Part shown: in pieces, positions 1-50,781 of the stretch
Layout of the letters: each line of letters begins with the position of its first letter
Position numbering within the stretch: the first letter of the stretch is position 1
Assembly (NCBI GenBank): GCA_025928185.1
Contig: JAICKA010000014.1
Location: 1 to 50,781, forward strand
Length of the DNA: 50,781 nucleotides
Origin: Gemmatimonadaceae bacterium
Lineage (GTDB): Bacteria; Gemmatimonadota; Gemmatimonadetes; Gemmatimonadales; Gemmatimonadaceae
Direction: 5' to 3'
Program-made: the position numbers and the translations under genes
Notes under the pieces: model-generated
The model's input: the letters and a program-made list of their open reading frames with translations, nothing else
Told to the model about the DNA's origin: nothing
Databases searched by the model: none

Positions 1-1
1 G

Positions 2-109
2 GCGGAACCCGAGTGTGCGGTTCGCGAAGCCGTGGATGCCGGCGCGATTCACGCCGATCGGTACGACAGCTATCGCCGGCTGCTCGAAGAGCGCGAGGCC
101 GGCCGATAA
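2..109 (+). CDS. rsgA: RsgA, ribosome small-subunit GTPase A, C-terminal fragment
   Basis: Only the last 35 codons are in the window; the gene enters from the left edge and stops at TAA 107-109. The tail reads EPECAVREAVDAGAIH, then ADRYDSYRRLLEE. This matches the C-terminal helical zinc domain of RsgA/YjeQ, whose family end is close to EPGCAVKAAVEEGEI...RYESYLKLLEE. RsgA is a circularly permuted GTPase that helps mature the 30S subunit. No catalytic part is visible, so the assignment rests on this tail alone. The gene converges on the GntR regulator with an 8-base gap. Confidence 0.75.
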   Translation, partial: AEPECAVREAVDAGAIHADRYDSYRRLLEEREAGR

Positions 110-117
110 CGGCGCGC

Positions 118-891
118 TTAGTGTGCGCGCTGCGCCGGCGTGAGCGGAATGAGTCGGCTCAATCGATCGGCCGCATGGCGCCAGTTCACCTGCACCGCGA
201 GCTCGGCGTCGTCGGCGTGCCCTTCATCGATCGCCGTCGTGATCGTGTCGTGCTCGTAGACGGATGTGCGGATGTCGCTCGTCAGCATCCGGATGTACAT
301 GCGGATGTACCGGTCCGCCTGCGGCTTCACCGCGTCGTGCAGCGCGAGCAGCCGCGGGCCGGCGCTCGCTTCGACGATCTGACGGTGGAAGCGCTGGTCG
401 GCGTCGTACAGCCGCTCGTGGTCGATCGGCACGAGCTTTCCGACGCGCAGGAACTCGGCATTCAGTCCGCGCAATTTCGCCACCAGCCCGCGTCGGTCCG
501 CCGGTGGCAGCAGCGCCGCCCCCCGGGCACCGAGTCCCTCGAGCGCGCCCACGATGTTGAGCAGCTCGTGCACGTCCTCGCGCGTGAGCGGCGCCACGGT
601 GAGTCGCGACTGTTGCGCGCCCGGCGTGGCGAGGACGTAGCCTTCCTGCTGCAGCCGCTGCAACGCTTCGCGCACGGGCGTACGGCTCACGCCGAGGTTC
701 GACGCGATCTCCGTCTCCACCACGCGACTGCCAGGTGCGAGCAATCCCTGCACGATCAGCTCGCGCACGCGTGCGTACACCTGATCCGGCCGCGATCCGT
801 GCGGCGCGTCGGCCGCACTGCTCGCGGGCGCGGCGTCCACGCGCTTGCCTGCCCTTGGTGCGCGCGGCGTACTCGGTCGTGTGTCGCTCAT
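118..891 (-). CDS. GntR-family regulator, FadR-type with FCD ligand domain
   Basis: This 257-residue cytoplasmic repressor-type regulator has an N-terminal winged helix (about residues 35-100; VYARVRELIVQGLLAPG, then VSRTPVREALQRLQQEGYV) typical of GntR. An all-helical FCD ligand-binding domain fills the rest. The FCD half has the expected EDVHELL opening and a DADQRFHRQIVEASAG motif; in the family such histidine and aspartate residues bind a metal and a small organic acid. The chosen ATG begins MSDTRPS; a longer reading to 942 adds 17 residues of low-complexity sequence. It is transcribed away from the 1017 gene, sharing a 125-base gap. The ligand is unknown, because no catabolic operon sits beside it. 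Confidence 0.85.
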   Translation of the reverse strand: MSDTRPSTPRAPRAGKRVDAAPASSAADAPHGSRPDQVYARVRELIVQGLLAPGSRVVETEIASNLGVSRTPVREALQRLQQEGYVLATPGAQQSRLTVAPLTREDVHELLNIVGALEGLGARGAALLPPADRRGLVAKLRGLNAEFLRVGKLVPIDHERLYDADQRFHRQIVEASAGPRLLALHDAVKPQADRYIRMYIRMLTSDIRTSVYEHDTITTAIDEGHADDAELAVQVNWRHAADRLSRLIPLTPAQRAH

Positions 892-1016
892 GACGCCGAC
901 AAGGTGACGTATTGCGACGGTGCGGGCAACCCGTAGGCGCAATCAGTTGCTCGGACTCTCGCGGGCGATCACATTGCACTCCATTCCATGACCGACATCG
1001 CCGGGCAGTCACGCAG

Positions 1017-1280
1017 ATGAGTTGGGCGCTTCACGAGTTCTTCGCCGCCATCGAGGAGGAGTTCGGCGTGCCCATTGGCGACGCCGACGACGCGTATCTC
1101 GAAACGCCCGGCGAGGTGATCGACTTCGTCGTCGAGAACAGCGAACCGACCGATGGCATGACGGAGGAGGAGCATCGTGATCACGTTGCCGGGGTGCTCG
1201 GCGAGATCATGGCGCGCACCCTCGGCATCACGCGCTACTCGGAAGACTCCCGCTTCGTGCAGGACCTGCACGTTCGCTGA
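1017..1280 (+). CDS. small acyl-carrier-protein-like protein with apparently permuted halves
   Basis: This 87-residue acidic protein starts at ATG 1017 (MSWALHEFF). Residues 2-40 resemble the second half of an acyl carrier protein. The run IEEEFGVPIGDADDAYLETPGEVIDFVV matches [25 protein letters not shown] of ACP (compared in pieces). Counting back from EEEFG, Ser2 falls where ACP carries its phosphopantetheine serine. The last 30 residues (VLGEIMARTLGI, then SEDSRFVQDL) resemble the first helix of ACP up to the motif just before that serine. The halves are therefore in reversed order. The stop TGA overlaps the ATG of dinB, so the two are probably co-translated. Family knowledge does not tell me its partner, and modification by phosphopantetheine is not shown. 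Confidence 0.7.
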   Translation: MSWALHEFFAAIEEEFGVPIGDADDAYLETPGEVIDFVVENSEPTDGMTEEEHRDHVAGVLGEIMARTLGITRYSEDSRFVQDLHVR

Positions 1281-2503
1281 TGACTCCAGCAGCGCCCCGC
1301 CGCATCCTTCTCGCCGACGCCGATGCGTTCTTCGTTGCCGTCGCGCGCATGGTCGATCCCGACGGCGCGGGTCGCGCGCCGCTGCTCATCGTCGGCGGAA
1401 CGCGCGAGAGCCGCGGCGTCGTCTGCTCTGCCTCATATGAAGCGCGACAGTTCGGTGTTCGCTCGGCAATGCCGATTGCCCAGGCGCTCCGGTTGTGTCC
1501 GCGGGCCACGTGCGTGCCCGTGCCCCGCCGCGTATGCGGCGAAAAGAGTCGCGAGATTCGCGCGGTGCTCGAGCGCTTCGCGCCACTCGTTGAAGGCGCC
1601 AGCGTCGACGAGTGGTATCTCGATCTCGGCGGCACCGAGCAGCTCTATGCCGGCGAAACGCTCGCCGATACGGCACACCGTATTCGCCTCGCGGTCAAGT
1701 CGGAGACGTCGCTCTCGGTATCGATTGGCGGCGGCACATCGAAGCTCGTCGCCAAGCTGGCGGTCGAACGCGCCAAGCCGAAGCCCGGCACCACGGCGGA
1801 CGGGGTGCACGTCGTGCCACCGGGCGAGGAATCGCACTTTCTCGAGACGTTCGCGCTCGCCGAAATTCCGCTCATAGGCCCGCGCTTTCAGGAGCACCTC
1901 GCCGCGCTGGGCATGCGTTCCGTTCGCGACGTGTTGCCATACGATATCGCGACGCTCGGGCAATGGTTCGGCGCTCGCGAAGCACAGTGGCTGCACGAGC
2001 GCGTTCGCGGCATCGACGATCGCGAAGTCGAGCCCCACGCCGACGCGAAGAGCATCAGCCGAGACGAAACGTTTCCCGCCGATCTCGATGATGATCTCGC
2101 ACTCGGTCGCGAGCTGCTGGCGCTGGTCACGCGCGCCGCCGCGGATCTCCGCGCCGATGGACTCGCGGCGCGCACGGTGACCGTCCGCATTCGCGACCGG
2201 GATTTCAGAACGCGGCAGGCGAGCCGCACGCTGGATACGGCGGTGATCTCCGACCGCGTCATCCTCGAAGTCGCGCGCTCGCTGTTCGCGCGGTTGCGCG
2301 CCGCGCGCCGGGTGCCCGCGCGGTTGCTCGGCGTGGCGCTGTCGTCGCTCGCCGGCGATCCCGGCGCCGACCAGCTGGCGCTGTTCGCCACACGCGACGC
2401 TGAAGATGAAACGGAGCGCGATCGTCAGTTGGCGCGCACGATCGACCGCGTTCGGGAGAAGTTTGGCGACGCGAGCATTCGACCGGCCGGCCTCGCGGAC
2501 TGA
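1280..2503 (+). CDS. dinB: DNA polymerase IV, Y-family translesion polymerase
   Basis: This 407-residue Y-family polymerase copies damaged templates with low fidelity. The palm carries LLADADAFF (metal-binding D13, with F17/F18 near the steric gate) and SVDEWYLDL (D110, E111), the three catalytic acidic residues. It continues through SIGGGTSKLVAKLA and the helix-hairpin-helix thumb (LIGPRFQEHLAALGM). The little-finger domain follows. Near the C-terminus QLALF (365-369) fits the beta-clamp binding motif QLxLF. The start ATG overlaps the preceding stop (TGATG). It ends 3 bases before the convergent M23 gene. No LexA box is recognisable upstream. Confidence 0.93.
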   Translation: MTPAAPRRILLADADAFFVAVARMVDPDGAGRAPLLIVGGTRESRGVVCSASYEARQFGVRSAMPIAQALRLCPRATCVPVPRRVCGEKSREIRAVLERFAPLVEGASVDEWYLDLGGTEQLYAGETLADTAHRIRLAVKSETSLSVSIGGGTSKLVAKLAVERAKPKPGTTADGVHVVPPGEESHFLETFALAEIPLIGPRFQEHLAALGMRSVRDVLPYDIATLGQWFGAREAQWLHERVRGIDDREVEPHADAKSISRDETFPADLDDDLALGRELLALVTRAAADLRADGLAARTVTVRIRDRDFRTRQASRTLDTAVISDRVILEVARSLFARLRAARRVPARLLGVALSSLAGDPGADQLALFATRDAEDETERDRQLARTIDRVREKFGDASIRPAGLAD

Positions 2504-2506
2504 CCG

Positions 2507-3226
2507 TCAGCGATCCTCGTTCCGCAGCCGCTCGGCCACGGCGGTGGCCGAGTCGTGCGTTTCGGCGAGATAGCGCAGCGGGTCGACTGGCGTGCCGCGC
2601 ACCAGCACCTCGAAGTGCACGTGCGGCCCCGTCGTGATTCCGCTGCTGCCCACCAGCGCGATGCGCTGTCCCGCGTGCACGCGTTGGCCAACCTTCACCA
2701 ATATCTTCTCGCAGTGCGCGAATCGGGTCATCACGCCGCCGTTGTGCGTGATCTCCACGGTCAGGCCGTCGCCAAACCGCGAGCCGACGAAGCTCACCGT
2801 TCCGAGCGCCGGCGCGACGATGGGCGTGCCCGCGGGCGCGGAGAGATCCACGCCGCGATGCGGACGAAAGATCTGCAGCAACGGATGAAAGCGCGATCGC
2901 GTGAAGCGGCTCGTCACGCGGCCGACTACCGGCATGATCATCTCGGGCGCGGAATCCACCATCGCCGCATCGGCGAGTACCTGCGCGCGCAGCGCGTGCA
3001 CGCTGTCGTGCAGGACCAGAACCGTTCGCTGCTCGGCCGCCAGCTGGTCGGCGGTCGCGACGACGGTGTTCGCGTCCGCCGCGGCCCAGAGTCCCGCTGC
3101 GGCGATCACCGCGAGCGTAGTCACTGAGGCGCTTTTAAGCAGTTGCGCGCCGATCGTGACGTGGCGGGTGCGTTCACCGGGATCAGGCGGAATGACGATG
3201 AACGTCCATCGTCGTCGAGTGCGCAC
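2507..3226 (-). CDS. membrane-anchored M23 metallopeptidase (peptidoglycan hydrolase)
   Basis: This 239-residue protein has a positively charged N-terminus, one membrane segment (about residues 30-52, SASVTTLAVIAAAGLWAAA), a short coiled-coil-prone linker, and a LytM/M23 domain. The zinc ligands are visible as FRPHRGVDLSAP (HxxxD) and GPHVHFEV (HxH). M23 enzymes cut peptide cross-bridges in murein. It starts at GTG 3226, 8 bases after the bactofilin stop, with TGAGG as ribosome site inside the end of that gene. Bactofilin-M23 gene pairs are a known cell-shape module, so the two probably act together at the envelope. Confidence 0.9.
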   Translation of the reverse strand: MRTRRRWTFIVIPPDPGERTRHVTIGAQLLKSASVTTLAVIAAAGLWAAADANTVVATADQLAAEQRTVLVLHDSVHALRAQVLADAAMVDSAPEMIMPVVGRVTSRFTRSRFHPLLQIFRPHRGVDLSAPAGTPIVAPALGTVSFVGSRFGDGLTVEITHNGGVMTRFAHCEKILVKVGQRVHAGQRIALVGSSGITTGPHVHFEVLVRGTPVDPLRYLAETHDSATAVAERLRNEDR

Positions 3227-3234
3227 GCCGGGCC

Positions 3235-3663
3235 TCAGCCTGGAAGCGCCGGCATGGCGCGCCTGCCACTGAGCTCGAGCTGCGGCGCCCGCACCTCGCC
3301 GCGGTCGCCCTCCGCTTCGACGCAGAGGTGTCCGTGGACGATGCCGCCCTCGTGCAACGCGAGCGTGGGCGCGCGCACGTCGCCGTAGATGCGCGCCGAC
3401 GACTGCACTTCGATCCGCGCGTCCGCGATGATGCTGCCGTGAATCATGCCGGCGACGATGACTTCGCGTGCTTCGACGTCGCCCACGATCACGCCGCCGA
3501 TGCCGACGACGACCGTGTCGGCTCGGCGCACGTTGCCTTCCATGCGGCCGTCGATGCGGAGCGCGCCCTCGGTCGTGACGTCACCGCAAATGAAGAGCTG
3601 CGTGTCGACCACGGAATAGCCGGGCGGCGCAGGCAGGAACGAGCGCCGTGCAAAGAGCGTCAT
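3235..3663 (-). CDS. bactofilin family cytoskeletal protein
   Basis: This 142-residue protein consists mainly of short beta repeats ending in glycine-rich turns (LFICGDVTTEGALRIDG, VVVGIGGVIVGDV, VIVAGMIHGSIIA, SARIYGDVRAPTLAL). This is the right-handed beta-helix of bactofilins, which polymerise without nucleotide. The start ATG 3663 is preceded by AGGGAG at good spacing. A longer reading upstream adds a proline- and arginine-rich leader and is rejected. It is the first gene of a two-gene unit with the M23 peptidase. In related bacteria bactofilins position peptidoglycan hydrolases. Confidence 0.88.
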   Translation of the reverse strand: MTLFARRSFLPAPPGYSVVDTQLFICGDVTTEGALRIDGRMEGNVRRADTVVVGIGGVIVGDVEAREVIVAGMIHGSIIADARIEVQSSARIYGDVRAPTLALHEGGIVHGHLCVEAEGDRGEVRAPQLELSGRRAMPALPG

Positions 3664-3799
3664 GAGAGCTCCCTGGTATCGGGGAACAGCAGATAAGATG
3701 CACGATTCGGGGCGCGGAGCCAGCACCGAAATCCTGCAGGAACGTACCCTTTGCATCCACGGATCGTGCCATGGAAGCCCAGAGAAATCCCGAAGGCGA

Positions 3800-4567
3800 C
3801 TATCCCCGGGACCGTGCCTTCGCGCGCTTGGCGGGCCGCTTCACCGCCTTTGCGCGCGGCTTCTTCGCTGTTCGACGTTTGCCGGCAACCGTCCGCTTCT
3901 TTGGCGTCCGCGTTGCGGCGCTCTCGCTTCGATTGCTGGTCCACACGCGGCCTTTTCGCGCCGCGATCGCTTCCATCGATCTGCCGCTCACTACGGACGT
4001 GGTGGCGCTCGCGACGACGTCGTAATCCGGATCGGCGGTTTCGTCGCGGTGCTTGATCAGCAGCCACTGCGCACGATCGTTCTCGTCGCGGCGCATGCGA
4101 ACGAGCACCCAGCCGCCCTGCAGGCGCTTGCCATGCAGGAGGATTTTCAGATCGCCGCGCTCGTACCCGTCGCGCAGCGCTTCGATGCCGCCGCCGTCTT
4201 CTGCTTCGTAGGTGCCGCGGTCCCAGAGCATCACCGTCCCGCCGCCGTACTCTCCCTGCGGAATGGTGCCCTCGAACGTGTTGTAGTCGATCGGGTGATC
4301 CTCGACCTGCATCGCCAACCGTCGAACGGCGGGATCGTAACTCGGGCCTTTCGGCACGGCCCAACTCTTCATGACGCCGTCGAGCTCGAGCCGGAAATCG
4401 AAATGCAGATGACTCGCGGCGTGCTTCTGCACCACGAAGCGCAAGGCTTTGCGGGTTTTCGCGCCGCCCTCGCCGCCTCTCGGTTCTGCGGTCTTCGTGA
4501 AATCGCGCTTCTGCCGGTACTCGGTGAGCGGCGCCGAACGTTTCGTCGTGCGTTTTCGAGTCGCCAT
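3800..4567 (-). CDS. stand-alone LigD-type DNA 3'-phosphoesterase domain
   Basis: This 255-residue protein begins MATRKRTT after a GGAGG ribosome site. It matches the phosphoesterase module of bacterial DNA ligase D: FVVQKHAASHLHFDFRLE (metal-binding H53, H55, D57), SWAVPKGPS, VEDHPIDY (H91), EGTIPQGEYGGG, and GGWVLVRM...WLLIKHRD. In LigD this module removes 3'-terminal ribonucleotides and phosphates before end joining. No ligase or primase domain and no ku gene are nearby, so it acts alone or with partners elsewhere. The lysine- and arginine-rich tail (about residues 210-255) is a likely DNA-binding extension. Confidence 0.9.
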   Translation of the reverse strand: MATRKRTTKRSAPLTEYRQKRDFTKTAEPRGGEGGAKTRKALRFVVQKHAASHLHFDFRLELDGVMKSWAVPKGPSYDPAVRRLAMQVEDHPIDYNTFEGTIPQGEYGGGTVMLWDRGTYEAEDGGGIEALRDGYERGDLKILLHGKRLQGGWVLVRMRRDENDRAQWLLIKHRDETADPDYDVVASATTSVVSGRSMEAIAARKGRVWTSNRSESAATRTPKKRTVAGKRRTAKKPRAKAVKRPAKRAKARSRG

Positions 4568-4705
4568 GCTGCCTCCGACGGCACGCAGGCGGCAAAGCCT
4601 ATGCCCGGCCGCTTCGCCAGCCTCGCGCACGCCGCAGTAGCGCGTCCGCACCGGCGGCTGCAGACTTCCCGAATCAACTCACCTTTGATCCATGCGGAGG
4701 AGTTC

Positions 4706-6340
4706 GTGCCCACTCGCACGATCAGCAGTGCATTGCTCGGCGCCGTGCTCATTGCGGGCTGCCACGGCGCCTCGATGGTTCCCGGTGCAGCGCCGGCGCC
4801 GGCGCCCGCCGCGGCGATGCAGGAACGGAGCGGCTCGCCATTCGACATCGCCTACCGGATCGGATGGAGCGATCCGTCGTCGCACTATTACGACATCCAG
4901 ATCGACGTGGGCAAAGTCGCGGGCAGCGTGGTGAAGCTGCAATTGCCCGTGTGGTCGCCCGGCAGATACGCGCCGTTCTTTTTCGCGCGCAATCTCACCC
5001 GATTCGCCGTGACGAGCGGCGGCACGCCACTGCGCTGGGATCGCGAGAACGGCTCGCTCTGGCGCGTGTATCCCAATGGCGCGTCGAGCTTCACGGTGCG
5101 GTACCGCGTGTTCGCCAACACACTCTCCGGCACGTTCAGCGTGCTCGATACGGCGCACGCGAATTGGAATGGGCCGTCACTGTTCATGTACGTCGTCGAC
5201 CACAAGCCCGATCCGGTTCGCCTGCACGTCGACGTTCCCGCCGGCTGGGAGATCGTCAACGGCGACAGCCACAGCCCGACCCAGGCCGACTACACTTTCG
5301 AGAATTATGATCGGCTCGTCGACACGCCGACCGAGGTGGCGCCGTCGCTGATGCTCGACACCCTCCACATCGATGGCCGCATCTATCGCGCGATGATCCA
5401 TCACAACGGCCCAACCACGGCCGGTGAGCGCCAGCGGTTTCTCGCCGATCTCGGCAAGATCGTGGCGTACGAAAACACGGTCTTCGATCCACCGCCGCTG
5501 CAGATGTACACGTTCCTGTTCAATCTCGGCTATCCGGGCAGCGACGGGATGGAGCACCTCTACTCGACCCAGTGCATCAACCCGCGCGGATGGACCGAGA
5601 GCCAGCCCGTGTTGAACGGGCTGACGACGGCGGCCCACGAGTATTTCCACGTCTGGAACATGAAGCGCGTGCGCGCGCTCGCCCTTGGCCCGTTCGACTA
5701 CACCCGCGAGCAGTACCAGCCGAGCCTCTGGGTCGGGGAAGGGTGGACGCAGTACTACGGACAGATGGCCATTCCGCGCTCCGGTGTCGTACCCGCCGAC
5801 GAGATCTATCAGACGGCCGCCAACATCATCCGCGCGAATCTCACGGCGCCGGGTCGCAAGGAAGTGTCGGCGCGCATGGCCTCGTTCGAGGCGCCCTTCT
5901 TCGACGGGAGTCGTCCGGAGTTCGCCGTCGATCGTGACGCGTTCTTCTCGTACTACACCAAGGGTGCGGGGATCGCGCTGTACCTCGACCTGTTCATTCG
6001 CGATCACACCGGCAATCGGAAATCGCTCGACGATGCATTCCGGCTGCTGCGCGATCGCACGTGGGGCGCGCCGAATGCGACGTACTATCTACAGGGCCGC
6101 GGCTACACGGAGGACGACGTCGAGCACGCGGTGAGCGACGCGGCCGGCGTCGACATGCACGCGTGGTTCGAGCGGCACGTCGGCGGTACCGAGGACATGA
6201 ATTACGACGAAGTGCTGGCGCCCGCAGGTATGCAGCTCCTCCACGACGGAAGTTCCTGGCTGCTCCAGCCAGTGGCGAACGCCGCGCCCGACCAGGTGAA
6301 GATTCGCAATGGTTGGGTTGCGGGACGGACCGACAACTGA
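4706..6340 (+). CDS. M61-family aminopeptidase lipoprotein
   Basis: This 544-residue zinc peptidase starts at GTG 4706, chosen because GGAGGAG (4696-4702) lies just upstream and the residues become a signal peptide at once. A lipobox, LIAGC with Cys19, predicts lipidation. The N-terminal beta domain leads to the gluzincin core with HEYFH (H311, E312, H315) and the downstream glutamate E345 in WVGEGWTQYY. M61 enzymes are glycyl or broad aminopeptidases. Family members normally end in a PDZ domain. Here the protein stops a few strands into that region (PAGMQLLHDGSSWLLQP), so the PDZ is missing or vestigial. It diverges from the LigD-like gene. Confidence 0.9.
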   Translation: MPTRTISSALLGAVLIAGCHGASMVPGAAPAPAPAAAMQERSGSPFDIAYRIGWSDPSSHYYDIQIDVGKVAGSVVKLQLPVWSPGRYAPFFFARNLTRFAVTSGGTPLRWDRENGSLWRVYPNGASSFTVRYRVFANTLSGTFSVLDTAHANWNGPSLFMYVVDHKPDPVRLHVDVPAGWEIVNGDSHSPTQADYTFENYDRLVDTPTEVAPSLMLDTLHIDGRIYRAMIHHNGPTTAGERQRFLADLGKIVAYENTVFDPPPLQMYTFLFNLGYPGSDGMEHLYSTQCINPRGWTESQPVLNGLTTAAHEYFHVWNMKRVRALALGPFDYTREQYQPSLWVGEGWTQYYGQMAIPRSGVVPADEIYQTAANIIRANLTAPGRKEVSARMASFEAPFFDGSRPEFAVDRDAFFSYYTKGAGIALYLDLFIRDHTGNRKSLDDAFRLLRDRTWGAPNATYYLQGRGYTEDDVEHAVSDAAGVDMHAWFERHVGGTEDMNYDEVLAPAGMQLLHDGSSWLLQPVANAAPDQVKIRNGWVAGRTDN

Positions 6341-6367
6341 TCCGCGTACGGGAGTGACACGCGGACC

Positions 6368-6396
6368 GCGCCCGCGATCATCGTGATCGCGGGCGC
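6368..6396. terminator. bidirectional hairpin between convergent M61 and EamA genes
   Basis: There is a perfect 13-base-pair stem (6368-6380 with 6384-6396) around a TCG loop. It covers the stop codon of the EamA gene and lies 28 bases after the M61 stop. No clear T-tract follows on either side, so it may work with other factors. Confidence 0.6.
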
Positions 6397-7316
6397 GCGC
6401 TTCGGCTCTGCGCGAGCGTGATCATTGCCACGCCGCCGAGAATGATGGCCGCCGCCGCCAGCGTTCGGACCGTGACGGGTTCCCCGGCGAACGCCCAGCC
6501 GAGAAACACCGCGATGAGAGGATTCACATACGCGTACGTCGACGCCTTGGCCGGCGTCACCGCCTGCAGCAGGTAGATGTACGCCGTGAATCCGACCAGC
6601 GATCCGAACGTGACGAGATAGAGCCATCCGCCGAACGATGCGGCGGCAATTGCCGACGGATGAAAGCCGCGAAACTCGCCGGAGAACGCCGCGAGGACGA
6701 ACAGGGCGACACTCCCGCCCAGCATCTGGATTCCGGTGGATAGCGTGGCCGATCGGGGACGACTGCCGTGGCGGTTGTAGACGGATCCACACGCCCAGGC
6801 CAGCGAGCCGCCGACGAGTACTAGCACGGCGCCACGATCCGCCGCGCCGTGTCCGACGATCGTTGCCGGCCCAACGAGAATGATCAATCCGGCAAGACCG
6901 ATCACAACTCCCAGAATGATTCCGACTGTCGGGCGGACGCCGTGTGGCCGTATCCAGTCGACGATCACGACCCACAGCGGCACGATGGCGACGAGCAACG
7001 CGGCAAGCCCGGACGGCACTCGTTGTTCGGCCCAGGACACCGCACCGTTGCCGCAACAAAGCATGAGGACTCCGGCCACCGCGGCATCGCGCCACTGACC
7101 TGGCGTCGGCCGCTCCGCGCCGCGCCAGCGCGCCCAGAGGTAGAGCAGGGCCCCCGAGGTCAGAAACCGCGATCCGACCATCAGGAACGGCGGAATGGTC
7201 TGGACCGCGTACTTGATGGCCAGATACGTGGACCCCCAAACAAGGTAGACCGCGGCAAATGCGGCCAGTACTCGGGCCCTGGGGTACGCCTCCGCCAGTT
7301 CGCTATTCGACCGCAA
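6378..7316 (-). CDS. EamA/DMT-family inner-membrane transporter
   Basis: This 312-residue protein has about ten hydrophobic segments arranged as two EamA repeats. The first contains AAVYLVWGSTYLAIKYAV and RFLTSGALLYL; the second contains SLAWACGSVYNR and QMLGGSVALFVLAA, ending with ATYAYVNPLIAVFLGWAFAGEPV. These are hallmark strings of YedA/RhaT-like drug/metabolite exporters. Substrates in this family are usually amino acids or other small metabolites and cannot be read from sequence. It is convergent with the M61 gene and divergent from the ECF sigma gene. Confidence 0.88.
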   Translation of the reverse strand: MRSNSELAEAYPRARVLAAFAAVYLVWGSTYLAIKYAVQTIPPFLMVGSRFLTSGALLYLWARWRGAERPTPGQWRDAAVAGVLMLCCGNGAVSWAEQRVPSGLAALLVAIVPLWVVIVDWIRPHGVRPTVGIILGVVIGLAGLIILVGPATIVGHGAADRGAVLVLVGGSLAWACGSVYNRHGSRPRSATLSTGIQMLGGSVALFVLAAFSGEFRGFHPSAIAAASFGGWLYLVTFGSLVGFTAYIYLLQAVTPAKASTYAYVNPLIAVFLGWAFAGEPVTVRTLAAAAIILGGVAMITLAQSRSARPRSR

Positions 7317-7415
7317 TTGCCCTCAAGCGATTGGTGGAACTGAGGTTAGCTGTCATCAGATGGAGGATATGAATCCCTGGTGGATCTTGCTCTCGCCAAA
7401 TGGGTATTTTGGCCA

Positions 7416-7421
7416 TATACT
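7416..7421 (+). promoter_or_regulatory. possible -10 box for the ECF sigma gene
   Basis: TATACT matches five of six bases of the housekeeping -10 consensus. No good -35 box sits 16-18 bases upstream. If it is used, the transcript would start near 7428, which favours the GTG start at 7454 over the ATG at 7400. Confidence 0.3.
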
Positions 7422-7453
7422 TAACACGTAAACCATTCACTCACGGCCTAGCT

Positions 7454-8047
7454 GTGGATTCGATCACACCGCACCGCACCGAGTCGTTCGAGCGCGAAGC
7501 GCTTCCGTGGATCGGCGACGTCCGTCGATTCGCGCTGTCCTTGACGCGCGACGAGTCCGACGCCGACGACGTCGTGCAAGACACGTTTCTGCGAGCGTAC
7601 CGGTCGTGGCACACGTACATGCCCGGAAGCGATTGCCGGCGTTGGCTCTTCACGATCTGTCGGAACGTGTTCCTGCGTTCCCGCGAGCGCGCGCGGCCGA
7701 CGGTCGAGCTGGATGCGCTGGACGGTGACGAAGCGACGATTGCATCTCGCGGCAGTGCGGAGCAGCCGTACGGTTCTGATGGAATGTTCGCGCAGCTCGA
7801 TTTGGCGCCGGCGATCGACTCGGCGCTGGCGCGGGTGCCGGAGCCGTTCCGTTCGACACTGCTCATCGTGGATGTCGACGACCAATCGTACGAGTCGGCC
7901 GCCGAGCTGCTGGGCGTTCCGATTGGGACCGTGCGCTCCCGGCTATTCCGCGGGCGACGGCTCATGCAGGAACAGCTGACGACGTACGCGATCGATGCCG
8001 GCTTGCATCTCAGGCCCGCGATTGCCCAGCAGCGTCGCAGCGCCTGA
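7454..8047 (+). CDS. ECF-type RNA polymerase sigma factor
   Basis: This protein of about 197 residues has region 2 (RRFALSLTRDESDADDVVQDTFLRAYRSW, seen in pieces, then WLFTICRNVFLRSRERA) and region 4 (VPEPFRSTLLIVDVDDQSYESAAELLGVPIGTVRSRLFRGRR, also in pieces). Together these are an ECF sigma-70. GTG 7454 is preferred because a -10-like box lies between it and the alternative ATG at 7400, but neither start has a clear ribosome site. No anti-sigma gene is adjacent: the next gene is on the other strand. It therefore differs from the second ECF system at 40-41 kb, and its control cannot be seen here. Confidence 0.88.
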   Translation: MDSITPHRTESFEREALPWIGDVRRFALSLTRDESDADDVVQDTFLRAYRSWHTYMPGSDCRRWLFTICRNVFLRSRERARPTVELDALDGDEATIASRGSAEQPYGSDGMFAQLDLAPAIDSALARVPEPFRSTLLIVDVDDQSYESAAELLGVPIGTVRSRLFRGRRLMQEQLTTYAIDAGLHLRPAIAQQRRSA

Positions 8048-8058
8048 GAGCAGGCGCA

Positions 8059-8556
8059 CTAGACGGTAGGCGTCCAGATGCGCTGATGAACGGCAGGGAA
8101 TCCCTCGCCGTTCAGCGTGAGTCGCGTGGCAACGACGATATCGGGCGCCAGGGAAGACGCGACCGAGCAGTAGCGCTCGAACGACAGCTGGATGGCACGC
8201 TCGGCGTGCTCGCGTTCGATCCCGGCGCCATCGATGGCATACTCGATTTCCATCCGTTGCACGCGGCGTGGAAAATCGGCCCGACGTTCCGCGACGATGT
8301 GCACCGTCAGCCGCTCCACCGGCGTCTTTCGCTTGGCGATGATGTCGATGACGTCGACCGCCGAGCAGGTCGCGACGGCATTGAGGAGCGCCTCGACCGG
8401 GCCGGGGGCTTCCGTGGCGTTGGCATCGATGCGATGCGTGCGTCCGGCTGGTCCGGCATCGAACAGGCGTTCGCCGCGCCAGGTCGCGTCGGTGCTGGTG
8501 GTCACCGGCTCAGCGGCGGCCTTCTGCTTTGCGGATGGTTGATTCGAAGAAGGCAT
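8059..8556 (-). CDS. OsmC-family peroxide-reducing protein
   Basis: This 165-residue protein has an OsmC/Ohr fold. It has the GPVEALLNAVATCSAVDVIDI motif (in pieces) with Cys64 and a second cysteine in FERYCSVASSL (Cys130). These correspond to the peroxidatic and resolving cysteines that reduce organic hydroperoxides. It starts 11 bases after the sulfurtransferase stop, so the two probably form one transcript linking thiol chemistry and peroxide defence. It converges on the ECF sigma gene with an 11-base gap. Confidence 0.87.
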   Translation of the reverse strand: MPSSNQPSAKQKAAAEPVTTSTDATWRGERLFDAGPAGRTHRIDANATEAPGPVEALLNAVATCSAVDVIDIIAKRKTPVERLTVHIVAERRADFPRRVQRMEIEYAIDGAGIEREHAERAIQLSFERYCSVASSLAPDIVVATRLTLNGEGFPAVHQRIWTPTV

Positions 8557-8567
8557 GATCTCTGGCG

Positions 8568-9455
8568 TTATCGCTCGATCGGGGCGCGCACGGCGTTGCC
8601 CCACTCGGTCCAGCTCCCGTCGTAGTTCCGAACTTTCTCATAGCCGAGCAGGTACCGCAGCACGAACCACGTATGGCTGGACCGCTCTCCGATCCGGCAA
8701 TAGGCGATCACGTCGTCGTTCGGCGAGAGTCCCTGCTCCTGCTCGTAGATCGCGCGCAGCTCCGCCGCGGGCTTGAACGTGCCGTCCGGATTTGCCGCGC
8801 GTGCCCACGGAACGCTCTTCGCGGTGGGAATGTGTCCGCCGCGCATCGCGCCTTCCTGCGGGTATTCGGGCATGTGCAGCTTCTTGCCCGTGTACTCGTC
8901 CGCCGACCGCACGTCGACGAGGCGTCCGCGGCGCTCGAGGTGCGCGCGCACGTCGGGCATGAAGGCGCGGACGGCGGCATCCGATCGTTCCGGCGCCACG
9001 TAGGCGGAACGGCGTGGCGGCCGCGGTGCATCGGTGGTCATCGGCCGGTTCTCCCGCTCCCACTTCGTGCGGCCGCCGTCGAGTATTCTTGCGTTAGAGA
9101 ATTCAAACAACTGGAAGACCCAGAAGGCGTACGTGGCCCACCAGTTGTTCTTGTCGCCGTAGAAGACGACCGTCGTGGAGTCGTCGATGCCGCGGGAGCG
9201 CAGCAGCTCCTGAAACTGTTCGCGCGAGATGTAGTCGCGCATCACGGGATCGTTCAAATCGGTGTGCCAATCGATCTTGAACGCGCCGGGAATGTGGCCG
9301 GTCTCGTAGAGCAGCACGTCCTCGTCGCTCTCGAGAATGCGGATGGCCGGATCGTCGAGGTGCGCCGCGAGCCACTCGGTGCTGACGAGTGCTTCCGGAT
9401 GCGCGTATCCCTTGGCGGCGATGGCGGGATCCTGACGTTCGGCGACGGCTGGCAT
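8568..9455 (-). CDS. sseA: thiosulfate/mercaptopyruvate sulfurtransferase (two rhodanese domains)
   Basis: This 295-residue protein begins MPAVAERQ and contains two rhodanese domains. The first (about 22-135) has YGDKNNWW where an active cysteine would be and is non-catalytic. The second (about 160-290) carries [13 protein letters not shown] with catalytic Cys253 and a six-residue CRIGER loop, as in mycobacterial-type SseA/CysA. It transfers sulfane sulfur from thiosulfate or mercaptopyruvate to cyanide or thiols in the cytoplasm. It leads the two-gene unit with OsmC. The symbol is by resemblance; substrate preference is not settled. Confidence 0.87.
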
Positions 9456-9493
9456 GCGGGCGCTCCGTGCGGGCGGTGTGTCGTTCAAAGATA

Positions 9494-10366
9494 TCACCCC
9501 CGGTGTGCGCCGGGCCGGTGCGGCTCGTGCGCGTCGATCCAGCGAATCACCGTTGCGGCGACCGCTTCCCAGCCGGGCTCGATCGGCAGCATGTGGCCAT
9601 GCTGCTCGACCAGATCCAGCTGCGCGCCGTATCTGGCGGCGATGCGCCGCGCGATGCGCGCTGGAATGAACCGATCGTCCCCGGCCGCGATCACCAGCAT
9701 GGGACAGTGGATCCGGCGGGCATCGACAGGCACACCGCGCAGCGCCATCTCGAGTCCAGCCCGACCGCTGTCCGGAATCAAACGATCGAGTGCCGCATCC
9801 TGCTCGGATGCCGGAAGGCGATTGAGAACGAGCGCCTTCATCACTCGCCGCGACGGTCGAACGCAACGTCCCATCAGCATCGCCGGAAGGTATTCAAGTT
9901 GTCTGAACGTCACCGCCGGCGAAAGTACGCTGATCCCGCGCGGCGGCGCCGGCGAGATGAGCACCGCCTCGCGCACGACATCCCGCTCGGCCAGCAATTG
10001 CGCGATGAGGCCGCCCATCGAATGCCCCACGATGACTGGCGCGCCGAGGTGACGGGCGACCCTCTCCGCGTCGCTGGCAAACTCCTCGATCGACACGCCG
10101 CCCAGATCCGTATCGGGTCGACTGCCGGCGCGGCCGCGCAGGTTCACGGCGTAGGCCGGCGTGCCTCGGGCCGCGAAGAAGTCCAGCCAGCCGGCAAAGA
10201 TCGACGCGTCGGCAAAATAGCCGTGCACGAACAGCACCGGCCCACGCGCGGCACGCGCTGGCATGCCGCGAAGGACGGTGAGATCGCCAACTCGGATGGT
10301 GTCGATCATCGCGGTCGTCTGCGCACGCTGGATGTGTAGCGCCCCGATGGCCGCGGCGCTATTCAT
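9494..10366 (-). CDS. alpha/beta-hydrolase
   Basis: This 290-residue hydrolase has the oxyanion region [12 protein letters not shown], the nucleophile elbow GHSMGG (Ser116), an acid in AAGDDRFIP and the catalytic histidine in [13 protein letters not shown]. All triad members are present. The start may be MNSAAAI (10366) or 19 residues later at MIDTIRV. The product could be an esterase or lipase; nothing in the sequence fixes a substrate. It diverges from the ferredoxin-like gene with 8 bases between starts if the longer form is used. Confidence 0.82.
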
Positions 10367-10374
10367 CCACCCCC

Positions 10375-10713
10375 ATGCCGGATGCCTCGAGGCCTGCGCC
10401 TTCCATGGAGCGGTACAGCCGACACGTGATCGTGTGCGTCGGCGGCTACTGTTCGCCCGACCATCGCGGCCGCGAGCTCTACCAGCTGCTGCCCGGTCTG
10501 TTGCAGCGCGAAGGACTGCTGTTCGGGCCCGGCCGGGTCAAGCGCGGTGAGACGCCGTGCCTCGGCGTGTGCGCCGATGGACCGATCGTCGTGGTCTACC
10601 CCGAAGGCGTGTGGTACGCTGGCGTAACGCCCGCGCTGCTGGAGCGGATCGTCGTCGAGCATTTGCGACACGGACGCGTGGTCGAGGACGCGGTGTTTCA
10701 CCGGCTGGCGTGA
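10375..10713 (+). CDS. thioredoxin-like [2Fe-2S] ferredoxin
   Basis: This 112-residue protein has the thioredoxin-fold ferredoxin signature: an N-terminal strand with two cysteines (VCVGGYC; Cys21, Cys26) and a later CxxxC in [22 protein letters not shown] (Cys62, Cys66). The [14 protein letters not shown] string is typical of the family, which binds one [2Fe-2S] cluster and acts in electron transfer. Start could also be the methionine at residue 11. It diverges from a hydrolase gene and converges on an HNH gene. Confidence 0.85.
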
Positions 10714-10733
10714 TCGGACCGCGATTGCGCCAA

Positions 10734-11060
10734 TCAAGATTTCTTATCGCGCAATGGTCCGCCACGGTCGAGCTCCACGAGCTCGTCGCGGACGAGGCGA
10801 AGCAGCCGCGGCCAGACGTGCATGGCGCGCTCGAAGAATGTCTCGCGCGCATGCGCGTCCTCGTGCAGAAAGGCGCTCAGTCGCAGCGCGCCCTTGCGTG
10901 TGTTGCACGCCCTGCAAGCCGTCACTAGGTTGCCATGCGATCGATCGCCGCCTCGAACCCGCGGCTGAACGTGGTCGAGCGTCAGGTCGTCGGGCGGAAA
11001 CGTTTCGCCGCAGTACACGCACCGAAAGTCATCGCGCTCGAAGATTTCGTTTCGCTTCAA
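10734..11060 (-). CDS. HNH endonuclease
   Basis: This 108-residue HNH nuclease starts at TTG 11060, supported by GGGAGG seven bases upstream. CVYC (Cys14, Cys17) and CRAC (Cys49, Cys52) form the structural zinc site. [11 protein letters not shown] supplies the catalytic DH pair (29-30), and HGNLVTAC the asparagine (44). The remainder is a helical tail ending in charged residues. Such small HNH proteins nick or cut DNA in varied contexts; no intron, phage or restriction genes are next to it. Its 5' end shares one base with the divergent gene at 11060. Confidence 0.85.
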
Positions 11061-11380
11061 TGGACAACCTCCCGAAGTCGCGGCGCATGCTGATGGATTC
11101 GGCGCGGCGCTATCTGCTCGAGCGCGCCGAGCCGGACCCGCGCGAGCACGCCGACGACAGCCCGCCGCGACTGACCCTCAACGCTCTCGAGAAGATTCGC
11201 ATGTCACGCTCCCGCGAACGTATTCTGGCCAACCTGGACGAGATGTACCGCGAGGCCTTCGCGCGGGCGAAGGAGACCGGCGACAGCGCGCAGATGGCCA
11301 CGCTGGACTTTGCCTACCGGCGCGAACAGCTCTACTTCGAGATTTTGCTCGACGTTCGCGACGCGCTCGAGCGCCGCTGA
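11060..11380 (+). CDS. small helical protein of unknown function
   Basis: This 106-residue charged protein has no signal peptide. Predicted helices dominate ([51 protein letters not shown] in pieces), and it ends [17 protein letters not shown] do not recognise a family. The start ATG 11060 has only a weak ribosome site and overlaps the divergent HNH start; ATG 11090 is an alternative. The 3' end overlaps the terC gene on the other strand by 49 bases. Codon use looks like its neighbours, so it is likely a real gene. Confidence 0.65.
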
Positions 11381-12285
11381 GGCCACAGCACGGATCCGGC
11401 GATCGCCGCCGCGAGCACGACGACGATCACCAGCAGCGAGATGTGGACGCCGAGCTCGAAGAACGGCTCGCCCAGCATCTTCACACCGACGAACGCCAGG
11501 ATGACGGCGATGGCGTACTTCAGCAGATAGAAGCGATCGACCACCGCCGCGAGCAGGAAGTAGAGCGACCGGAGTCCGAGCACGGCGAAGATGTTCGACG
11601 TGAACACCAGAAACGGATCCGTCGTGACGCCGAAGGTCGCCGGAATGGAGTCGACGGCGAACAGCAGGTCGGTCAGCTCGACGAGCAGCAGCACGAGCAG
11701 CAGCGGCGTCGCCATGCGCCGCCCGTTTTCGACGATGAAGAAGCTGGATCCGTGGAACTCGTTCGAGAGCGGCAGAATGCGCCGCACCATGCGAACGAGT
11801 CGATTGTCGTCGCCGTTGAACGATTCTTCGTCGCGGAACGCCATGCGCACACCGGTCACGACCAGCATCGCGCCGAACAGGTAGAGAATCCAGTGGAAGC
11901 GGCTGACGAGCGCCGCCCCGAGCGCGATGAAGATGCCGCGCATGATCAGCGCACCGATGATGCCGTAGAACAGCACGCGATGCTGACAGTTTCGCGGGAC
12001 CCGGAAGTACTCGAAGATGAGTACGATGATGAAGATGTTGTCGGCGCTGAGCGACTCTTCGATCACGTAGCCCGTGACGAAGGTCAGCCCCGTTTGCCGG
12101 CCGAAGTGCAGCGTCAGCCCGCCCGCGAACGCGAGCGCGAGGAGCACCCAGACAGTGGTCCAGATGGCGGCTTCCCTGGGCCGCACCTCGTGGGCGTGTC
12201 GATGAAATACACCCAGATCGAGGGCGAGCATCGCCAGAATGAAGCCGATGAAGGCGGCCCAGAACCAGAGGCTGATGTGGAGCAT
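11332..12285 (-). CDS. TerC/Alx-family membrane protein
   Basis: This 317-residue integral membrane protein has about eight or nine helices. It carries both signature motifs of the TerC family: SLSADNIFIIVLIFEYF in the first half and VELTDLLFAVDSIPATFG in the second, with conserved aspartates inside the membrane. Alx and relatives export manganese or other metals, and TerC is linked to tellurite resistance. I saw no convincing yybP-ykoY riboswitch in the 71 bases upstream. The C-terminus is basic and serine-rich ([10 protein letters not shown]). It lies downstream of the Ig-like surface gene on the same strand. Confidence 0.9.
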   Translation of the reverse strand: MLHISLWFWAAFIGFILAMLALDLGVFHRHAHEVRPREAAIWTTVWVLLALAFAGGLTLHFGRQTGLTFVTGYVIEESLSADNIFIIVLIFEYFRVPRNCQHRVLFYGIIGALIMRGIFIALGAALVSRFHWILYLFGAMLVVTGVRMAFRDEESFNGDDNRLVRMVRRILPLSNEFHGSSFFIVENGRRMATPLLLVLLLVELTDLLFAVDSIPATFGVTTDPFLVFTSNIFAVLGLRSLYFLLAAVVDRFYLLKYAIAVILAFVGVKMLGEPFFELGVHISLLVIVVVLAAAIAGSVLWPQRRSSASRTSSKISK

Positions 12286-12356
12286 GTCGCTGGAAACTTA
12301 CCCAGCGCGCCGAAGTGGCCAGTGGACGAGCAGAAATCGCGTGCTCGGGTTGACCC

Positions 12357-15149
12357 TTAGGGCACCTGCGCGCAAACGGCGTTAAGGGTGTTCGCGACAA
12401 GTCCCAACAGGGACGCCGTCGCGCTCCGCGTGCATGTTGCCCCTTGCACCAGTGAAAGCGTTCCGGCGCCGCTCACCGTCGAGCCCGCGCCGAACGTCAC
12501 CGTGCCCGGCAACACAACCGTCATGCCGCCGTCGAGCACGAGCGTCGAGCCGTTGCCGAACAGCGTGCTTGCCAGGAACGTTGCCGCGGCACCCGTCGGC
12601 AGGTTGGTTGTCGACGCGGCGTTGAACTGACTGACCCCGGCAAACGTCAGCGTGTCGCCGGCGAGTGCGTTGAGCGTGCCGTTCTGCGAGAGCGTTCCGA
12701 TCGTCGCGGCGGCCGACGCAAACGTCACGTTCGCTCCCCCGTCGATCATAAGATCGGCAAAGCGAGACGTCGACGAACCGGTACCCGGCGTAGCGAACGA
12801 GATGCTCTGCGGAACAGCGCCGGTCAGTTCCACGGCGAATCCTGAATCCGCGGAGAACGACGCTGCACTGTTCGTTGCGAGCTGGGTGAAATTCCCGCCA
12901 ACTTGCAGTAAGCCGTTGGAGAGCAAACCGGTCTCGCCGGCACCGCCAAAGGTCGCGTCCCCCTTGACCACCGCGGTGCTCGGCTGAGTCATCTTCAACG
13001 TGCCGCCATTCTGCACCACCAGGTTCTTCAAAACAGCGAGTTGTGTCGCGCCAAGATCGAGTGGGCAGTTCAGCGTCAGTGAACCGCTGACCGTGAACAC
13101 GCCGCTCACCGTGTAGCTCGTGCCATTGCACGATGCTGCACCGATGGTGACGGAGGCAGAGATGGCCGCATTGATGGTTCCGGGGCTCCCCTTCGCCAGC
13201 AGCAGCGCCCCGCTTCCGACGTCGTCGACGATGGTTGCTGCGTTCCCCGTCAGATCGCCGGCGAGCGTCAGCACGTTGCCGTTCAGGTCCAGGAAGGCAC
13301 CGGACTCCAGCGACATGGTGCCGGCGGTCGCTGAGCCTTGGAGCGTGGGATGATTCACGACCCACGCGGCCACGAACACCGATTGGGACGACGTTGGTAC
13401 GCTGCCGCTGCTCCAGTTCGACCCCGTCGCCCAGTCGGTCGTGCCACCGAGCCATGCTGCGACGCCACTCGGCGCAACCACCACAGACGCGTACGCGCCC
13501 GGAATGTCGATGCCCGAAGTCGTCGTCGCTTCCACGAGACACGATCCGGGTGCGGTTACCGGCAAGGTGAACGTGGCGGTGGAGAGCGCGGCGCGACCTG
13601 CGCTGTCCGTAATCAGCGTCGTGCCGGATGAGCCGGCGAAGGTGCAAATGCCCTGCGCGCTGAACGTGACGGTGTCGTTCGGAACCGGTGTGCCGTTCGC
13701 GTCCACGGCGACGAACGCCGGGTAGAGAGAGCTGCCGAGCGGGTTGCCTACCGTCGTGCTCACGACGCCGTTCACCGGCTGCAGCGCGGCGACGACGCCG
13801 AGCACCTCAACCGGGAGCGTCAATGTGCTGCCGGCGGGTAGCGACGGGTTGCTGACGACGAACGAGAGCGTTCCCGGCGTCTGTTGCACAGCGGTTGGAA
13901 TCGACAGCGCGCTGAGTCGAGCGATGCCTTTCGCGTCCGTCAGCAACTGCGCCGTGCCGAGCGACTGCGTGGCGGAGCGCATGTCGACGTTCACGGGAGC
14001 ATTCGGCACCGGATTGCCGTTCGCGTCGGTCAACTTGACGGCCGGCGTCGTTGTCGGAAGCGTAGCGCCGACGAGCGTCACGACCGATGGAGCGCCGGAG
14101 AGCGGCGCCAGCGTGCTTGGATCCACGAATACCATCGACGCCGCCGCGCCGGCGACGCCAGTCGCTGGAATGGCGACACTGTACTGCAGCGCAGTCGCGA
14201 CGAAACTCTGCGGACCGGCGACGGCGCCAAGCTTGAGCGACGTCGAGGCTCGGCCGTTCGCGTCCGTCACCGCGGTGGCCGGACCGACGCTTCCGCCGGC
14301 TGGCGCGGCGAAGATCACGGTCACGCCAGCGATGCCGAGGCTGTCGGCGGCGCGAACCTCGACAATGGCCGGATTCGGGAGATTCGCGCCAACGACGCCC
14401 GTCTGGCCGCCGCCGCTGACCAAGGCGATCGCAACTGCCGGCAGCGTGAGCGTCGCAGCCGCGTTGTCGGTGAGCCCCGTGACGGTCGTAGCCGTGACGG
14501 TAACGGCGCCGCGATGGCCGAGCGGCTGCAGCGTGCCCTTGGATGTGATCGTCGCGAGCGTGCCGTCGGACGTGGACCAGGCGAACGGAGGCGGGTCGAC
14601 CGTTGCGCCGGACGAATCGACGGCGGTCAAGGTAAGCGTCTTGGTCGAATCGCTGGCGAGGAGCGTGAGATCGTGCGGCTGGATGCTGATATGCGCGGCC
14701 GCGGCGCCTGGACCGGCGTAGTTCAGCACGATGACGGGCGAGTCCGTCGCGGGCTGGTCGATCGGGTGCGCTTGCACTTCGCCGTGACCGTGAAAGACGA
14801 TTCCACTTGCACCGACGTAGTCGATCGAGGCGTCGAACAGCTCGCCGTCCTTCTCGACCTGAACCGTCAGATCGAGATTCATGGCTGCATCACCGGTGGT
14901 GAACGCGATGGTCGTGTCTCGCACCGTGTCCACCGGCGGCCGCACGATCACGACGCGAACATGGTCGTAAGAGATTCCGAATTGTCCGAGCAGGACGGCG
15001 GTCCGCGTCGCCGCCTGCGAGAACGCCGGGACGAAGGCGATCGCGCCCGGGCGCTCCGAACCGGCGGATGGGCCGGAAGGTGCTTCGGTGCAGGTGACGG
15101 CAACGAAGGCGAGGAGGGCAGTCGCGAATGGGCGAATTGGAATGCGCAT
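12357..15149 (-). CDS. large secreted Ig-like-domain protein, probably a surface lipoprotein
   Basis: This protein of about 930 residues begins with a signal peptide (MRIPIRPFATALLAFVAVTC). The Cys in AVTC may be lipidated, although the lipobox is imperfect. A bacterial Ig-like 2 type domain follows (HDLTLLASDSTKTLTLTAVD, WSTSDGTLATI). Then come three invasin-like Big_1 repeats marked by VTDANGRAST, LTDANGNPVPNAPV and FVAVDANGTPVPNDTVTF. The last third, opening with WLGGTTDWATGSNWSSGS, is rich in short GTL, GNG and GS turns and resembles a beta-helix. The start is uncertain: another ATG at 15185 adds TSRRKFLLLAS. The role is probably adhesion or a surface layer, which is an inference. Confidence 0.75.
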   Translation of the reverse strand: MRIPIRPFATALLAFVAVTCTEAPSGPSAGSERPGAIAFVPAFSQAATRTAVLLGQFGISYDHVRVVIVRPPVDTVRDTTIAFTTGDAAMNLDLTVQVEKDGELFDASIDYVGASGIVFHGHGEVQAHPIDQPATDSPVIVLNYAGPGAAAAHISIQPHDLTLLASDSTKTLTLTAVDSSGATVDPPPFAWSTSDGTLATITSKGTLQPLGHRGAVTVTATTVTGLTDNAAATLTLPAVAIALVSGGGQTGVVGANLPNPAIVEVRAADSLGIAGVTVIFAAPAGGSVGPATAVTDANGRASTSLKLGAVAGPQSFVATALQYSVAIPATGVAGAAASMVFVDPSTLAPLSGAPSVVTLVGATLPTTTPAVKLTDANGNPVPNAPVNVDMRSATQSLGTAQLLTDAKGIARLSALSIPTAVQQTPGTLSFVVSNPSLPAGSTLTLPVEVLGVVAALQPVNGVVSTTVGNPLGSSLYPAFVAVDANGTPVPNDTVTFSAQGICTFAGSSGTTLITDSAGRAALSTATFTLPVTAPGSCLVEATTTSGIDIPGAYASVVVAPSGVAAWLGGTTDWATGSNWSSGSVPTSSQSVFVAAWVVNHPTLQGSATAGTMSLESGAFLDLNGNVLTLAGDLTGNAATIVDDVGSGALLLAKGSPGTINAAISASVTIGAASCNGTSYTVSGVFTVSGSLTLNCPLDLGATQLAVLKNLVVQNGGTLKMTQPSTAVVKGDATFGGAGETGLLSNGLLQVGGNFTQLATNSAASFSADSGFAVELTGAVPQSISFATPGTGSSTSRFADLMIDGGANVTFASAAATIGTLSQNGTLNALAGDTLTFAGVSQFNAASTTNLPTGAAATFLASTLFGNGSTLVLDGGMTVVLPGTVTFGAGSTVSGAGTLSLVQGATCTRSATASLLGLVANTLNAVCAQVP

Positions 15150-15234
15150 CGAGGCGAGGAGCAGGAACTTGCGGCGACTCGTCATTGCGGATCCGCGACC
15201 GCTGAGGATCAGCACGCTACACTGGGTTGCTCGC

Positions 15235-15267
15235 GGGGCTGCCGTCAATCAGACGGATCACAGCCCC
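15235..15267. promoter_or_regulatory. two-part stem-loop in the leader of the Ig-like gene
   Basis: GGGGCTG (15235-15241) pairs with CAGCCCC (15261-15267), and inside it CCGTC (15242-15246) pairs with GACGG (15252-15256) around AATCA. On the minus strand it would lie about 50-120 bases upstream of the Ig-like start. Its function is unknown. Confidence 0.4.
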
Positions 15268-15310
15268 AGCGGACTTATGTCACAGGACGATTTGAGCCGC
15301 CCGCAGGCAC

Positions 15311-15340
15311 GAAAGGACCAGCTGCGCGGCTGGTCCTTTC
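15311..15340. terminator. hairpin after the dehydrogenase E1 gene
   Basis: There is a 12-base-pair perfect stem (15311-15322 with 15329-15340) and a six-base loop, about 30 bases past the E1 stop on the minus strand. It has no T-tract. It most likely ends the E1 transcript and separates it from the Ig-like gene downstream. Confidence 0.55.
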
Positions 15341-15370
15341 GGATCGAACGATTGTGCCAGCGGCCGGTGC

Positions 15371-17479
15371 TCAGAACCGAGTCAGCTCCTCGCAGGCCCG
15401 CTTGACGTCGTCGATCTGCGGCAGGATGGAATCCTCGAGGCGCGGCGCGTAGCCGACGAAGGTGTCGGTCGACGCCACGCGCTTGACCGGCGCGTCCAGC
15501 CAGGCGAAGCAGTCGTCGGCGATGCGCGCGGCAATTTCGGCCCCGAAGCCCCAGGAGAGCGAATCCTCGTAGAGCACGAGAACCCGATTCGTCTTCTTGA
15601 CCGACGCGTAGACCGTTTCGTGGTCCCAGGGCGAGAGCGAACGAAGGTCGATCACTTCCGCCGAAATACCAGCTTCGGCCATCTGATTCGCCGCGGAGAA
15701 CGCACGCTGCACGGTGGCGCCGTACGTCACGATCGTTACGTCGGTTCCTTCGCGGACGATCTTTGCCTTGCCAAACGGAATCATGAAGTTTGATCCCGGG
15801 TAGGCGCCCTTGTTGTACGTCTGGCGGTAGAGGTGCTTGTGCTCGAGGAAGATCACCGGATCTTCGCAGCGGATTGCCGTGCGCAGCAGGCCGTTGGCAT
15901 CGAGCGCCGTCGCCGGGCAGATCACGCGCAATCCAGGGCAGTGCGTGAACAGGGAGGCGCCAGTCTGCGAGTGGTAGATGGCGCCGCGGATGTAGCCGCC
16001 GTATGTGGTGCGTATCACCACGGGCGCGGCAAAGTCACCATTCGAGCGCCACCGCATCGTTGCGAGCTCGTTGCGGATCTGCATGTATGCAGGCCAGATG
16101 TAGTCGAAGAACTGGATCTCGACGACCGGCTTGAACCCGCGGAGGGCCAGCCCGATCGCGCGGCCGACGACCGTGGCTTCGGCGAGCGGCGAGTTGTAGA
16201 CACGCGCGGCGCCGAACTCCTTCTGCAGTCCCCACGTGACCTTGAAGACGCCGCCCTTGCCCTTGACCTTGCCGAGATAGCGATCGCGGGAGACGTCGGC
16301 GACGTCCTCGCCGAACATCACGATCTTCTCATCGCGGCGCATCTCGTCCTTCATGCAGACGTTCAGCAGGTCGACCATCGTCGTCGGATCACCGGAGAAC
16401 TGCGGATCGTCTTCGGTGTCGAACTGCTCGCTGCACGGATCGACGTCGGGCGAGTAGACGAAATCGTAGATCGTCTCCGGGCCGGGCTGCTCGGCGGGCA
16501 GCGCCGCGTCAGTGGCGGCGAGTACTTCCGCATCGACCTCTTCCTGGATGCGCGAGATCTCGGCGTCCGTGGCGTAGCCTTCGGACACGAGCCACTTGGG
16601 GAACTGCGTGACCGGGTCGCGGCTTGCGTCGGCCTCGCGCTCTTCGGGCGGCCGATACATGATCTCGTCATCCGACAGCGAGTGCGAGTAGGGGCGAATG
16701 ACGTGCGCGTGCACGAGTGCCGGCCCCTTTCGCTGGCGCGCGTACTCCACCGCACGTTGCATGGCGCCGTAGCTCGCGATGAGATCGCAGCCGTCGACCT
16801 CCTCGACGTGCAGTCCGGGGAAGGACGAGACGAGCTTCGAGATGCTTCCGCCGGCGGTGTTCACCTCCACCGGAACCGAGATCGCGTAGCCGTTGTCCTC
16901 CACAAGGTAGACGACGGGCAGCTTGAGATTCGTCGCATTGTTCAGCGACTCCCAGAACTCGCCTTCGCTCGTCGTGCCTTCGCCGGCAGAGCAGAAAACG
17001 ACTTCATCCTTCTCGAAACCTTCGGTGATGCCGAGCAGCTTGGCTCGGAGCGTCGCTTCGGCGGCGCCGATCGCTTGGAGGAACTGCGTGCCGGTAGGCG
17101 ACGAGTTCGAGACGATGTTCAGCCGCTTGTGGCCCCAGTGACTGGGCATCTGGCGACCGCCGGAATTCGGATCGCTGGCGGCGCCGACGGCCGAGAGCAG
17201 CATTTCCTCGGGCGTCATGCCGAGCTGCAGGCAGAGCGCGCGGTCGCGATAGTAGGTGAAGAACCAGTCGTACGATGGCCGGAGCACGAAGCCGGCGGCG
17301 GTCAGCACGGCCTCGTGGCCGGCGCCCGAAATCTGGAAGAAGATCTTGTTCTGCCGCTTGAGCTGGATCTCCTTGTCGTCCAGGCGGCGCGACAGGAGCA
17401 TCGTGCGGTAGGCGCCGATGAGCTGGTCGCGGGTGAGGCCGGCGGCGTTCTTCCGCTCGGCACGCGTTATGGTGGCCAT
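15371..17479 (-). CDS. 2-oxoacid dehydrogenase E1, alpha and beta subunits fused
   Basis: This 702-residue enzyme starts at ATG 17479 behind CGGAG. The first half is an E1-alpha: [18 protein letters not shown], then the thiamine diphosphate motif [17 protein letters not shown]. The second half (from about 365) is a transketolase-like E1-beta: [55 protein letters not shown]-like text, and the C-terminal [10 protein letters not shown]1 decarboxylates a 2-oxoacid and passes the acyl group to lipoyl-E2. Fused alpha-beta forms are mostly branched-chain (2-oxoisovalerate) type, which I favour. No E2 or E3 gene is in the window. Confidence 0.9.
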
Positions 17480-17607
17480 GAGTCTCCGCGTGTGTGGAAG
17501 CGAGTCCTTGCAAGTTAATGCCTGACTGCGGCGCGCGGGATTCCGGCTCGCCGATCGCGAGGGAGCGGCTCGAAGGTGCTGGCATCGTCCGTGCACTTTC
17601 CAAACTC

Positions 17608-18255
17608 ATGAACACGCGCCCTCACGACCCGGCTCACTGCACGTTCTGCAATCTCATTCGGGGCTCCGCCGAAGTGTCCATGTGCTACGAGGACGCGGAT
17701 GCCATCGCGTTCATGGACATTCAGCCGGTGAACAACGGCCACGTGCTCGTGGTGCCGCGCCAGCACTACGAATCGCTCCTCGACGTGCCGGAAGAGATCG
17801 GGATGCACCTGTTTCACGTGACCATGCGCCTCGCGAGCGCCATCCGGCGCGTGACGGGATGCGAAGACTTGAACATCGTCGTGAACAGCGGCGCGGCGGC
17901 CGGCCAGGACGAGCCGCATTATCACGTGCACATCATTCCGCGGCGCGTCGGCGACGGCTTCGATATTCCGCTGCCGTTCAACGGCTCGCAGATGCCGGAT
18001 CGCACGGTGCTCGATGCCTATGCGGCTCGCCTGATCTCGGCCCTCGGCGATCCGGTGCGCGTCGAAGCGTCGTCTGCACGCGAGATCGAGCGGCCGGTGT
18101 CCGTTCCCGTATTCAACGAATCGCGCTCGCCGACGCGGGAGCCATCCCGTGCGCCCGCGCCGCGGCCGTCCAAGGCAGATCGCTGGCGCATTCGTGAAGG
18201 TGCGCATGGTGAGCTGCTGTACGAGCCGAATTCGGACGCGGGAGACGCCGCCTGA
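17608..18255 (+). CDS. HIT-family nucleotide hydrolase or transferase
   Basis: This 215-residue protein starts at ATG 17608. CTFC (Cys11, Cys14) suggests the zinc site of HinT-like proteins. The core has MDIQPVNNGHVLVVPRQHY and the histidine triad HYHVHIIPR (104-112). HIT proteins hydrolyse nucleoside phosphoramidates or dinucleoside polyphosphates. After residue 145 there is a proline- and arginine-rich tail ending in DRWRIREGAHGELLYEP, longer than the usual 110-150-residue HIT protein; its role is unknown. No clear ribosome site precedes the start. It diverges from the E1 gene. Confidence 0.87.
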   Translation: MNTRPHDPAHCTFCNLIRGSAEVSMCYEDADAIAFMDIQPVNNGHVLVVPRQHYESLLDVPEEIGMHLFHVTMRLASAIRRVTGCEDLNIVVNSGAAAGQDEPHYHVHIIPRRVGDGFDIPLPFNGSQMPDRTVLDAYAARLISALGDPVRVEASSAREIERPVSVPVFNESRSPTREPSRAPAPRPSKADRWRIREGAHGELLYEPNSDAGDAA

Positions 18256-18447
18256 GAATTGCGCCGGCGGCCTCTTGCGCGATCCGGTGCACGATTGCAT
18301 TTGTATGGCGCGCGCGGCCGGTGCCGCGCGTCCCGCCGGAGGACAATGAACCAATCCGCCCGACATCGTCACGATCGTCGCGCGCCGCGAGGACGAGAGC
18401 GGCGCCCTGAGACGCGTTTGCACACGGCCGGCACATCACTGATCGGC

Positions 18448-18495
18448 GCGACACCCCGCCACGGGAAGATTCCCGTGGCGGGGTGTCGCCTTTTT
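18448..18495 (+). terminator. strong intrinsic terminator
   Basis: A 19-base-pair perfect stem (18448-18466 with 18471-18489) with loop AGAT is followed by CTTTTT. This is the clearest rho-independent terminator of the window for the plus strand. It lies 190 bases after the HIT stop and only 12 bases before the next start codon. Confidence 0.85.
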
Positions 18496-18507
18496 AGAGA
18501 GGTGACA

Positions 18508-18909
18508 TTGTCACGACGTTCGCACGTTCACCATGTCTCTCTTCCCCGAGTCCCGCGGGCACCCCGGCGGGCCAGGCATCGTCCAGCCGAGCAGAAGCGC
18601 GCCATCAAGCGTGCGGCCATGCGGGATTGCGGCCGCCGCTGCGTCTATTGCGCCGCTCCGCTCGAATTCGATTTCGCGACGCTCGATCACGTGTATCCGC
18701 TGTCGCATGGCGGCGCGCATGCGCCGGGCAACGTCGTGCTCGCGTGTGCGCGGTGCAATCGCTTGAAGGGCGATCTGCTGCCGACCGAATTCTTCGTCAA
18801 ATATCCCTGGGCGGGATTGAATTTCATCGCGCATGCGCGCGTGGTGCATCGCGCCCTGAAGCGCTGCGCGCGACGCGCCGTCAGTCTCGCGTACGCACGC
18901 GCTGCATGA
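18508..18909 (+). CDS. HNH endonuclease
   Basis: This HNH protein of about 133 residues carries zinc cysteines CVYC (Cys45, Cys48) and CARC (Cys80, Cys83), the catalytic pair in TLDHVYPLSHGG (60-61), and APGNVVLAC with Asn75. The nuclease core resembles the HNH protein at 10734 (CVYC..., LDHV.P, GN.V.AC.AC/RCN). TTG 18508 is chosen because AGAGAGG sits at the right distance. GTG 18502 overlaps that site. The whole ribosome site begins right after the T-tract of a strong terminator, so expression must come from read-through or a promoter inside the hairpin. Confidence 0.8.
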   Translation: MSRRSHVHHVSLPRVPRAPRRARHRPAEQKRAIKRAAMRDCGRRCVYCAAPLEFDFATLDHVYPLSHGGAHAPGNVVLACARCNRLKGDLLPTEFFVKYPWAGLNFIAHARVVHRALKRCARRAVSLAYARAA

Positions 18910-18951
18910 ACGAAGCGGGCGCCCGCACGGCGGGCGCCCCAGGCTCGTTCA
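18907..18951. terminator. bidirectional hairpin spanning both stop codons of the HNH gene and nadE
   Basis: An outer stem, TGAACGA (18907-18913) with TCGTTCA (18945-18951), encloses a 10-base-pair GC stem (18917-18926 with 18930-18939). The stop codon of each convergent gene forms part of the outer stem. Confidence 0.7.
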
Positions 18952-20784
18952 GTAGTCGACCGGACGCAGGTAGCTCTCGCCGATCGCCGTGGGACTGATC
19001 ATGGCCACGGTGGGCAGGCGTCGTTTCCAGTGCGTGCCTTCGACGCGCTTGCGCACCAGATCGACCTGCCGCGCATCGAAGCCGCGTTCCACCAGCTCGG
19101 CGGGGCTGTAGCCGCTGAGCAGCCAGTTGAGCAGCTCGTCCGCGACGGCGTAGCTCACGCCGAGGTCGGCTTCGTCGGTCTGACCGGCGACGAGATCCGC
19201 CGTCGGCGGCTTGCTGACTATGGCGTCCGGCACGCCAAGATGCCGCGCAAGCTCCCAGACCTGCGTCTTGAACAGATCGCCGAGCGGATTGATCGGCGGC
19301 GAGTCGTCGGCGTGCCAGGTGAAGTAGCCGAACAGCCGTTCGGTCTTGTTGCCGGTGCCGAGCGGGATCCCGTGATGCTTTGCGGCGAGATCGAACAGCG
19401 TGATCATGCGCATGCGCGCCATCACGTTGCCGCGGCGCCCTGCATCGGCATCGGCCTCGTTGGCAAGATACGCGTCCACGGCCCCGCTGATATCGACGGT
19501 GCGCGACTCGATGCCGAGCGCGTCGACCACGAGCTGAGCATGATCGAGACTCTCCCGGTGCGACGTGCGATACGGCATTCGGACGCCGAGCACGTTTTTC
19601 GGTCCGAGCGCCTTGGCGGCAAGGTAGGCGGTGACGGCGGAATCGACGCCTCCGGAGAGACCGACGATGGCGCACTCGAAGTTGCGGCGCGCCATCTCGT
19701 CGCGAATGAAGCTGACGAGCCATTGTTCGGTGAGCGCGCCATCTATTCCGAGCGGAGCGGCCGGCTGTTCGCACGCGGGTGTCACCTGCACGATGCGAAT
19801 GGCGGCAGATGCGGCGGGCCGGCCCGGAGGGCGAACGGCCGGCGACTCGCCACTCGCGGCTGGGTCGTACGCCAGTACCGCGGGCACGTTCGCCATCACG
19901 TCGTCGATGCTGGCCCGCAGATGTGGAACCATCGTTTCGAGGTCGGCGATCAACGGCATCGCGGCGCGCGCGCGCGTGACGTCGGCCAGGTCGACGGTCA
20001 CCGAGAGCAGCGCGTCCTCCCACAGCGGTGCGCGGCCGCGAATGTCGCCGCGCGGACCGGCGACCAGCGACGCGCCCGGGAACGTCTTTCCACCTTCGGT
20101 GCCCACGAGATTGGCCAACGTCACGAACACGCCATGTTCGTCGGCAATGTCACGAATGAGGCGTTCCCACCGTGCGACGCTCGCCGGTCGCGCGACGCCG
20201 TCGGACTGCGGCCAGACTCCGCGGCCGGGCGGAGCCGCGGCGACGAAAATGATCTGCGCCGCGTCGAGCGCGGCGACCGTCGCGGTGAGACTGTGCCAGG
20301 CGTCTTCGCACACCAGCATCGCAGCGCGTCCCCACGGCGTGTCGAACGCGCGGATGCTGCGTCCGCGCTCGACGAACCGCTCCTCGTCGAACAGGCCGTA
20401 TGTCGGCAGGAACACCTTGCGGTGAACGTGCCGTACGATCGGCTCGCCCTGGCCGAGTGTGACGTAGAGCGAGCTGTTGTACAACTTGTTGTTCCAGATC
20501 TCGTAAAACCCGACGACCACGTCGAGCGGTGCCGGCGACGCCACAGCGCCGCGATAGGTTTCATCCAGATCGCGAGCCAGGGTTCCGGCGGTGACGGCGT
20601 TGTCGCGAACTCCGCCCTCGAGGAAGTAGCCCGTGAGTGCACTCTCCGGCAGCGCCAGCACCATCGGCCTCGGCTCGAGGCCATCGAGCTGCGCAAAGAG
20701 CTGCCCGAGCCGCTGGAGGTTCGCTCCGTAGTCGCCCTTGCGCGGCTTCAGCTGGGCCAGCGCCAGATGAACGAGAGAGGCCAT
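18949..20784 (-). CDS. nadE: glutamine-dependent NAD+ synthetase
   Basis: This 611-residue two-domain enzyme makes NAD+ from nicotinate adenine dinucleotide, ATP and glutamine. The N-terminal nitrilase-type amidase has Glu47 (LALPESALTG), Lys123 (HRKVFLPTYGLFDE) and nucleophile Cys159 (MLVCEDAWH). The C-terminal synthetase has the PP-loop SGGVDS (377-382), GTGNKTERLFGYFTWHAD in pieces, and NPLGDLFKTQVWELARHLGVP. The start is ATG 20784 (MASLVHLALAQLKP). All catalytic residues are present. It is single and monocistronic between two opposite-strand neighbours. Confidence 0.95.
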   Translation of the reverse strand: MASLVHLALAQLKPRKGDYGANLQRLGQLFAQLDGLEPRPMVLALPESALTGYFLEGGVRDNAVTAGTLARDLDETYRGAVASPAPLDVVVGFYEIWNNKLYNSSLYVTLGQGEPIVRHVHRKVFLPTYGLFDEERFVERGRSIRAFDTPWGRAAMLVCEDAWHSLTATVAALDAAQIIFVAAAPPGRGVWPQSDGVARPASVARWERLIRDIADEHGVFVTLANLVGTEGGKTFPGASLVAGPRGDIRGRAPLWEDALLSVTVDLADVTRARAAMPLIADLETMVPHLRASIDDVMANVPAVLAYDPAASGESPAVRPPGRPAASAAIRIVQVTPACEQPAAPLGIDGALTEQWLVSFIRDEMARRNFECAIVGLSGGVDSAVTAYLAAKALGPKNVLGVRMPYRTSHRESLDHAQLVVDALGIESRTVDISGAVDAYLANEADADAGRRGNVMARMRMITLFDLAAKHHGIPLGTGNKTERLFGYFTWHADDSPPINPLGDLFKTQVWELARHLGVPDAIVSKPPTADLVAGQTDEADLGVSYAVADELLNWLLSGYSPAELVERGFDARQVDLVRKRVEGTHWKRRLPTVAMISPTAIGESYLRPVDY

Positions 20785-20947
20785 GGCTGAAGACTACGGG
20801 CGAGCGGCCCCGTGTGGGAGGGCATGTCCGTGCGCCGCGTTCGGCTCGGGGGCTGCGGGGCGTGTTCCGCGACTGGCAGGCGAATCGTCATGGAACACAC
20901 GACCCACCCTTCGGTGTTGCACCATTCAGTCGCAGAGGAGCTCGTAC

Positions 20948-23029
20948 GTGAAGGACTGTTCAGATAAGCGCCGTGCCGTGTGTGCGGCGCTCGTCATCGC
21001 GCTTTCGGCCGCCGCGAGCGGCTCGGCCGCCGCGCAGGATCCGGCGCATGGGACGGGTGAGGCCTGGCAGATCGTGTCCTTGCCCCAGTCGTCGATCATC
21101 TACGCGCGCGACGGCTCGCGCATCGGCGAGGTGGGCCGCGAGATTCGCACGAACGTCTCCCTCAAGTCGCTGCCCAAGTACGTACCCGAGGCGTTCATCG
21201 CGATCGAAGATCAGCGTTTCTACGAGCACGACGGCGTCGATGTGATCGGCGTGCTCGGCGCGATCAAGGGCAAGATCCTGAACGAGAATCGCGGCGGGGC
21301 GAGCACGATCACGCAGCAGCTCGTCGGCTACATGCACCCGGACATCATCGATCGCCGCGAGGTGAGCGGCACGGCGGGATTGTCGCGCAAGTTCCACGAA
21401 CAGCAGGCCGCGCGCGAGATGGAGAAGCATTACAGCAAGTCGCAGATCCTCGAGGCGTATCTGAATCAGATCGACCTCGGGCGTGGATGGTATGGCGTGG
21501 ATGCCGGCGCCTGGCACTACTTCGGCCATGGAGCGGCGCAGCTCACGCTCGCCGAGGCGGCAACGCTGGCCGGGCTGCCGAAATCGCAGCCGGAATACGA
21601 TCCCATCACACATCCCAGAACGGCGATGGCGCGCCGGAACTTGATCCTCCAGAAAATGGTCGACCAGGGTTTCGTCACGCCGTCCGCGGGCGCCAAGGCT
21701 GAACGCGAACCAGTGGTGACTGCGAAGGACGCTGGAATGTCCGCGCCGGCGCAATACTTCGTGGACGCCGTGCGCAAGCAGGCGGAGCGCGCCGGAATTC
21801 CGGTGCTTGCCGGCGGATATCGCATCTACACGACGCTCGACCCCGCGCTCCAGCGTCAGGCGGTGACGGCGCTGCTGGACGGCACGGCGCGCATCGAGCA
21901 TCAGAAAGGCTACTCGCAGCTGACGGAAGCGGCCGCGCGCGGCAAGCAGACGGACTACCTCCAAGGCATGGTCGTGGCGCTGGATCCGTTTACCGGCGAC
22001 GTCCGCGCGCTCGTCGGCGGACGCAATTACGCGCGTGCGCCATTCAATCGCGCCATGCTCTCGCTGCGGCAGCCCGGCTCGGCGATCAAGCCGATCGTCT
22101 ACGCCAAGGCGATCGAGGACAGCATACCGGGGAACGCGATCGTGCCGGATACGGCGCTCGCAATTACGCTTCCGTCGGGTGACGTGTACAAACCAGAGGA
22201 AATCGACGGGAAGTTCCTTGGACCGATGACGATTCGCGAAGGCCTCGTGCACTCGCGCAACCTGGTCGCGATCCAGCTTGGCATGCGTGTGGGAATGGAT
22301 TCCGTCGCTGCGCTCTCTCAGCAGCTTGGGATCACGACGCCGATGGATCCGGTGCCGGCGAGCGCGATTGGCGCTTCGGTGGTGCACCCGATCGATCTCG
22401 TGGCCGCGTACACCGCGTTCGCGAACAACGGAGCAGTGGTGCAGCCGAGATTCATCACGCGCATCGTCGATCCGAACGGGCGCGAAGTGTTCGAGCGGCC
22501 GCCCTCGACCCCGCAGCAGGTGCTCGATCCGCGCGTCGCGTTCATCGTGCGCGACATGATGAAGGAGGTGACGAATCGCGGCAGCGGCGTGGGTGCGCGC
22601 CGCATGGTGCCGTCATCCATTCCGATCGCCGGCAAGACGGGCACGACGAACGACAATCGAGACGTGTGGTTCCTCGGCATGACGCCGAATCTCGTCGCGG
22701 GTGTGTGGCTCGGCTTCGACAAGGAGAAGACGATCACGCCAGGTGCCGTGGGCGGCGGACTCGCAGCGCCGATCTGGGGGCAGATGATCGCGAAGTACTA
22801 CGCGGGACGCAGCGCGCCGAGCTGGGGTCCGCCGCCGGACGGTATGGTCTACGCCGAGCTGGATCGCACCACCGCGGATCTCGCGACGCCGGAAACTTCG
22901 CCGTCGCAGCGCTACCCGGAGTATTTCATTCCCGGCACCGAGCCGCAGGCCCTCCGCGACAATCCGTGGAAGATTCCGCAGTGGGGGCCGTTGTTCATGG
23001 CCCACCCGGCGCAGCCGGCCGGGCCATGA
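20948..23029 (+). CDS. class A penicillin-binding protein (bifunctional murein synthase, PBP1A-like)
   Basis: This 693-residue protein starts at GTG 20948 with AGAGGAG seven bases upstream. Residues 9-30 form a signal or anchor segment (AVCAALVIALSAAASGSAAAQ in pieces). The glycosyltransferase domain has IEDQRFYEHDGVD (Glu87) and GGASTITQQL. The transpeptidase domain has SAIK (Ser378, Lys381), SRN (436-438) and KTGTTND (563-569). It polymerises and cross-links peptidoglycan in the periplasm. The N-terminal segment ends in AAAQ like a cleavable signal rather than the usual cytoplasmic tail plus anchor, so membrane attachment is uncertain. Confidence 0.93.
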   Translation: MKDCSDKRRAVCAALVIALSAAASGSAAAQDPAHGTGEAWQIVSLPQSSIIYARDGSRIGEVGREIRTNVSLKSLPKYVPEAFIAIEDQRFYEHDGVDVIGVLGAIKGKILNENRGGASTITQQLVGYMHPDIIDRREVSGTAGLSRKFHEQQAAREMEKHYSKSQILEAYLNQIDLGRGWYGVDAGAWHYFGHGAAQLTLAEAATLAGLPKSQPEYDPITHPRTAMARRNLILQKMVDQGFVTPSAGAKAEREPVVTAKDAGMSAPAQYFVDAVRKQAERAGIPVLAGGYRIYTTLDPALQRQAVTALLDGTARIEHQKGYSQLTEAAARGKQTDYLQGMVVALDPFTGDVRALVGGRNYARAPFNRAMLSLRQPGSAIKPIVYAKAIEDSIPGNAIVPDTALAITLPSGDVYKPEEIDGKFLGPMTIREGLVHSRNLVAIQLGMRVGMDSVAALSQQLGITTPMDPVPASAIGASVVHPIDLVAAYTAFANNGAVVQPRFITRIVDPNGREVFERPPSTPQQVLDPRVAFIVRDMMKEVTNRGSGVGARRMVPSSIPIAGKTGTTNDNRDVWFLGMTPNLVAGVWLGFDKEKTITPGAVGGGLAAPIWGQMIAKYYAGRSAPSWGPPPDGMVYAELDRTTADLATPETSPSQRYPEYFIPGTEPQALRDNPWKIPQWGPLFMAHPAQPAGP

Positions 23030-23038
23030 AGCAGGACT

Positions 23039-23073
23039 GCATCCGTGCTGCCCGTCAGGGCAGCACCGGATGC
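23039..23073. terminator. hairpin between convergent PBP and S10 genes
   Basis: GCATCCG and TGCTGCCC pair with GGGCAGCA and CGGATGC, with one bulged base and a GTCA loop. The S10 stop codon lies in the loop. Confidence 0.6.
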
Positions 23074-24698
23074 TCCGCGGCGTCGTAGAAGCGTTGCAGA
23101 TCGCTCCGTAGTTTGCTCATGGACGGCGCATCGATGTACATCATGTGGCCGGCGGTGAAGCGGTCGGTGGTGATGTTGTTGTGCGCCACCCGCGGATCGA
23201 TCGACATGTGCGCGAGCGTGTACTCGACCGCGAAGTACGGCGTCGCCGCGTCGTAATAGCCTTCGGCGACGAACAGGCGCATGTACGGATTCTTCGCGAA
23301 CGCGCGCTCGAGATTCGGCACGACCGTGGCGTACGTGTTCTGCGGATAATCCCAGTGGCCGATGCCACCGCCGAGGATGTAGTACATGTCCTCGTCCTTG
23401 TAGCCCAGCTCGCGGCGCGTGTAGTCGGTGAGCACGGTCGTGAACGAGTTGCGGATGCTGATGTCGCTCGGGTCGCCGACGCCGAATCCACCGCCGCGGC
23501 CGCCGCTGATCGGCGCGAATCCGGTGAACCGGCCATCCAGCCGCCCAACCGTCTCGTGCTCGTCGCGCAACAGCTCGGAGTCGAATGTGCCGAGTGAGAC
23601 GCGCAGGTCCCACTGGTCGATCACGTCCTTCGGCAATCCCGTGAAGCGCGCCATCTGATCGATCGTCGCCGCGCGCTCGGCGGCCGAGAGACGATTGCCC
23701 TTCATCAATGCCGACGCGTACTCGTTCGCTGCCCAATGCTCGGCCTGCGCGGCCACTTCCTGCACCGTGAGCTTCTGCAGGTCCGGCGGCAGCTTCTTGT
23801 GGTACCACGCCGTGGCGGCGTACGTCGGAATGAAGTTGATGAAGCCGATGTCGTTGCCGCGCGCCTGCGACGAGTATTCGAAATTCAGAACGGTCGACAG
23901 CAGCACGACTCCATTGAGCGCGATGCCGTTGTCGGCCAGGAGACCCGACAGTCCCGCCGCGCGCGTTGTTCCATAGCTCTCGCCGGCGAGGAACTTGGGA
24001 GACTGCATGCGGTCGAAGCGCGTGAGATACAACCGAATGAACTCGGTGAACGACCGCAAATCCTCATCGAGTCCCCAGAACTTCGCGCCGAGCGCCTGCG
24101 TCACCGGTCGGCTGTAGCCGGTGCCGATGGCGTCGATGAAGACGAGATCCGTCTGGTCGAGCAGCGTGTTCGGATTGTCCTCGAACGTGTACGGCGGCGG
24201 CGGTGCGCTGCCGTCGGGCATGAGCTTCACTCGCTTGGGCCCGAACGCGCCGAGGTGCAACCAGACCGTCGCCGAACCGGGACCGCCGTTGAAGGCGAAC
24301 GTGATCGGTCGCGTGGACGGGTTGGCGCCGTCCTTCGTGTAGGCGACGTAGTACATGCCGCCTTCCACGGCGCCCGACTGCTCGTTGCGAATCGGCAGCA
24401 TGCCGGCCGTCGCCGTGTAAGCGATGGTCTGCCCGTGCACGTTCACCGTGTGGTGCGACTGAACCGGAGCTGCTTCCGTCATCGCAATGATGTCGTGGGC
24501 CGATTCGGAAGCCGCACCGCCGCCGCCCCGCGTCGTTCGACGCGCGGTGAGCGAGTCCTCGGCGGCGGTCTGATTCTGTTCGCCGCCGCGGGCGCCGCGC
24601 GCACCCCGCTGTGCCGCCGCAGCAGAGAGTGGAAGAGCGAGTGAAAGTGCGAGGCCGAGCGCAACGCGTGGCCCGGCAGGGAAGTGCCGTTGAGTCAT
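23055..24698 (-). CDS. S10-family serine carboxypeptidase, secreted
   Basis: This 547-residue protein has a signal peptide (about 1-29, ending SAAAAQ) followed by a low-complexity RGARGARGG linker. The S10 catalytic core contains FNGGPGSATVWLHLGAFGP, DAIGTGYSRP, and the nucleophile in AGESYGTTR (Ser241). The acid lies in AEGYYDAATP (Asp483), and His518 is in TAGHMMY. Serine carboxypeptidases remove C-terminal residues, mostly in acidic or extracytoplasmic settings; bacterial members are probably scavenging enzymes. The start ATG 24698 fits the signal peptide. It lies downstream of the cytochrome gene but beyond a hairpin. Confidence 0.9.
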   Translation of the reverse strand: MTQRHFPAGPRVALGLALSLALPLSAAAAQRGARGARGGEQNQTAAEDSLTARRTTRGGGGAASESAHDIIAMTEAAPVQSHHTVNVHGQTIAYTATAGMLPIRNEQSGAVEGGMYYVAYTKDGANPSTRPITFAFNGGPGSATVWLHLGAFGPKRVKLMPDGSAPPPPYTFEDNPNTLLDQTDLVFIDAIGTGYSRPVTQALGAKFWGLDEDLRSFTEFIRLYLTRFDRMQSPKFLAGESYGTTRAAGLSGLLADNGIALNGVVLLSTVLNFEYSSQARGNDIGFINFIPTYAATAWYHKKLPPDLQKLTVQEVAAQAEHWAANEYASALMKGNRLSAAERAATIDQMARFTGLPKDVIDQWDLRVSLGTFDSELLRDEHETVGRLDGRFTGFAPISGGRGGGFGVGDPSDISIRNSFTTVLTDYTRRELGYKDEDMYYILGGGIGHWDYPQNTYATVVPNLERAFAKNPYMRLFVAEGYYDAATPYFAVEYTLAHMSIDPRVAHNNITTDRFTAGHMMYIDAPSMSKLRSDLQRFYDAAEHPVLP

Positions 24699-24787
24699 CT
24701 GACGGTGCTCCGAAGAGTTTGAAGCGCCGCCCGCGGGTTGGCACGAGTCGAATCGAGTCGAACGGGCGGCTCGGCCAAATGTGCAAC

Positions 24788-24819
24788 AGCCGGCGGACGC
24801 GCGCGAGCGTCCGCCGGCT
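24788..24819 (-). terminator. hairpin after the di-heme cytochrome gene
   Basis: A perfect 13-base-pair GC-rich stem (24788-24800 with 24807-24819) and a six-base loop start 8 bases past the cytochrome stop. Only a weak T-rich stretch follows on the minus strand. Confidence 0.65.
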
Positions 24820-24826
24820 TCGATCG

Positions 24827-26083
24827 TCAAAGCGTCTTGAGGTACTCGACCAGATCCGCCTTTTGCGTGGCGGTGAGATTGAGCGAGAAGAACTGGTCGT
24901 AATGCGCAACCACGTCGGCCAGCGTCGCGGCGCTTCCGTCGTGGAAGTAGGGTGGGTGTTGCAGCAGACCGCGCAATGGAGTCGTGCGGTACTTGCCGGT
25001 CGCGCTGCGCGCCGCAAACGCCGGGTCCAGTCCGAGCTCGCTCGGATCGTGAAGCACTCCCTGATTGACGTCCGTAAACAGCGCGCCGGTGTGACAAGTC
25101 GCGCACCCCGCGGCGCCATCGAATAGAGCCTTGCCGCGTGCGGCGGCCGCTGCGTCGATGCTGCTGGCCGGCGGCTTGGGTGCAACGAGGCTGAGCTGAT
25201 ATTCGCGCAGCGCCGGCAGCAGCGGCGTGACGAGATCGGGCGTGTTGGTGACGTCGATGCCGAGCCGCGCATCGTGGAACACGCCGTGGCCGTGCATCTG
25301 TGTCACGGCAACGTAGGCGTTCCAGTACGAGATGGTGTCGTCACCCGTATAGATCTCCTTCGCCACGCCGCGCAGGCCGTAGGCCGGCGGAATCACCGCG
25401 GGAATGTTCAATCCATCGAAGTTGGTGCGCGCGTCGTACTTGCCCGGCCCCCAACTGTTCAGGATCGCCTTGAGCGTCGAGGACACCGCCGGCGAGAGCG
25501 CCACGATGGCGCCGACGTTCAGATCATGATTCGGATAGCCATCCAGCCGGTGGCCGATGCCCGCGGAAAAGGAATTGTCGACCGTGGAATGACAGAGCGC
25601 GCACGTGATGCCCACCTGGGTGAGCGTGTCGTGGCCGGCAACGGTCTCCACCGTACCCCGCACTCCGACGACCGCGCCGAGCTTGAGCAGCGTGACCGTC
25701 GTGGCCGGAGAGTTCAGGTCGACCTGGCCGGCCGCGATCGCGGTCTGGACGGACGCGGGCAGTGAGTCGACGTCGACCTTGAGCCCGACCGCGAGCGCAG
25801 TCGCCGGACTCACGCCTGTCTCGATCACCTCGTGCATGCGCAAGGTGTCGGTCCAGTACGATTCGTCGCCGAAGGTGTTGAATCGGAAGATGTCCTTGCC
25901 CTTGGCGACCAGCGTTGGGTCGAGTGGAGGCGGTGCGCCTGGACCGGTCGACTGGTCGCAGGCGACGAACGTCGTCGCAACGGCGAGTCCGAACAATACG
26001 AGGAGGCCCACGCCGATGGTGCCTCTCCGGTCAGGTGGTTTCGAAACTGCCGTCGCCTGACGCGACTTGATGCGAAACGCCAT
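24827..26083 (-). CDS. di-heme cytochrome c, cytochrome-c-peroxidase/MauG-like, likely lipoprotein
   Basis: This 418-residue exported protein has a hydrophobic segment ending FVACD with Cys42, a possible lipidation site. Two heme c motifs are present: CALCH (161-165) and CATCH (327-331). The C-terminal domain shows the typical order ARGKALFDG...CATCHTGALFTD, then YRTTPLRGLLQHPPYFHDGSA, of the CcpA/MauG superfamily. Cytochrome c peroxidases use the N-terminal heme to reduce H2O2 with electrons from the other. Whether it is a peroxidase or another di-heme oxidoreductase is open. CAGGAG precedes the ATG, and a perfect palindrome lies just upstream. Confidence 0.85.
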   Translation of the reverse strand: MAFRIKSRQATAVSKPPDRRGTIGVGLLVLFGLAVATTFVACDQSTGPGAPPPLDPTLVAKGKDIFRFNTFGDESYWTDTLRMHEVIETGVSPATALAVGLKVDVDSLPASVQTAIAAGQVDLNSPATTVTLLKLGAVVGVRGTVETVAGHDTLTQVGITCALCHSTVDNSFSAGIGHRLDGYPNHDLNVGAIVALSPAVSSTLKAILNSWGPGKYDARTNFDGLNIPAVIPPAYGLRGVAKEIYTGDDTISYWNAYVAVTQMHGHGVFHDARLGIDVTNTPDLVTPLLPALREYQLSLVAPKPPASSIDAAAAARGKALFDGAAGCATCHTGALFTDVNQGVLHDPSELGLDPAFAARSATGKYRTTPLRGLLQHPPYFHDGSAATLADVVAHYDQFFSLNLTATQKADLVEYLKTL

Positions 26084-26095
26084 GGAATGCTCCTG

Positions 26096-26123
26096 AATAT
26101 GTCAAACTACCAATTGACATATT
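26096..26123. promoter_or_regulatory. perfect inverted repeat upstream of the cytochrome gene (probable operator)
   Basis: AATATGTCAA (26096-26105) and TTGACATATT (26114-26123) are exact reverse complements around an 8-base spacer. The near arm ends 12 bases before the cytochrome ATG, and each strand offers a TTGACA string. The AT-rich 28 bases stand out in GC-rich surroundings and look like a dimeric regulator site. Confidence 0.6.
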
Positions 26124-26156
26124 CCCCATTCGGTTCCCGGCAGGTATCGCGCGCGG

Positions 26157-26187
26157 AAAAAGGGCCCGGCGTTGCCGCCGAGCCCTT
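26157..26187 (-). terminator. intrinsic terminator of lon
   Basis: On the minus strand, AAGGGC, one mismatch and CGGCG pair with CGCCG and GCCCTT around a GCAA loop, followed by a T run (plus-strand A residues 26157-26161). It is 27 bases past the lon stop. Confidence 0.8.
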
Positions 26188-26213
26188 CTGTGGGAGACCG
26201 GGACCGACCGACG

Positions 26214-28808
26214 CTAGGCAACCTTGGTTTCGGCGTTCTCCTCCAGCCGTTCCATGATCGTCGGCGACGTCTTGACGTCGTCCGAGATCGGGACGAGCGC
26301 GATCTCGAACACCTCGTCGAGCGTGCTCACGCAGTGGAAGGTCAGCTGCTTGCGCACGTCCTCCGGAATGTCCTCCATGTCCGCCTCGTTGTCCTTTGGC
26401 AGGATGATGGTGGAAATCCCGGCGCGATGCGCGCCGAGCACTTTCTCCTTGACGCCGCCGATGGGCAGCACGCGGCCACGTAGCGTGATCTCACCGGTCA
26501 TCGCGACATCCTTGCGAACCGGGCGCCCCGACATGGCGCTCACGAGCGCCGTCGACATGGTCACGCCCGCGGACGGTCCGTCCTTTGGAATGGCTCCTTG
26601 CGGCACGTGAATGTGCACCTCGATCGAACCCAGACGGTCTTCGGGAATCTTGAGTCGCGAGGCGTGCGTCGCCGCATACGTCATTGCAGCACGCGCCGAT
26701 TCCTTCATGACGTCGCCAAGCTGGCCGGTGAGAATGAGCGACACATTCCCCCACCCGCTCACCTGCGTCTTCTCGTCGTCGGTGGCGCGCTGACCGAAGC
26801 CATAGAGGCGCCGGATGGCCGCCTCCACGAACATGATGTCGCCGCCGGCGGGCGTGTAGTACATGCCGGTCGCCACGCCGACCTCGTTTTCCTCCGCCGC
26901 GTGCTCCGGATGCACCTTGGGCCGGCCAAGCAGCTCGCGCACTTCGTCGGCGTCGATCTTACCGTCTTCGATCATCTTGCTGTCGCCGCCGGCGATTCGG
27001 CGCGCGACCTTCCGGCTCACGGCGCCCACCTGGCGCTCGAGCTGGCGCACGCCGGCTTCGCGTGTGTATTTGCTGATGACGGCGGCGACTGCTTCGTCGG
27101 TAAACGTGACCTGCTTGTCGGCAAGTCCGGCTTCATCGAGCTGGCGCGGGATCAGATACTTCTTCGCGATCTCGGCCTTCTCGCGCTCCGTGTATCCGGC
27201 GAATTCCACGACTTCCATTCGATCGAGCAGCGGGCCTGGAATGTTCTGAATGAAGTTGGCCGTCGCGATGAACAGCACCTCGCTCAGATCGAACGGCACA
27301 CCGAGGTAGTGGTCGGTGAAGCTGTCGTTCTGTGCGGGGTCGAGCACCTCGAGCAGCGCGCTGGACGGATCGCCCTGGAACGACACGCCGAGCTTGTCGA
27401 CTTCGTCCATCAGGAAGACCGGATTCTTGGTGCCGCCCTGCTTCATGCCCTGAATGATCCGGCCCGGCATCGCGCCGACGTACGTGCGACGATGACCGCG
27501 AATGTCGGCCTCATCGCGCGCGCCGCCGAGCGCGACGCGCACGTACTGCCGGCCGAGCGAGCGGGCAATCGATTTCGCGATCGACGTCTTGCCGACGCCC
27601 GGCGGTCCGACGAACAGCAGGATTGGACCTTTTGCCATCGCGCGCGCTTTCGCTTCCTTCGCATCGGTGATCTGACGGTCGGGCTGATTGCTGTTGCCCA
27701 GCTGCGGCGTCGCGTCATCCTTGTTGGCCTTGAGCCGCGAGATCGACATCTCGCCGGTCGCCTTGAGCTCGTTCTCCATCTGCACGGCGCGAAGCTGCCG
27801 CACCGCGAGGAACTCGAGCACGCGATCCTTGACGTCGGGAAGACCGTAGTGATCCTCGTCGAGCACCGTCTGCGCGTGACTCAGATCGAGGTTGTCGTCC
27901 GACCGATTGTTCCACGGCAGCTCGGCGATCCACTCCAGGTACGTGCGAATGACCTGCGCTTCCATCGATTCGCGACCGGAGCGCTCGAGTCGGCCCAGCT
28001 CGCGCTCGACTTCCTGCCGCGCCTCCTTGGGGAGATCGAGCTTGTTGAGCTTCTCGCGAAGCTCGGTCATCTCCTTGGACTGATCGTCGTCGCCGAGCTC
28101 TTTTTGAATCGCCTTCATCTGCTCGCGGAGGTACATCTCGCGCTGACGTTCGCCGAGCTCCTCCTGCACCTGCGACTTGATCTCCTCCTGCATCTCGAGC
28201 ATCCCGATCTGCTTCTGCACGTGCACGAGCACGCGGCGCAGCCGTTCCTCGACGCTCAGCGTCTCGAGCAGTCCCTGCTTTTCGGCTGGCTGCAGCTCGA
28301 TGTAGCCGGCGACCAGATCGGCAAACCGGCCGGGATCGGTGACGGCGTCGAGCACCTGGTGCACGACTTCCTCGGGCAGCCCGCGCCGTTCGCCGAGCTC
28401 CGCGGCGCGCTCGCGCAATTCCTTGTGCAGCGCGACGAACGAGGGATCGTTTTCATTGAGGGGCTTCATCTCCTCCACCGGCATGACCACGGCGCTGAGA
28501 TAGCCCTCGGTAGTCGAGTACTGAAGCGAAGTGGCGCGCTGCTCACCCTGGAGCAGCAGCTGCACGCCACCGAGCCCGCGCTGAATCTGTCCAATGCGGG
28601 CGATGACACCCATCGAATAGAGGATGTCCGGCGTGGGCTCGTCGGTGTTGTCGCGCTGCGCGACGGCGAACACGAGCCGTTCGCCCTTCAAGGCGGCCTC
28701 GATGGCGCGAAGGGTTCCCGGCCGTCCCGCCGCGATCGGCGCCGTCAGTCCGGGAAAGATGACCGTGCCCCGAAGCGGCAGCACGGGAAGTGTCTGGCGA
28801 GTAGCCAT
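26214..28808 (-). CDS. lon: ATP-dependent Lon protease
   Basis: This 864-residue hexameric AAA+ protease degrades misfolded and regulatory proteins. Its order is the LAN substrate domain (LPVLPLRGTVIFPG), coiled coil (MYLREQMKAIQKELGDDD), Walker A GPPGVGKT (401-408), Walker B VFLMDEVDKLG, and a proteolytic domain with Ser in KDGPSAG and Lys in GGVKEKVLGAHRAG. The start ATG 28808 is preferred over TTG 28814. Residues about 341-390, between FLAVRQL and GPILLFVGPPG, hold about 45 extra residues compared with E. coli Lon, rich in charged and polar residues. The gene is monocistronic with its own terminator. Confidence 0.95.
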   Translation of the reverse strand: MATRQTLPVLPLRGTVIFPGLTAPIAAGRPGTLRAIEAALKGERLVFAVAQRDNTDEPTPDILYSMGVIARIGQIQRGLGGVQLLLQGEQRATSLQYSTTEGYLSAVVMPVEEMKPLNENDPSFVALHKELRERAAELGERRGLPEEVVHQVLDAVTDPGRFADLVAGYIELQPAEKQGLLETLSVEERLRRVLVHVQKQIGMLEMQEEIKSQVQEELGERQREMYLREQMKAIQKELGDDDQSKEMTELREKLNKLDLPKEARQEVERELGRLERSGRESMEAQVIRTYLEWIAELPWNNRSDDNLDLSHAQTVLDEDHYGLPDVKDRVLEFLAVRQLRAVQMENELKATGEMSISRLKANKDDATPQLGNSNQPDRQITDAKEAKARAMAKGPILLFVGPPGVGKTSIAKSIARSLGRQYVRVALGGARDEADIRGHRRTYVGAMPGRIIQGMKQGGTKNPVFLMDEVDKLGVSFQGDPSSALLEVLDPAQNDSFTDHYLGVPFDLSEVLFIATANFIQNIPGPLLDRMEVVEFAGYTEREKAEIAKKYLIPRQLDEAGLADKQVTFTDEAVAAVISKYTREAGVRQLERQVGAVSRKVARRIAGGDSKMIEDGKIDADEVRELLGRPKVHPEHAAEENEVGVATGMYYTPAGGDIMFVEAAIRRLYGFGQRATDDEKTQVSGWGNVSLILTGQLGDVMKESARAAMTYAATHASRLKIPEDRLGSIEVHIHVPQGAIPKDGPSAGVTMSTALVSAMSGRPVRKDVAMTGEITLRGRVLPIGGVKEKVLGAHRAGISTIILPKDNEADMEDIPEDVRKQLTFHCVSTLDEVFEIALVPISDDVKTSPTIMERLEENAETKVA

Positions 28809-29118
28809 GAGCAATTCCAGAGAAGAAGAACGGAAGGTGGCCGTCTACGATGGGGCGCCAGTCGCACACTCCATTCCATCGAATGGTTCTGATAGCTAAG
28901 TGCTGTGGCGCGGAGACGTTACGGCGGCCAATGCTATGGTAGTGCTCATGAGCATATCGCGGACGAGCGCCGCGCGTCATCCTGGCAGCAATCGGGAAGG
29001 CGACGTTGCCGCACTGTCGCTCGTGCTGCCGCGGCGGCTTGCATCCTTTCCGGAACTTTCGCCGAGTGCTAAAATGCGTCATCCTCGCAGCTTCCGCCCA
29101 TAGCCCCGAGTCACCCGA
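28809..29118. other. 310-base divergent intergenic region between lon and the kinase pair
   Basis: No protein-coding potential is visible. An inverted repeat, CCATTC (28871-28876) and GAATGG (28881-28886), lies about 65 bases upstream of lon. A 12-base palindrome TGCTCATGAGCA is at 28943-28954. An extended -10 promoter faces the kinases near 29070. I found no sigma-32-like or CIRCE element for lon. Confidence 0.5.
29067..29075 (+). promoter_or_regulatory. extended -10 promoter for the kinase genes
   Basis: TGCTAAAAT combines a TGn extension with TAAAAT (five of six consensus bases). The -35 region is weak, as expected for extended -10 promoters. The transcript would begin near 29082, about 37 bases before the TTG start. 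Confidence 0.45.
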
Positions 29119-31053
29119 TTGTCGGATCCTGTCGTTCCCTCCTCGGACTCCGAGCTGCGCGCGCACGTCGAACGCGTGCTCAGCCCGCACTACGAGCTGG
29201 ACTGCGAGATCGGGCGCGGGGGAATGGGTGTGGTCTACCGCGCCAAGGATCGGCGGCTCAAGCGCACCGTCGCGATCAAGGTGCTGCCGCCCGAGCTCGC
29301 GTTCCGCAGCGAGATCAAGACGCGCTTCCTGCGTGAGGCGGAAACCGCCGCGCAGCTGAACCACCCGAACATCGTCGACATCTACGCGGTCGACGAGACG
29401 GAGAACATCGTCTACTTCGTGATGGCGTACATCACGGGGGACAACCTCGCCAAGCGATTGCACGACCACGGCACACTCTCGGTGGACGAGACACGCCGCA
29501 CGCTGCGCGACGTGGCGGACGCGCTCGCATACGCCCACGAGCGCGGCGTAGTGCACCGCGACATCAAGCCGGACAATATTCTCATCGACGCGCAGAGCGG
29601 CCGCCCGATGGTCACCGATTTCGGCATCGCACGCGCGGTGACCGATGGCGGCGACACACGCCTCACGGCGACGGGCATCGCGATCGGCACGCCGACGTAC
29701 ATGTCGCCCGAACAGGCCGCCGGCGAGCGCACGGTCGATGGCCGCAGCGATCTCTATTCGCTCGGCATCCTCGGCTACCAGATGTTGACGGGCGAGCCGC
29801 CGTTCATCGCCAACAGCACGCCGGCCATTCTCGTCAAGCACATCTCGGAGAAGCCGACGCCGATCGAACAACGCCGCGCCGATGTGCCGCAGGATCTCGC
29901 GCGCACGATCATGGTGCTGCTGGAAAAGGATCCGGCCAATCGGTTCCCGTCGGCCGAGGCGGTCGTCGCTGCGCTGGACACTGGGCGCATTACCCCCGCG
30001 TTGTCGTCAGCTGCACAGGCTCCTCCCGCGCGCGCGGATGGGGGATGGAGCGGAACGCCGTCATATCCGATCGCCGCGACCACGGACCGTTTCGCCGTAA
30101 GCGCGCCGACGTCTGACGAGCTGCGACGATGGGAAGCGTTCCCCGTCGTGCGCTTCCGCCGCAAGCTCGCGCCCTACCTGTTCGTCAATGCCGTGATCGT
30201 CGTCGCCTCGATCGTTGGCGGCAGCGACTTCTTCGGCATCACGGTACTGTGGAGCATCTATCTCGCGTTCAAGTACGCCAAGCTGTGGGCGGACGGGTAC
30301 GACTGGCGCGACGTGTTCCGGCAGCCGCGCGATCGCGACCTCGTCGACGTGGCGGACGATTTTCTCAGCTACGTGCGCGCTTTGTTCGATCCCGGCCAGC
30401 GCCGCGCGATGCGCGAGCAGCGGCGCGAGCGGCGGTTGCAGCGCGGCAATCAGCCGGCATTGCCGTCGGGCTCTCCGGCGGCGTTCGCCGATTCGGCGAA
30501 CGCGGCGCAGAGCGATCGCATTCGCCGCGCGCAAAGCGACCGCGACGAAATTCTCCGGATGCTGTCGCGGATGTCGTCGGCCGAGCGGTCGCGCATCCCG
30601 GACGTGGGGCGGTCGGCCGAGGCGCTGTTCGAGCGCGTGCAGTATCTCTCGGCTTCGCTCGTCGAGCTGGACCGAAACGGCGGCTCGAGCAGCGATGCGC
30701 TGGAGGCCGAGATCGTCCGGCTCGAGAACGCGGCGAATCCGCTCGACGAGGCGGGCAGCGAAGAGCGCGTACGCCGTCTGGCCTACCTCAAGCGGCAGCG
30801 CCGCGCGTTGTCGGACGTCGGCTCGCGGCGCGACCTCATCGCGGCAAAGCTCGATACCTGCGTGCTCGCGCTGCAGAACATGAAGTTCGATCTCGTTCGG
30901 CTGAACGCCGGGTCGCAGACGGCGCAGCACATCACGTCGCTGGCCATGGACGCGCTGAATCTCGCGAGCAGCGTCGACAACGCGCTCGGCGAGTCGGCTG
31001 ACCCTGGACGCACTTCCGGAGCGCGCGCGGCGAGTCGCCAGGCCGCGCGGTAG
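29119..31053 (+). CDS. PknB-type Ser/Thr protein kinase with two-helix membrane domain and coiled-coil tail (first of tandem pair)
   Basis: This 644-residue kinase starts at TTG 29119, since an in-frame stop lies at 29101. The kinase domain (about 25-285) has IGRGGMGVVY, Lys54 in AIKVLPP, HRDIKPDN (146-153), DFG (167-169) and MSPEQ. A Pro/Ala linker follows. Two close hydrophobic stretches (about 352-367 and 370-386) lie in a segment similar to the 2TM domain. After a basic region comes a helical tail (about 465-630) with RSRIPDVGRSAEALFERV and LQNMKFDLVRL. The catalytic domain is N-terminal and cytoplasmic; the tail has no extracellular sensor of PASTA or NHL type. The next kinase begins 2 bases after the stop. 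Confidence 0.92.
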   Translation: MSDPVVPSSDSELRAHVERVLSPHYELDCEIGRGGMGVVYRAKDRRLKRTVAIKVLPPELAFRSEIKTRFLREAETAAQLNHPNIVDIYAVDETENIVYFVMAYITGDNLAKRLHDHGTLSVDETRRTLRDVADALAYAHERGVVHRDIKPDNILIDAQSGRPMVTDFGIARAVTDGGDTRLTATGIAIGTPTYMSPEQAAGERTVDGRSDLYSLGILGYQMLTGEPPFIANSTPAILVKHISEKPTPIEQRRADVPQDLARTIMVLLEKDPANRFPSAEAVVAALDTGRITPALSSAAQAPPARADGGWSGTPSYPIAATTDRFAVSAPTSDELRRWEAFPVVRFRRKLAPYLFVNAVIVVASIVGGSDFFGITVLWSIYLAFKYAKLWADGYDWRDVFRQPRDRDLVDVADDFLSYVRALFDPGQRRAMREQRRERRLQRGNQPALPSGSPAAFADSANAAQSDRIRRAQSDRDEILRMLSRMSSAERSRIPDVGRSAEALFERVQYLSASLVELDRNGGSSSDALEAEIVRLENAANPLDEAGSEERVRRLAYLKRQRRALSDVGSRRDLIAAKLDTCVLALQNMKFDLVRLNAGSQTAQHITSLAMDALNLASSVDNALGESADPGRTSGARAASRQAAR

Positions 31054-31055
31054 CG

Positions 31056-33029
31056 GTGAACGACTATCTGTACGATCGCGTCACCGTCGCGGTCGGGGCG
31101 CACTATCTGATCGAGTGCGAGATCGGACGTGGCGGCATGGCGGTGGTCTACCGCGCGACCGATCTGCGGCTGCACCGGCCGGTCGCGATCAAGGTGCTGC
31201 CGCCGGATGTGGCGTTCAACAGCGACGTGCGCACGCGGTTCATTCGCGAGGCGCAGACGGCGGCACAGCTCAACCACCCGAACATCGTATCGATCTATGC
31301 GGTCGACGAGCCGCCCGACTCGGGACTCGTCTACTTCGCGATGGCGTACATCGACGGCGAGAGCCTGGGCGCGCGCCTGGCGCGCGACGGGCGGTGGCCG
31401 ATCGACGCGAGCGTCCGCGTGCTGCGCGACGTGGCCGACGCATTAGCGTATGCTCATGCGCGCGGCGTGGTGCACCGCGACATCAAGCCCGACAACATCC
31501 TGATCGATCGGGCGACCGGCCGGCCGATGGTCACCGACTTCGGCATCGCGCGCGCCGCGGCGGGCGAAACGCGGCTCACCGTCACCGGCGTCGCCGTCGG
31601 CACGCCGGCGTACATGTCGCCCGAGCAGGCGCTGGGCGAGCGCGAGGTGGACGGCCGGAGCGACATCTATTCGCTCGCGGTGGTCGGTTATCAGATGCTC
31701 GCCGGCGAAACGCCTTTCAAGGCGGCGAATACGCCGGCGATGCTCGTGAAGCACGTGTCGGAGCGCCCGCGCCCGATCCGCGATCGGCGGCCCGACGTGC
31801 CGGCATATCTCGCCGTGGCGATCGACCGTGCTTTGGCGAAGCGTCCGGAGGATCGGTGGGCCGACGCGGCGGAGTTTCGCGATGCGCTCGACGCCGCGCA
31901 GAGTGCATCGCGGCCGCGCCATGCGTCGTCCGCGCCAACCGCACCGCTGCCATCACTGCCGCCGATTCCGCCGGTTGGATTCGAGCCATCGCCTGTGCTC
32001 GAAGCGGGATATCCTGCGCCGCCGCCAGGCCTGAGCCGGGGTGAGCTGAAGCACTGGTATCGCACCCAGGCGCGACTGGCGATGCGATCGGCCGGCAGCC
32101 AGTTCGCCGCGAGAATGACGAACGAGGCGCTCGCCGCATCGTATCGGGAGCGTGCCAATCGCGCAGCGGTCTACGACGATCGGCCGCTCGAGGATCGCGT
32201 GATCGCGTTTCGGCGAAGTGCCGTCAGCTTCGCGGTGATGAGCCCTCTGTTCTTCCTGATCAACGTGGCAACACACGGGTTTCCGTGGTTCTTCATTCCG
32301 AGCGGCTTTCTGATGTTGGACGCGATCAGGAAGGGCGGCTCGATCTGGTCGGACGGGGTTGGTCCGATCGACGCATTCAAGAAGGGCATTCGCAACCGGC
32401 TGCGTGCCGGACGCGGCGATGCGGCGGCGATCGCATCGAGCGGGCGCGCGCCACAGCCGGTCCCGAACAGCCGCGCCGGGAGCAAACCGGCGGAGGTGCT
32501 CGTAGCGCCCGAAGTGCTCGCGGGGCCATACGGCGATCTCGTGCGCCGCGCGGCAGCGGACCGTGCGCACCTGCGCGAGATCGCCGCGGCGCTGCGCCCA
32601 GTGGAACGCGATCTCATTCCGGACGTCGGCCCAACCGTCGACGCGCTCGCCGAACGCGTGGCAACGCTGGCAATGACGCTGCACCGGCTCGATGCCGACG
32701 TATCCGGCGCGTCGCTCGGCACGCTCGACGCGCGCATCGCCTCGCTGTCGACCGAACCGGCAACGGCGGAACGCGAGCGCCGGCTGACGCTGCTGCAGCG
32801 GCAGCGCGGCTCGCTGCGTGACCTGCTCGAGCGTCGCCAGGGTCTGGTGAACCAGATGGAAAGCGCCGGGCTGATGTTACAGAATTTGAAACTGGACTTG
32901 CTCAAGCTGCGTTCCTCCGGTCTCGGCGCGTCGATCGAGGACGTGACGAGCGCCACCCAGGAAGCCCGCGCGCTGTCGCGCGACATCGGCCACGTGCTCG
33001 ACGCGTCCGACGACCTGAAAAAGTTGTGA
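31056..33029 (+). CDS. PknB-type Ser/Thr protein kinase, paralog of the preceding gene
   Basis: This 657-residue kinase starts at GTG 31056, 2 bases after the first kinase, so translation is probably coupled. All catalytic motifs are intact: IGRGGMAVVY, Lys46, HRDIKPDN (140-147), DFG (161-163). A proline-rich linker (290-325) leads to two hydrophobic stretches (about 388-405 and 409-422). The helical tail has RDLIPDVGPTVDALAERV (521 onward) and LQNLKLDLLKL. The tail aligns with that of the first kinase in order and spacing although most residues differ. The shared domain plan and adjacency suggest the two form hetero- or homodimers through the tails; that is inference. Confidence 0.92.
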   Translation: MNDYLYDRVTVAVGAHYLIECEIGRGGMAVVYRATDLRLHRPVAIKVLPPDVAFNSDVRTRFIREAQTAAQLNHPNIVSIYAVDEPPDSGLVYFAMAYIDGESLGARLARDGRWPIDASVRVLRDVADALAYAHARGVVHRDIKPDNILIDRATGRPMVTDFGIARAAAGETRLTVTGVAVGTPAYMSPEQALGEREVDGRSDIYSLAVVGYQMLAGETPFKAANTPAMLVKHVSERPRPIRDRRPDVPAYLAVAIDRALAKRPEDRWADAAEFRDALDAAQSASRPRHASSAPTAPLPSLPPIPPVGFEPSPVLEAGYPAPPPGLSRGELKHWYRTQARLAMRSAGSQFAARMTNEALAASYRERANRAAVYDDRPLEDRVIAFRRSAVSFAVMSPLFFLINVATHGFPWFFIPSGFLMLDAIRKGGSIWSDGVGPIDAFKKGIRNRLRAGRGDAAAIASSGRAPQPVPNSRAGSKPAEVLVAPEVLAGPYGDLVRRAAADRAHLREIAAALRPVERDLIPDVGPTVDALAERVATLAMTLHRLDADVSGASLGTLDARIASLSTEPATAERERRLTLLQRQRGSLRDLLERRQGLVNQMESAGLMLQNLKLDLLKLRSSGLGASIEDVTSATQEARALSRDIGHVLDASDDLKKL

Positions 33030-33042
33030 CCGGCCGCAGTCT

Positions 33043-33858
33043 CTAGCGGGCGAGCAGCGCCGCGACGGCGTCGGCCACGGGACGCGGCGCCTCCTCGGGC
33101 GCGAACCGTCGCGCATCGGGAGCGACCGCGAGCGTGGCACCGGGGATGCCGCGGAGCAACTTCAAGTCGGCGCACGATGGATCGCCGCGGTCGTTCGCCC
33201 CGCGCACGATGGTAGTGGGCACCGCGATGCGACCGAGGTCCGCCGCGACGGGCAGCGCGTCGGTCCGCTGGGCGCGGATGTGCTCGAGGAGCGCCTCGCG
33301 CCCATCCGGTCCGGCGAACGGCCGCAGGTACAGATCGATCGATCGGCTGGCGCGAACCGGATCAGTGTAGCCGCGCTGCACGAAGCGCCGCAACACGGCG
33401 CCGAGCGTGTGCGGAGGAACGTGCGGCGCGAGCGGCCGCGCAAGGCGAGCTACGCGTGCGCGAAGACCGCCATCGCCGAACGCAATGCTGTTCACGAGAC
33501 AGAGCCGCGATACGCGCTCCGGGTGGCGCAGCGCGAGCACCTGCGCGATGCCGCCGCCCATGCCATGTCCGACGACGCACGCCCGGTCGATGTGCAATTC
33601 GTCGAGCAGCTCGGCGACGCGCGCGGCGTGCGCGCCGACACCGACCCCGCGACCGAGTGGGCGATCACTTCTTCCATAGCCGAGCAGGTCGAGCACGACG
33701 ATGCGGTGTCCCGACGGCAGCAGCGGAACCACGCTGTTCCAGACATGTCCGGATGCGGGAAAGCCGTGAAGACAGACAATCGGTTCGCCGCTGCCGCGGG
33801 TGCCGGCGGCGTAGTAGTAGAGCGACGCGCCGGAGAGATCGAGAAACTCACCGCGCAT
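33043..33858 (-). CDS. alpha/beta-hydrolase-fold protein lacking the catalytic serine and histidine
   Basis: This 271-residue protein keeps the hydrolase scaffold: IVCLHGFPASGHVW, VLDLLGYGRSDRP and the elbow VVGHGMGGGIAQVLALRHPERV (in pieces). At the elbow Gly99 (codon GGC) replaces the nucleophile that is Ser in GHSMGG. At the C-terminus, where GHxxxxEEAP is expected, the sequence is ARRFAPEEAP, so the histidine is Arg. The frame is intact and codon use is normal, which points to a maintained pseudoenzyme or a binding protein rather than decay. It converges on the kinase pair with a 13-base gap. Confidence 0.8.
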   Translation of the reverse strand: MRGEFLDLSGASLYYYAAGTRGSGEPIVCLHGFPASGHVWNSVVPLLPSGHRIVVLDLLGYGRSDRPLGRGVGVGAHAARVAELLDELHIDRACVVGHGMGGGIAQVLALRHPERVSRLCLVNSIAFGDGGLRARVARLARPLAPHVPPHTLGAVLRRFVQRGYTDPVRASRSIDLYLRPFAGPDGREALLEHIRAQRTDALPVAADLGRIAVPTTIVRGANDRGDPSCADLKLLRGIPGATLAVAPDARRFAPEEAPRPVADAVAALLAR

Positions 33859-33963
33859 GCGCGGGGTGGCAACCGGGGGCGAGCGTCGCGGTACACATCC
33901 GAGCGGGAAGATGATGCGGCGACGCGCTGCCCGCCAGAGTGAGAGAACTCGTACGATGCACGA

Positions 33964-33989
33964 CGGGCCGCCACGTGAGTGGCGGCCCG
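33964..33989 (-). terminator. hairpin after the Spy-like gene
   Basis: An 11-base-pair stem (33964-33974 with 33979-33989) with a GTGA loop lies 41 bases past the Spy-like stop on the minus strand. No T-tract. Confidence 0.55.
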
Positions 33990-34030
33990 CGATGCCCTAC
34001 AAACTGCTTACAGACTGTGTTGCAACTCGG

Positions 34031-34414
34031 TCAGATCGAGACCGGCGGGCGGCCACCGCGCTGCGGCATCTTCGCGACGTTCTCGTCGAAGATCTTCTTC
34101 TGGTCATCGGTGAGGACGGCCTTGATCGCTTCGGTCTGCGCCTTGCGATTCTCACCCATCTTGGCGCGTGCATCCTGATCGCCGTTGCGCATCGCTTCCA
34201 TCAGCGGCTGGTTCTTTTCCTGGAACGCCTTCTGGATGGAGTCGACCGACGCTTTCTGCGCGTCGTTGAGCGTGATCCCCTCGAGCAGCGCCGCGATACC
34301 GCGGCCACCGCGACGACCACCCTGCTGCTGGCCCGCATCCTGGGCCTTGGCAACCGTGGCAACCGCCATGAACATCGCGGCCATCATGATCGCCATGCGA
34401 ATCATCTTCTTCAT
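34031..34414 (-). CDS. small periplasmic protein with LTxxQ-type repeats (Spy/CpxP-like)
   Basis: This 127-residue protein begins MKKMIRMAIMMAAMFM, with a signal peptide cleaved after VAKAQ. A glycine- and arginine-rich stretch (QQQGGRRGGRGIAALLEG) leads to two LTxxQ-like repeats: ITLNDAQKASVDSIQ and VLTDDQKKIFDENV. The helical, charged remainder fits a Spy/CpxP-like periplasmic chaperone or stress protein. The ATG follows a G-rich site. The evidence is motif level only, and metal binding is also possible for such proteins. Confidence 0.7.
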   Translation of the reverse strand: MKKMIRMAIMMAAMFMAVATVAKAQDAGQQQGGRRGGRGIAALLEGITLNDAQKASVDSIQKAFQEKNQPLMEAMRNGDQDARAKMGENRKAQTEAIKAVLTDDQKKIFDENVAKMPQRGGRPPVSI

Positions 34415-34670
34415 ACCTGTGCCCCCAAAAGAGAGAATTGTGGAGAGAATCGTGCGCACTGCGAGCGTGTGCCTGGGCACCATTACCACAGGACAACGCC
34501 TTCAGCTCCGGGCGCGCCATGACCCGCGCAACGACAGGCTTTTCGGGCGCAACCACTTGGCTATCGCCCTCTAGCGCAAAGCTTCAAAATTGCTATGCTT
34601 ACCCGCCCTTCAGCAGGACGCCTTCACCAGCCACGGGTGGCCTACTGCCCGGACCCGCAAAGAGCGCTCT

Positions 34671-35831
34671 GTGACACTGCCGCCCGTCCCGTCTTCACCA
34701 TCCAGTACCGGACTGCCTGCTCCGCCACTGACCCCGGCGGCGGCGGCGCCGTCACCGTCGATTTCATTTCCACTCACCTGGCTGATGGATCACGCAGCCG
34801 CGCCGATTCAATTCCGCGCGATCTGTGATGTCGCAAAACTCGGCGACGCGATTCTCGATCAGGTGAGATCTCTCCCGTTTACGCATCGACCCGCATTGTC
34901 GTTGGCGGTTGCGCAGCAGTTTGATGGAACGTGGAGCAACTCGATGCTCACGCTTCCGTCCGCTCGTGGCGGACAATTCGATGGGGTCGGAACGATCAAC
35001 GCCGCGCGGCGCTTGCTCGAGTACGGTTGGGATCGCGACACACCGCCGCTCGCGCGCGCGCGTCGCATTCTGTTCCGATTGCTGGCCGAGGACGACAGCC
35101 CCGAGCTGCTGTTCGAGTTCGGCGGCAAGGCGATCGATGACGATCTCGCGCATCGTGGGCGGGCGATCCTGCGCGAAGCCGCTGCCGCAACGCTGGCGCA
35201 AGCCGGCTACGAAGGCGATCCGCGCCTGCGCGGTGCGGCGCGGCGCATTCTCGAACGCGTCGCCTCCTATCTGCGATCGCCGCTCGCGCAGAAGCCGTTC
35301 GTCCGCTCGGGCAATCAGCACGTGCTGCCGCCCGAAGCGGCGCCTCCCTCGATTTATGCTTTACTCATGCTCGCGCACATGCCGCTCTTCCGGACCGAGC
35401 ACCACGACGCGATGGAGGTGCTGTACCGCCACCTCGAGCAGCCGCTGCCACGACAGGACGCGATGCAGCTCTGCGGACAGAAAATCGTGTCGCAGCCGCA
35501 CCTCGTGCTCGGCGACCAGTTGCCCAACCGCGCCGTGGCCGACGCCGACGTGATTTCGGCGCTCACCTGGCTCGAGCTCATGGCGCGATTGGGCTACCTT
35601 CGGAAGAACGACAACTGGAACAAGCTCTATGAGCGTTTTCTCGATGACCGCGATGCGGCCGGCGTCTGGCATCCGCACAAGGGCACGAACGTCGTGCGCG
35701 CGTCGAATCCGCTGCACTGGGCGGTGTACCCGCTCGAGGAGCACGCGAGCGGCGAGGAGCGCTGGACCGACGTGACGTTTCGGCTGGGTCTCATCGGACG
35801 CCTGAGCGGGAGAACGATCGAGCTCGGGTGA
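34671..35831 (+). CDS. alpha/alpha-toroid-like protein of unknown function
   Basis: This protein of about 386 residues is likely started by GTG 34671; an earlier in-frame ATG at 34590 and a later ATG at 34785 are alternatives. After a proline-rich leader, FPLTWLMDHAAAPIQFRAICDV opens a helical protein. It resembles actinobacterial-type proteins beginning WLLEPDDPSVRYRTL, often labelled prenyltransferase or terpenoid-cyclase-like. Motifs such as DGTWSNSMLT and DAAGVWHPHKG occur at turn positions of a toroid. No DxDD or other cyclase acid motif is visible, so I assign no activity. Its stop overlaps the ATG of the next hydrolase (TGATG). Confidence 0.6.
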   Translation: MTLPPVPSSPSSTGLPAPPLTPAAAAPSPSISFPLTWLMDHAAAPIQFRAICDVAKLGDAILDQVRSLPFTHRPALSLAVAQQFDGTWSNSMLTLPSARGGQFDGVGTINAARRLLEYGWDRDTPPLARARRILFRLLAEDDSPELLFEFGGKAIDDDLAHRGRAILREAAAATLAQAGYEGDPRLRGAARRILERVASYLRSPLAQKPFVRSGNQHVLPPEAAPPSIYALLMLAHMPLFRTEHHDAMEVLYRHLEQPLPRQDAMQLCGQKIVSQPHLVLGDQLPNRAVADADVISALTWLELMARLGYLRKNDNWNKLYERFLDDRDAAGVWHPHKGTNVVRASNPLHWAVYPLEEHASGEERWTDVTFRLGLIGRLSGRTIELG

Positions 35832-36733
35832 TGGCGCACCCACTCTCACCCGACGAGCTCTATCCAGCCGGAGTTCCTGGCGTTACGACGAAGTTCATCA
35901 CGCTCGCGACCGGCGTGCGCGTTCGCGTCGTGGAAACGGGACCACACGACGGTCGACCGGTGGTCCTGCTGCACGGATGGGGCGCATCGGTCTTCATGTA
36001 TCGCGACGGTATCGCGCTGCTGCCGGGATACGGACTGCGCGTGATCGCCGTCGACTTGCGCGGCTTCGGCCTCTCCGATCGGCCATTCGCTCGCGGCGCG
36101 TATACGCTGGACGCGTATGTCGCGGATGTCGACGCACTGCTCGATGCACTCTCGCTGCCGGCGGCGTCACTCGCCGGACAATCGATGGGCGGCGGTCTGG
36201 CGCTGCACTATGCGCTGCGTCGTCCCGAACGCGTGCAGCGATTGGTGCTGATCAACCCAACCGGGCTCGTGCCGGCACCGTATCTGGCGCCGCTCAAGTT
36301 GCCGCCGCGGTCGCTCGTTCGCGCGTTCGGCCGTCGTCTGGCGCCGCGCTGGCTGTTCCGCTCCGTGCTGCGGCATCTCGCATACTGCGACACGGCCAGG
36401 CTGACCCCGCGTGTCGTCGACGAATATTGGTCACCGTCACAGCTGACGGGCTACGTGAATGCGGCGATCTGTACGTTCAAGGAATTCGACTGGCGCCCCA
36501 TTCCGGCGGAGTCCGTTGCACGCCTGGCAGTCCCGAGCGTAGTGATCCTCGGCACGGAGGATCGTCTCATTCGTAACGCGCATGGTTCGGCTGAAAAGTT
36601 GCCTGGTGCGCGCGTGTACGAGGTGAGCGGCGGGCATTGCGTGCACGAGGAGCAACCCGAACAGGTTTACGCGATGATCGGCGAGTTTCTGGCCGAAGGT
36701 CATAGCGTCAAGTCACATAACGACTTAAATTGA
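35831..36733 (+). CDS. alpha/beta-hydrolase
   Basis: This 300-residue hydrolase has an intact triad: LLHGWGASVFMYRDG, nucleophile elbow AGQSMGGGLALHYA (Ser118), an acid in ILGTEDRLIRN, and histidine in VSGGHCVHEEQPEQV. VDLRGFGLSDRP is typical of epoxide-hydrolase or haloperoxidase-like relatives, but with Ser as nucleophile an esterase or C-C hydrolase is more likely. The start ATG overlaps the stop of the toroid-like gene, so the pair is co-translated and may act on the same lipid or isoprenoid-like substrate. That link is inferred from coupling only. Confidence 0.83.
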   Translation: MAHPLSPDELYPAGVPGVTTKFITLATGVRVRVVETGPHDGRPVVLLHGWGASVFMYRDGIALLPGYGLRVIAVDLRGFGLSDRPFARGAYTLDAYVADVDALLDALSLPAASLAGQSMGGGLALHYALRRPERVQRLVLINPTGLVPAPYLAPLKLPPRSLVRAFGRRLAPRWLFRSVLRHLAYCDTARLTPRVVDEYWSPSQLTGYVNAAICTFKEFDWRPIPAESVARLAVPSVVILGTEDRLIRNAHGSAEKLPGARVYEVSGGHCVHEEQPEQVYAMIGEFLAEGHSVKSHNDLN

Positions 36734-36791
36734 AGTTATCTGTTGCGGCAGGGGCGACCCACGGGGGACGCCGCCAGCACCGTCGCAACCT

Positions 36792-36899
36792 CGAAGACGA
36801 CGCGCGAATCTGCGCGGGCCGCAACCGTCTTCGGGCACAACGCGAAGCCGTGTCTTCGCGCGATTGCCCGATGTGCCCTCTGCGCATCGGATCTTTTTC
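36792..36899 (+). promoter_or_regulatory. structured RNA leader with terminator-like end upstream of the DEAD-box helicase
   Basis: Three stem-loops follow one another. CGAAGACG (36792-36799) with CGTCTTCG (36826-36833) encloses CGCGC/GCGCG. CGGGCA (36832-36837) with TGCCCG (36865-36870) encloses CGCGAAG/CTTCGCG. GATGTGC (36870-36876) with GCGCATC (36882-36888) is followed by GGATCTTTTTC. The first two share two bases and would compete. The last looks like an intrinsic terminator 60 bases before the helicase start. It may be an attenuator or a small RNA. Confidence 0.5.
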
Positions 36900-36958
36900 A
36901 AGTCACCGGTCCCGGGATGGTCCCGGGTGCGCGGCCCCGGTGCGCAGCGATGGGGATC

Positions 36959-38143
36959 ATGGAAACAGAAAATACTGAAGCAGCAGGTTCGGCCGAGCTC
37001 GCACTGCGCTCGTTCGACGAGCTCGGCCTGTCGGAAGTCGTCATGCAGGCGGTGGTCGACGCCGGATACACCACGCCGACTCCAATCCAATCAGAAGCCA
37101 TCCCGCTCGTGCTCAAGGGGCGCGACGTCATGGGACTGGCGCAAACGGGCACCGGCAAGACAGCCGCGTTCACTCTCCCGATCATCGATCGACTCCTCGA
37201 CGGCCCGCGCCGCACGCGCGCGCTGGTGCTCACGCCCACGCGTGAGCTGTGCGTGCAGGTGGAGGAGAATGTGCGGCGCTACGCGAGCCACACGTCGCTG
37301 TCGGTCGTCTGCGTCTACGGCGGCGTACCGCTCGATCCGCAGCAGAAGAAGCTGCGCGCCGGCGCGGACATCGTCGTCGCCACGCCTGGGCGGCTGATCG
37401 ATCATCTCGAGCGGCAGAACGTGGTGTTCGACGATCTCGAGGTGCTCGTGCTCGACGAAGCGGATCGCATGCTCGACATGGGGTTCGCGCCGCAGATCAA
37501 TCGTGTCGTCTCGGACATTCCGTCGTATCGGCAGACGCTGTTGTTCAGCGCAACGATGCCGCCGGAAGTGGAAGCGCTGGCGCGCAAGTATTTGCGCAAG
37601 CCGGTGGTCGTGCAGGTGGGCCGCCGTTCATCCGCGGCGAGCACGGTGACCCACGCCGTGTATCCGGTTCCGCGCGAGCGAAAGAGCGCGCTGCTGGCGA
37701 GTCTCCTGCGGGAATCGGCGCTCGACTCCGTACTCGTGTTCACGCGCACGAAGCATGGCGCGGATCGCGTGGTGCGGCACCTCGAGCGCGAAGGCATCAA
37801 CTCGACCGCCATGCACGCCGACAAGACGCAGCCGCAGCGCACGCGCGCGCTCCAGGATTTCAAGAATGGGAAAGTTCGCGTGCTCGTGGCGACGGATATC
37901 GCGCAGCGGGGCCTCGACATCTCCGGCATCACCCACGTCGTCAACTACGACGTACCGCAGCAGGCCGAGGATTACGTGCACCGCATTGGGCGCACGGGAC
38001 GCGCGGCGAACGAAGGCGACGCGTTCACGTTCATGGCACCGGACGAGATCGCGATGGTGCGGCAGATCGAACGCGTGATCGGCCAGCCGATTCCGCGGAT
38101 CTCGGTTCCCGGGTTCGATTTCGGGACGGTGGCCGCGGACTGA
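36959..38143 (+). CDS. DEAD-box ATP-dependent RNA helicase
   Basis: This helicase of about 394 residues starts at ATG 36959 behind GGGG; ATG 36950 adds three residues. Motifs in order: Q motif FDELGLSEVV...TPIQSEAIP, Walker A AQTGTGKT, PTRELCVQ, TPGRLIDHL, DEAD in VLDEADRMLDMGF, SAT in LFSATMPPEV, VFTRTKHGADRV, ATDIAQRGLDI and HRIGRTGR. The C-terminal extension is very short, as in RhlE-type core helicases, which work in ribosome assembly and cold adaptation. The upstream region is strongly structured and may control expression. It converges on the glycogen-binding-domain gene. Confidence 0.92.
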   Translation: METENTEAAGSAELALRSFDELGLSEVVMQAVVDAGYTTPTPIQSEAIPLVLKGRDVMGLAQTGTGKTAAFTLPIIDRLLDGPRRTRALVLTPTRELCVQVEENVRRYASHTSLSVVCVYGGVPLDPQQKKLRAGADIVVATPGRLIDHLERQNVVFDDLEVLVLDEADRMLDMGFAPQINRVVSDIPSYRQTLLFSATMPPEVEALARKYLRKPVVVQVGRRSSAASTVTHAVYPVPRERKSALLASLLRESALDSVLVFTRTKHGADRVVRHLEREGINSTAMHADKTQPQRTRALQDFKNGKVRVLVATDIAQRGLDISGITHVVNYDVPQQAEDYVHRIGRTGRAANEGDAFTFMAPDEIAMVRQIERVIGQPIPRISVPGFDFGTVAAD

Positions 38144-38187
38144 TCCGCGGACTGGCGATCGGAGCGGCTAGTGGCCGCTTCGATCGC
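38133..38187. terminator. two adjacent hairpins between convergent helicase and CBM48 genes
   Basis: CCGCGGA (38133-38139) pairs with TCCGCGG (38144-38150), with the helicase stop in the loop. Next, a 14-base-pair stem (38155-38168 with 38174-38187) including one G-T pair holds the stop codon of the opposite gene. No T-tracts. Confidence 0.6.
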
Positions 38188-39376
38188 TGATCACGAGCAG
38201 CCCGACGTCGCCGCCGTAGCTGTCGTGCATGGTTGGCATTCCGGGCGGCGCCATCCACGCGCCGCCGTCGGTGCGCACCGTGATCTGGTGCATGCCCGGC
38301 GAGAGCGGCATCGAAAGCTCCCACAGATCGCGTCCGCGGCGCACGAGCGTGAGCGGGCTCCAATCGCTGAAGTCGCCCATCACGTCCACGGTCTCAACGC
38401 CGCCGACGTGGATGACGATCTTCTGCATGCCCTGTGGCGCCGGGTGAACTTCGAAGCTCTTCACGAGCACCGTGCGCGGGAACGACACCGGCACGGTCGA
38501 GCGTGACGACGGCCAGTAGGACAGCTCGAGACCGGCCATTCCGTACGAGCGAGCCGGCAGGCCGCGAAGGGGCAGAGCCGGCTGCCGGCCGCCACCGCCG
38601 ATCACCGCAATCCGATCGTTGAGCCAAATCGTGGCGGTCGCCGAGCTCCAGCGGCGCGAGTCCGGCGTGACGTCGTACCCGTTGCCAAACCGATAGCCGG
38701 TCTGTGCTTCGAGCTCGAGCGGCCCGCCTTCCCAGTGCAGCACGCCTTCCAGATCGCCGAATCGCGATTGCCGTTCGCAGGTGCCGTCGGTCGCCGCCGC
38801 GCACGTGAGCGAGGCAACCGCCGTGTCCGACGCCGACGCGATCTTGGTGAATGAGAAATTCGTGAATGTCGCGGTGAGCGTGGCACCACCGAGCTTGCCC
38901 CAGATGCCCGCGTCGGCGATGTCGGCCGACGACACGACCGCTACGCGCCAGGGCCGCGCGACACCGCCGCCGAACCACATGCCGCCGCGCTGATGGAACA
39001 GCACGTGAATCCGCGTTTGCACGTCCACCTGATCGGTGCCGAGCGATCGATCGTCGACGGCGCGACTGGCGTTGCCGATCATCTCCGCGCGGACGCCGTA
39101 CACCGTGGGAGACGTGAACGTCCCGGACACGATCCCGTCCGCCACCTGGAGCTGCTGCTCGGACACGTACGCCGAGCCGTGGGCGGTGATCCGTGCGTGC
39201 GGCAGGTCGATGCGGAAGTCGGGCGCCAGGCGCAGCATGCTCACGGGCAGCGCGCCGTCGGAGACCGTGTACGAGCCTGCCTCCAGCTTGGAGACAACTT
39301 GCGCTGCAAGCTCCCGCGGCGCGGGAACCAGCAGCGCAGTACCAATGGCCAGGATCGCGACCTTCCGCTCGTGCAT
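38168..39376 (-). CDS. exported protein with C-terminal AMPK-type glycogen-binding domain (CBM48)
   Basis: This 402-residue protein begins with a signal peptide (MHERKVAILAIGTALLVPAPRELAAQ in pieces). Residues 30-300 are rich in alternating beta strands (GMWFGGGVARPWRVAVVSS, LELEAQTGYRFGNGYDV, SYGMAGLELSYWP) and could form an outer-membrane barrel. The last 90 residues form an AMPK1/CBM48 domain: KIVIHVGGVETVDVMGDFSDWSPLTL in pieces, then LWELSMPLSPGMHQITVRTDGG. This module binds alpha-glucans or acts as an accessory fold. It is the last gene of the ECF operon, 1 base after the previous stop, and shares its module with the second gene. Confidence 0.75.
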   Translation of the reverse strand: MHERKVAILAIGTALLVPAPRELAAQVVSKLEAGSYTVSDGALPVSMLRLAPDFRIDLPHARITAHGSAYVSEQQLQVADGIVSGTFTSPTVYGVRAEMIGNASRAVDDRSLGTDQVDVQTRIHVLFHQRGGMWFGGGVARPWRVAVVSSADIADAGIWGKLGGATLTATFTNFSFTKIASASDTAVASLTCAAATDGTCERQSRFGDLEGVLHWEGGPLELEAQTGYRFGNGYDVTPDSRRWSSATATIWLNDRIAVIGGGGRQPALPLRGLPARSYGMAGLELSYWPSSRSTVPVSFPRTVLVKSFEVHPAPQGMQKIVIHVGGVETVDVMGDFSDWSPLTLVRRGRDLWELSMPLSPGMHQITVRTDGGAWMAPPGMPTMHDSYGGDVGLLVISDRSGH

Positions 39377-39377
39377 G

Positions 39378-40040
39378 TTATCTCGAGCTTTGGTTCTCCT
39401 GCTGCCCCTCGGGCGGCTTCACCTTGCGTGGAGTCGGGCCGCCCGGCGTCTCGCGAACCCGGTTCTGCAGCGCCGTACCCGGATTCAACCCTTGGAGTAT
39501 GTCGGATTGGACGCTCTTCCACAAGTTGTGAAAGGTTGCGTCGTCGGCGCCGTCCTGCCAGAGCTTGGTGATGGCCGAGGAGGCGTCGTCCCGCGGAACG
39601 CCGCGGGTGAGAAGGTCGGCCCAATCGGTGAACGCCTCGAGATCGCTGCGTCCGCGCTGGCGCACGCGGAACGTCGCGAGCTCTGACGGCTTCGCGCCCG
39701 CCTCGAGCACTGCGGCGGCGGCGGCGAGCTCCTCGTCGCTCACGCCGCCCAATGTGGCACGGGCAGTCTTCAGGTAGCCGAAATCAGTGCGGACCACCGC
39801 GACGATGCGGCGGCCATCCGCCTTGCGGCTGATTCCCTCGAGCACTTTCGACATCAGCGGCCGGGTCGGGAGTCCCGCCGTCGACGCGGAATCCATGATG
39901 AGCTCGATGGCGAACCGGCTGTTCGGGTCGAGGCGGCCGAGCGGATCCGGATCCTGGCCGCGCGCCGTAGCCGCGCAGAGGAAGGCCAGTCCGCTCGCAC
40001 TCGCCACCGTGGCGGCGCGCCGCCAGAGTGCGCGTCTCAT
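39378..40040 (-). CDS. secreted protein of unknown function in the ECF/CBM48 operon
   Basis: This 220-residue protein has a signal peptide (ATVASASGLAFLCAATARGQ). The mature part is helical and charged (MSKVLEGISRKADGRRIVAVVRTDFGYLKTARATLGGVSDEELAAAAAVLEAG in pieces), with no motif I recognise. The C-terminal 30 residues are proline- and glutamine-rich and disordered. Its ATG overlaps the preceding stop (ATGA), so it is translationally coupled. The conserved place between two glycogen-binding-domain genes suggests an envelope role with them. Confidence 0.7.
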   Translation of the reverse strand: MRRALWRRAATVASASGLAFLCAATARGQDPDPLGRLDPNSRFAIELIMDSASTAGLPTRPLMSKVLEGISRKADGRRIVAVVRTDFGYLKTARATLGGVSDEELAAAAAVLEAGAKPSELATFRVRQRGRSDLEAFTDWADLLTRGVPRDDASSAITKLWQDGADDATFHNLWKSVQSDILQGLNPGTALQNRVRETPGGPTPRKVKPPEGQQENQSSR

Positions 40041-40627
40041 GAGCGGGACCCGCCGACGATCTTCACAGAATTCGCATGGCCGAAGCCGCCGTCGGGCGCG
40101 AGCGGCGCGCGCGGATCGGGAATCCACGATCCATCGACGACGAACGCGTACAGGTGGCGGCCGGCGCTGAGCGGCAGCGTGACCGTCCAGACGCCGACGT
40201 TTCCGTCGTACGTCAGCGGCGTTCGGTTCGTGTCCCAGTCGTTGAAGTCGCCGACGAGCGAGACGCTCGTGGTGCGCGGCGCCGTGAACACGAATTGAAC
40301 GACGGTATCTGAAACCGGGAGCTGCGGAGTCACAGCGACAGTCGTGGACCGCCCGTCCGCCGCACGGACGTCCCGGTTGTGTACGAAGCGGCCGGCAATC
40401 ACGCCGATGCCGACGAGACCGGCCGCGAGAAGAGCACCACCGACGGGGGAGAGTACGAGCGTGCGCGGCGCCAGCAGTCCGGCCCACCGTGCCCGCCGCA
40501 CCGCACGCGGCGGCTCGGCGCGAATGGCCGCCATGAGGCGCGCGCGGGCCGCCGGGTCCGTGAGGACCGGACGCCGCGCTTCGCGGGCGATCCACTCGAC
40601 GTAGGGATGCTCTTCCGAGTCAATCAT
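40037..40627 (-). CDS. membrane protein with anti-sigma-like N-terminus and periplasmic CBM48 domain
   Basis: This 196-residue protein starts at ATG 40627, overlapping the sigma factor stop by 8 bases. The short cytoplasmic part (about 1-55, HPYVEWIAREARRPVLTDPAARARLMAAIRAEPPR in pieces) lacks a zinc motif (HxxxCxxC). One membrane helix follows (about 57-79). An AMPK1/CBM48 domain (about 108-192) has VQFVFTAPRTTSVSLVGDFNDW and GRHLYAFVVDGSWIPDP. Position and topology fit an anti-sigma factor whose outside part carries a carbohydrate-binding module. That role is inferred from gene order; no known anti-sigma domain is recognised. Confidence 0.75.
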   Translation of the reverse strand: MIDSEEHPYVEWIAREARRPVLTDPAARARLMAAIRAEPPRAVRRARWAGLLAPRTLVLSPVGGALLAAGLVGIGVIAGRFVHNRDVRAADGRSTTVAVTPQLPVSDTVVQFVFTAPRTTSVSLVGDFNDWDTNRTPLTYDGNVGVWTVTLPLSAGRHLYAFVVDGSWIPDPRAPLAPDGGFGHANSVKIVGGSRS

Positions 40628-41159
40628 CCTTGATTCGCTCCCAGCGGTCCCGCAATCGATCACAGGCGCGCTTCACGCGCATCTTCAGGGCAGATACGCC
40701 GACGCCGGTCAGCGCCGACATTTCCTCGTAGCTCATCTCTTCGATGTATTTCAGCAGAAAGGCTTCCCGCAACAACGGGTCCAGTTCGGCCAGAACTCGC
40801 TGTACGATTTCCTCGTCTTCACCAGCCCAACTCGTCGCGCGCGCCGGCGCATTCAGCAGCACCGCCTCTTCCCGCACGAACACGCGTTCGCGGTGCGAGC
40901 GGCGCGCGGCGATGCTCCTGCATTGGTTCACCAGGATCCGGTAGAGCCAGGCGCTGAATCGATCGCGCTCCTGATAGCGATGCAATGCCCGATACGCCCG
41001 CAAGAACGTGGCTTGCAGCGCGTCTTCCGCGTCGTCGCGGTCGCCCAACATGCGAATGGCGAATCGTGCACAACGGTCATAGTACCGATCCACCAAGGCG
41101 GCGTACGCCTCGACGTCACCTGCCAGCACGCGTTGCACGTCGGCGGCATCGTCGCTCAT
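40620..41159 (-). CDS. ECF-type RNA polymerase sigma factor (first gene of CBM48 operon)
   Basis: This 179-residue sigma factor starts at ATG 41159 (MSDDAADVQRVLAGD) with AAAGGA just upstream. Region 2 shows YYDRCARFAIRMLGDRDDAEDALQATFLRAYRAL in pieces and FSAWLYRILVNQCRS; region 4 shows LLREAFLLKYIEEMSYEEMSALTGV and ALKMRVKRACDRLRDRW. This is the ordinary RpoE/SigW-like ECF layout without extra domains. A TTATAG element about 20 bases upstream could be its -10. Coupling to the next gene by overlap suggests sigma and regulator are made in step. Extra target genes cannot be seen. Confidence 0.9.
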   Translation of the reverse strand: MSDDAADVQRVLAGDVEAYAALVDRYYDRCARFAIRMLGDRDDAEDALQATFLRAYRALHRYQERDRFSAWLYRILVNQCRSIAARRSHRERVFVREEAVLLNAPARATSWAGEDEEIVQRVLAELDPLLREAFLLKYIEEMSYEEMSALTGVGVSALKMRVKRACDRLRDRWERIKDD

Positions 41160-41285
41160 GTCCTTTGCTATAACCCACCCCCCTGTCGCGCGGGTCACAT
41201 GTCGCTCTGTGACGAACCTCACGAACGTCTGCACGGAAGCTGTCCGCGTGCGCGCGCGGAGGCCAGAGGACGATGGTTGCTGCGT

Positions 41286-41708
41286 TCACCATCGCACACG
41301 GCCGAGCCGCGAGACCACCAGCGTGTCGGCGGCGGCGCCTCGACGCATGACGAGGCTCAGATTGGAGACACCGTAGCCGAATCCACGCCCGTCGTACACC
41401 GCGGAGTCGCGGTTGGTGGCCAGCGTCACGCCATAGGTGAGCCGGAATCGGCTGGCGACGAGAATCGTTCCCTCCGACCGGACCGTGATCGCCGCCGCGG
41501 CCGTGTCGACGACGACGGCGACGAGCCGGCGGCGCGCGATCGCCGCCTGGCGCGCGGCGGCGAAGTCGGACGCGGCTTCGTCGAGCGCGCTCCGCACGGC
41601 AGCCGCATCGCGCACGTGGTTCAGCCGCGGCAAGGCGATCGCGAGCAGAATTCCGGTGAGCGCGAGCACCACCGCGACCTCGAGCAGCGACGATCCCGTT
41701 CGGCGCAT
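41286..41708 (-). CDS. GspH/PulG-like pseudopilin
   Basis: This 140-residue protein carries a class III prepilin leader: the short basic MRRTG is followed by SSLLEVAVVLALTGILLAIALP, with cleavage after Gly5 and the required glutamate at +5. The soluble part (ALDEAASDFAAARQAAIARRRLVAVVVD in pieces; FGYGVSNLSLVMRRG) fits a minor pseudopilin such as GspH or FimT. Normally these work in type II secretion or type IV pilus assembly. No other pilin or secretion gene is close, so it is isolated and must use a machine encoded elsewhere. Confidence 0.8.
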   Translation of the reverse strand: MRRTGSSLLEVAVVLALTGILLAIALPRLNHVRDAAAVRSALDEAASDFAAARQAAIARRRLVAVVVDTAAAAITVRSEGTILVASRFRLTYGVTLATNRDSAVYDGRGFGYGVSNLSLVMRRGAAADTLVVSRLGRVRW

Positions 41709-41790
41709 GCGTCAATGAACGCTCGACGCCACGCTCGTGCGTGACCATAATGCTCTGACGTGCATCGTTTCCCTTCACCTCCCGCCCGCC

Positions 41791-42051
41791 ATGCCGCTCC
41801 GCCCCATCACCCGCTGCTGCTCGATCGTCGTGCTCTCCGGTGCCGCCGCCCTGGCGGCGGGGTGCGCCAATCCGCGTGCCGAAGCCAACACGGCCCAGGC
41901 ACTCAATGACGCCGCCAACGAGATCAGCGGGTTGCGGAGCGACGTCGCGGACCTGCAAACGCGGCTGGATTCGTTGCGCGAAGTCGTGGCACACCAGGAC
42001 ACGACGATCCGCCGGATCGCGGCCGTCTATAATGTTCCGATATCGCAGTGA
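41791..42051 (+). CDS. small coiled-coil lipoprotein
   Basis: This 86-residue protein has a lipoprotein signal (SIVVLSGAAALAAGC). The lipobox is LAAGC, followed by ANPRAEAN. The mature 60 residues form one long helix with heptad pattern (NEISGLRSDVADLQTRLDSLREVVAHQD in pieces), like an Lpp or OmpH-type spacer. It probably sits in the periplasm attached to a membrane. No catalytic residues. It ends 147 bases before the selenoprotein start, separated by a hairpin. Confidence 0.72.
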   Translation: MPLRPITRCCSIVVLSGAAALAAGCANPRAEANTAQALNDAANEISGLRSDVADLQTRLDSLREVVAHQDTTIRRIAAVYNVPISQ

Positions 42052-42052
42052 C

Positions 42053-42096
42053 GTGCCGGGAGGGTGCAAGGCGGGCGGCTTTCCCGCCTGCGGCAC
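42053..42096 (+). terminator. nested hairpin after the coiled-coil lipoprotein gene
   Basis: GTGCCG (42053-42058) pairs with CGGCAC (42091-42096), enclosing AGGCGGG (42069-42075) paired with CCCGCCT (42083-42089). No T-tract follows. Confidence 0.55.
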
Positions 42097-42198
42097 AGTG
42101 GCGGGGTTCGGCATCATCTTCGCGGAGAAGGTGACCAGCTACCCGAAGCCAGCGCCCCACCACCGTCCCGCATCCAGCATCGAGTCGCCAGCACTCAC

Positions 42199-42435
42199 AT
42201 GACCATCACGATCGAATATTGCACGATGTGAAGCTACGAGCCCCGGGCCGTCAGGTTGGCGGCCGAGATTCGTGAGCGGTTTCCGGAGGCGAAGGTCGAG
42301 TTGATCCAGTCGCGAGGCGGTCGGTTCGAGGTCGTCGCCGACGGCGAACCGGTATTTGAAAAGTCTAAACTCGACCGGCACGCTCGGCCGGGCGAGGTGC
42401 TCGGCCTGCTCGAGCAGCGGTATCCGGCCGGCTGA
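42199..42435 (+). CDS. Rdx-family (SelW/SelT/SelH-like) selenoprotein with in-frame TGA read as selenocysteine
   Basis: This 78-residue thioredoxin-like selenoprotein starts at ATG 42199. Codon 11 is TGA (42229-42231), and the frame then stays open to TGA 42433-42435. The N-terminus reads MTITIEYCTM-U-SYEPRAVRLAAEI, so the TGA sits at the second redox position of CxxC (here CxxU) after strand 1. The rest matches the Rdx fold: FPEAKVELIQSRGGRFEVV, DGEPVFEKSKL and PGEVLGLLEQRY. Each conserved element (Y after the motif, GG.FEV, DG..VF.K) is present only if TGA is read through. A SECIS-like hairpin begins 14 bases after it. Such proteins are redox enzymes of unknown substrate. pfkA starts 37 bases downstream. 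No strong ribosome site is visible. Confidence 0.88.
42237..42272 (+). promoter_or_regulatory. bacterial SECIS-like hairpin for selenocysteine insertion
   Basis: A 7-base-pair apical stem (42246-42252 with 42258-42264, one T-G pair) closes loop AGGTT. It begins 14 bases after the TGA, and the loop G residues lie about 23 bases after it. E. coli fdhF has an AGGUCU loop at a similar distance, recognised by SelB. A short outer helix, CGA (42237-42239) with TCG (42270-42272), may extend it. Confidence 0.7.
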
Positions 42436-42472
42436 CCGGCCGGGCATTTCACGTTCTTCTGCTCTCGTCCGC

Positions 42473-43552
42473 ATGCGTCTAGCCATATCCACCGGGGGCG
42501 GTGACGCACCCGGCCTCAACGCCGTCATTCGCGCCGCCGTGTTGTCGGCGATCAACCGCGGCTGGGACGTGTGCGGCATCAAGCGCGGCTTCGCCGGCCT
42601 CCTCGGCGAGGACGAAGTGGTTCCGCTCACCCGCGAGTCGGTGCGCGGCATCGCCCATCTAGGCGGCACCATTCTGCGCACGACGAACCGCGGCAATCCA
42701 TTCCACTATCCGCGCGTGCAATCGGACGGGTCGATCATCGAGGAGGACCGGTCCGACGAGCTGATCGACAACGCGCGCCGACTCGGCATCGATGCGGTGA
42801 TCTCGATCGGCGGCGACGGCTCGCTGACGATCGCCAAGCTGCTTTGCGACCGCGGGATGAAGGTCGTCGGTGTGCCGAAGACGATCGACAACGACGTGAG
42901 CGGCACGATCACGACGTTCGGATTCGACACGGCGGTGAACACGGCCCTCGACGCGATCGACAAGCTGCATACCACGGCCGAAAGCCACGACCGCGTGATC
43001 GTGCTCGAGGTGATGGGACGCGACGCGGGATTCATCGCGCTGCATTCCGGGCTCGCGGGCACGGCGGACGTCATCCTCATTCCCGAGATTCCATACGACA
43101 TCTCGAAAGTGTGCGAGAAGATCCAGGCGCGCGACCGCGCCGGCCGCCACTTCTCGATCGTCGTCGTGGCCGAGGGCGCGTTTCCGCGGGGCGGCACGGT
43201 ATCGCTGATCGGCGAATCGCTGCCCGGTGAGTCGCGGCGGCTCGGCGGATTGTGCGAACCGATCGCGCGGGAGATTCAGCAGCGCACCGGCAAGGAGACA
43301 CGCTCGCTGGTGCTCGGACACCTGCAGCGCGGCGGCATGCCGACGGGGTACGACCGGCTGCTCGCGACGCGGTTCGGGGGCGCGGCGGTGCGCGCCGTAG
43401 CCGACGGCAAGTGGGGCCACATGGTCGCGCTCCAGTCGCCGCATATCGTGACGATCCCGATCGAAGACGCGCTGCGCGAGCCAAAGCGCGTGGATCCAAG
43501 GCACGACGTGGTGCTGACGGCGAGAGCGACGGGGATCAGCTTCGGGGATTGA
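42473..43552 (+). CDS. pfkA: 6-phosphofructokinase
   Basis: This 359-residue glycolytic enzyme phosphorylates fructose 6-phosphate. It starts MRLAISTGGGDAPGLNAVIR at ATG 42473. Motifs: ISIGGDGSL (GGDGS 113-117), PKTIDNDVSGT (135 onward, with the catalytic Asp in TIDND), MGRDAGFIALHSGL, and LGHLQRGGMPTGYDR. At the two phosphoryl-donor positions it has Gly116, as in ATP enzymes, and Lys136 where E. coli ATP-PFK has Gly and PPi-dependent enzymes have Lys. Donor choice (ATP or pyrophosphate) is therefore unresolved. It follows the selenoprotein closely and may share its transcript. Confidence 0.93.
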   Translation: MRLAISTGGGDAPGLNAVIRAAVLSAINRGWDVCGIKRGFAGLLGEDEVVPLTRESVRGIAHLGGTILRTTNRGNPFHYPRVQSDGSIIEEDRSDELIDNARRLGIDAVISIGGDGSLTIAKLLCDRGMKVVGVPKTIDNDVSGTITTFGFDTAVNTALDAIDKLHTTAESHDRVIVLEVMGRDAGFIALHSGLAGTADVILIPEIPYDISKVCEKIQARDRAGRHFSIVVVAEGAFPRGGTVSLIGESLPGESRRLGGLCEPIAREIQQRTGKETRSLVLGHLQRGGMPTGYDRLLATRFGGAAVRAVADGKWGHMVALQSPHIVTIPIEDALREPKRVDPRHDVVLTARATGISFGD

Positions 43553-43615
43553 CGGGGGCGGGGTCCGTGGTCCGTCGTCCGTAGTCGTCGCGGGGGTGAG
43601 TGTCGCGCGCCTCGC

Positions 43616-43675
43616 CACTCCGCCCACTCCGCCCACTCCGCCCACTCCGCCCACTCTGCCCACTCCGCAAACTCC
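43616..43675. repeat. 9-base tandem repeat, about six copies
   Basis: CACTCCGCC is repeated from 43616 in phase, with copy five changed to CACTCTGCC, copy six to CACTCCGCA and a last partial AACTCC. On the minus strand it would code a Glu-Trp-Ala repeat, but there is no other sign of a gene. Confidence 0.85.
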
Positions 43676-43764
43676 ATAGTCCCCTCGGGCTTTTTCGTGG
43701 CGCGATGGGCTGTCGCGCCACAGGCGCTGCGTGGCCGGCTACGTCTCAGGGATAGGGAAGGGGC

Positions 43765-43980
43765 TGCGGAGAACTGCGGAGCACCGCGGACAGGCGCGGA
43801 GAGGCGTTGGCGGGGTGTTGATGAATGATGAACAGCTGCACTGCACGTCGCCCCCGTGATTCTGGGCGCGTTCTCGGACGGTGCAATTCCTTGTCGACGA
43901 GAGCTTCGTCAACCCCTCACAAATTGAAGCCCTCTTCGTCGTTCTCCGCAGTTCTCCGCAGTTCTCCGCAGTTCTCCGTA
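43765..43980. repeat. inverted pair of 10-base tandem arrays
   Basis: Four in-phase copies of GTTCTCCGCA occupy 43941-43980 (the last ends GTA). The reverse complement, TGCGGAGAAC and three decaying versions, occupies 43765-43804. Between them a second inverted match, GGGG-T-GTTGATGAA (43813-43826) with TTCGTCAACCCC (43907-43918), extends the symmetry. The whole could fold as a long hairpin with a spacer of about 80 bases. Confidence 0.7.
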
Positions 43981-44288
43981 GCTTCGCGACACTGTCCGGA
44001 GAAATGATGCTGACCCAGCCGCGACAGGTTGACGAGCCATGACACAGATGCGACGGATCGAACTGTCAAAAAAGCCAAATGCTTTTGGGGTGTGGCGCGA
44101 TGGACTCGGCGCGCCAGTGGCAGCCGATCCGCGCCTCGTCCACCAGTTTCCGCCAAATCCGCGTCCCCAAATTCAGTCCAACCCGATTCGGTGCGCCGGA
44201 CTCACCCCGCGCGACGATCTCGACCATCTCCGTTCGATGTTCGACGGACGTCGCAGTCTCTCTGCAGGGACACCCCATTCCGGCGCCA

Positions 44289-44317
44289 TGGACAGTGACC
44301 GGCGTCGACTGTATACA
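44289..44317 (+). promoter_or_regulatory. sigma-70-like promoter with overlapping palindrome
   Basis: TGGACA (44289-44294) and TATACA (44312-44317) are 17 bases apart, close to consensus. The palindrome ACTGTATACAGT (44308-44319) covers the -10 box and could be an operator. It points to the secreted-protein gene at 44441. Confidence 0.5.
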
Positions 44318-44440
44318 GTGTTTCCTCTAAGTCGTTGAAATCGTTAGTCTTCCGACTGCCGGTGCGCGGGTCTCGGGTGGCATCGGCCCTGCCTTACACG
44401 GGGATGACGCCCGGGGTTCGGGTGCAGATGGAGGAATCGA

Positions 44441-44815
44441 ATGAAGCGGTTGAGCGCGATACTCAGCATCGGACTCATCATGGCCACAGCGACGCCCGCC
44501 ATGGCGCAGCGGCGCGGCCCGAAGCACGATACGAAGAAGAGCGATTCGATCCCCGCCGAGTCACGTCCGCCAAAGGGCATGTGCCGGATCTGGATCGACG
44601 ACGTACCCGCCGCGCAGCAGCCCGCCACGACCGACTGCGCGAGCGCAATCAAGAATCGTCCGGCGAACGCACGCGTCATCTTCGGCGACGATTACGCCGA
44701 CTCGTCGGACAAGAAGCACAAGGAGTCCGAGCCGCTGCCGCCGGGTGTGAAGAGCTTCACGGGCGTGAAGCATCCGACATATCCAATTCTTCCGAAGCGG
44801 CCTCCGACGCAGTAG
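44441..44815 (+). CDS. secreted protein of unknown function
   Basis: This 124-residue protein starts MKRLSAILSIGLIMATATPAMAQ in pieces, a clear signal peptide cleaved after AMAQ. GGAGGAA precedes the ATG. The mature part is basic at first (RRGPKHDTKKSD), then has PPKGMCRIWIDDVPAAQQPATTDCASAIKNRP (in pieces) with two cysteines that could form a disulfide, and ends proline-rich (PTYPILPKRPPTQ). I cannot name a family with certainty. It is monocistronic, with a near-consensus promoter about 117 bases before the start. Confidence 0.75.
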   Translation: MKRLSAILSIGLIMATATPAMAQRRGPKHDTKKSDSIPAESRPPKGMCRIWIDDVPAAQQPATTDCASAIKNRPANARVIFGDDYADSSDKKHKESEPLPPGVKSFTGVKHPTYPILPKRPPTQ

Positions 44816-44886
44816 CGTTGGCGCGTGGTCATTCCGCCAACGCTCCGAACATCGAAACCGGCCTCCTCCTTGCTTGATCGCACGGC

Positions 44887-47598
44887 GTGACCCGAAACGT
44901 CCGCGATCCGTACCTTCCCGATCACGAATCGTTCGTTCAGGCCGAGCCGTCATCAGGCCGGGTGATCGTCATCGCGCCGACGCGCGCAGCCTGCGAGACG
45001 ATCGAGCTCGCGGTCCAGCTGAAGATCGAGACGTATCTCGAGCAGCATCACGGCGTGCGCGTGCGCGAGATGGCGCGCTCCGGCAAAGGTTTCGGCATCG
45101 TTGCGGGCACGGGCACGGGCAAGACGCTCGCGATCCGACCGATCGCTGAAGAGATCCTCGGCACGACGGAGCTCAAGGTTGGCGTCGTCAACCGCGAGCG
45201 TGAAGCGACGCCGGAGACCCCGACGTGGAACGTGATCGTCGTGACGACTGGCATCGCGCGCCGCTGGTTCGAGGAGGGCGACATTCTCCCGACCGACACG
45301 ATCGTCGTGGACGAGATTCATCAGACCTCCGCCGAACTGGAGCTCTGTCTGGCGCTCGGCAAGCGTACGCGGTGCCGTTTCGTCTGGCTCTCGGCGACGG
45401 TCAATCCCGAGTTCTACGCCAGGTATCTCGATTCGGCGACTGTGCTCGAAGTGTACGACTTCGATCCGTCCAAGGCCGCGCAGGTGCGGGTCGTGCGCAA
45501 GCAGCCGCCGCAATTTCTCGACGAGGGCTTCTTGCGGCAGCTCGTGAAGCAGAAGCGCGGCGTGGCGCTGTTCGTTCCGACGCGCCGCGGCGTCGAAGAG
45601 GCGGCCGAGCACGTGCGGCGCATGGCGCCGCGCGTGAACACCGCGTTCTATCACGGCGGAGAACCGATCCGGATTCTGCGTCCGTTCCTCGAGGGCGGCG
45701 AGCAGAAGCCGTACTTCCTCGCCATGACCGCCGCCGGCCAGAGCGCACTGAACGTGCGCGGGCTCGACACGGTGATCATCGACGACAAGAAGTTCTTCAA
45801 CGCCATCGATCGCGGCCGCAACGTGCTCACGCAGGAGCACCTCGGCGCGAACGAGATTCTCCAGATGGCGGGACGCGTGCACGGGCGCGTGCAGGGCGGA
45901 CGCGTGTTCATTCTGTCCGATCGCGACATCGAATTCGAGCAGCTCCAGCCGACCGAGCCGGAATTCCAGCTCGCCGGCGATTCCGAGCGGGTCGCGATCA
46001 CCTGCGCGGCGCTCGGCGTCCGTGCCGACGAGCTGGACCTGCCGGTTCCGCTCGATCGCGTGGCGTATCGCCAGGCGCTGGCGCTGCTGGAGGAGCGCGG
46101 CATCGTCGAGCGCGGCCGGCTCACGCGCTACGGCCGCGACGTCGAAGCGATGCCCGTCGAGCGGGCGTGGGCCGAGCTGTTAGTGAATGCTGATGACGCC
46201 CTGCTGCCGTATCTGGCGGTGATGAGCTCCGTCGAGTCGCTGCACCGCATGACGCGCGAGGAGCGCGATCTCGACGGATTGATCGTGCCGGGCAGCGACC
46301 ACCTCACGGCGTACAATCTGTACGCCGAAGCGTACGCCTCGGCGGGACGAATGGGAGCGGTCTACGGACTGCCGCGGCATCTGTTCGACGAGGAACGCAT
46401 CGAGCGGTGGGCCGAGCGGCGCGGTGCGCTGGTGAAGGCGATCGAGGATGCCGCGCTCGGTATGGCGAGCATCTACCGCGCGGTTGGCCTGGCGCTGCCG
46501 TCGCGCATGCCGAATGCCGGCGAGGAAACGCTCGCCGCCTTCCAGCAACTGCTCGCGCAATACATGCCCTTCACTCTCGTGATCGACGAACAGACTGCGT
46601 CCGGCGACAATGCGCGCGTGTCGAAGACGAGCGTGTGCGGAAGCTGGGGACCGATCGCCGGCGAGCTGCGGTATTTCGCGGACAAGTTCGGAAATCCGCG
46701 CGCATCGATTGAAGGCACGCAGGTCCCGTACGAACGCCTTCGGCCGTTCGCCACGGTCACCGAGGGCGAGCTGCTGTACAATCCGGAAAGCAAGCGCTCG
46801 CCGCTCGTGCTGCGACGACGGGTCGAGTATCACGGTTTCGAGCTCGAGCGCGAGATCGACCCGATCAACGAGTTTCCGCCGGAATTGGCGGACCGTGCGC
46901 GCCACGCGCTGGCCGAGGCGCTCGCGCGCGGCGAAGCGCGGCATCCGGGCACGCGACGGAACCAGGACGCGATCGATGCGGTTCGCGAAACGTATCGGCG
47001 CTCGGGCGGCGTGACGCCGCGACTCAGCTTCGCGGACCTCACGGCGATGTACGAGCGCCAGCTCGCCGGTGTCGACTCGATCGATCAGTTCCGTCACACC
47101 GCGTTGCACATCAATGCCGACGAGATCGTTCCCGCGGAAGTTCGCGCGCGCTACGCTGAGCTTCCGTCGACGGTGTCGGTGCGCGGCCGCGACATCGAGG
47201 TGCATTACGACGTGGAGGAATCCGCAACGGGAACGTACGGCGTGGCACGCCTGCGCCTGCCCGAGAAGCTTGCGCGTACGTTGGCGAGCGAGGAGTTGCC
47301 CGCGCTCGATCGGCCGCTGCGGTTCATCGTCACGCGCGGCGCGCGCGGCGCCGCGCGCGCGAGCACGCTCGACGCGCTGCAGGAGGAGCTCGATCGCCCG
47401 TTCAGCGCGAAGGAGCTGGAGGACATCGACCGCGCGCACAACGATCGCGAGCGTGAGCGACACGAGCGAAAGCGTCAGCGGCGCACGCGAGACACGGGCG
47501 AGGCGCTCAAGGAGCATCGCAAGCTGGCGTCGAACGAGCGCGATGGGCGTCGTGGGCCGCCACGTGGGCGCGGCGGACGTCGACGACGACGCAGCTGA
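44887..47598 (+). CDS. DEAH-like superfamily 2 helicase (HrpA/HrpB-related)
   Basis: This protein of about 903 residues starts at GTG 44887. The helicase core has IVAGTGTGKT (Walker A, 74-80), VVDEIHQTSAELEL (DEIH, a variant of DEAH), WLSATVNPEF (motif III), FVPTRRGVEEAAEHV (motif IV), MTAAGQSALNVRGLDTVI and motif VI QMAGRVHGRVQGG. DEAH helicases normally read QRxGRxGR, so one extra residue sits in motif VI. A winged-helix-like segment (VAYRQALALLEERGIVERG) follows. The long C-terminal half is unlike HrpA or HrpB, and the tail is RGPPRGRGGRRRRRS, likely RNA-binding. An odd N-terminal string VIVIAPTRAACETIE resembles motif Ia. Role: probably RNA remodelling. Confidence 0.82.
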   Translation: MTRNVRDPYLPDHESFVQAEPSSGRVIVIAPTRAACETIELAVQLKIETYLEQHHGVRVREMARSGKGFGIVAGTGTGKTLAIRPIAEEILGTTELKVGVVNREREATPETPTWNVIVVTTGIARRWFEEGDILPTDTIVVDEIHQTSAELELCLALGKRTRCRFVWLSATVNPEFYARYLDSATVLEVYDFDPSKAAQVRVVRKQPPQFLDEGFLRQLVKQKRGVALFVPTRRGVEEAAEHVRRMAPRVNTAFYHGGEPIRILRPFLEGGEQKPYFLAMTAAGQSALNVRGLDTVIIDDKKFFNAIDRGRNVLTQEHLGANEILQMAGRVHGRVQGGRVFILSDRDIEFEQLQPTEPEFQLAGDSERVAITCAALGVRADELDLPVPLDRVAYRQALALLEERGIVERGRLTRYGRDVEAMPVERAWAELLVNADDALLPYLAVMSSVESLHRMTREERDLDGLIVPGSDHLTAYNLYAEAYASAGRMGAVYGLPRHLFDEERIERWAERRGALVKAIEDAALGMASIYRAVGLALPSRMPNAGEETLAAFQQLLAQYMPFTLVIDEQTASGDNARVSKTSVCGSWGPIAGELRYFADKFGNPRASIEGTQVPYERLRPFATVTEGELLYNPESKRSPLVLRRRVEYHGFELEREIDPINEFPPELADRARHALAEALARGEARHPGTRRNQDAIDAVRETYRRSGGVTPRLSFADLTAMYERQLAGVDSIDQFRHTALHINADEIVPAEVRARYAELPSTVSVRGRDIEVHYDVEESATGTYGVARLRLPEKLARTLASEELPALDRPLRFIVTRGARGAARASTLDALQEELDRPFSAKELEDIDRAHNDRERERHERKRQRRTRDTGEALKEHRKLASNERDGRRGPPRGRGGRRRRRS

Positions 47599-47605
47599 CG
47601 GTGGC

Positions 47606-48130
47606 TCAGCGCGAGTCGGTCAGGTTGGCGGTGTACGTTTCTCTCCGCACGACAGTGAATCCTCGGGCGAGATAGTTCGGCAACGCGTGCGGCGAATCGA
47701 GCGTGCAGGTGTGCAGCCACACGCGCGATGCGCCGAGCGCCCACGCTTCCTGCACGGCCCGCGTCAGCATCGCGCCGCCGAGTCCGCGCCCAATGAAATC
47801 GCCGACGAGTCCGAAATACGCGATCTCCACCGCGTCGTCGTCGGCCCGACTCAATTCGAAATAGCCGGCCGTTGCTTCGCCGACGAAACACTCCCAGACG
47901 TGAACGTCGGGCTTCGCGAGATGCGCCGCCAACTCATCGTCGCTCCACGCATTGCGGTCGTGCCAGTGCCAGTCGCCGCCGACCGCGCGATAGAGCGCGC
48001 GATAACGCTCGACGCTGATGCGATCGCTGCGAGCGAATCGTGCGCTCGGATCGGCGCCGCGGCCCGGACGGAGATCGCCCGGTGAACGCAGCTCGAGATA
48101 TGTACGGACGACCTCGACGACGGGGCTCAA
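47606..48130 (-). CDS. GNAT-family N-acetyltransferase
   Basis: This 174-residue protein starts at TTG 48130, which overlaps the stop of the CGNR gene (TTGA), so the two are co-translated. The fold shows VWECFVGEATAGYFELSR, then the acetyl-CoA-binding loop FGLVGDFIGRGLGGAMLTRAV (in pieces; RGLGGAM fits Q/RxxGxG/A), and VWLHTCTLDSPHALPNYLARGF. Substrate unknown; candidates are amines or protein N-termini. It converges on the helicase gene with a 7-base gap. Confidence 0.83.
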   Translation of the reverse strand: MSPVVEVVRTYLELRSPGDLRPGRGADPSARFARSDRISVERYRALYRAVGGDWHWHDRNAWSDDELAAHLAKPDVHVWECFVGEATAGYFELSRADDDAVEIAYFGLVGDFIGRGLGGAMLTRAVQEAWALGASRVWLHTCTLDSPHALPNYLARGFTVVRRETYTANLTDSR

Positions 48131-48795
48131 TGCGTTCTGAGCTTCTCCCGATGGCGCGCGGCCTTGGCGCGATTGCCGCACGTGGCCATGTCGCACCAGC
48201 GGCGGCGGCCGTTGCGTGTGTTATCGAAGAACACGCGGTGGCATCGCCCATCGGCGCAGCGCCGAACGCGCGACAGCTCGCCGAGAATCAGCGCGTCCGC
48301 CGCGGATTCGACGATCGGAATCACGAGGCCGGCGAACGCATCGCCGACGGGCACGAACGTGCGAATGAACGATCCGTCGCCACGCAGCTCGACGCGGCGC
48401 GTGCCCGCGCTGCGTCCGAGCACGCGGTTGATCTCGGCCAGCCCCTCGGTGCGCATGCGCTCGCTGCCAGGTCCACGCTCGGCGAGCAGCCGCAGCGCAC
48501 CGCGGATGCGGCGCGCATCGACCAGCGCCGCGGCGGCGCCGGCGGGCTGTTGCTGCGCGCGACGGCGGATGCCGGCGGCGCGCTCGCCGTCGAGCACCGC
48601 GGCGGACTCGAGCCAGAGGACCATCGTCTCGAAGTCGCGCAGCGCGTCGAAGCGGCGCGGGCCGTGCTCGCAGTTCACGAAGTCCAGCCACAGGCGCTCT
48701 CCCACGAAGACGAACGGCGACCGGTGAATGGTCGCTCGCGGCGGCGCGAAGCTCGCCAGCGTGGTGGATTCCTGAGACGGTGTGATCGTGAGCAT
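48127..48795 (-). CDS. CGNR zinc-finger regulator (ABATE domain)
   Basis: This 222-residue protein has the C-terminal CGNR zinc finger: CADGRCHRVFFDNTRNGRRRWCDMATCGNRAKAARHREK (in pieces), with four cysteines and the namesake CGNR. The N-terminal helical ABATE-like part (LDFVNCEHGPRRFDALRDFETMVLWLE in pieces) is a putative stress-related sensor. Such proteins are thought to be DNA-binding transcription regulators. ATG 48795 is chosen; upstream residues to 48864 lack a ribosome site. It is followed by the coupled GNAT gene, a likely target or partner. Confidence 0.85.
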   Translation of the reverse strand: MLTITPSQESTTLASFAPPRATIHRSPFVFVGERLWLDFVNCEHGPRRFDALRDFETMVLWLESAAVLDGERAAGIRRRAQQQPAGAAAALVDARRIRGALRLLAERGPGSERMRTEGLAEINRVLGRSAGTRRVELRGDGSFIRTFVPVGDAFAGLVIPIVESAADALILGELSRVRRCADGRCHRVFFDNTRNGRRRWCDMATCGNRAKAARHREKLRTH

Positions 48796-48953
48796 CGGCA
48801 AGGGCACTGGGGCGACAAGCTTATCCTGCGGACACGCGCGCAGCAAGCGAACCCGCCGCACCAAGCGGCGAATCGCACACTACTATCCGACATCGCGACG
48901 CGCGAATACATTCGCCGCGTTTCCCGCTGGATTTATTGACCAAAGGTGACTTA

Positions 48954-49550
48954 TTGAGCCAGCTGCTCGCGGACGTCCGGATCGTGGCGGTGGGATCAAC
49001 AAATCCCGTGAAGATTGGCGCCGTGCGCGCGGTGTTCGCGCAGATCGCGCCGAACGCGCGCGTCGAGGGCATCGCCGTCGCGTCGAGCGTTCCGGATCAA
49101 CCGGTTGGTGACGACGAAACCATTCGCGGCGCGATCGCGCGCGCCGTGGCGGCGCGCGACGCGCTCGGCGCGGACCTCGGCGTCGGCATCGAAGGCGGCG
49201 TGGTGGAGGAGAGTGGCGGCGGGATGCGCACGTGCGCGTGGGCTGCGATCGTCGGCGCAAACGATCGCCGCGGCGTCGGCGGTTCGCTCGCCATGTCATT
49301 GCCTTCAGCCGTTGCCGATCTCGTGCGGGGTGGTGTCGAGCTCGGACACGCGATGGACCGACTGATCGGCGAGCACGACACGAAGCGAGGCAAGGGCGCC
49401 GTCGGCATTCTCACCGCCGGACTGGTCGACCGCCAGCGCGCGTACGAGGTTCTGGTCGGCTACGCGCTCGCGCCGTTTCTCACGGCGGAGCTTTATGCTT
49501 CGCCGCTTTCCTCGACCCGCTCCTCTCTCGCTTCCAACGCGTCCTCGTGA
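48954..49550 (+). CDS. yjjX: inosine/xanthosine triphosphatase (non-canonical NTP phosphatase)
   Basis: This 198-residue protein starts at TTG 48954, backed by AAAGG (48942-48946) seven bases upstream. The fold matches DUF84/YjjX: RIVAVGSTNPVKIGAVRAVF, VGDDETIRGAIARAVAARD, GVGIEGGVVEE and MRTCAWAAIVG. YjjX hydrolyses ITP and XTP to keep them out of nucleic acids. Its last 58 bases overlap the convergent LD-carboxypeptidase gene. Phe and Ser repeats in the C-terminal tail (SPLSSTRSSLASNASS) are low complexity and may reflect that overlap. Confidence 0.87.
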   Translation: MSQLLADVRIVAVGSTNPVKIGAVRAVFAQIAPNARVEGIAVASSVPDQPVGDDETIRGAIARAVAARDALGADLGVGIEGGVVEESGGGMRTCAWAAIVGANDRRGVGGSLAMSLPSAVADLVRGGVELGHAMDRLIGEHDTKRGKGAVGILTAGLVDRQRAYEVLVGYALAPFLTAELYASPLSSTRSSLASNASS

Positions 49551-50458
49551 TACACGATCCAGCCGCGCGTCTCCTCGACCACGAGCTCGACTTCCGTGCC
49601 GATGGGAATCGTGAGGTTAGGATTCTCGTGGCCCGCCGGAAAATCCATCAGCACCGGCACCGCGAGATCGGAGATGAGGTCGAGCAGGAAATCCTCGAAT
49701 TCATCTTCCTCTGATCGGTCGAGCGAGAGCTGACCGAACACGATCCCCGAGACGCGCTCGAGCAATCCCGCCGCGCGGAGATGCACCAGCCGTTCGTCGA
49801 CGACGGACATCGGGTCGCGCGTCTCCTCGATGAACAGGATGGCGCCGTCCGTGTCGATCTGGTACGAGGTGCCGATGGTTTGTTGCACGAGCGACAGGTT
49901 GCCGCCAACGAGTCGTCCGACCGCGTGACCGGCGGCGACGCCGCGCGACAGCTCGCGGCCGATGCGGCCGGTCGGGCAGGGCGTGGTGAGCGAGGTGAGG
50001 AGCGACGCCATCGTTGGATCGCGCGAACTCGGAATGAGATCGTCCACCGTGGGCCCGTGAAAGCTGCGCAGATTCGCGCGACGCATGAGCCAGAGGTGAA
50101 TCGCGGTGATGTCCGAGTAGCCGACGAGCGCCTTGGGATTGTTGCGAAACACCGCGGGGTCGAGATGCGGCAGCAGCCGCACCGCGCCGTAGCCGCCCGT
50201 GCTGGCGATCACCGCCTTGACCTGCGGATTCAGCCACATGCCCATGAGACTTTCCGCGCGGCGCTCGTCCTCGGCGCGCGTGAAGCGCGGCAGCTTCTCG
50301 ATCTCGGGATCGAGCAGCACGTTGAATCCTGCGCGCTCGAGCGCGCGGACACCGCGCGACAACCAGCTCAGCTTGGGCGCGTACGATGGAGAAACCACGC
50401 CGATCGTGTCGCCCTTGACGATCGCCGGTGGACGGAGCAGCGGTTTGCGTTCAGTCAC
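49493..50458 (-). CDS. LD-carboxypeptidase, peptidase family S66
   Basis: This 321-residue enzyme has the S66 catalytic serine in VGYSDITAIHL (Ser115), a glutamate in ILFIEETRDP and a histidine in FPAGHENPN, the Ser-Glu-His triad. GDTIGVVSPS at the start and GGYGAVRLLP fit the LdcA/MccF group. LdcA trims the D-Ala from murein tetrapeptides for recycling; MccF-type members cut peptide-nucleotide antibiotics. No signal peptide is seen, so a cytoplasmic recycling role is likely. The start GTG 50458 overlaps the preceding stop (GTGA). Confidence 0.9.
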   Translation of the reverse strand: MTERKPLLRPPAIVKGDTIGVVSPSYAPKLSWLSRGVRALERAGFNVLLDPEIEKLPRFTRAEDERRAESLMGMWLNPQVKAVIASTGGYGAVRLLPHLDPAVFRNNPKALVGYSDITAIHLWLMRRANLRSFHGPTVDDLIPSSRDPTMASLLTSLTTPCPTGRIGRELSRGVAAGHAVGRLVGGNLSLVQQTIGTSYQIDTDGAILFIEETRDPMSVVDERLVHLRAAGLLERVSGIVFGQLSLDRSEEDEFEDFLLDLISDLAVPVLMDFPAGHENPNLTIPIGTEVELVVEETRGWIVYHEDALEAREERVEESGEA

Positions 50459-50781
50459 GGTCTGGGAGAAACGAGCGAAGCTTCGACTTCCTTGGTGGCA
50501 TCGACGTAGGTGCCGACGTCGTCGGCGATCTGCCGCGCGGCGTACAGCGACGCGGTGACCGACTCCACGCGGCCATCGCCGAGCTGGAGGCGGAGCAGAT
50601 CGAGGCGAATGTTCTCGAGCGCGGCGACCGTGGCGGCGAGCCGATCGCCGGCGCGTTCGCGGGTGAGGCGAAGGTCGTGACGCAACCGGTCGCGTTGCGC
50701 ATGCACTTCCGCTTCGTGCGGCGAGGCGCTGAGGGTGGCGGATGCCGCCGCGCCGGCGTCGCTGTCGAGCGACGCGATGGA
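50455..50781 (-). CDS. C-terminal part of a third protein carrying the kinase-tail module (cut by window edge)
   Basis: 108 residues are visible; the gene runs out of the right edge. IASLDSDAG, then ALENIRLDLLRLQLGDGRVESV and ARQIADDVGTYVDATKEV align in order with the C-termini of the kinases ending at 31053 and 33029 (LQNLKLDLLKL, DVTSATQEARALSRDIGHVLDAS). It is therefore probably a third Ser/Thr kinase or a kinase-free relative. Its stop overlaps the LD-carboxypeptidase start. Confidence 0.72.
   Translation of the reverse strand, partial: SIASLDSDAGAAASATLSASPHEAEVHAQRDRLRHDLRLTRERAGDRLAATVAALENIRLDLLRLQLGDGRVESVTASLYAARQIADDVGTYVDATKEVEASLVSPRP

Follow-up and report, generated by a model that had tools for sequence, protein, structure and literature searches.

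A SelW-like selenoprotein gene, inferred from sequence, next to pfkA in a Gemmatimonadota bacterium

Main finding

Positions 42199-42435 on the plus strand of the window (the whole 50,781-nucleotide stretch that was analysed) are interpreted as a functional SelW-like selenoprotein gene of the Rdx family in a Gemmatimonadota bacterium, a reading to which we give a probability of about 0.97. Sequence comparisons show the gene, its family, the selenocysteine (Sec) machinery, the conserved TGA, covariation in a SECIS-type stem and linkage to pfkA, and from them we infer Sec insertion at the UGA and a redox activity of the product. The features concerned are the following:

42199..42435, plus strand: selW-like selenoprotein gene, 78 aa by TGA read-through translation, CTMU at residues 8-11 (PF10262, NF041051, TIGR02174)
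42229..42231, plus strand: in-frame TGA, putative Sec codon for residue 11 (TGA in 139 and Cys in 1 of 140 phylum genomes read)
42246..42264, plus strand: candidate bSECIS-type stem-loop, 8-bp stem, apical loop GGU at 42254-42256, UGA-loop spacing 22 nt (fold, covariation, bSECIS model)
42473..43552, plus strand: pfkA, 6-phosphofructokinase, starting 37 nt 3' of the selW stop (Pfam PFK, E 2.3e-103; adjacency at 89 of 111 loci)
44887..47598, plus strand: downstream helicase-type gene (Pfam DEAD, 1.2e-7)

The read-through frame and its product

The frame comprises ten codons, the TGA at 42229-42231 as codon 11, 67 further codons and a terminal TGA at 42433-42435, and its read-through translation runs MTITIEYCTM-TGA-SYEPRA...YPAG-TGA. 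The sequence-only reading had warned that standard ORF calling would lose such a gene, and the table 11 listing indeed holds no plus-strand ORF of at least 60 aa in the selW frame. Two of the ORFs overlapping selW, 42139-42696 and 42234-42509, are on the minus strand; the others, 41840-42202 and a pfkA version extended to a TTG at 42356, occupy a different plus frame. A scan of 41900-42600 for promoter and terminator patterns found none.

The profile search of the 78-residue protein that had been proposed as a check returned Pfam Rdx (PF10262) over residues 2-71, spanning the TGA (E 7.3e-19; 68.2 bits against a cut-off of 22.6), NF041051 as the best NCBIfam match (92.3 bits, cut-off 88) and TIGR02174 (57.6 bits, cut-off 34.2). 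The earlier description of an Rdx-family protein split by an in-frame TGA was thus correct as to family, Sec position and gene bounds. The CxxU motif consists of C8, T, M and the TGA at 11, the Sec codon taking the second of the two redox positions. Both redox positions are invariant in 37 aligned sequences, in which U was written as C at the Sec site; a true Cys occupies that site in two of the 37 rows (L028 and L141).

In the AlphaFold model obtained with the 37 aligned sequences (pLDDT 93.6, pTM 0.83, order E-H-E-E-E-H-H), the product has a thioredoxin-like Rdx fold, and the CxxU pair is placed between strand 1 and helix 1. A Foldseek search with this predicted model gave 23 PDB chains at E <= 0.001, from eight entries that all recur in the sequence search (2fa8, 2obk, 2oka, 3dex, 2ojl, 2p0g, 2ljk and 2npb) and that we take to be Rdx proteins. 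SelW-related proteins rank on top (2fa8, TM 0.83-0.85), followed by mouse SelW (0.69) and then thioredoxins; by sequence, the nearest solved chains are 2fa8 (6.1e-7), 2ljk and 2obk. The product is most likely a small CxxU thiol/selenol oxidoreductase. Passages of PMC1088965 likewise infer a redox role for SelW-like proteins and call their function unclear.

Judged by substitution ratios, the segment 3' of the TGA is under purifying selection, with dN/dS of 0.12-0.24 against the same-genus loci L031, L032, L042, L055 and L064. The ratio is less striking in a wider set (median pN/pS 0.54, maximum 1.12, for 2899 pairs with pS 0.1-0.6).

Linkage to pfkA

At 89 of 111 loci, including the window's own (L030), selW is followed by pfkA on its own strand at a distance of no more than 600 nt. 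The other 22 gave no match in the available flanks, some of them short; they include L120-L123, which belong to different families within the class, and L036, with just 336 nt of downstream sequence available. At the 89 loci the gap between the selW stop and the pfkA start has a median of 12 nt, quartiles of -4 and 37 and a range of -10 to 161, and it is at most 60 nt in 76. The overlapping ends implied by a first quartile of -4 nt suggest translational coupling, and the two genes are probably carried on one transcript. A helicase-type match follows downstream on the same strand at 59 of 111 loci, many flanks being short. Among the 14 named loci, the 12 not titled Gemmatimonadetes or Gemmatimonadaceae gave no pfkA match at 1e-8.

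The same-strand adjacency and the short or overlapping gaps could mean that the selenoprotein acts on or with PfkA, in a redox tuning of phosphofructokinase that would add to Sec insertion rather than compete with it. This is unlikely, however, as operon mates need not interact, and both the 22 loci without adjacency and the 12 differently titled loci without a pfkA match weigh against it. Nor does any PfkA cysteine prove both common to most SelW-linked genomes and specific to them: Cys214 occurs in 79 of 86 linked genomes and in 17 of 18 SelW-less ones, and the minority cysteines 125, 133 and 276 (22, 21 and 28 of the 86; Cys133 in 1 and Cys276 in 3 of the 18 SelW-less genomes) are weak evidence either way. 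Since no majority cysteine tracks with SelW, pairing PfkA with SelW in a redox couple is guesswork. Also unlikely is a role in which the gene pair lets selenium supply, through UGA decoding, and the thiol redox state influence glycolytic flux, whether by SelW acting on PfkA or by Sec read-through setting the coupled translation of pfkA.

Among SelW-less relatives, 19 of the 20 genomes searched have pfkA matches, at 22 loci, and no Rdx remnant was detected near these at E <= 1; the positive control matched at 16 of 16 loci, but all of these came from the profile's own building set.

Other elements of the window were observed on either side. Six copies of the 9-mer CCACTCCGC lie at 43615-43675, immediately 3' of pfkA, and there is a 10-mer array at 43941-43978. 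On the minus strand, 38168-41234 contains two AMPK1_CBM/CBM48-like glycogen-binding-domain proteins near a sigma-70-type factor (regions 2 and 4).

Sec machinery in the genome and across the phylum

The sequence-only reading was to be abandoned if the genome had no selA, selB, selC or selD. The assembly to which the window belongs (3.71 Mb in 288 contigs, with 90.1% completeness and 5.3% contamination) has each of the four, scoring above the curated cut-offs. The genes are selA at C278:3499 (542.7 bits, cut-off 267.9), selB at C78:94555 (356.7 bits, cut-off 242.25), selD at C53:33815 (369.9 bits, cut-off 125) and, beside selD, a tRNA-Sec at C53:34833 with anticodon tca (74.2 bits, cut-off 47). 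The selA, selB and selD-selC loci are all on contigs other than that of selW; their assignment to the same genome is made partly because five same-genus genomes have SelW and selA too. The selD gene (G000:C53:33815-34738; L013:1453-2511) has an in-frame TGA of its own at residue 27 (RCAGUAAK), which, with selW, brings the apparent selenoprotein genes of this genome to at least two. Folding of the sequence 3' of the selD TGA, started one base late, gave an uninformative z of -0.12. The tRNA-Sec (L013:2519-2616, ARAGORN) starts after a gap of 7 nt from the selD stop.

SECIS- and SelB-directed insertion of Sec at UGA is an established mechanism in bacteria. In the present case, SelA would make Sec-tRNA using selenophosphate from SelD, and the GGU-loop stem-loop 22 nt after UGA codon 11 would recruit SelB-GTP with the Sec-tRNA (anticodon UCA), so that Sec is inserted in place of termination. 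A C8-U11 selenenylsulfide could then form in the product and exchange with a partner.

An even draw from a larger group supplied the 395 phylum genomes that were surveyed. The label Gemmatimonadota for these genomes rests on the closest named relative, L016 (a Gemmatimonadaceae MAG, 77% identity), whose protein agrees letter for letter with L032 from the same-genus genome G177. A SelW-like protein was matched in 188 genomes (E <= 1e-6) and selA in 290 (E <= 0.001; 280 above the family cut-off and 10 under it). At these limits, 179 genomes have both, 9 have SelW only, 111 have selA only and 96 have neither, an association with a Fisher p of 8e-23, uncorrected for relatedness. In the 111 selA-only genomes, Sec may serve in proteins other than SelW. 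Among the 179 genomes with both, the search for tRNA-Sec and selB covered the window's own genome only. Assembly gaps may explain most of the nine selA-less genomes, given that tRNA-Sec is above cut-off in eight of them and selB in six. The sole one of the nine that also lacks an above-cut-off tRNA-Sec is G129, a single contig scored 100% complete, with neither a selA match nor selB above cut-off and with Cys at the Sec site (L141). A Cys form without Sec machinery is what Sec decoding predicts, here in one genome, and it offers a ready natural comparison. A frame starting like PfkA (MRIAISTGGGDAPGLNAVIRA) directly follows this Cys-form selW.

Conservation of the TGA codon

Each of 150 listed genomes (a number obtained by subtraction) has a TGA inside the SelW match, and the other 38 were searched again. 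The codon itself was read in 140 of the 188 genomes, the remaining 48 being known as stop counts only. Loci L030-L139 have TGA in 110 of 110 cases, or 111 of 111 with the named locus L018, and L140-L169 have it in 29 of 30, the exception being the Cys of L141 (G129); the TGA in the G129 search row fits that gene's terminal stop. As to frameshifts or second stops in relatives, which would have told against the gene, the printed sequences have no second stop before the C-terminal end, but L163 (G025) keeps the TGA, diverges from the family beyond about residue 51 and looks frameshifted.

The 14 named loci have TGA at the site in 12 cases and Cys in two (L028, Nitrospiraceae, and L029, Dehalococcoidia). 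By title, L016 and L018 among the 12 are Gemmatimonadota, and the rest are Calditrichota, Actinomycetota, Planctomycetota-type and one unassigned bacterium. The SelW-like proteins of L017 (a MAG titled Calditrichota) and L019 (titled Actinomycetota) show hardly any differences along most of the sequence. This points to one of the two MAGs being mis-binned or mislabelled, or to gene transfer.

Reading of the UGA as another amino acid, by near-cognate read-through with Trp or Cys or under a reassigned code, is possible in principle but very improbable. The selW gene itself ends in TGA, which argues against general reassignment; the genome has a tRNA-Sec (tca) along with the sel genes; and the non-TGA sites read are Cys (L028, L029 and G129).

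The putative SECIS element

Numbered from the U of the UGA, the stem pairs 18-25 with 29-36 around an apical loop at 26-28, which is GGU in the window and GUC or GUU in most sequences. The bSECIS model has four constraints (PMC13188914, section 5), and the window agrees with all four as given there, applied by hand rather than by bSECISearch. Folding energy alone is a weak signal: the 50-nt stretch folds at -22 kcal/mol, with z of -2.28 against dinucleotide shuffles and -1.32 against synonymous shuffles, and the mean z over 111 loci is -0.78, with -0.28 for a control stretch. An Rfam scan of 41900-42700 gave four matches, all far below gathering scores and none of a SECIS family.

With folding z-scores this modest, the case for a SECIS element rests on covariation, analysed in 109 distinct sequences over 136 third-codon-position pairs with 2000 shuffles. 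The two pairs with the highest mutual information, 18-36 and 21-33, both belong to the stem and join positions that are silent or almost so. Pair 18-36 (0.75 bit; G-C 60, A-U 24, C-G 8) is paired in 95 of 109 sequences against 64.5 on shuffling, and pair 21-33 (0.319 bit) in 108 of 109 against 96.8. Together with 22-32 (91 paired, 86.3 on shuffling), these are the three of eight stem pairs that exceed all 2000 shuffles. Pair 23-31 is marginal (48 of 2000 shuffles), and 19-35, 20-34, 24-30 and 25-29 are uninformative, a column being constant or nearly so. Relatedness contributes to the mutual information, since pair 42-45, outside the stem, ranks third (0.302).

The Rdx match that spans the TGA, the purifying selection beyond it and the retention of TGA in 139 of 140 genomes place the selW frame beyond chance. 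That the TGA is a true stop, as table 11 would have it, and that what follows is a degenerate pseudogene or a frame open by chance, as the frameshifted look of L163 might hint, is most improbable in view of that selection, of the TGA at one same site and of the silent-site covariation in the stem.

Comparison with known systems

SelW-like selenoproteins have long been known in bacteria, according to passages of PMC1088965, PMC1794560 and PMC2398784, and entries with PF10262 and CxxU are tabulated in parts of PMC9312934 and PMC13188914. The family is therefore not new, and its Gemmatimonadota member is ordinary in kind and not surprising. The suggestion that SelW in this lineage and beside pfkA may be undescribed stands within the literature searched. 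The string "Gemmatimon" is absent from the main text of PMC13188914, PMC5029168, PMC12013277, PMC9312934, PMC5330540 and PMC4561486, and no description of a selenoprotein, selenocysteine or selenophosphate in Gemmatimonadota was found in the portions of the literature covered (including PMC3281104); these exclude supplements, where a prior listing is possible. A Gemmatimonadetes MAG is reported in PMC8318568, whose Sec passages concern a deltaproteobacterium, and PMC8938466 gives selA, selB and selD for 47-50% of the MAGs from the Challenger Deep, in passages without a tie to Gemmatimonadota. Judged from the search listing, nothing apparently relevant links a selenoprotein to a phosphofructokinase operon.

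The analysis recovers a gene lost to ordinary ORF calling, as were epsilonproteobacterial SelW genes missed by annotation, according to passages of PMC4607533. Beyond the sequence-only reading, it contributes the SECIS element, the Cys-bearing relative that lacks Sec machinery, and the extent of the pfkA linkage. Most worth keeping are the wide distribution in the phylum, in which many genomes have the Sec trait and a SelW selenoprotein although no such description was found in print, the Cys form without Sec machinery, and the linkage of selW to pfkA as a gene-context lead to a possible role of bacterial SelW.

The Gemmatimonadota gene shares with other bacterial SelW-like selenoproteins the Rdx domain, a CxxU motif with Sec in second place, a SECIS element after the UGA and a small single-domain product, and differs in its host, which is not named in the passages of those papers. 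The best NCBIfam match above its curated cut-off, NF041051 (SelTWH_Campy, SelT/SelW/SelH family (seleno)protein), is named for Campylobacter-type proteins. Gene-context leads for SelW already exist, as passages of PMC13188914 mention metagenomic operons that combine Prx with SELENOW-like genes; those operons have Prx genes, whereas the Gemmatimonadota selW adjoins pfkA. The fold of the predicted model is that of mouse SelW (2npb; TM by query length 0.69) and of the bacterial structures 2fa8, 2obk, 2oka and 3dex (0.81-0.87), but all five are 21-35% identical to the Gemmatimonadota protein. The redox motif of 2fa8 is CTQC, the Cys form, where the Gemmatimonadota protein would have CTMU.
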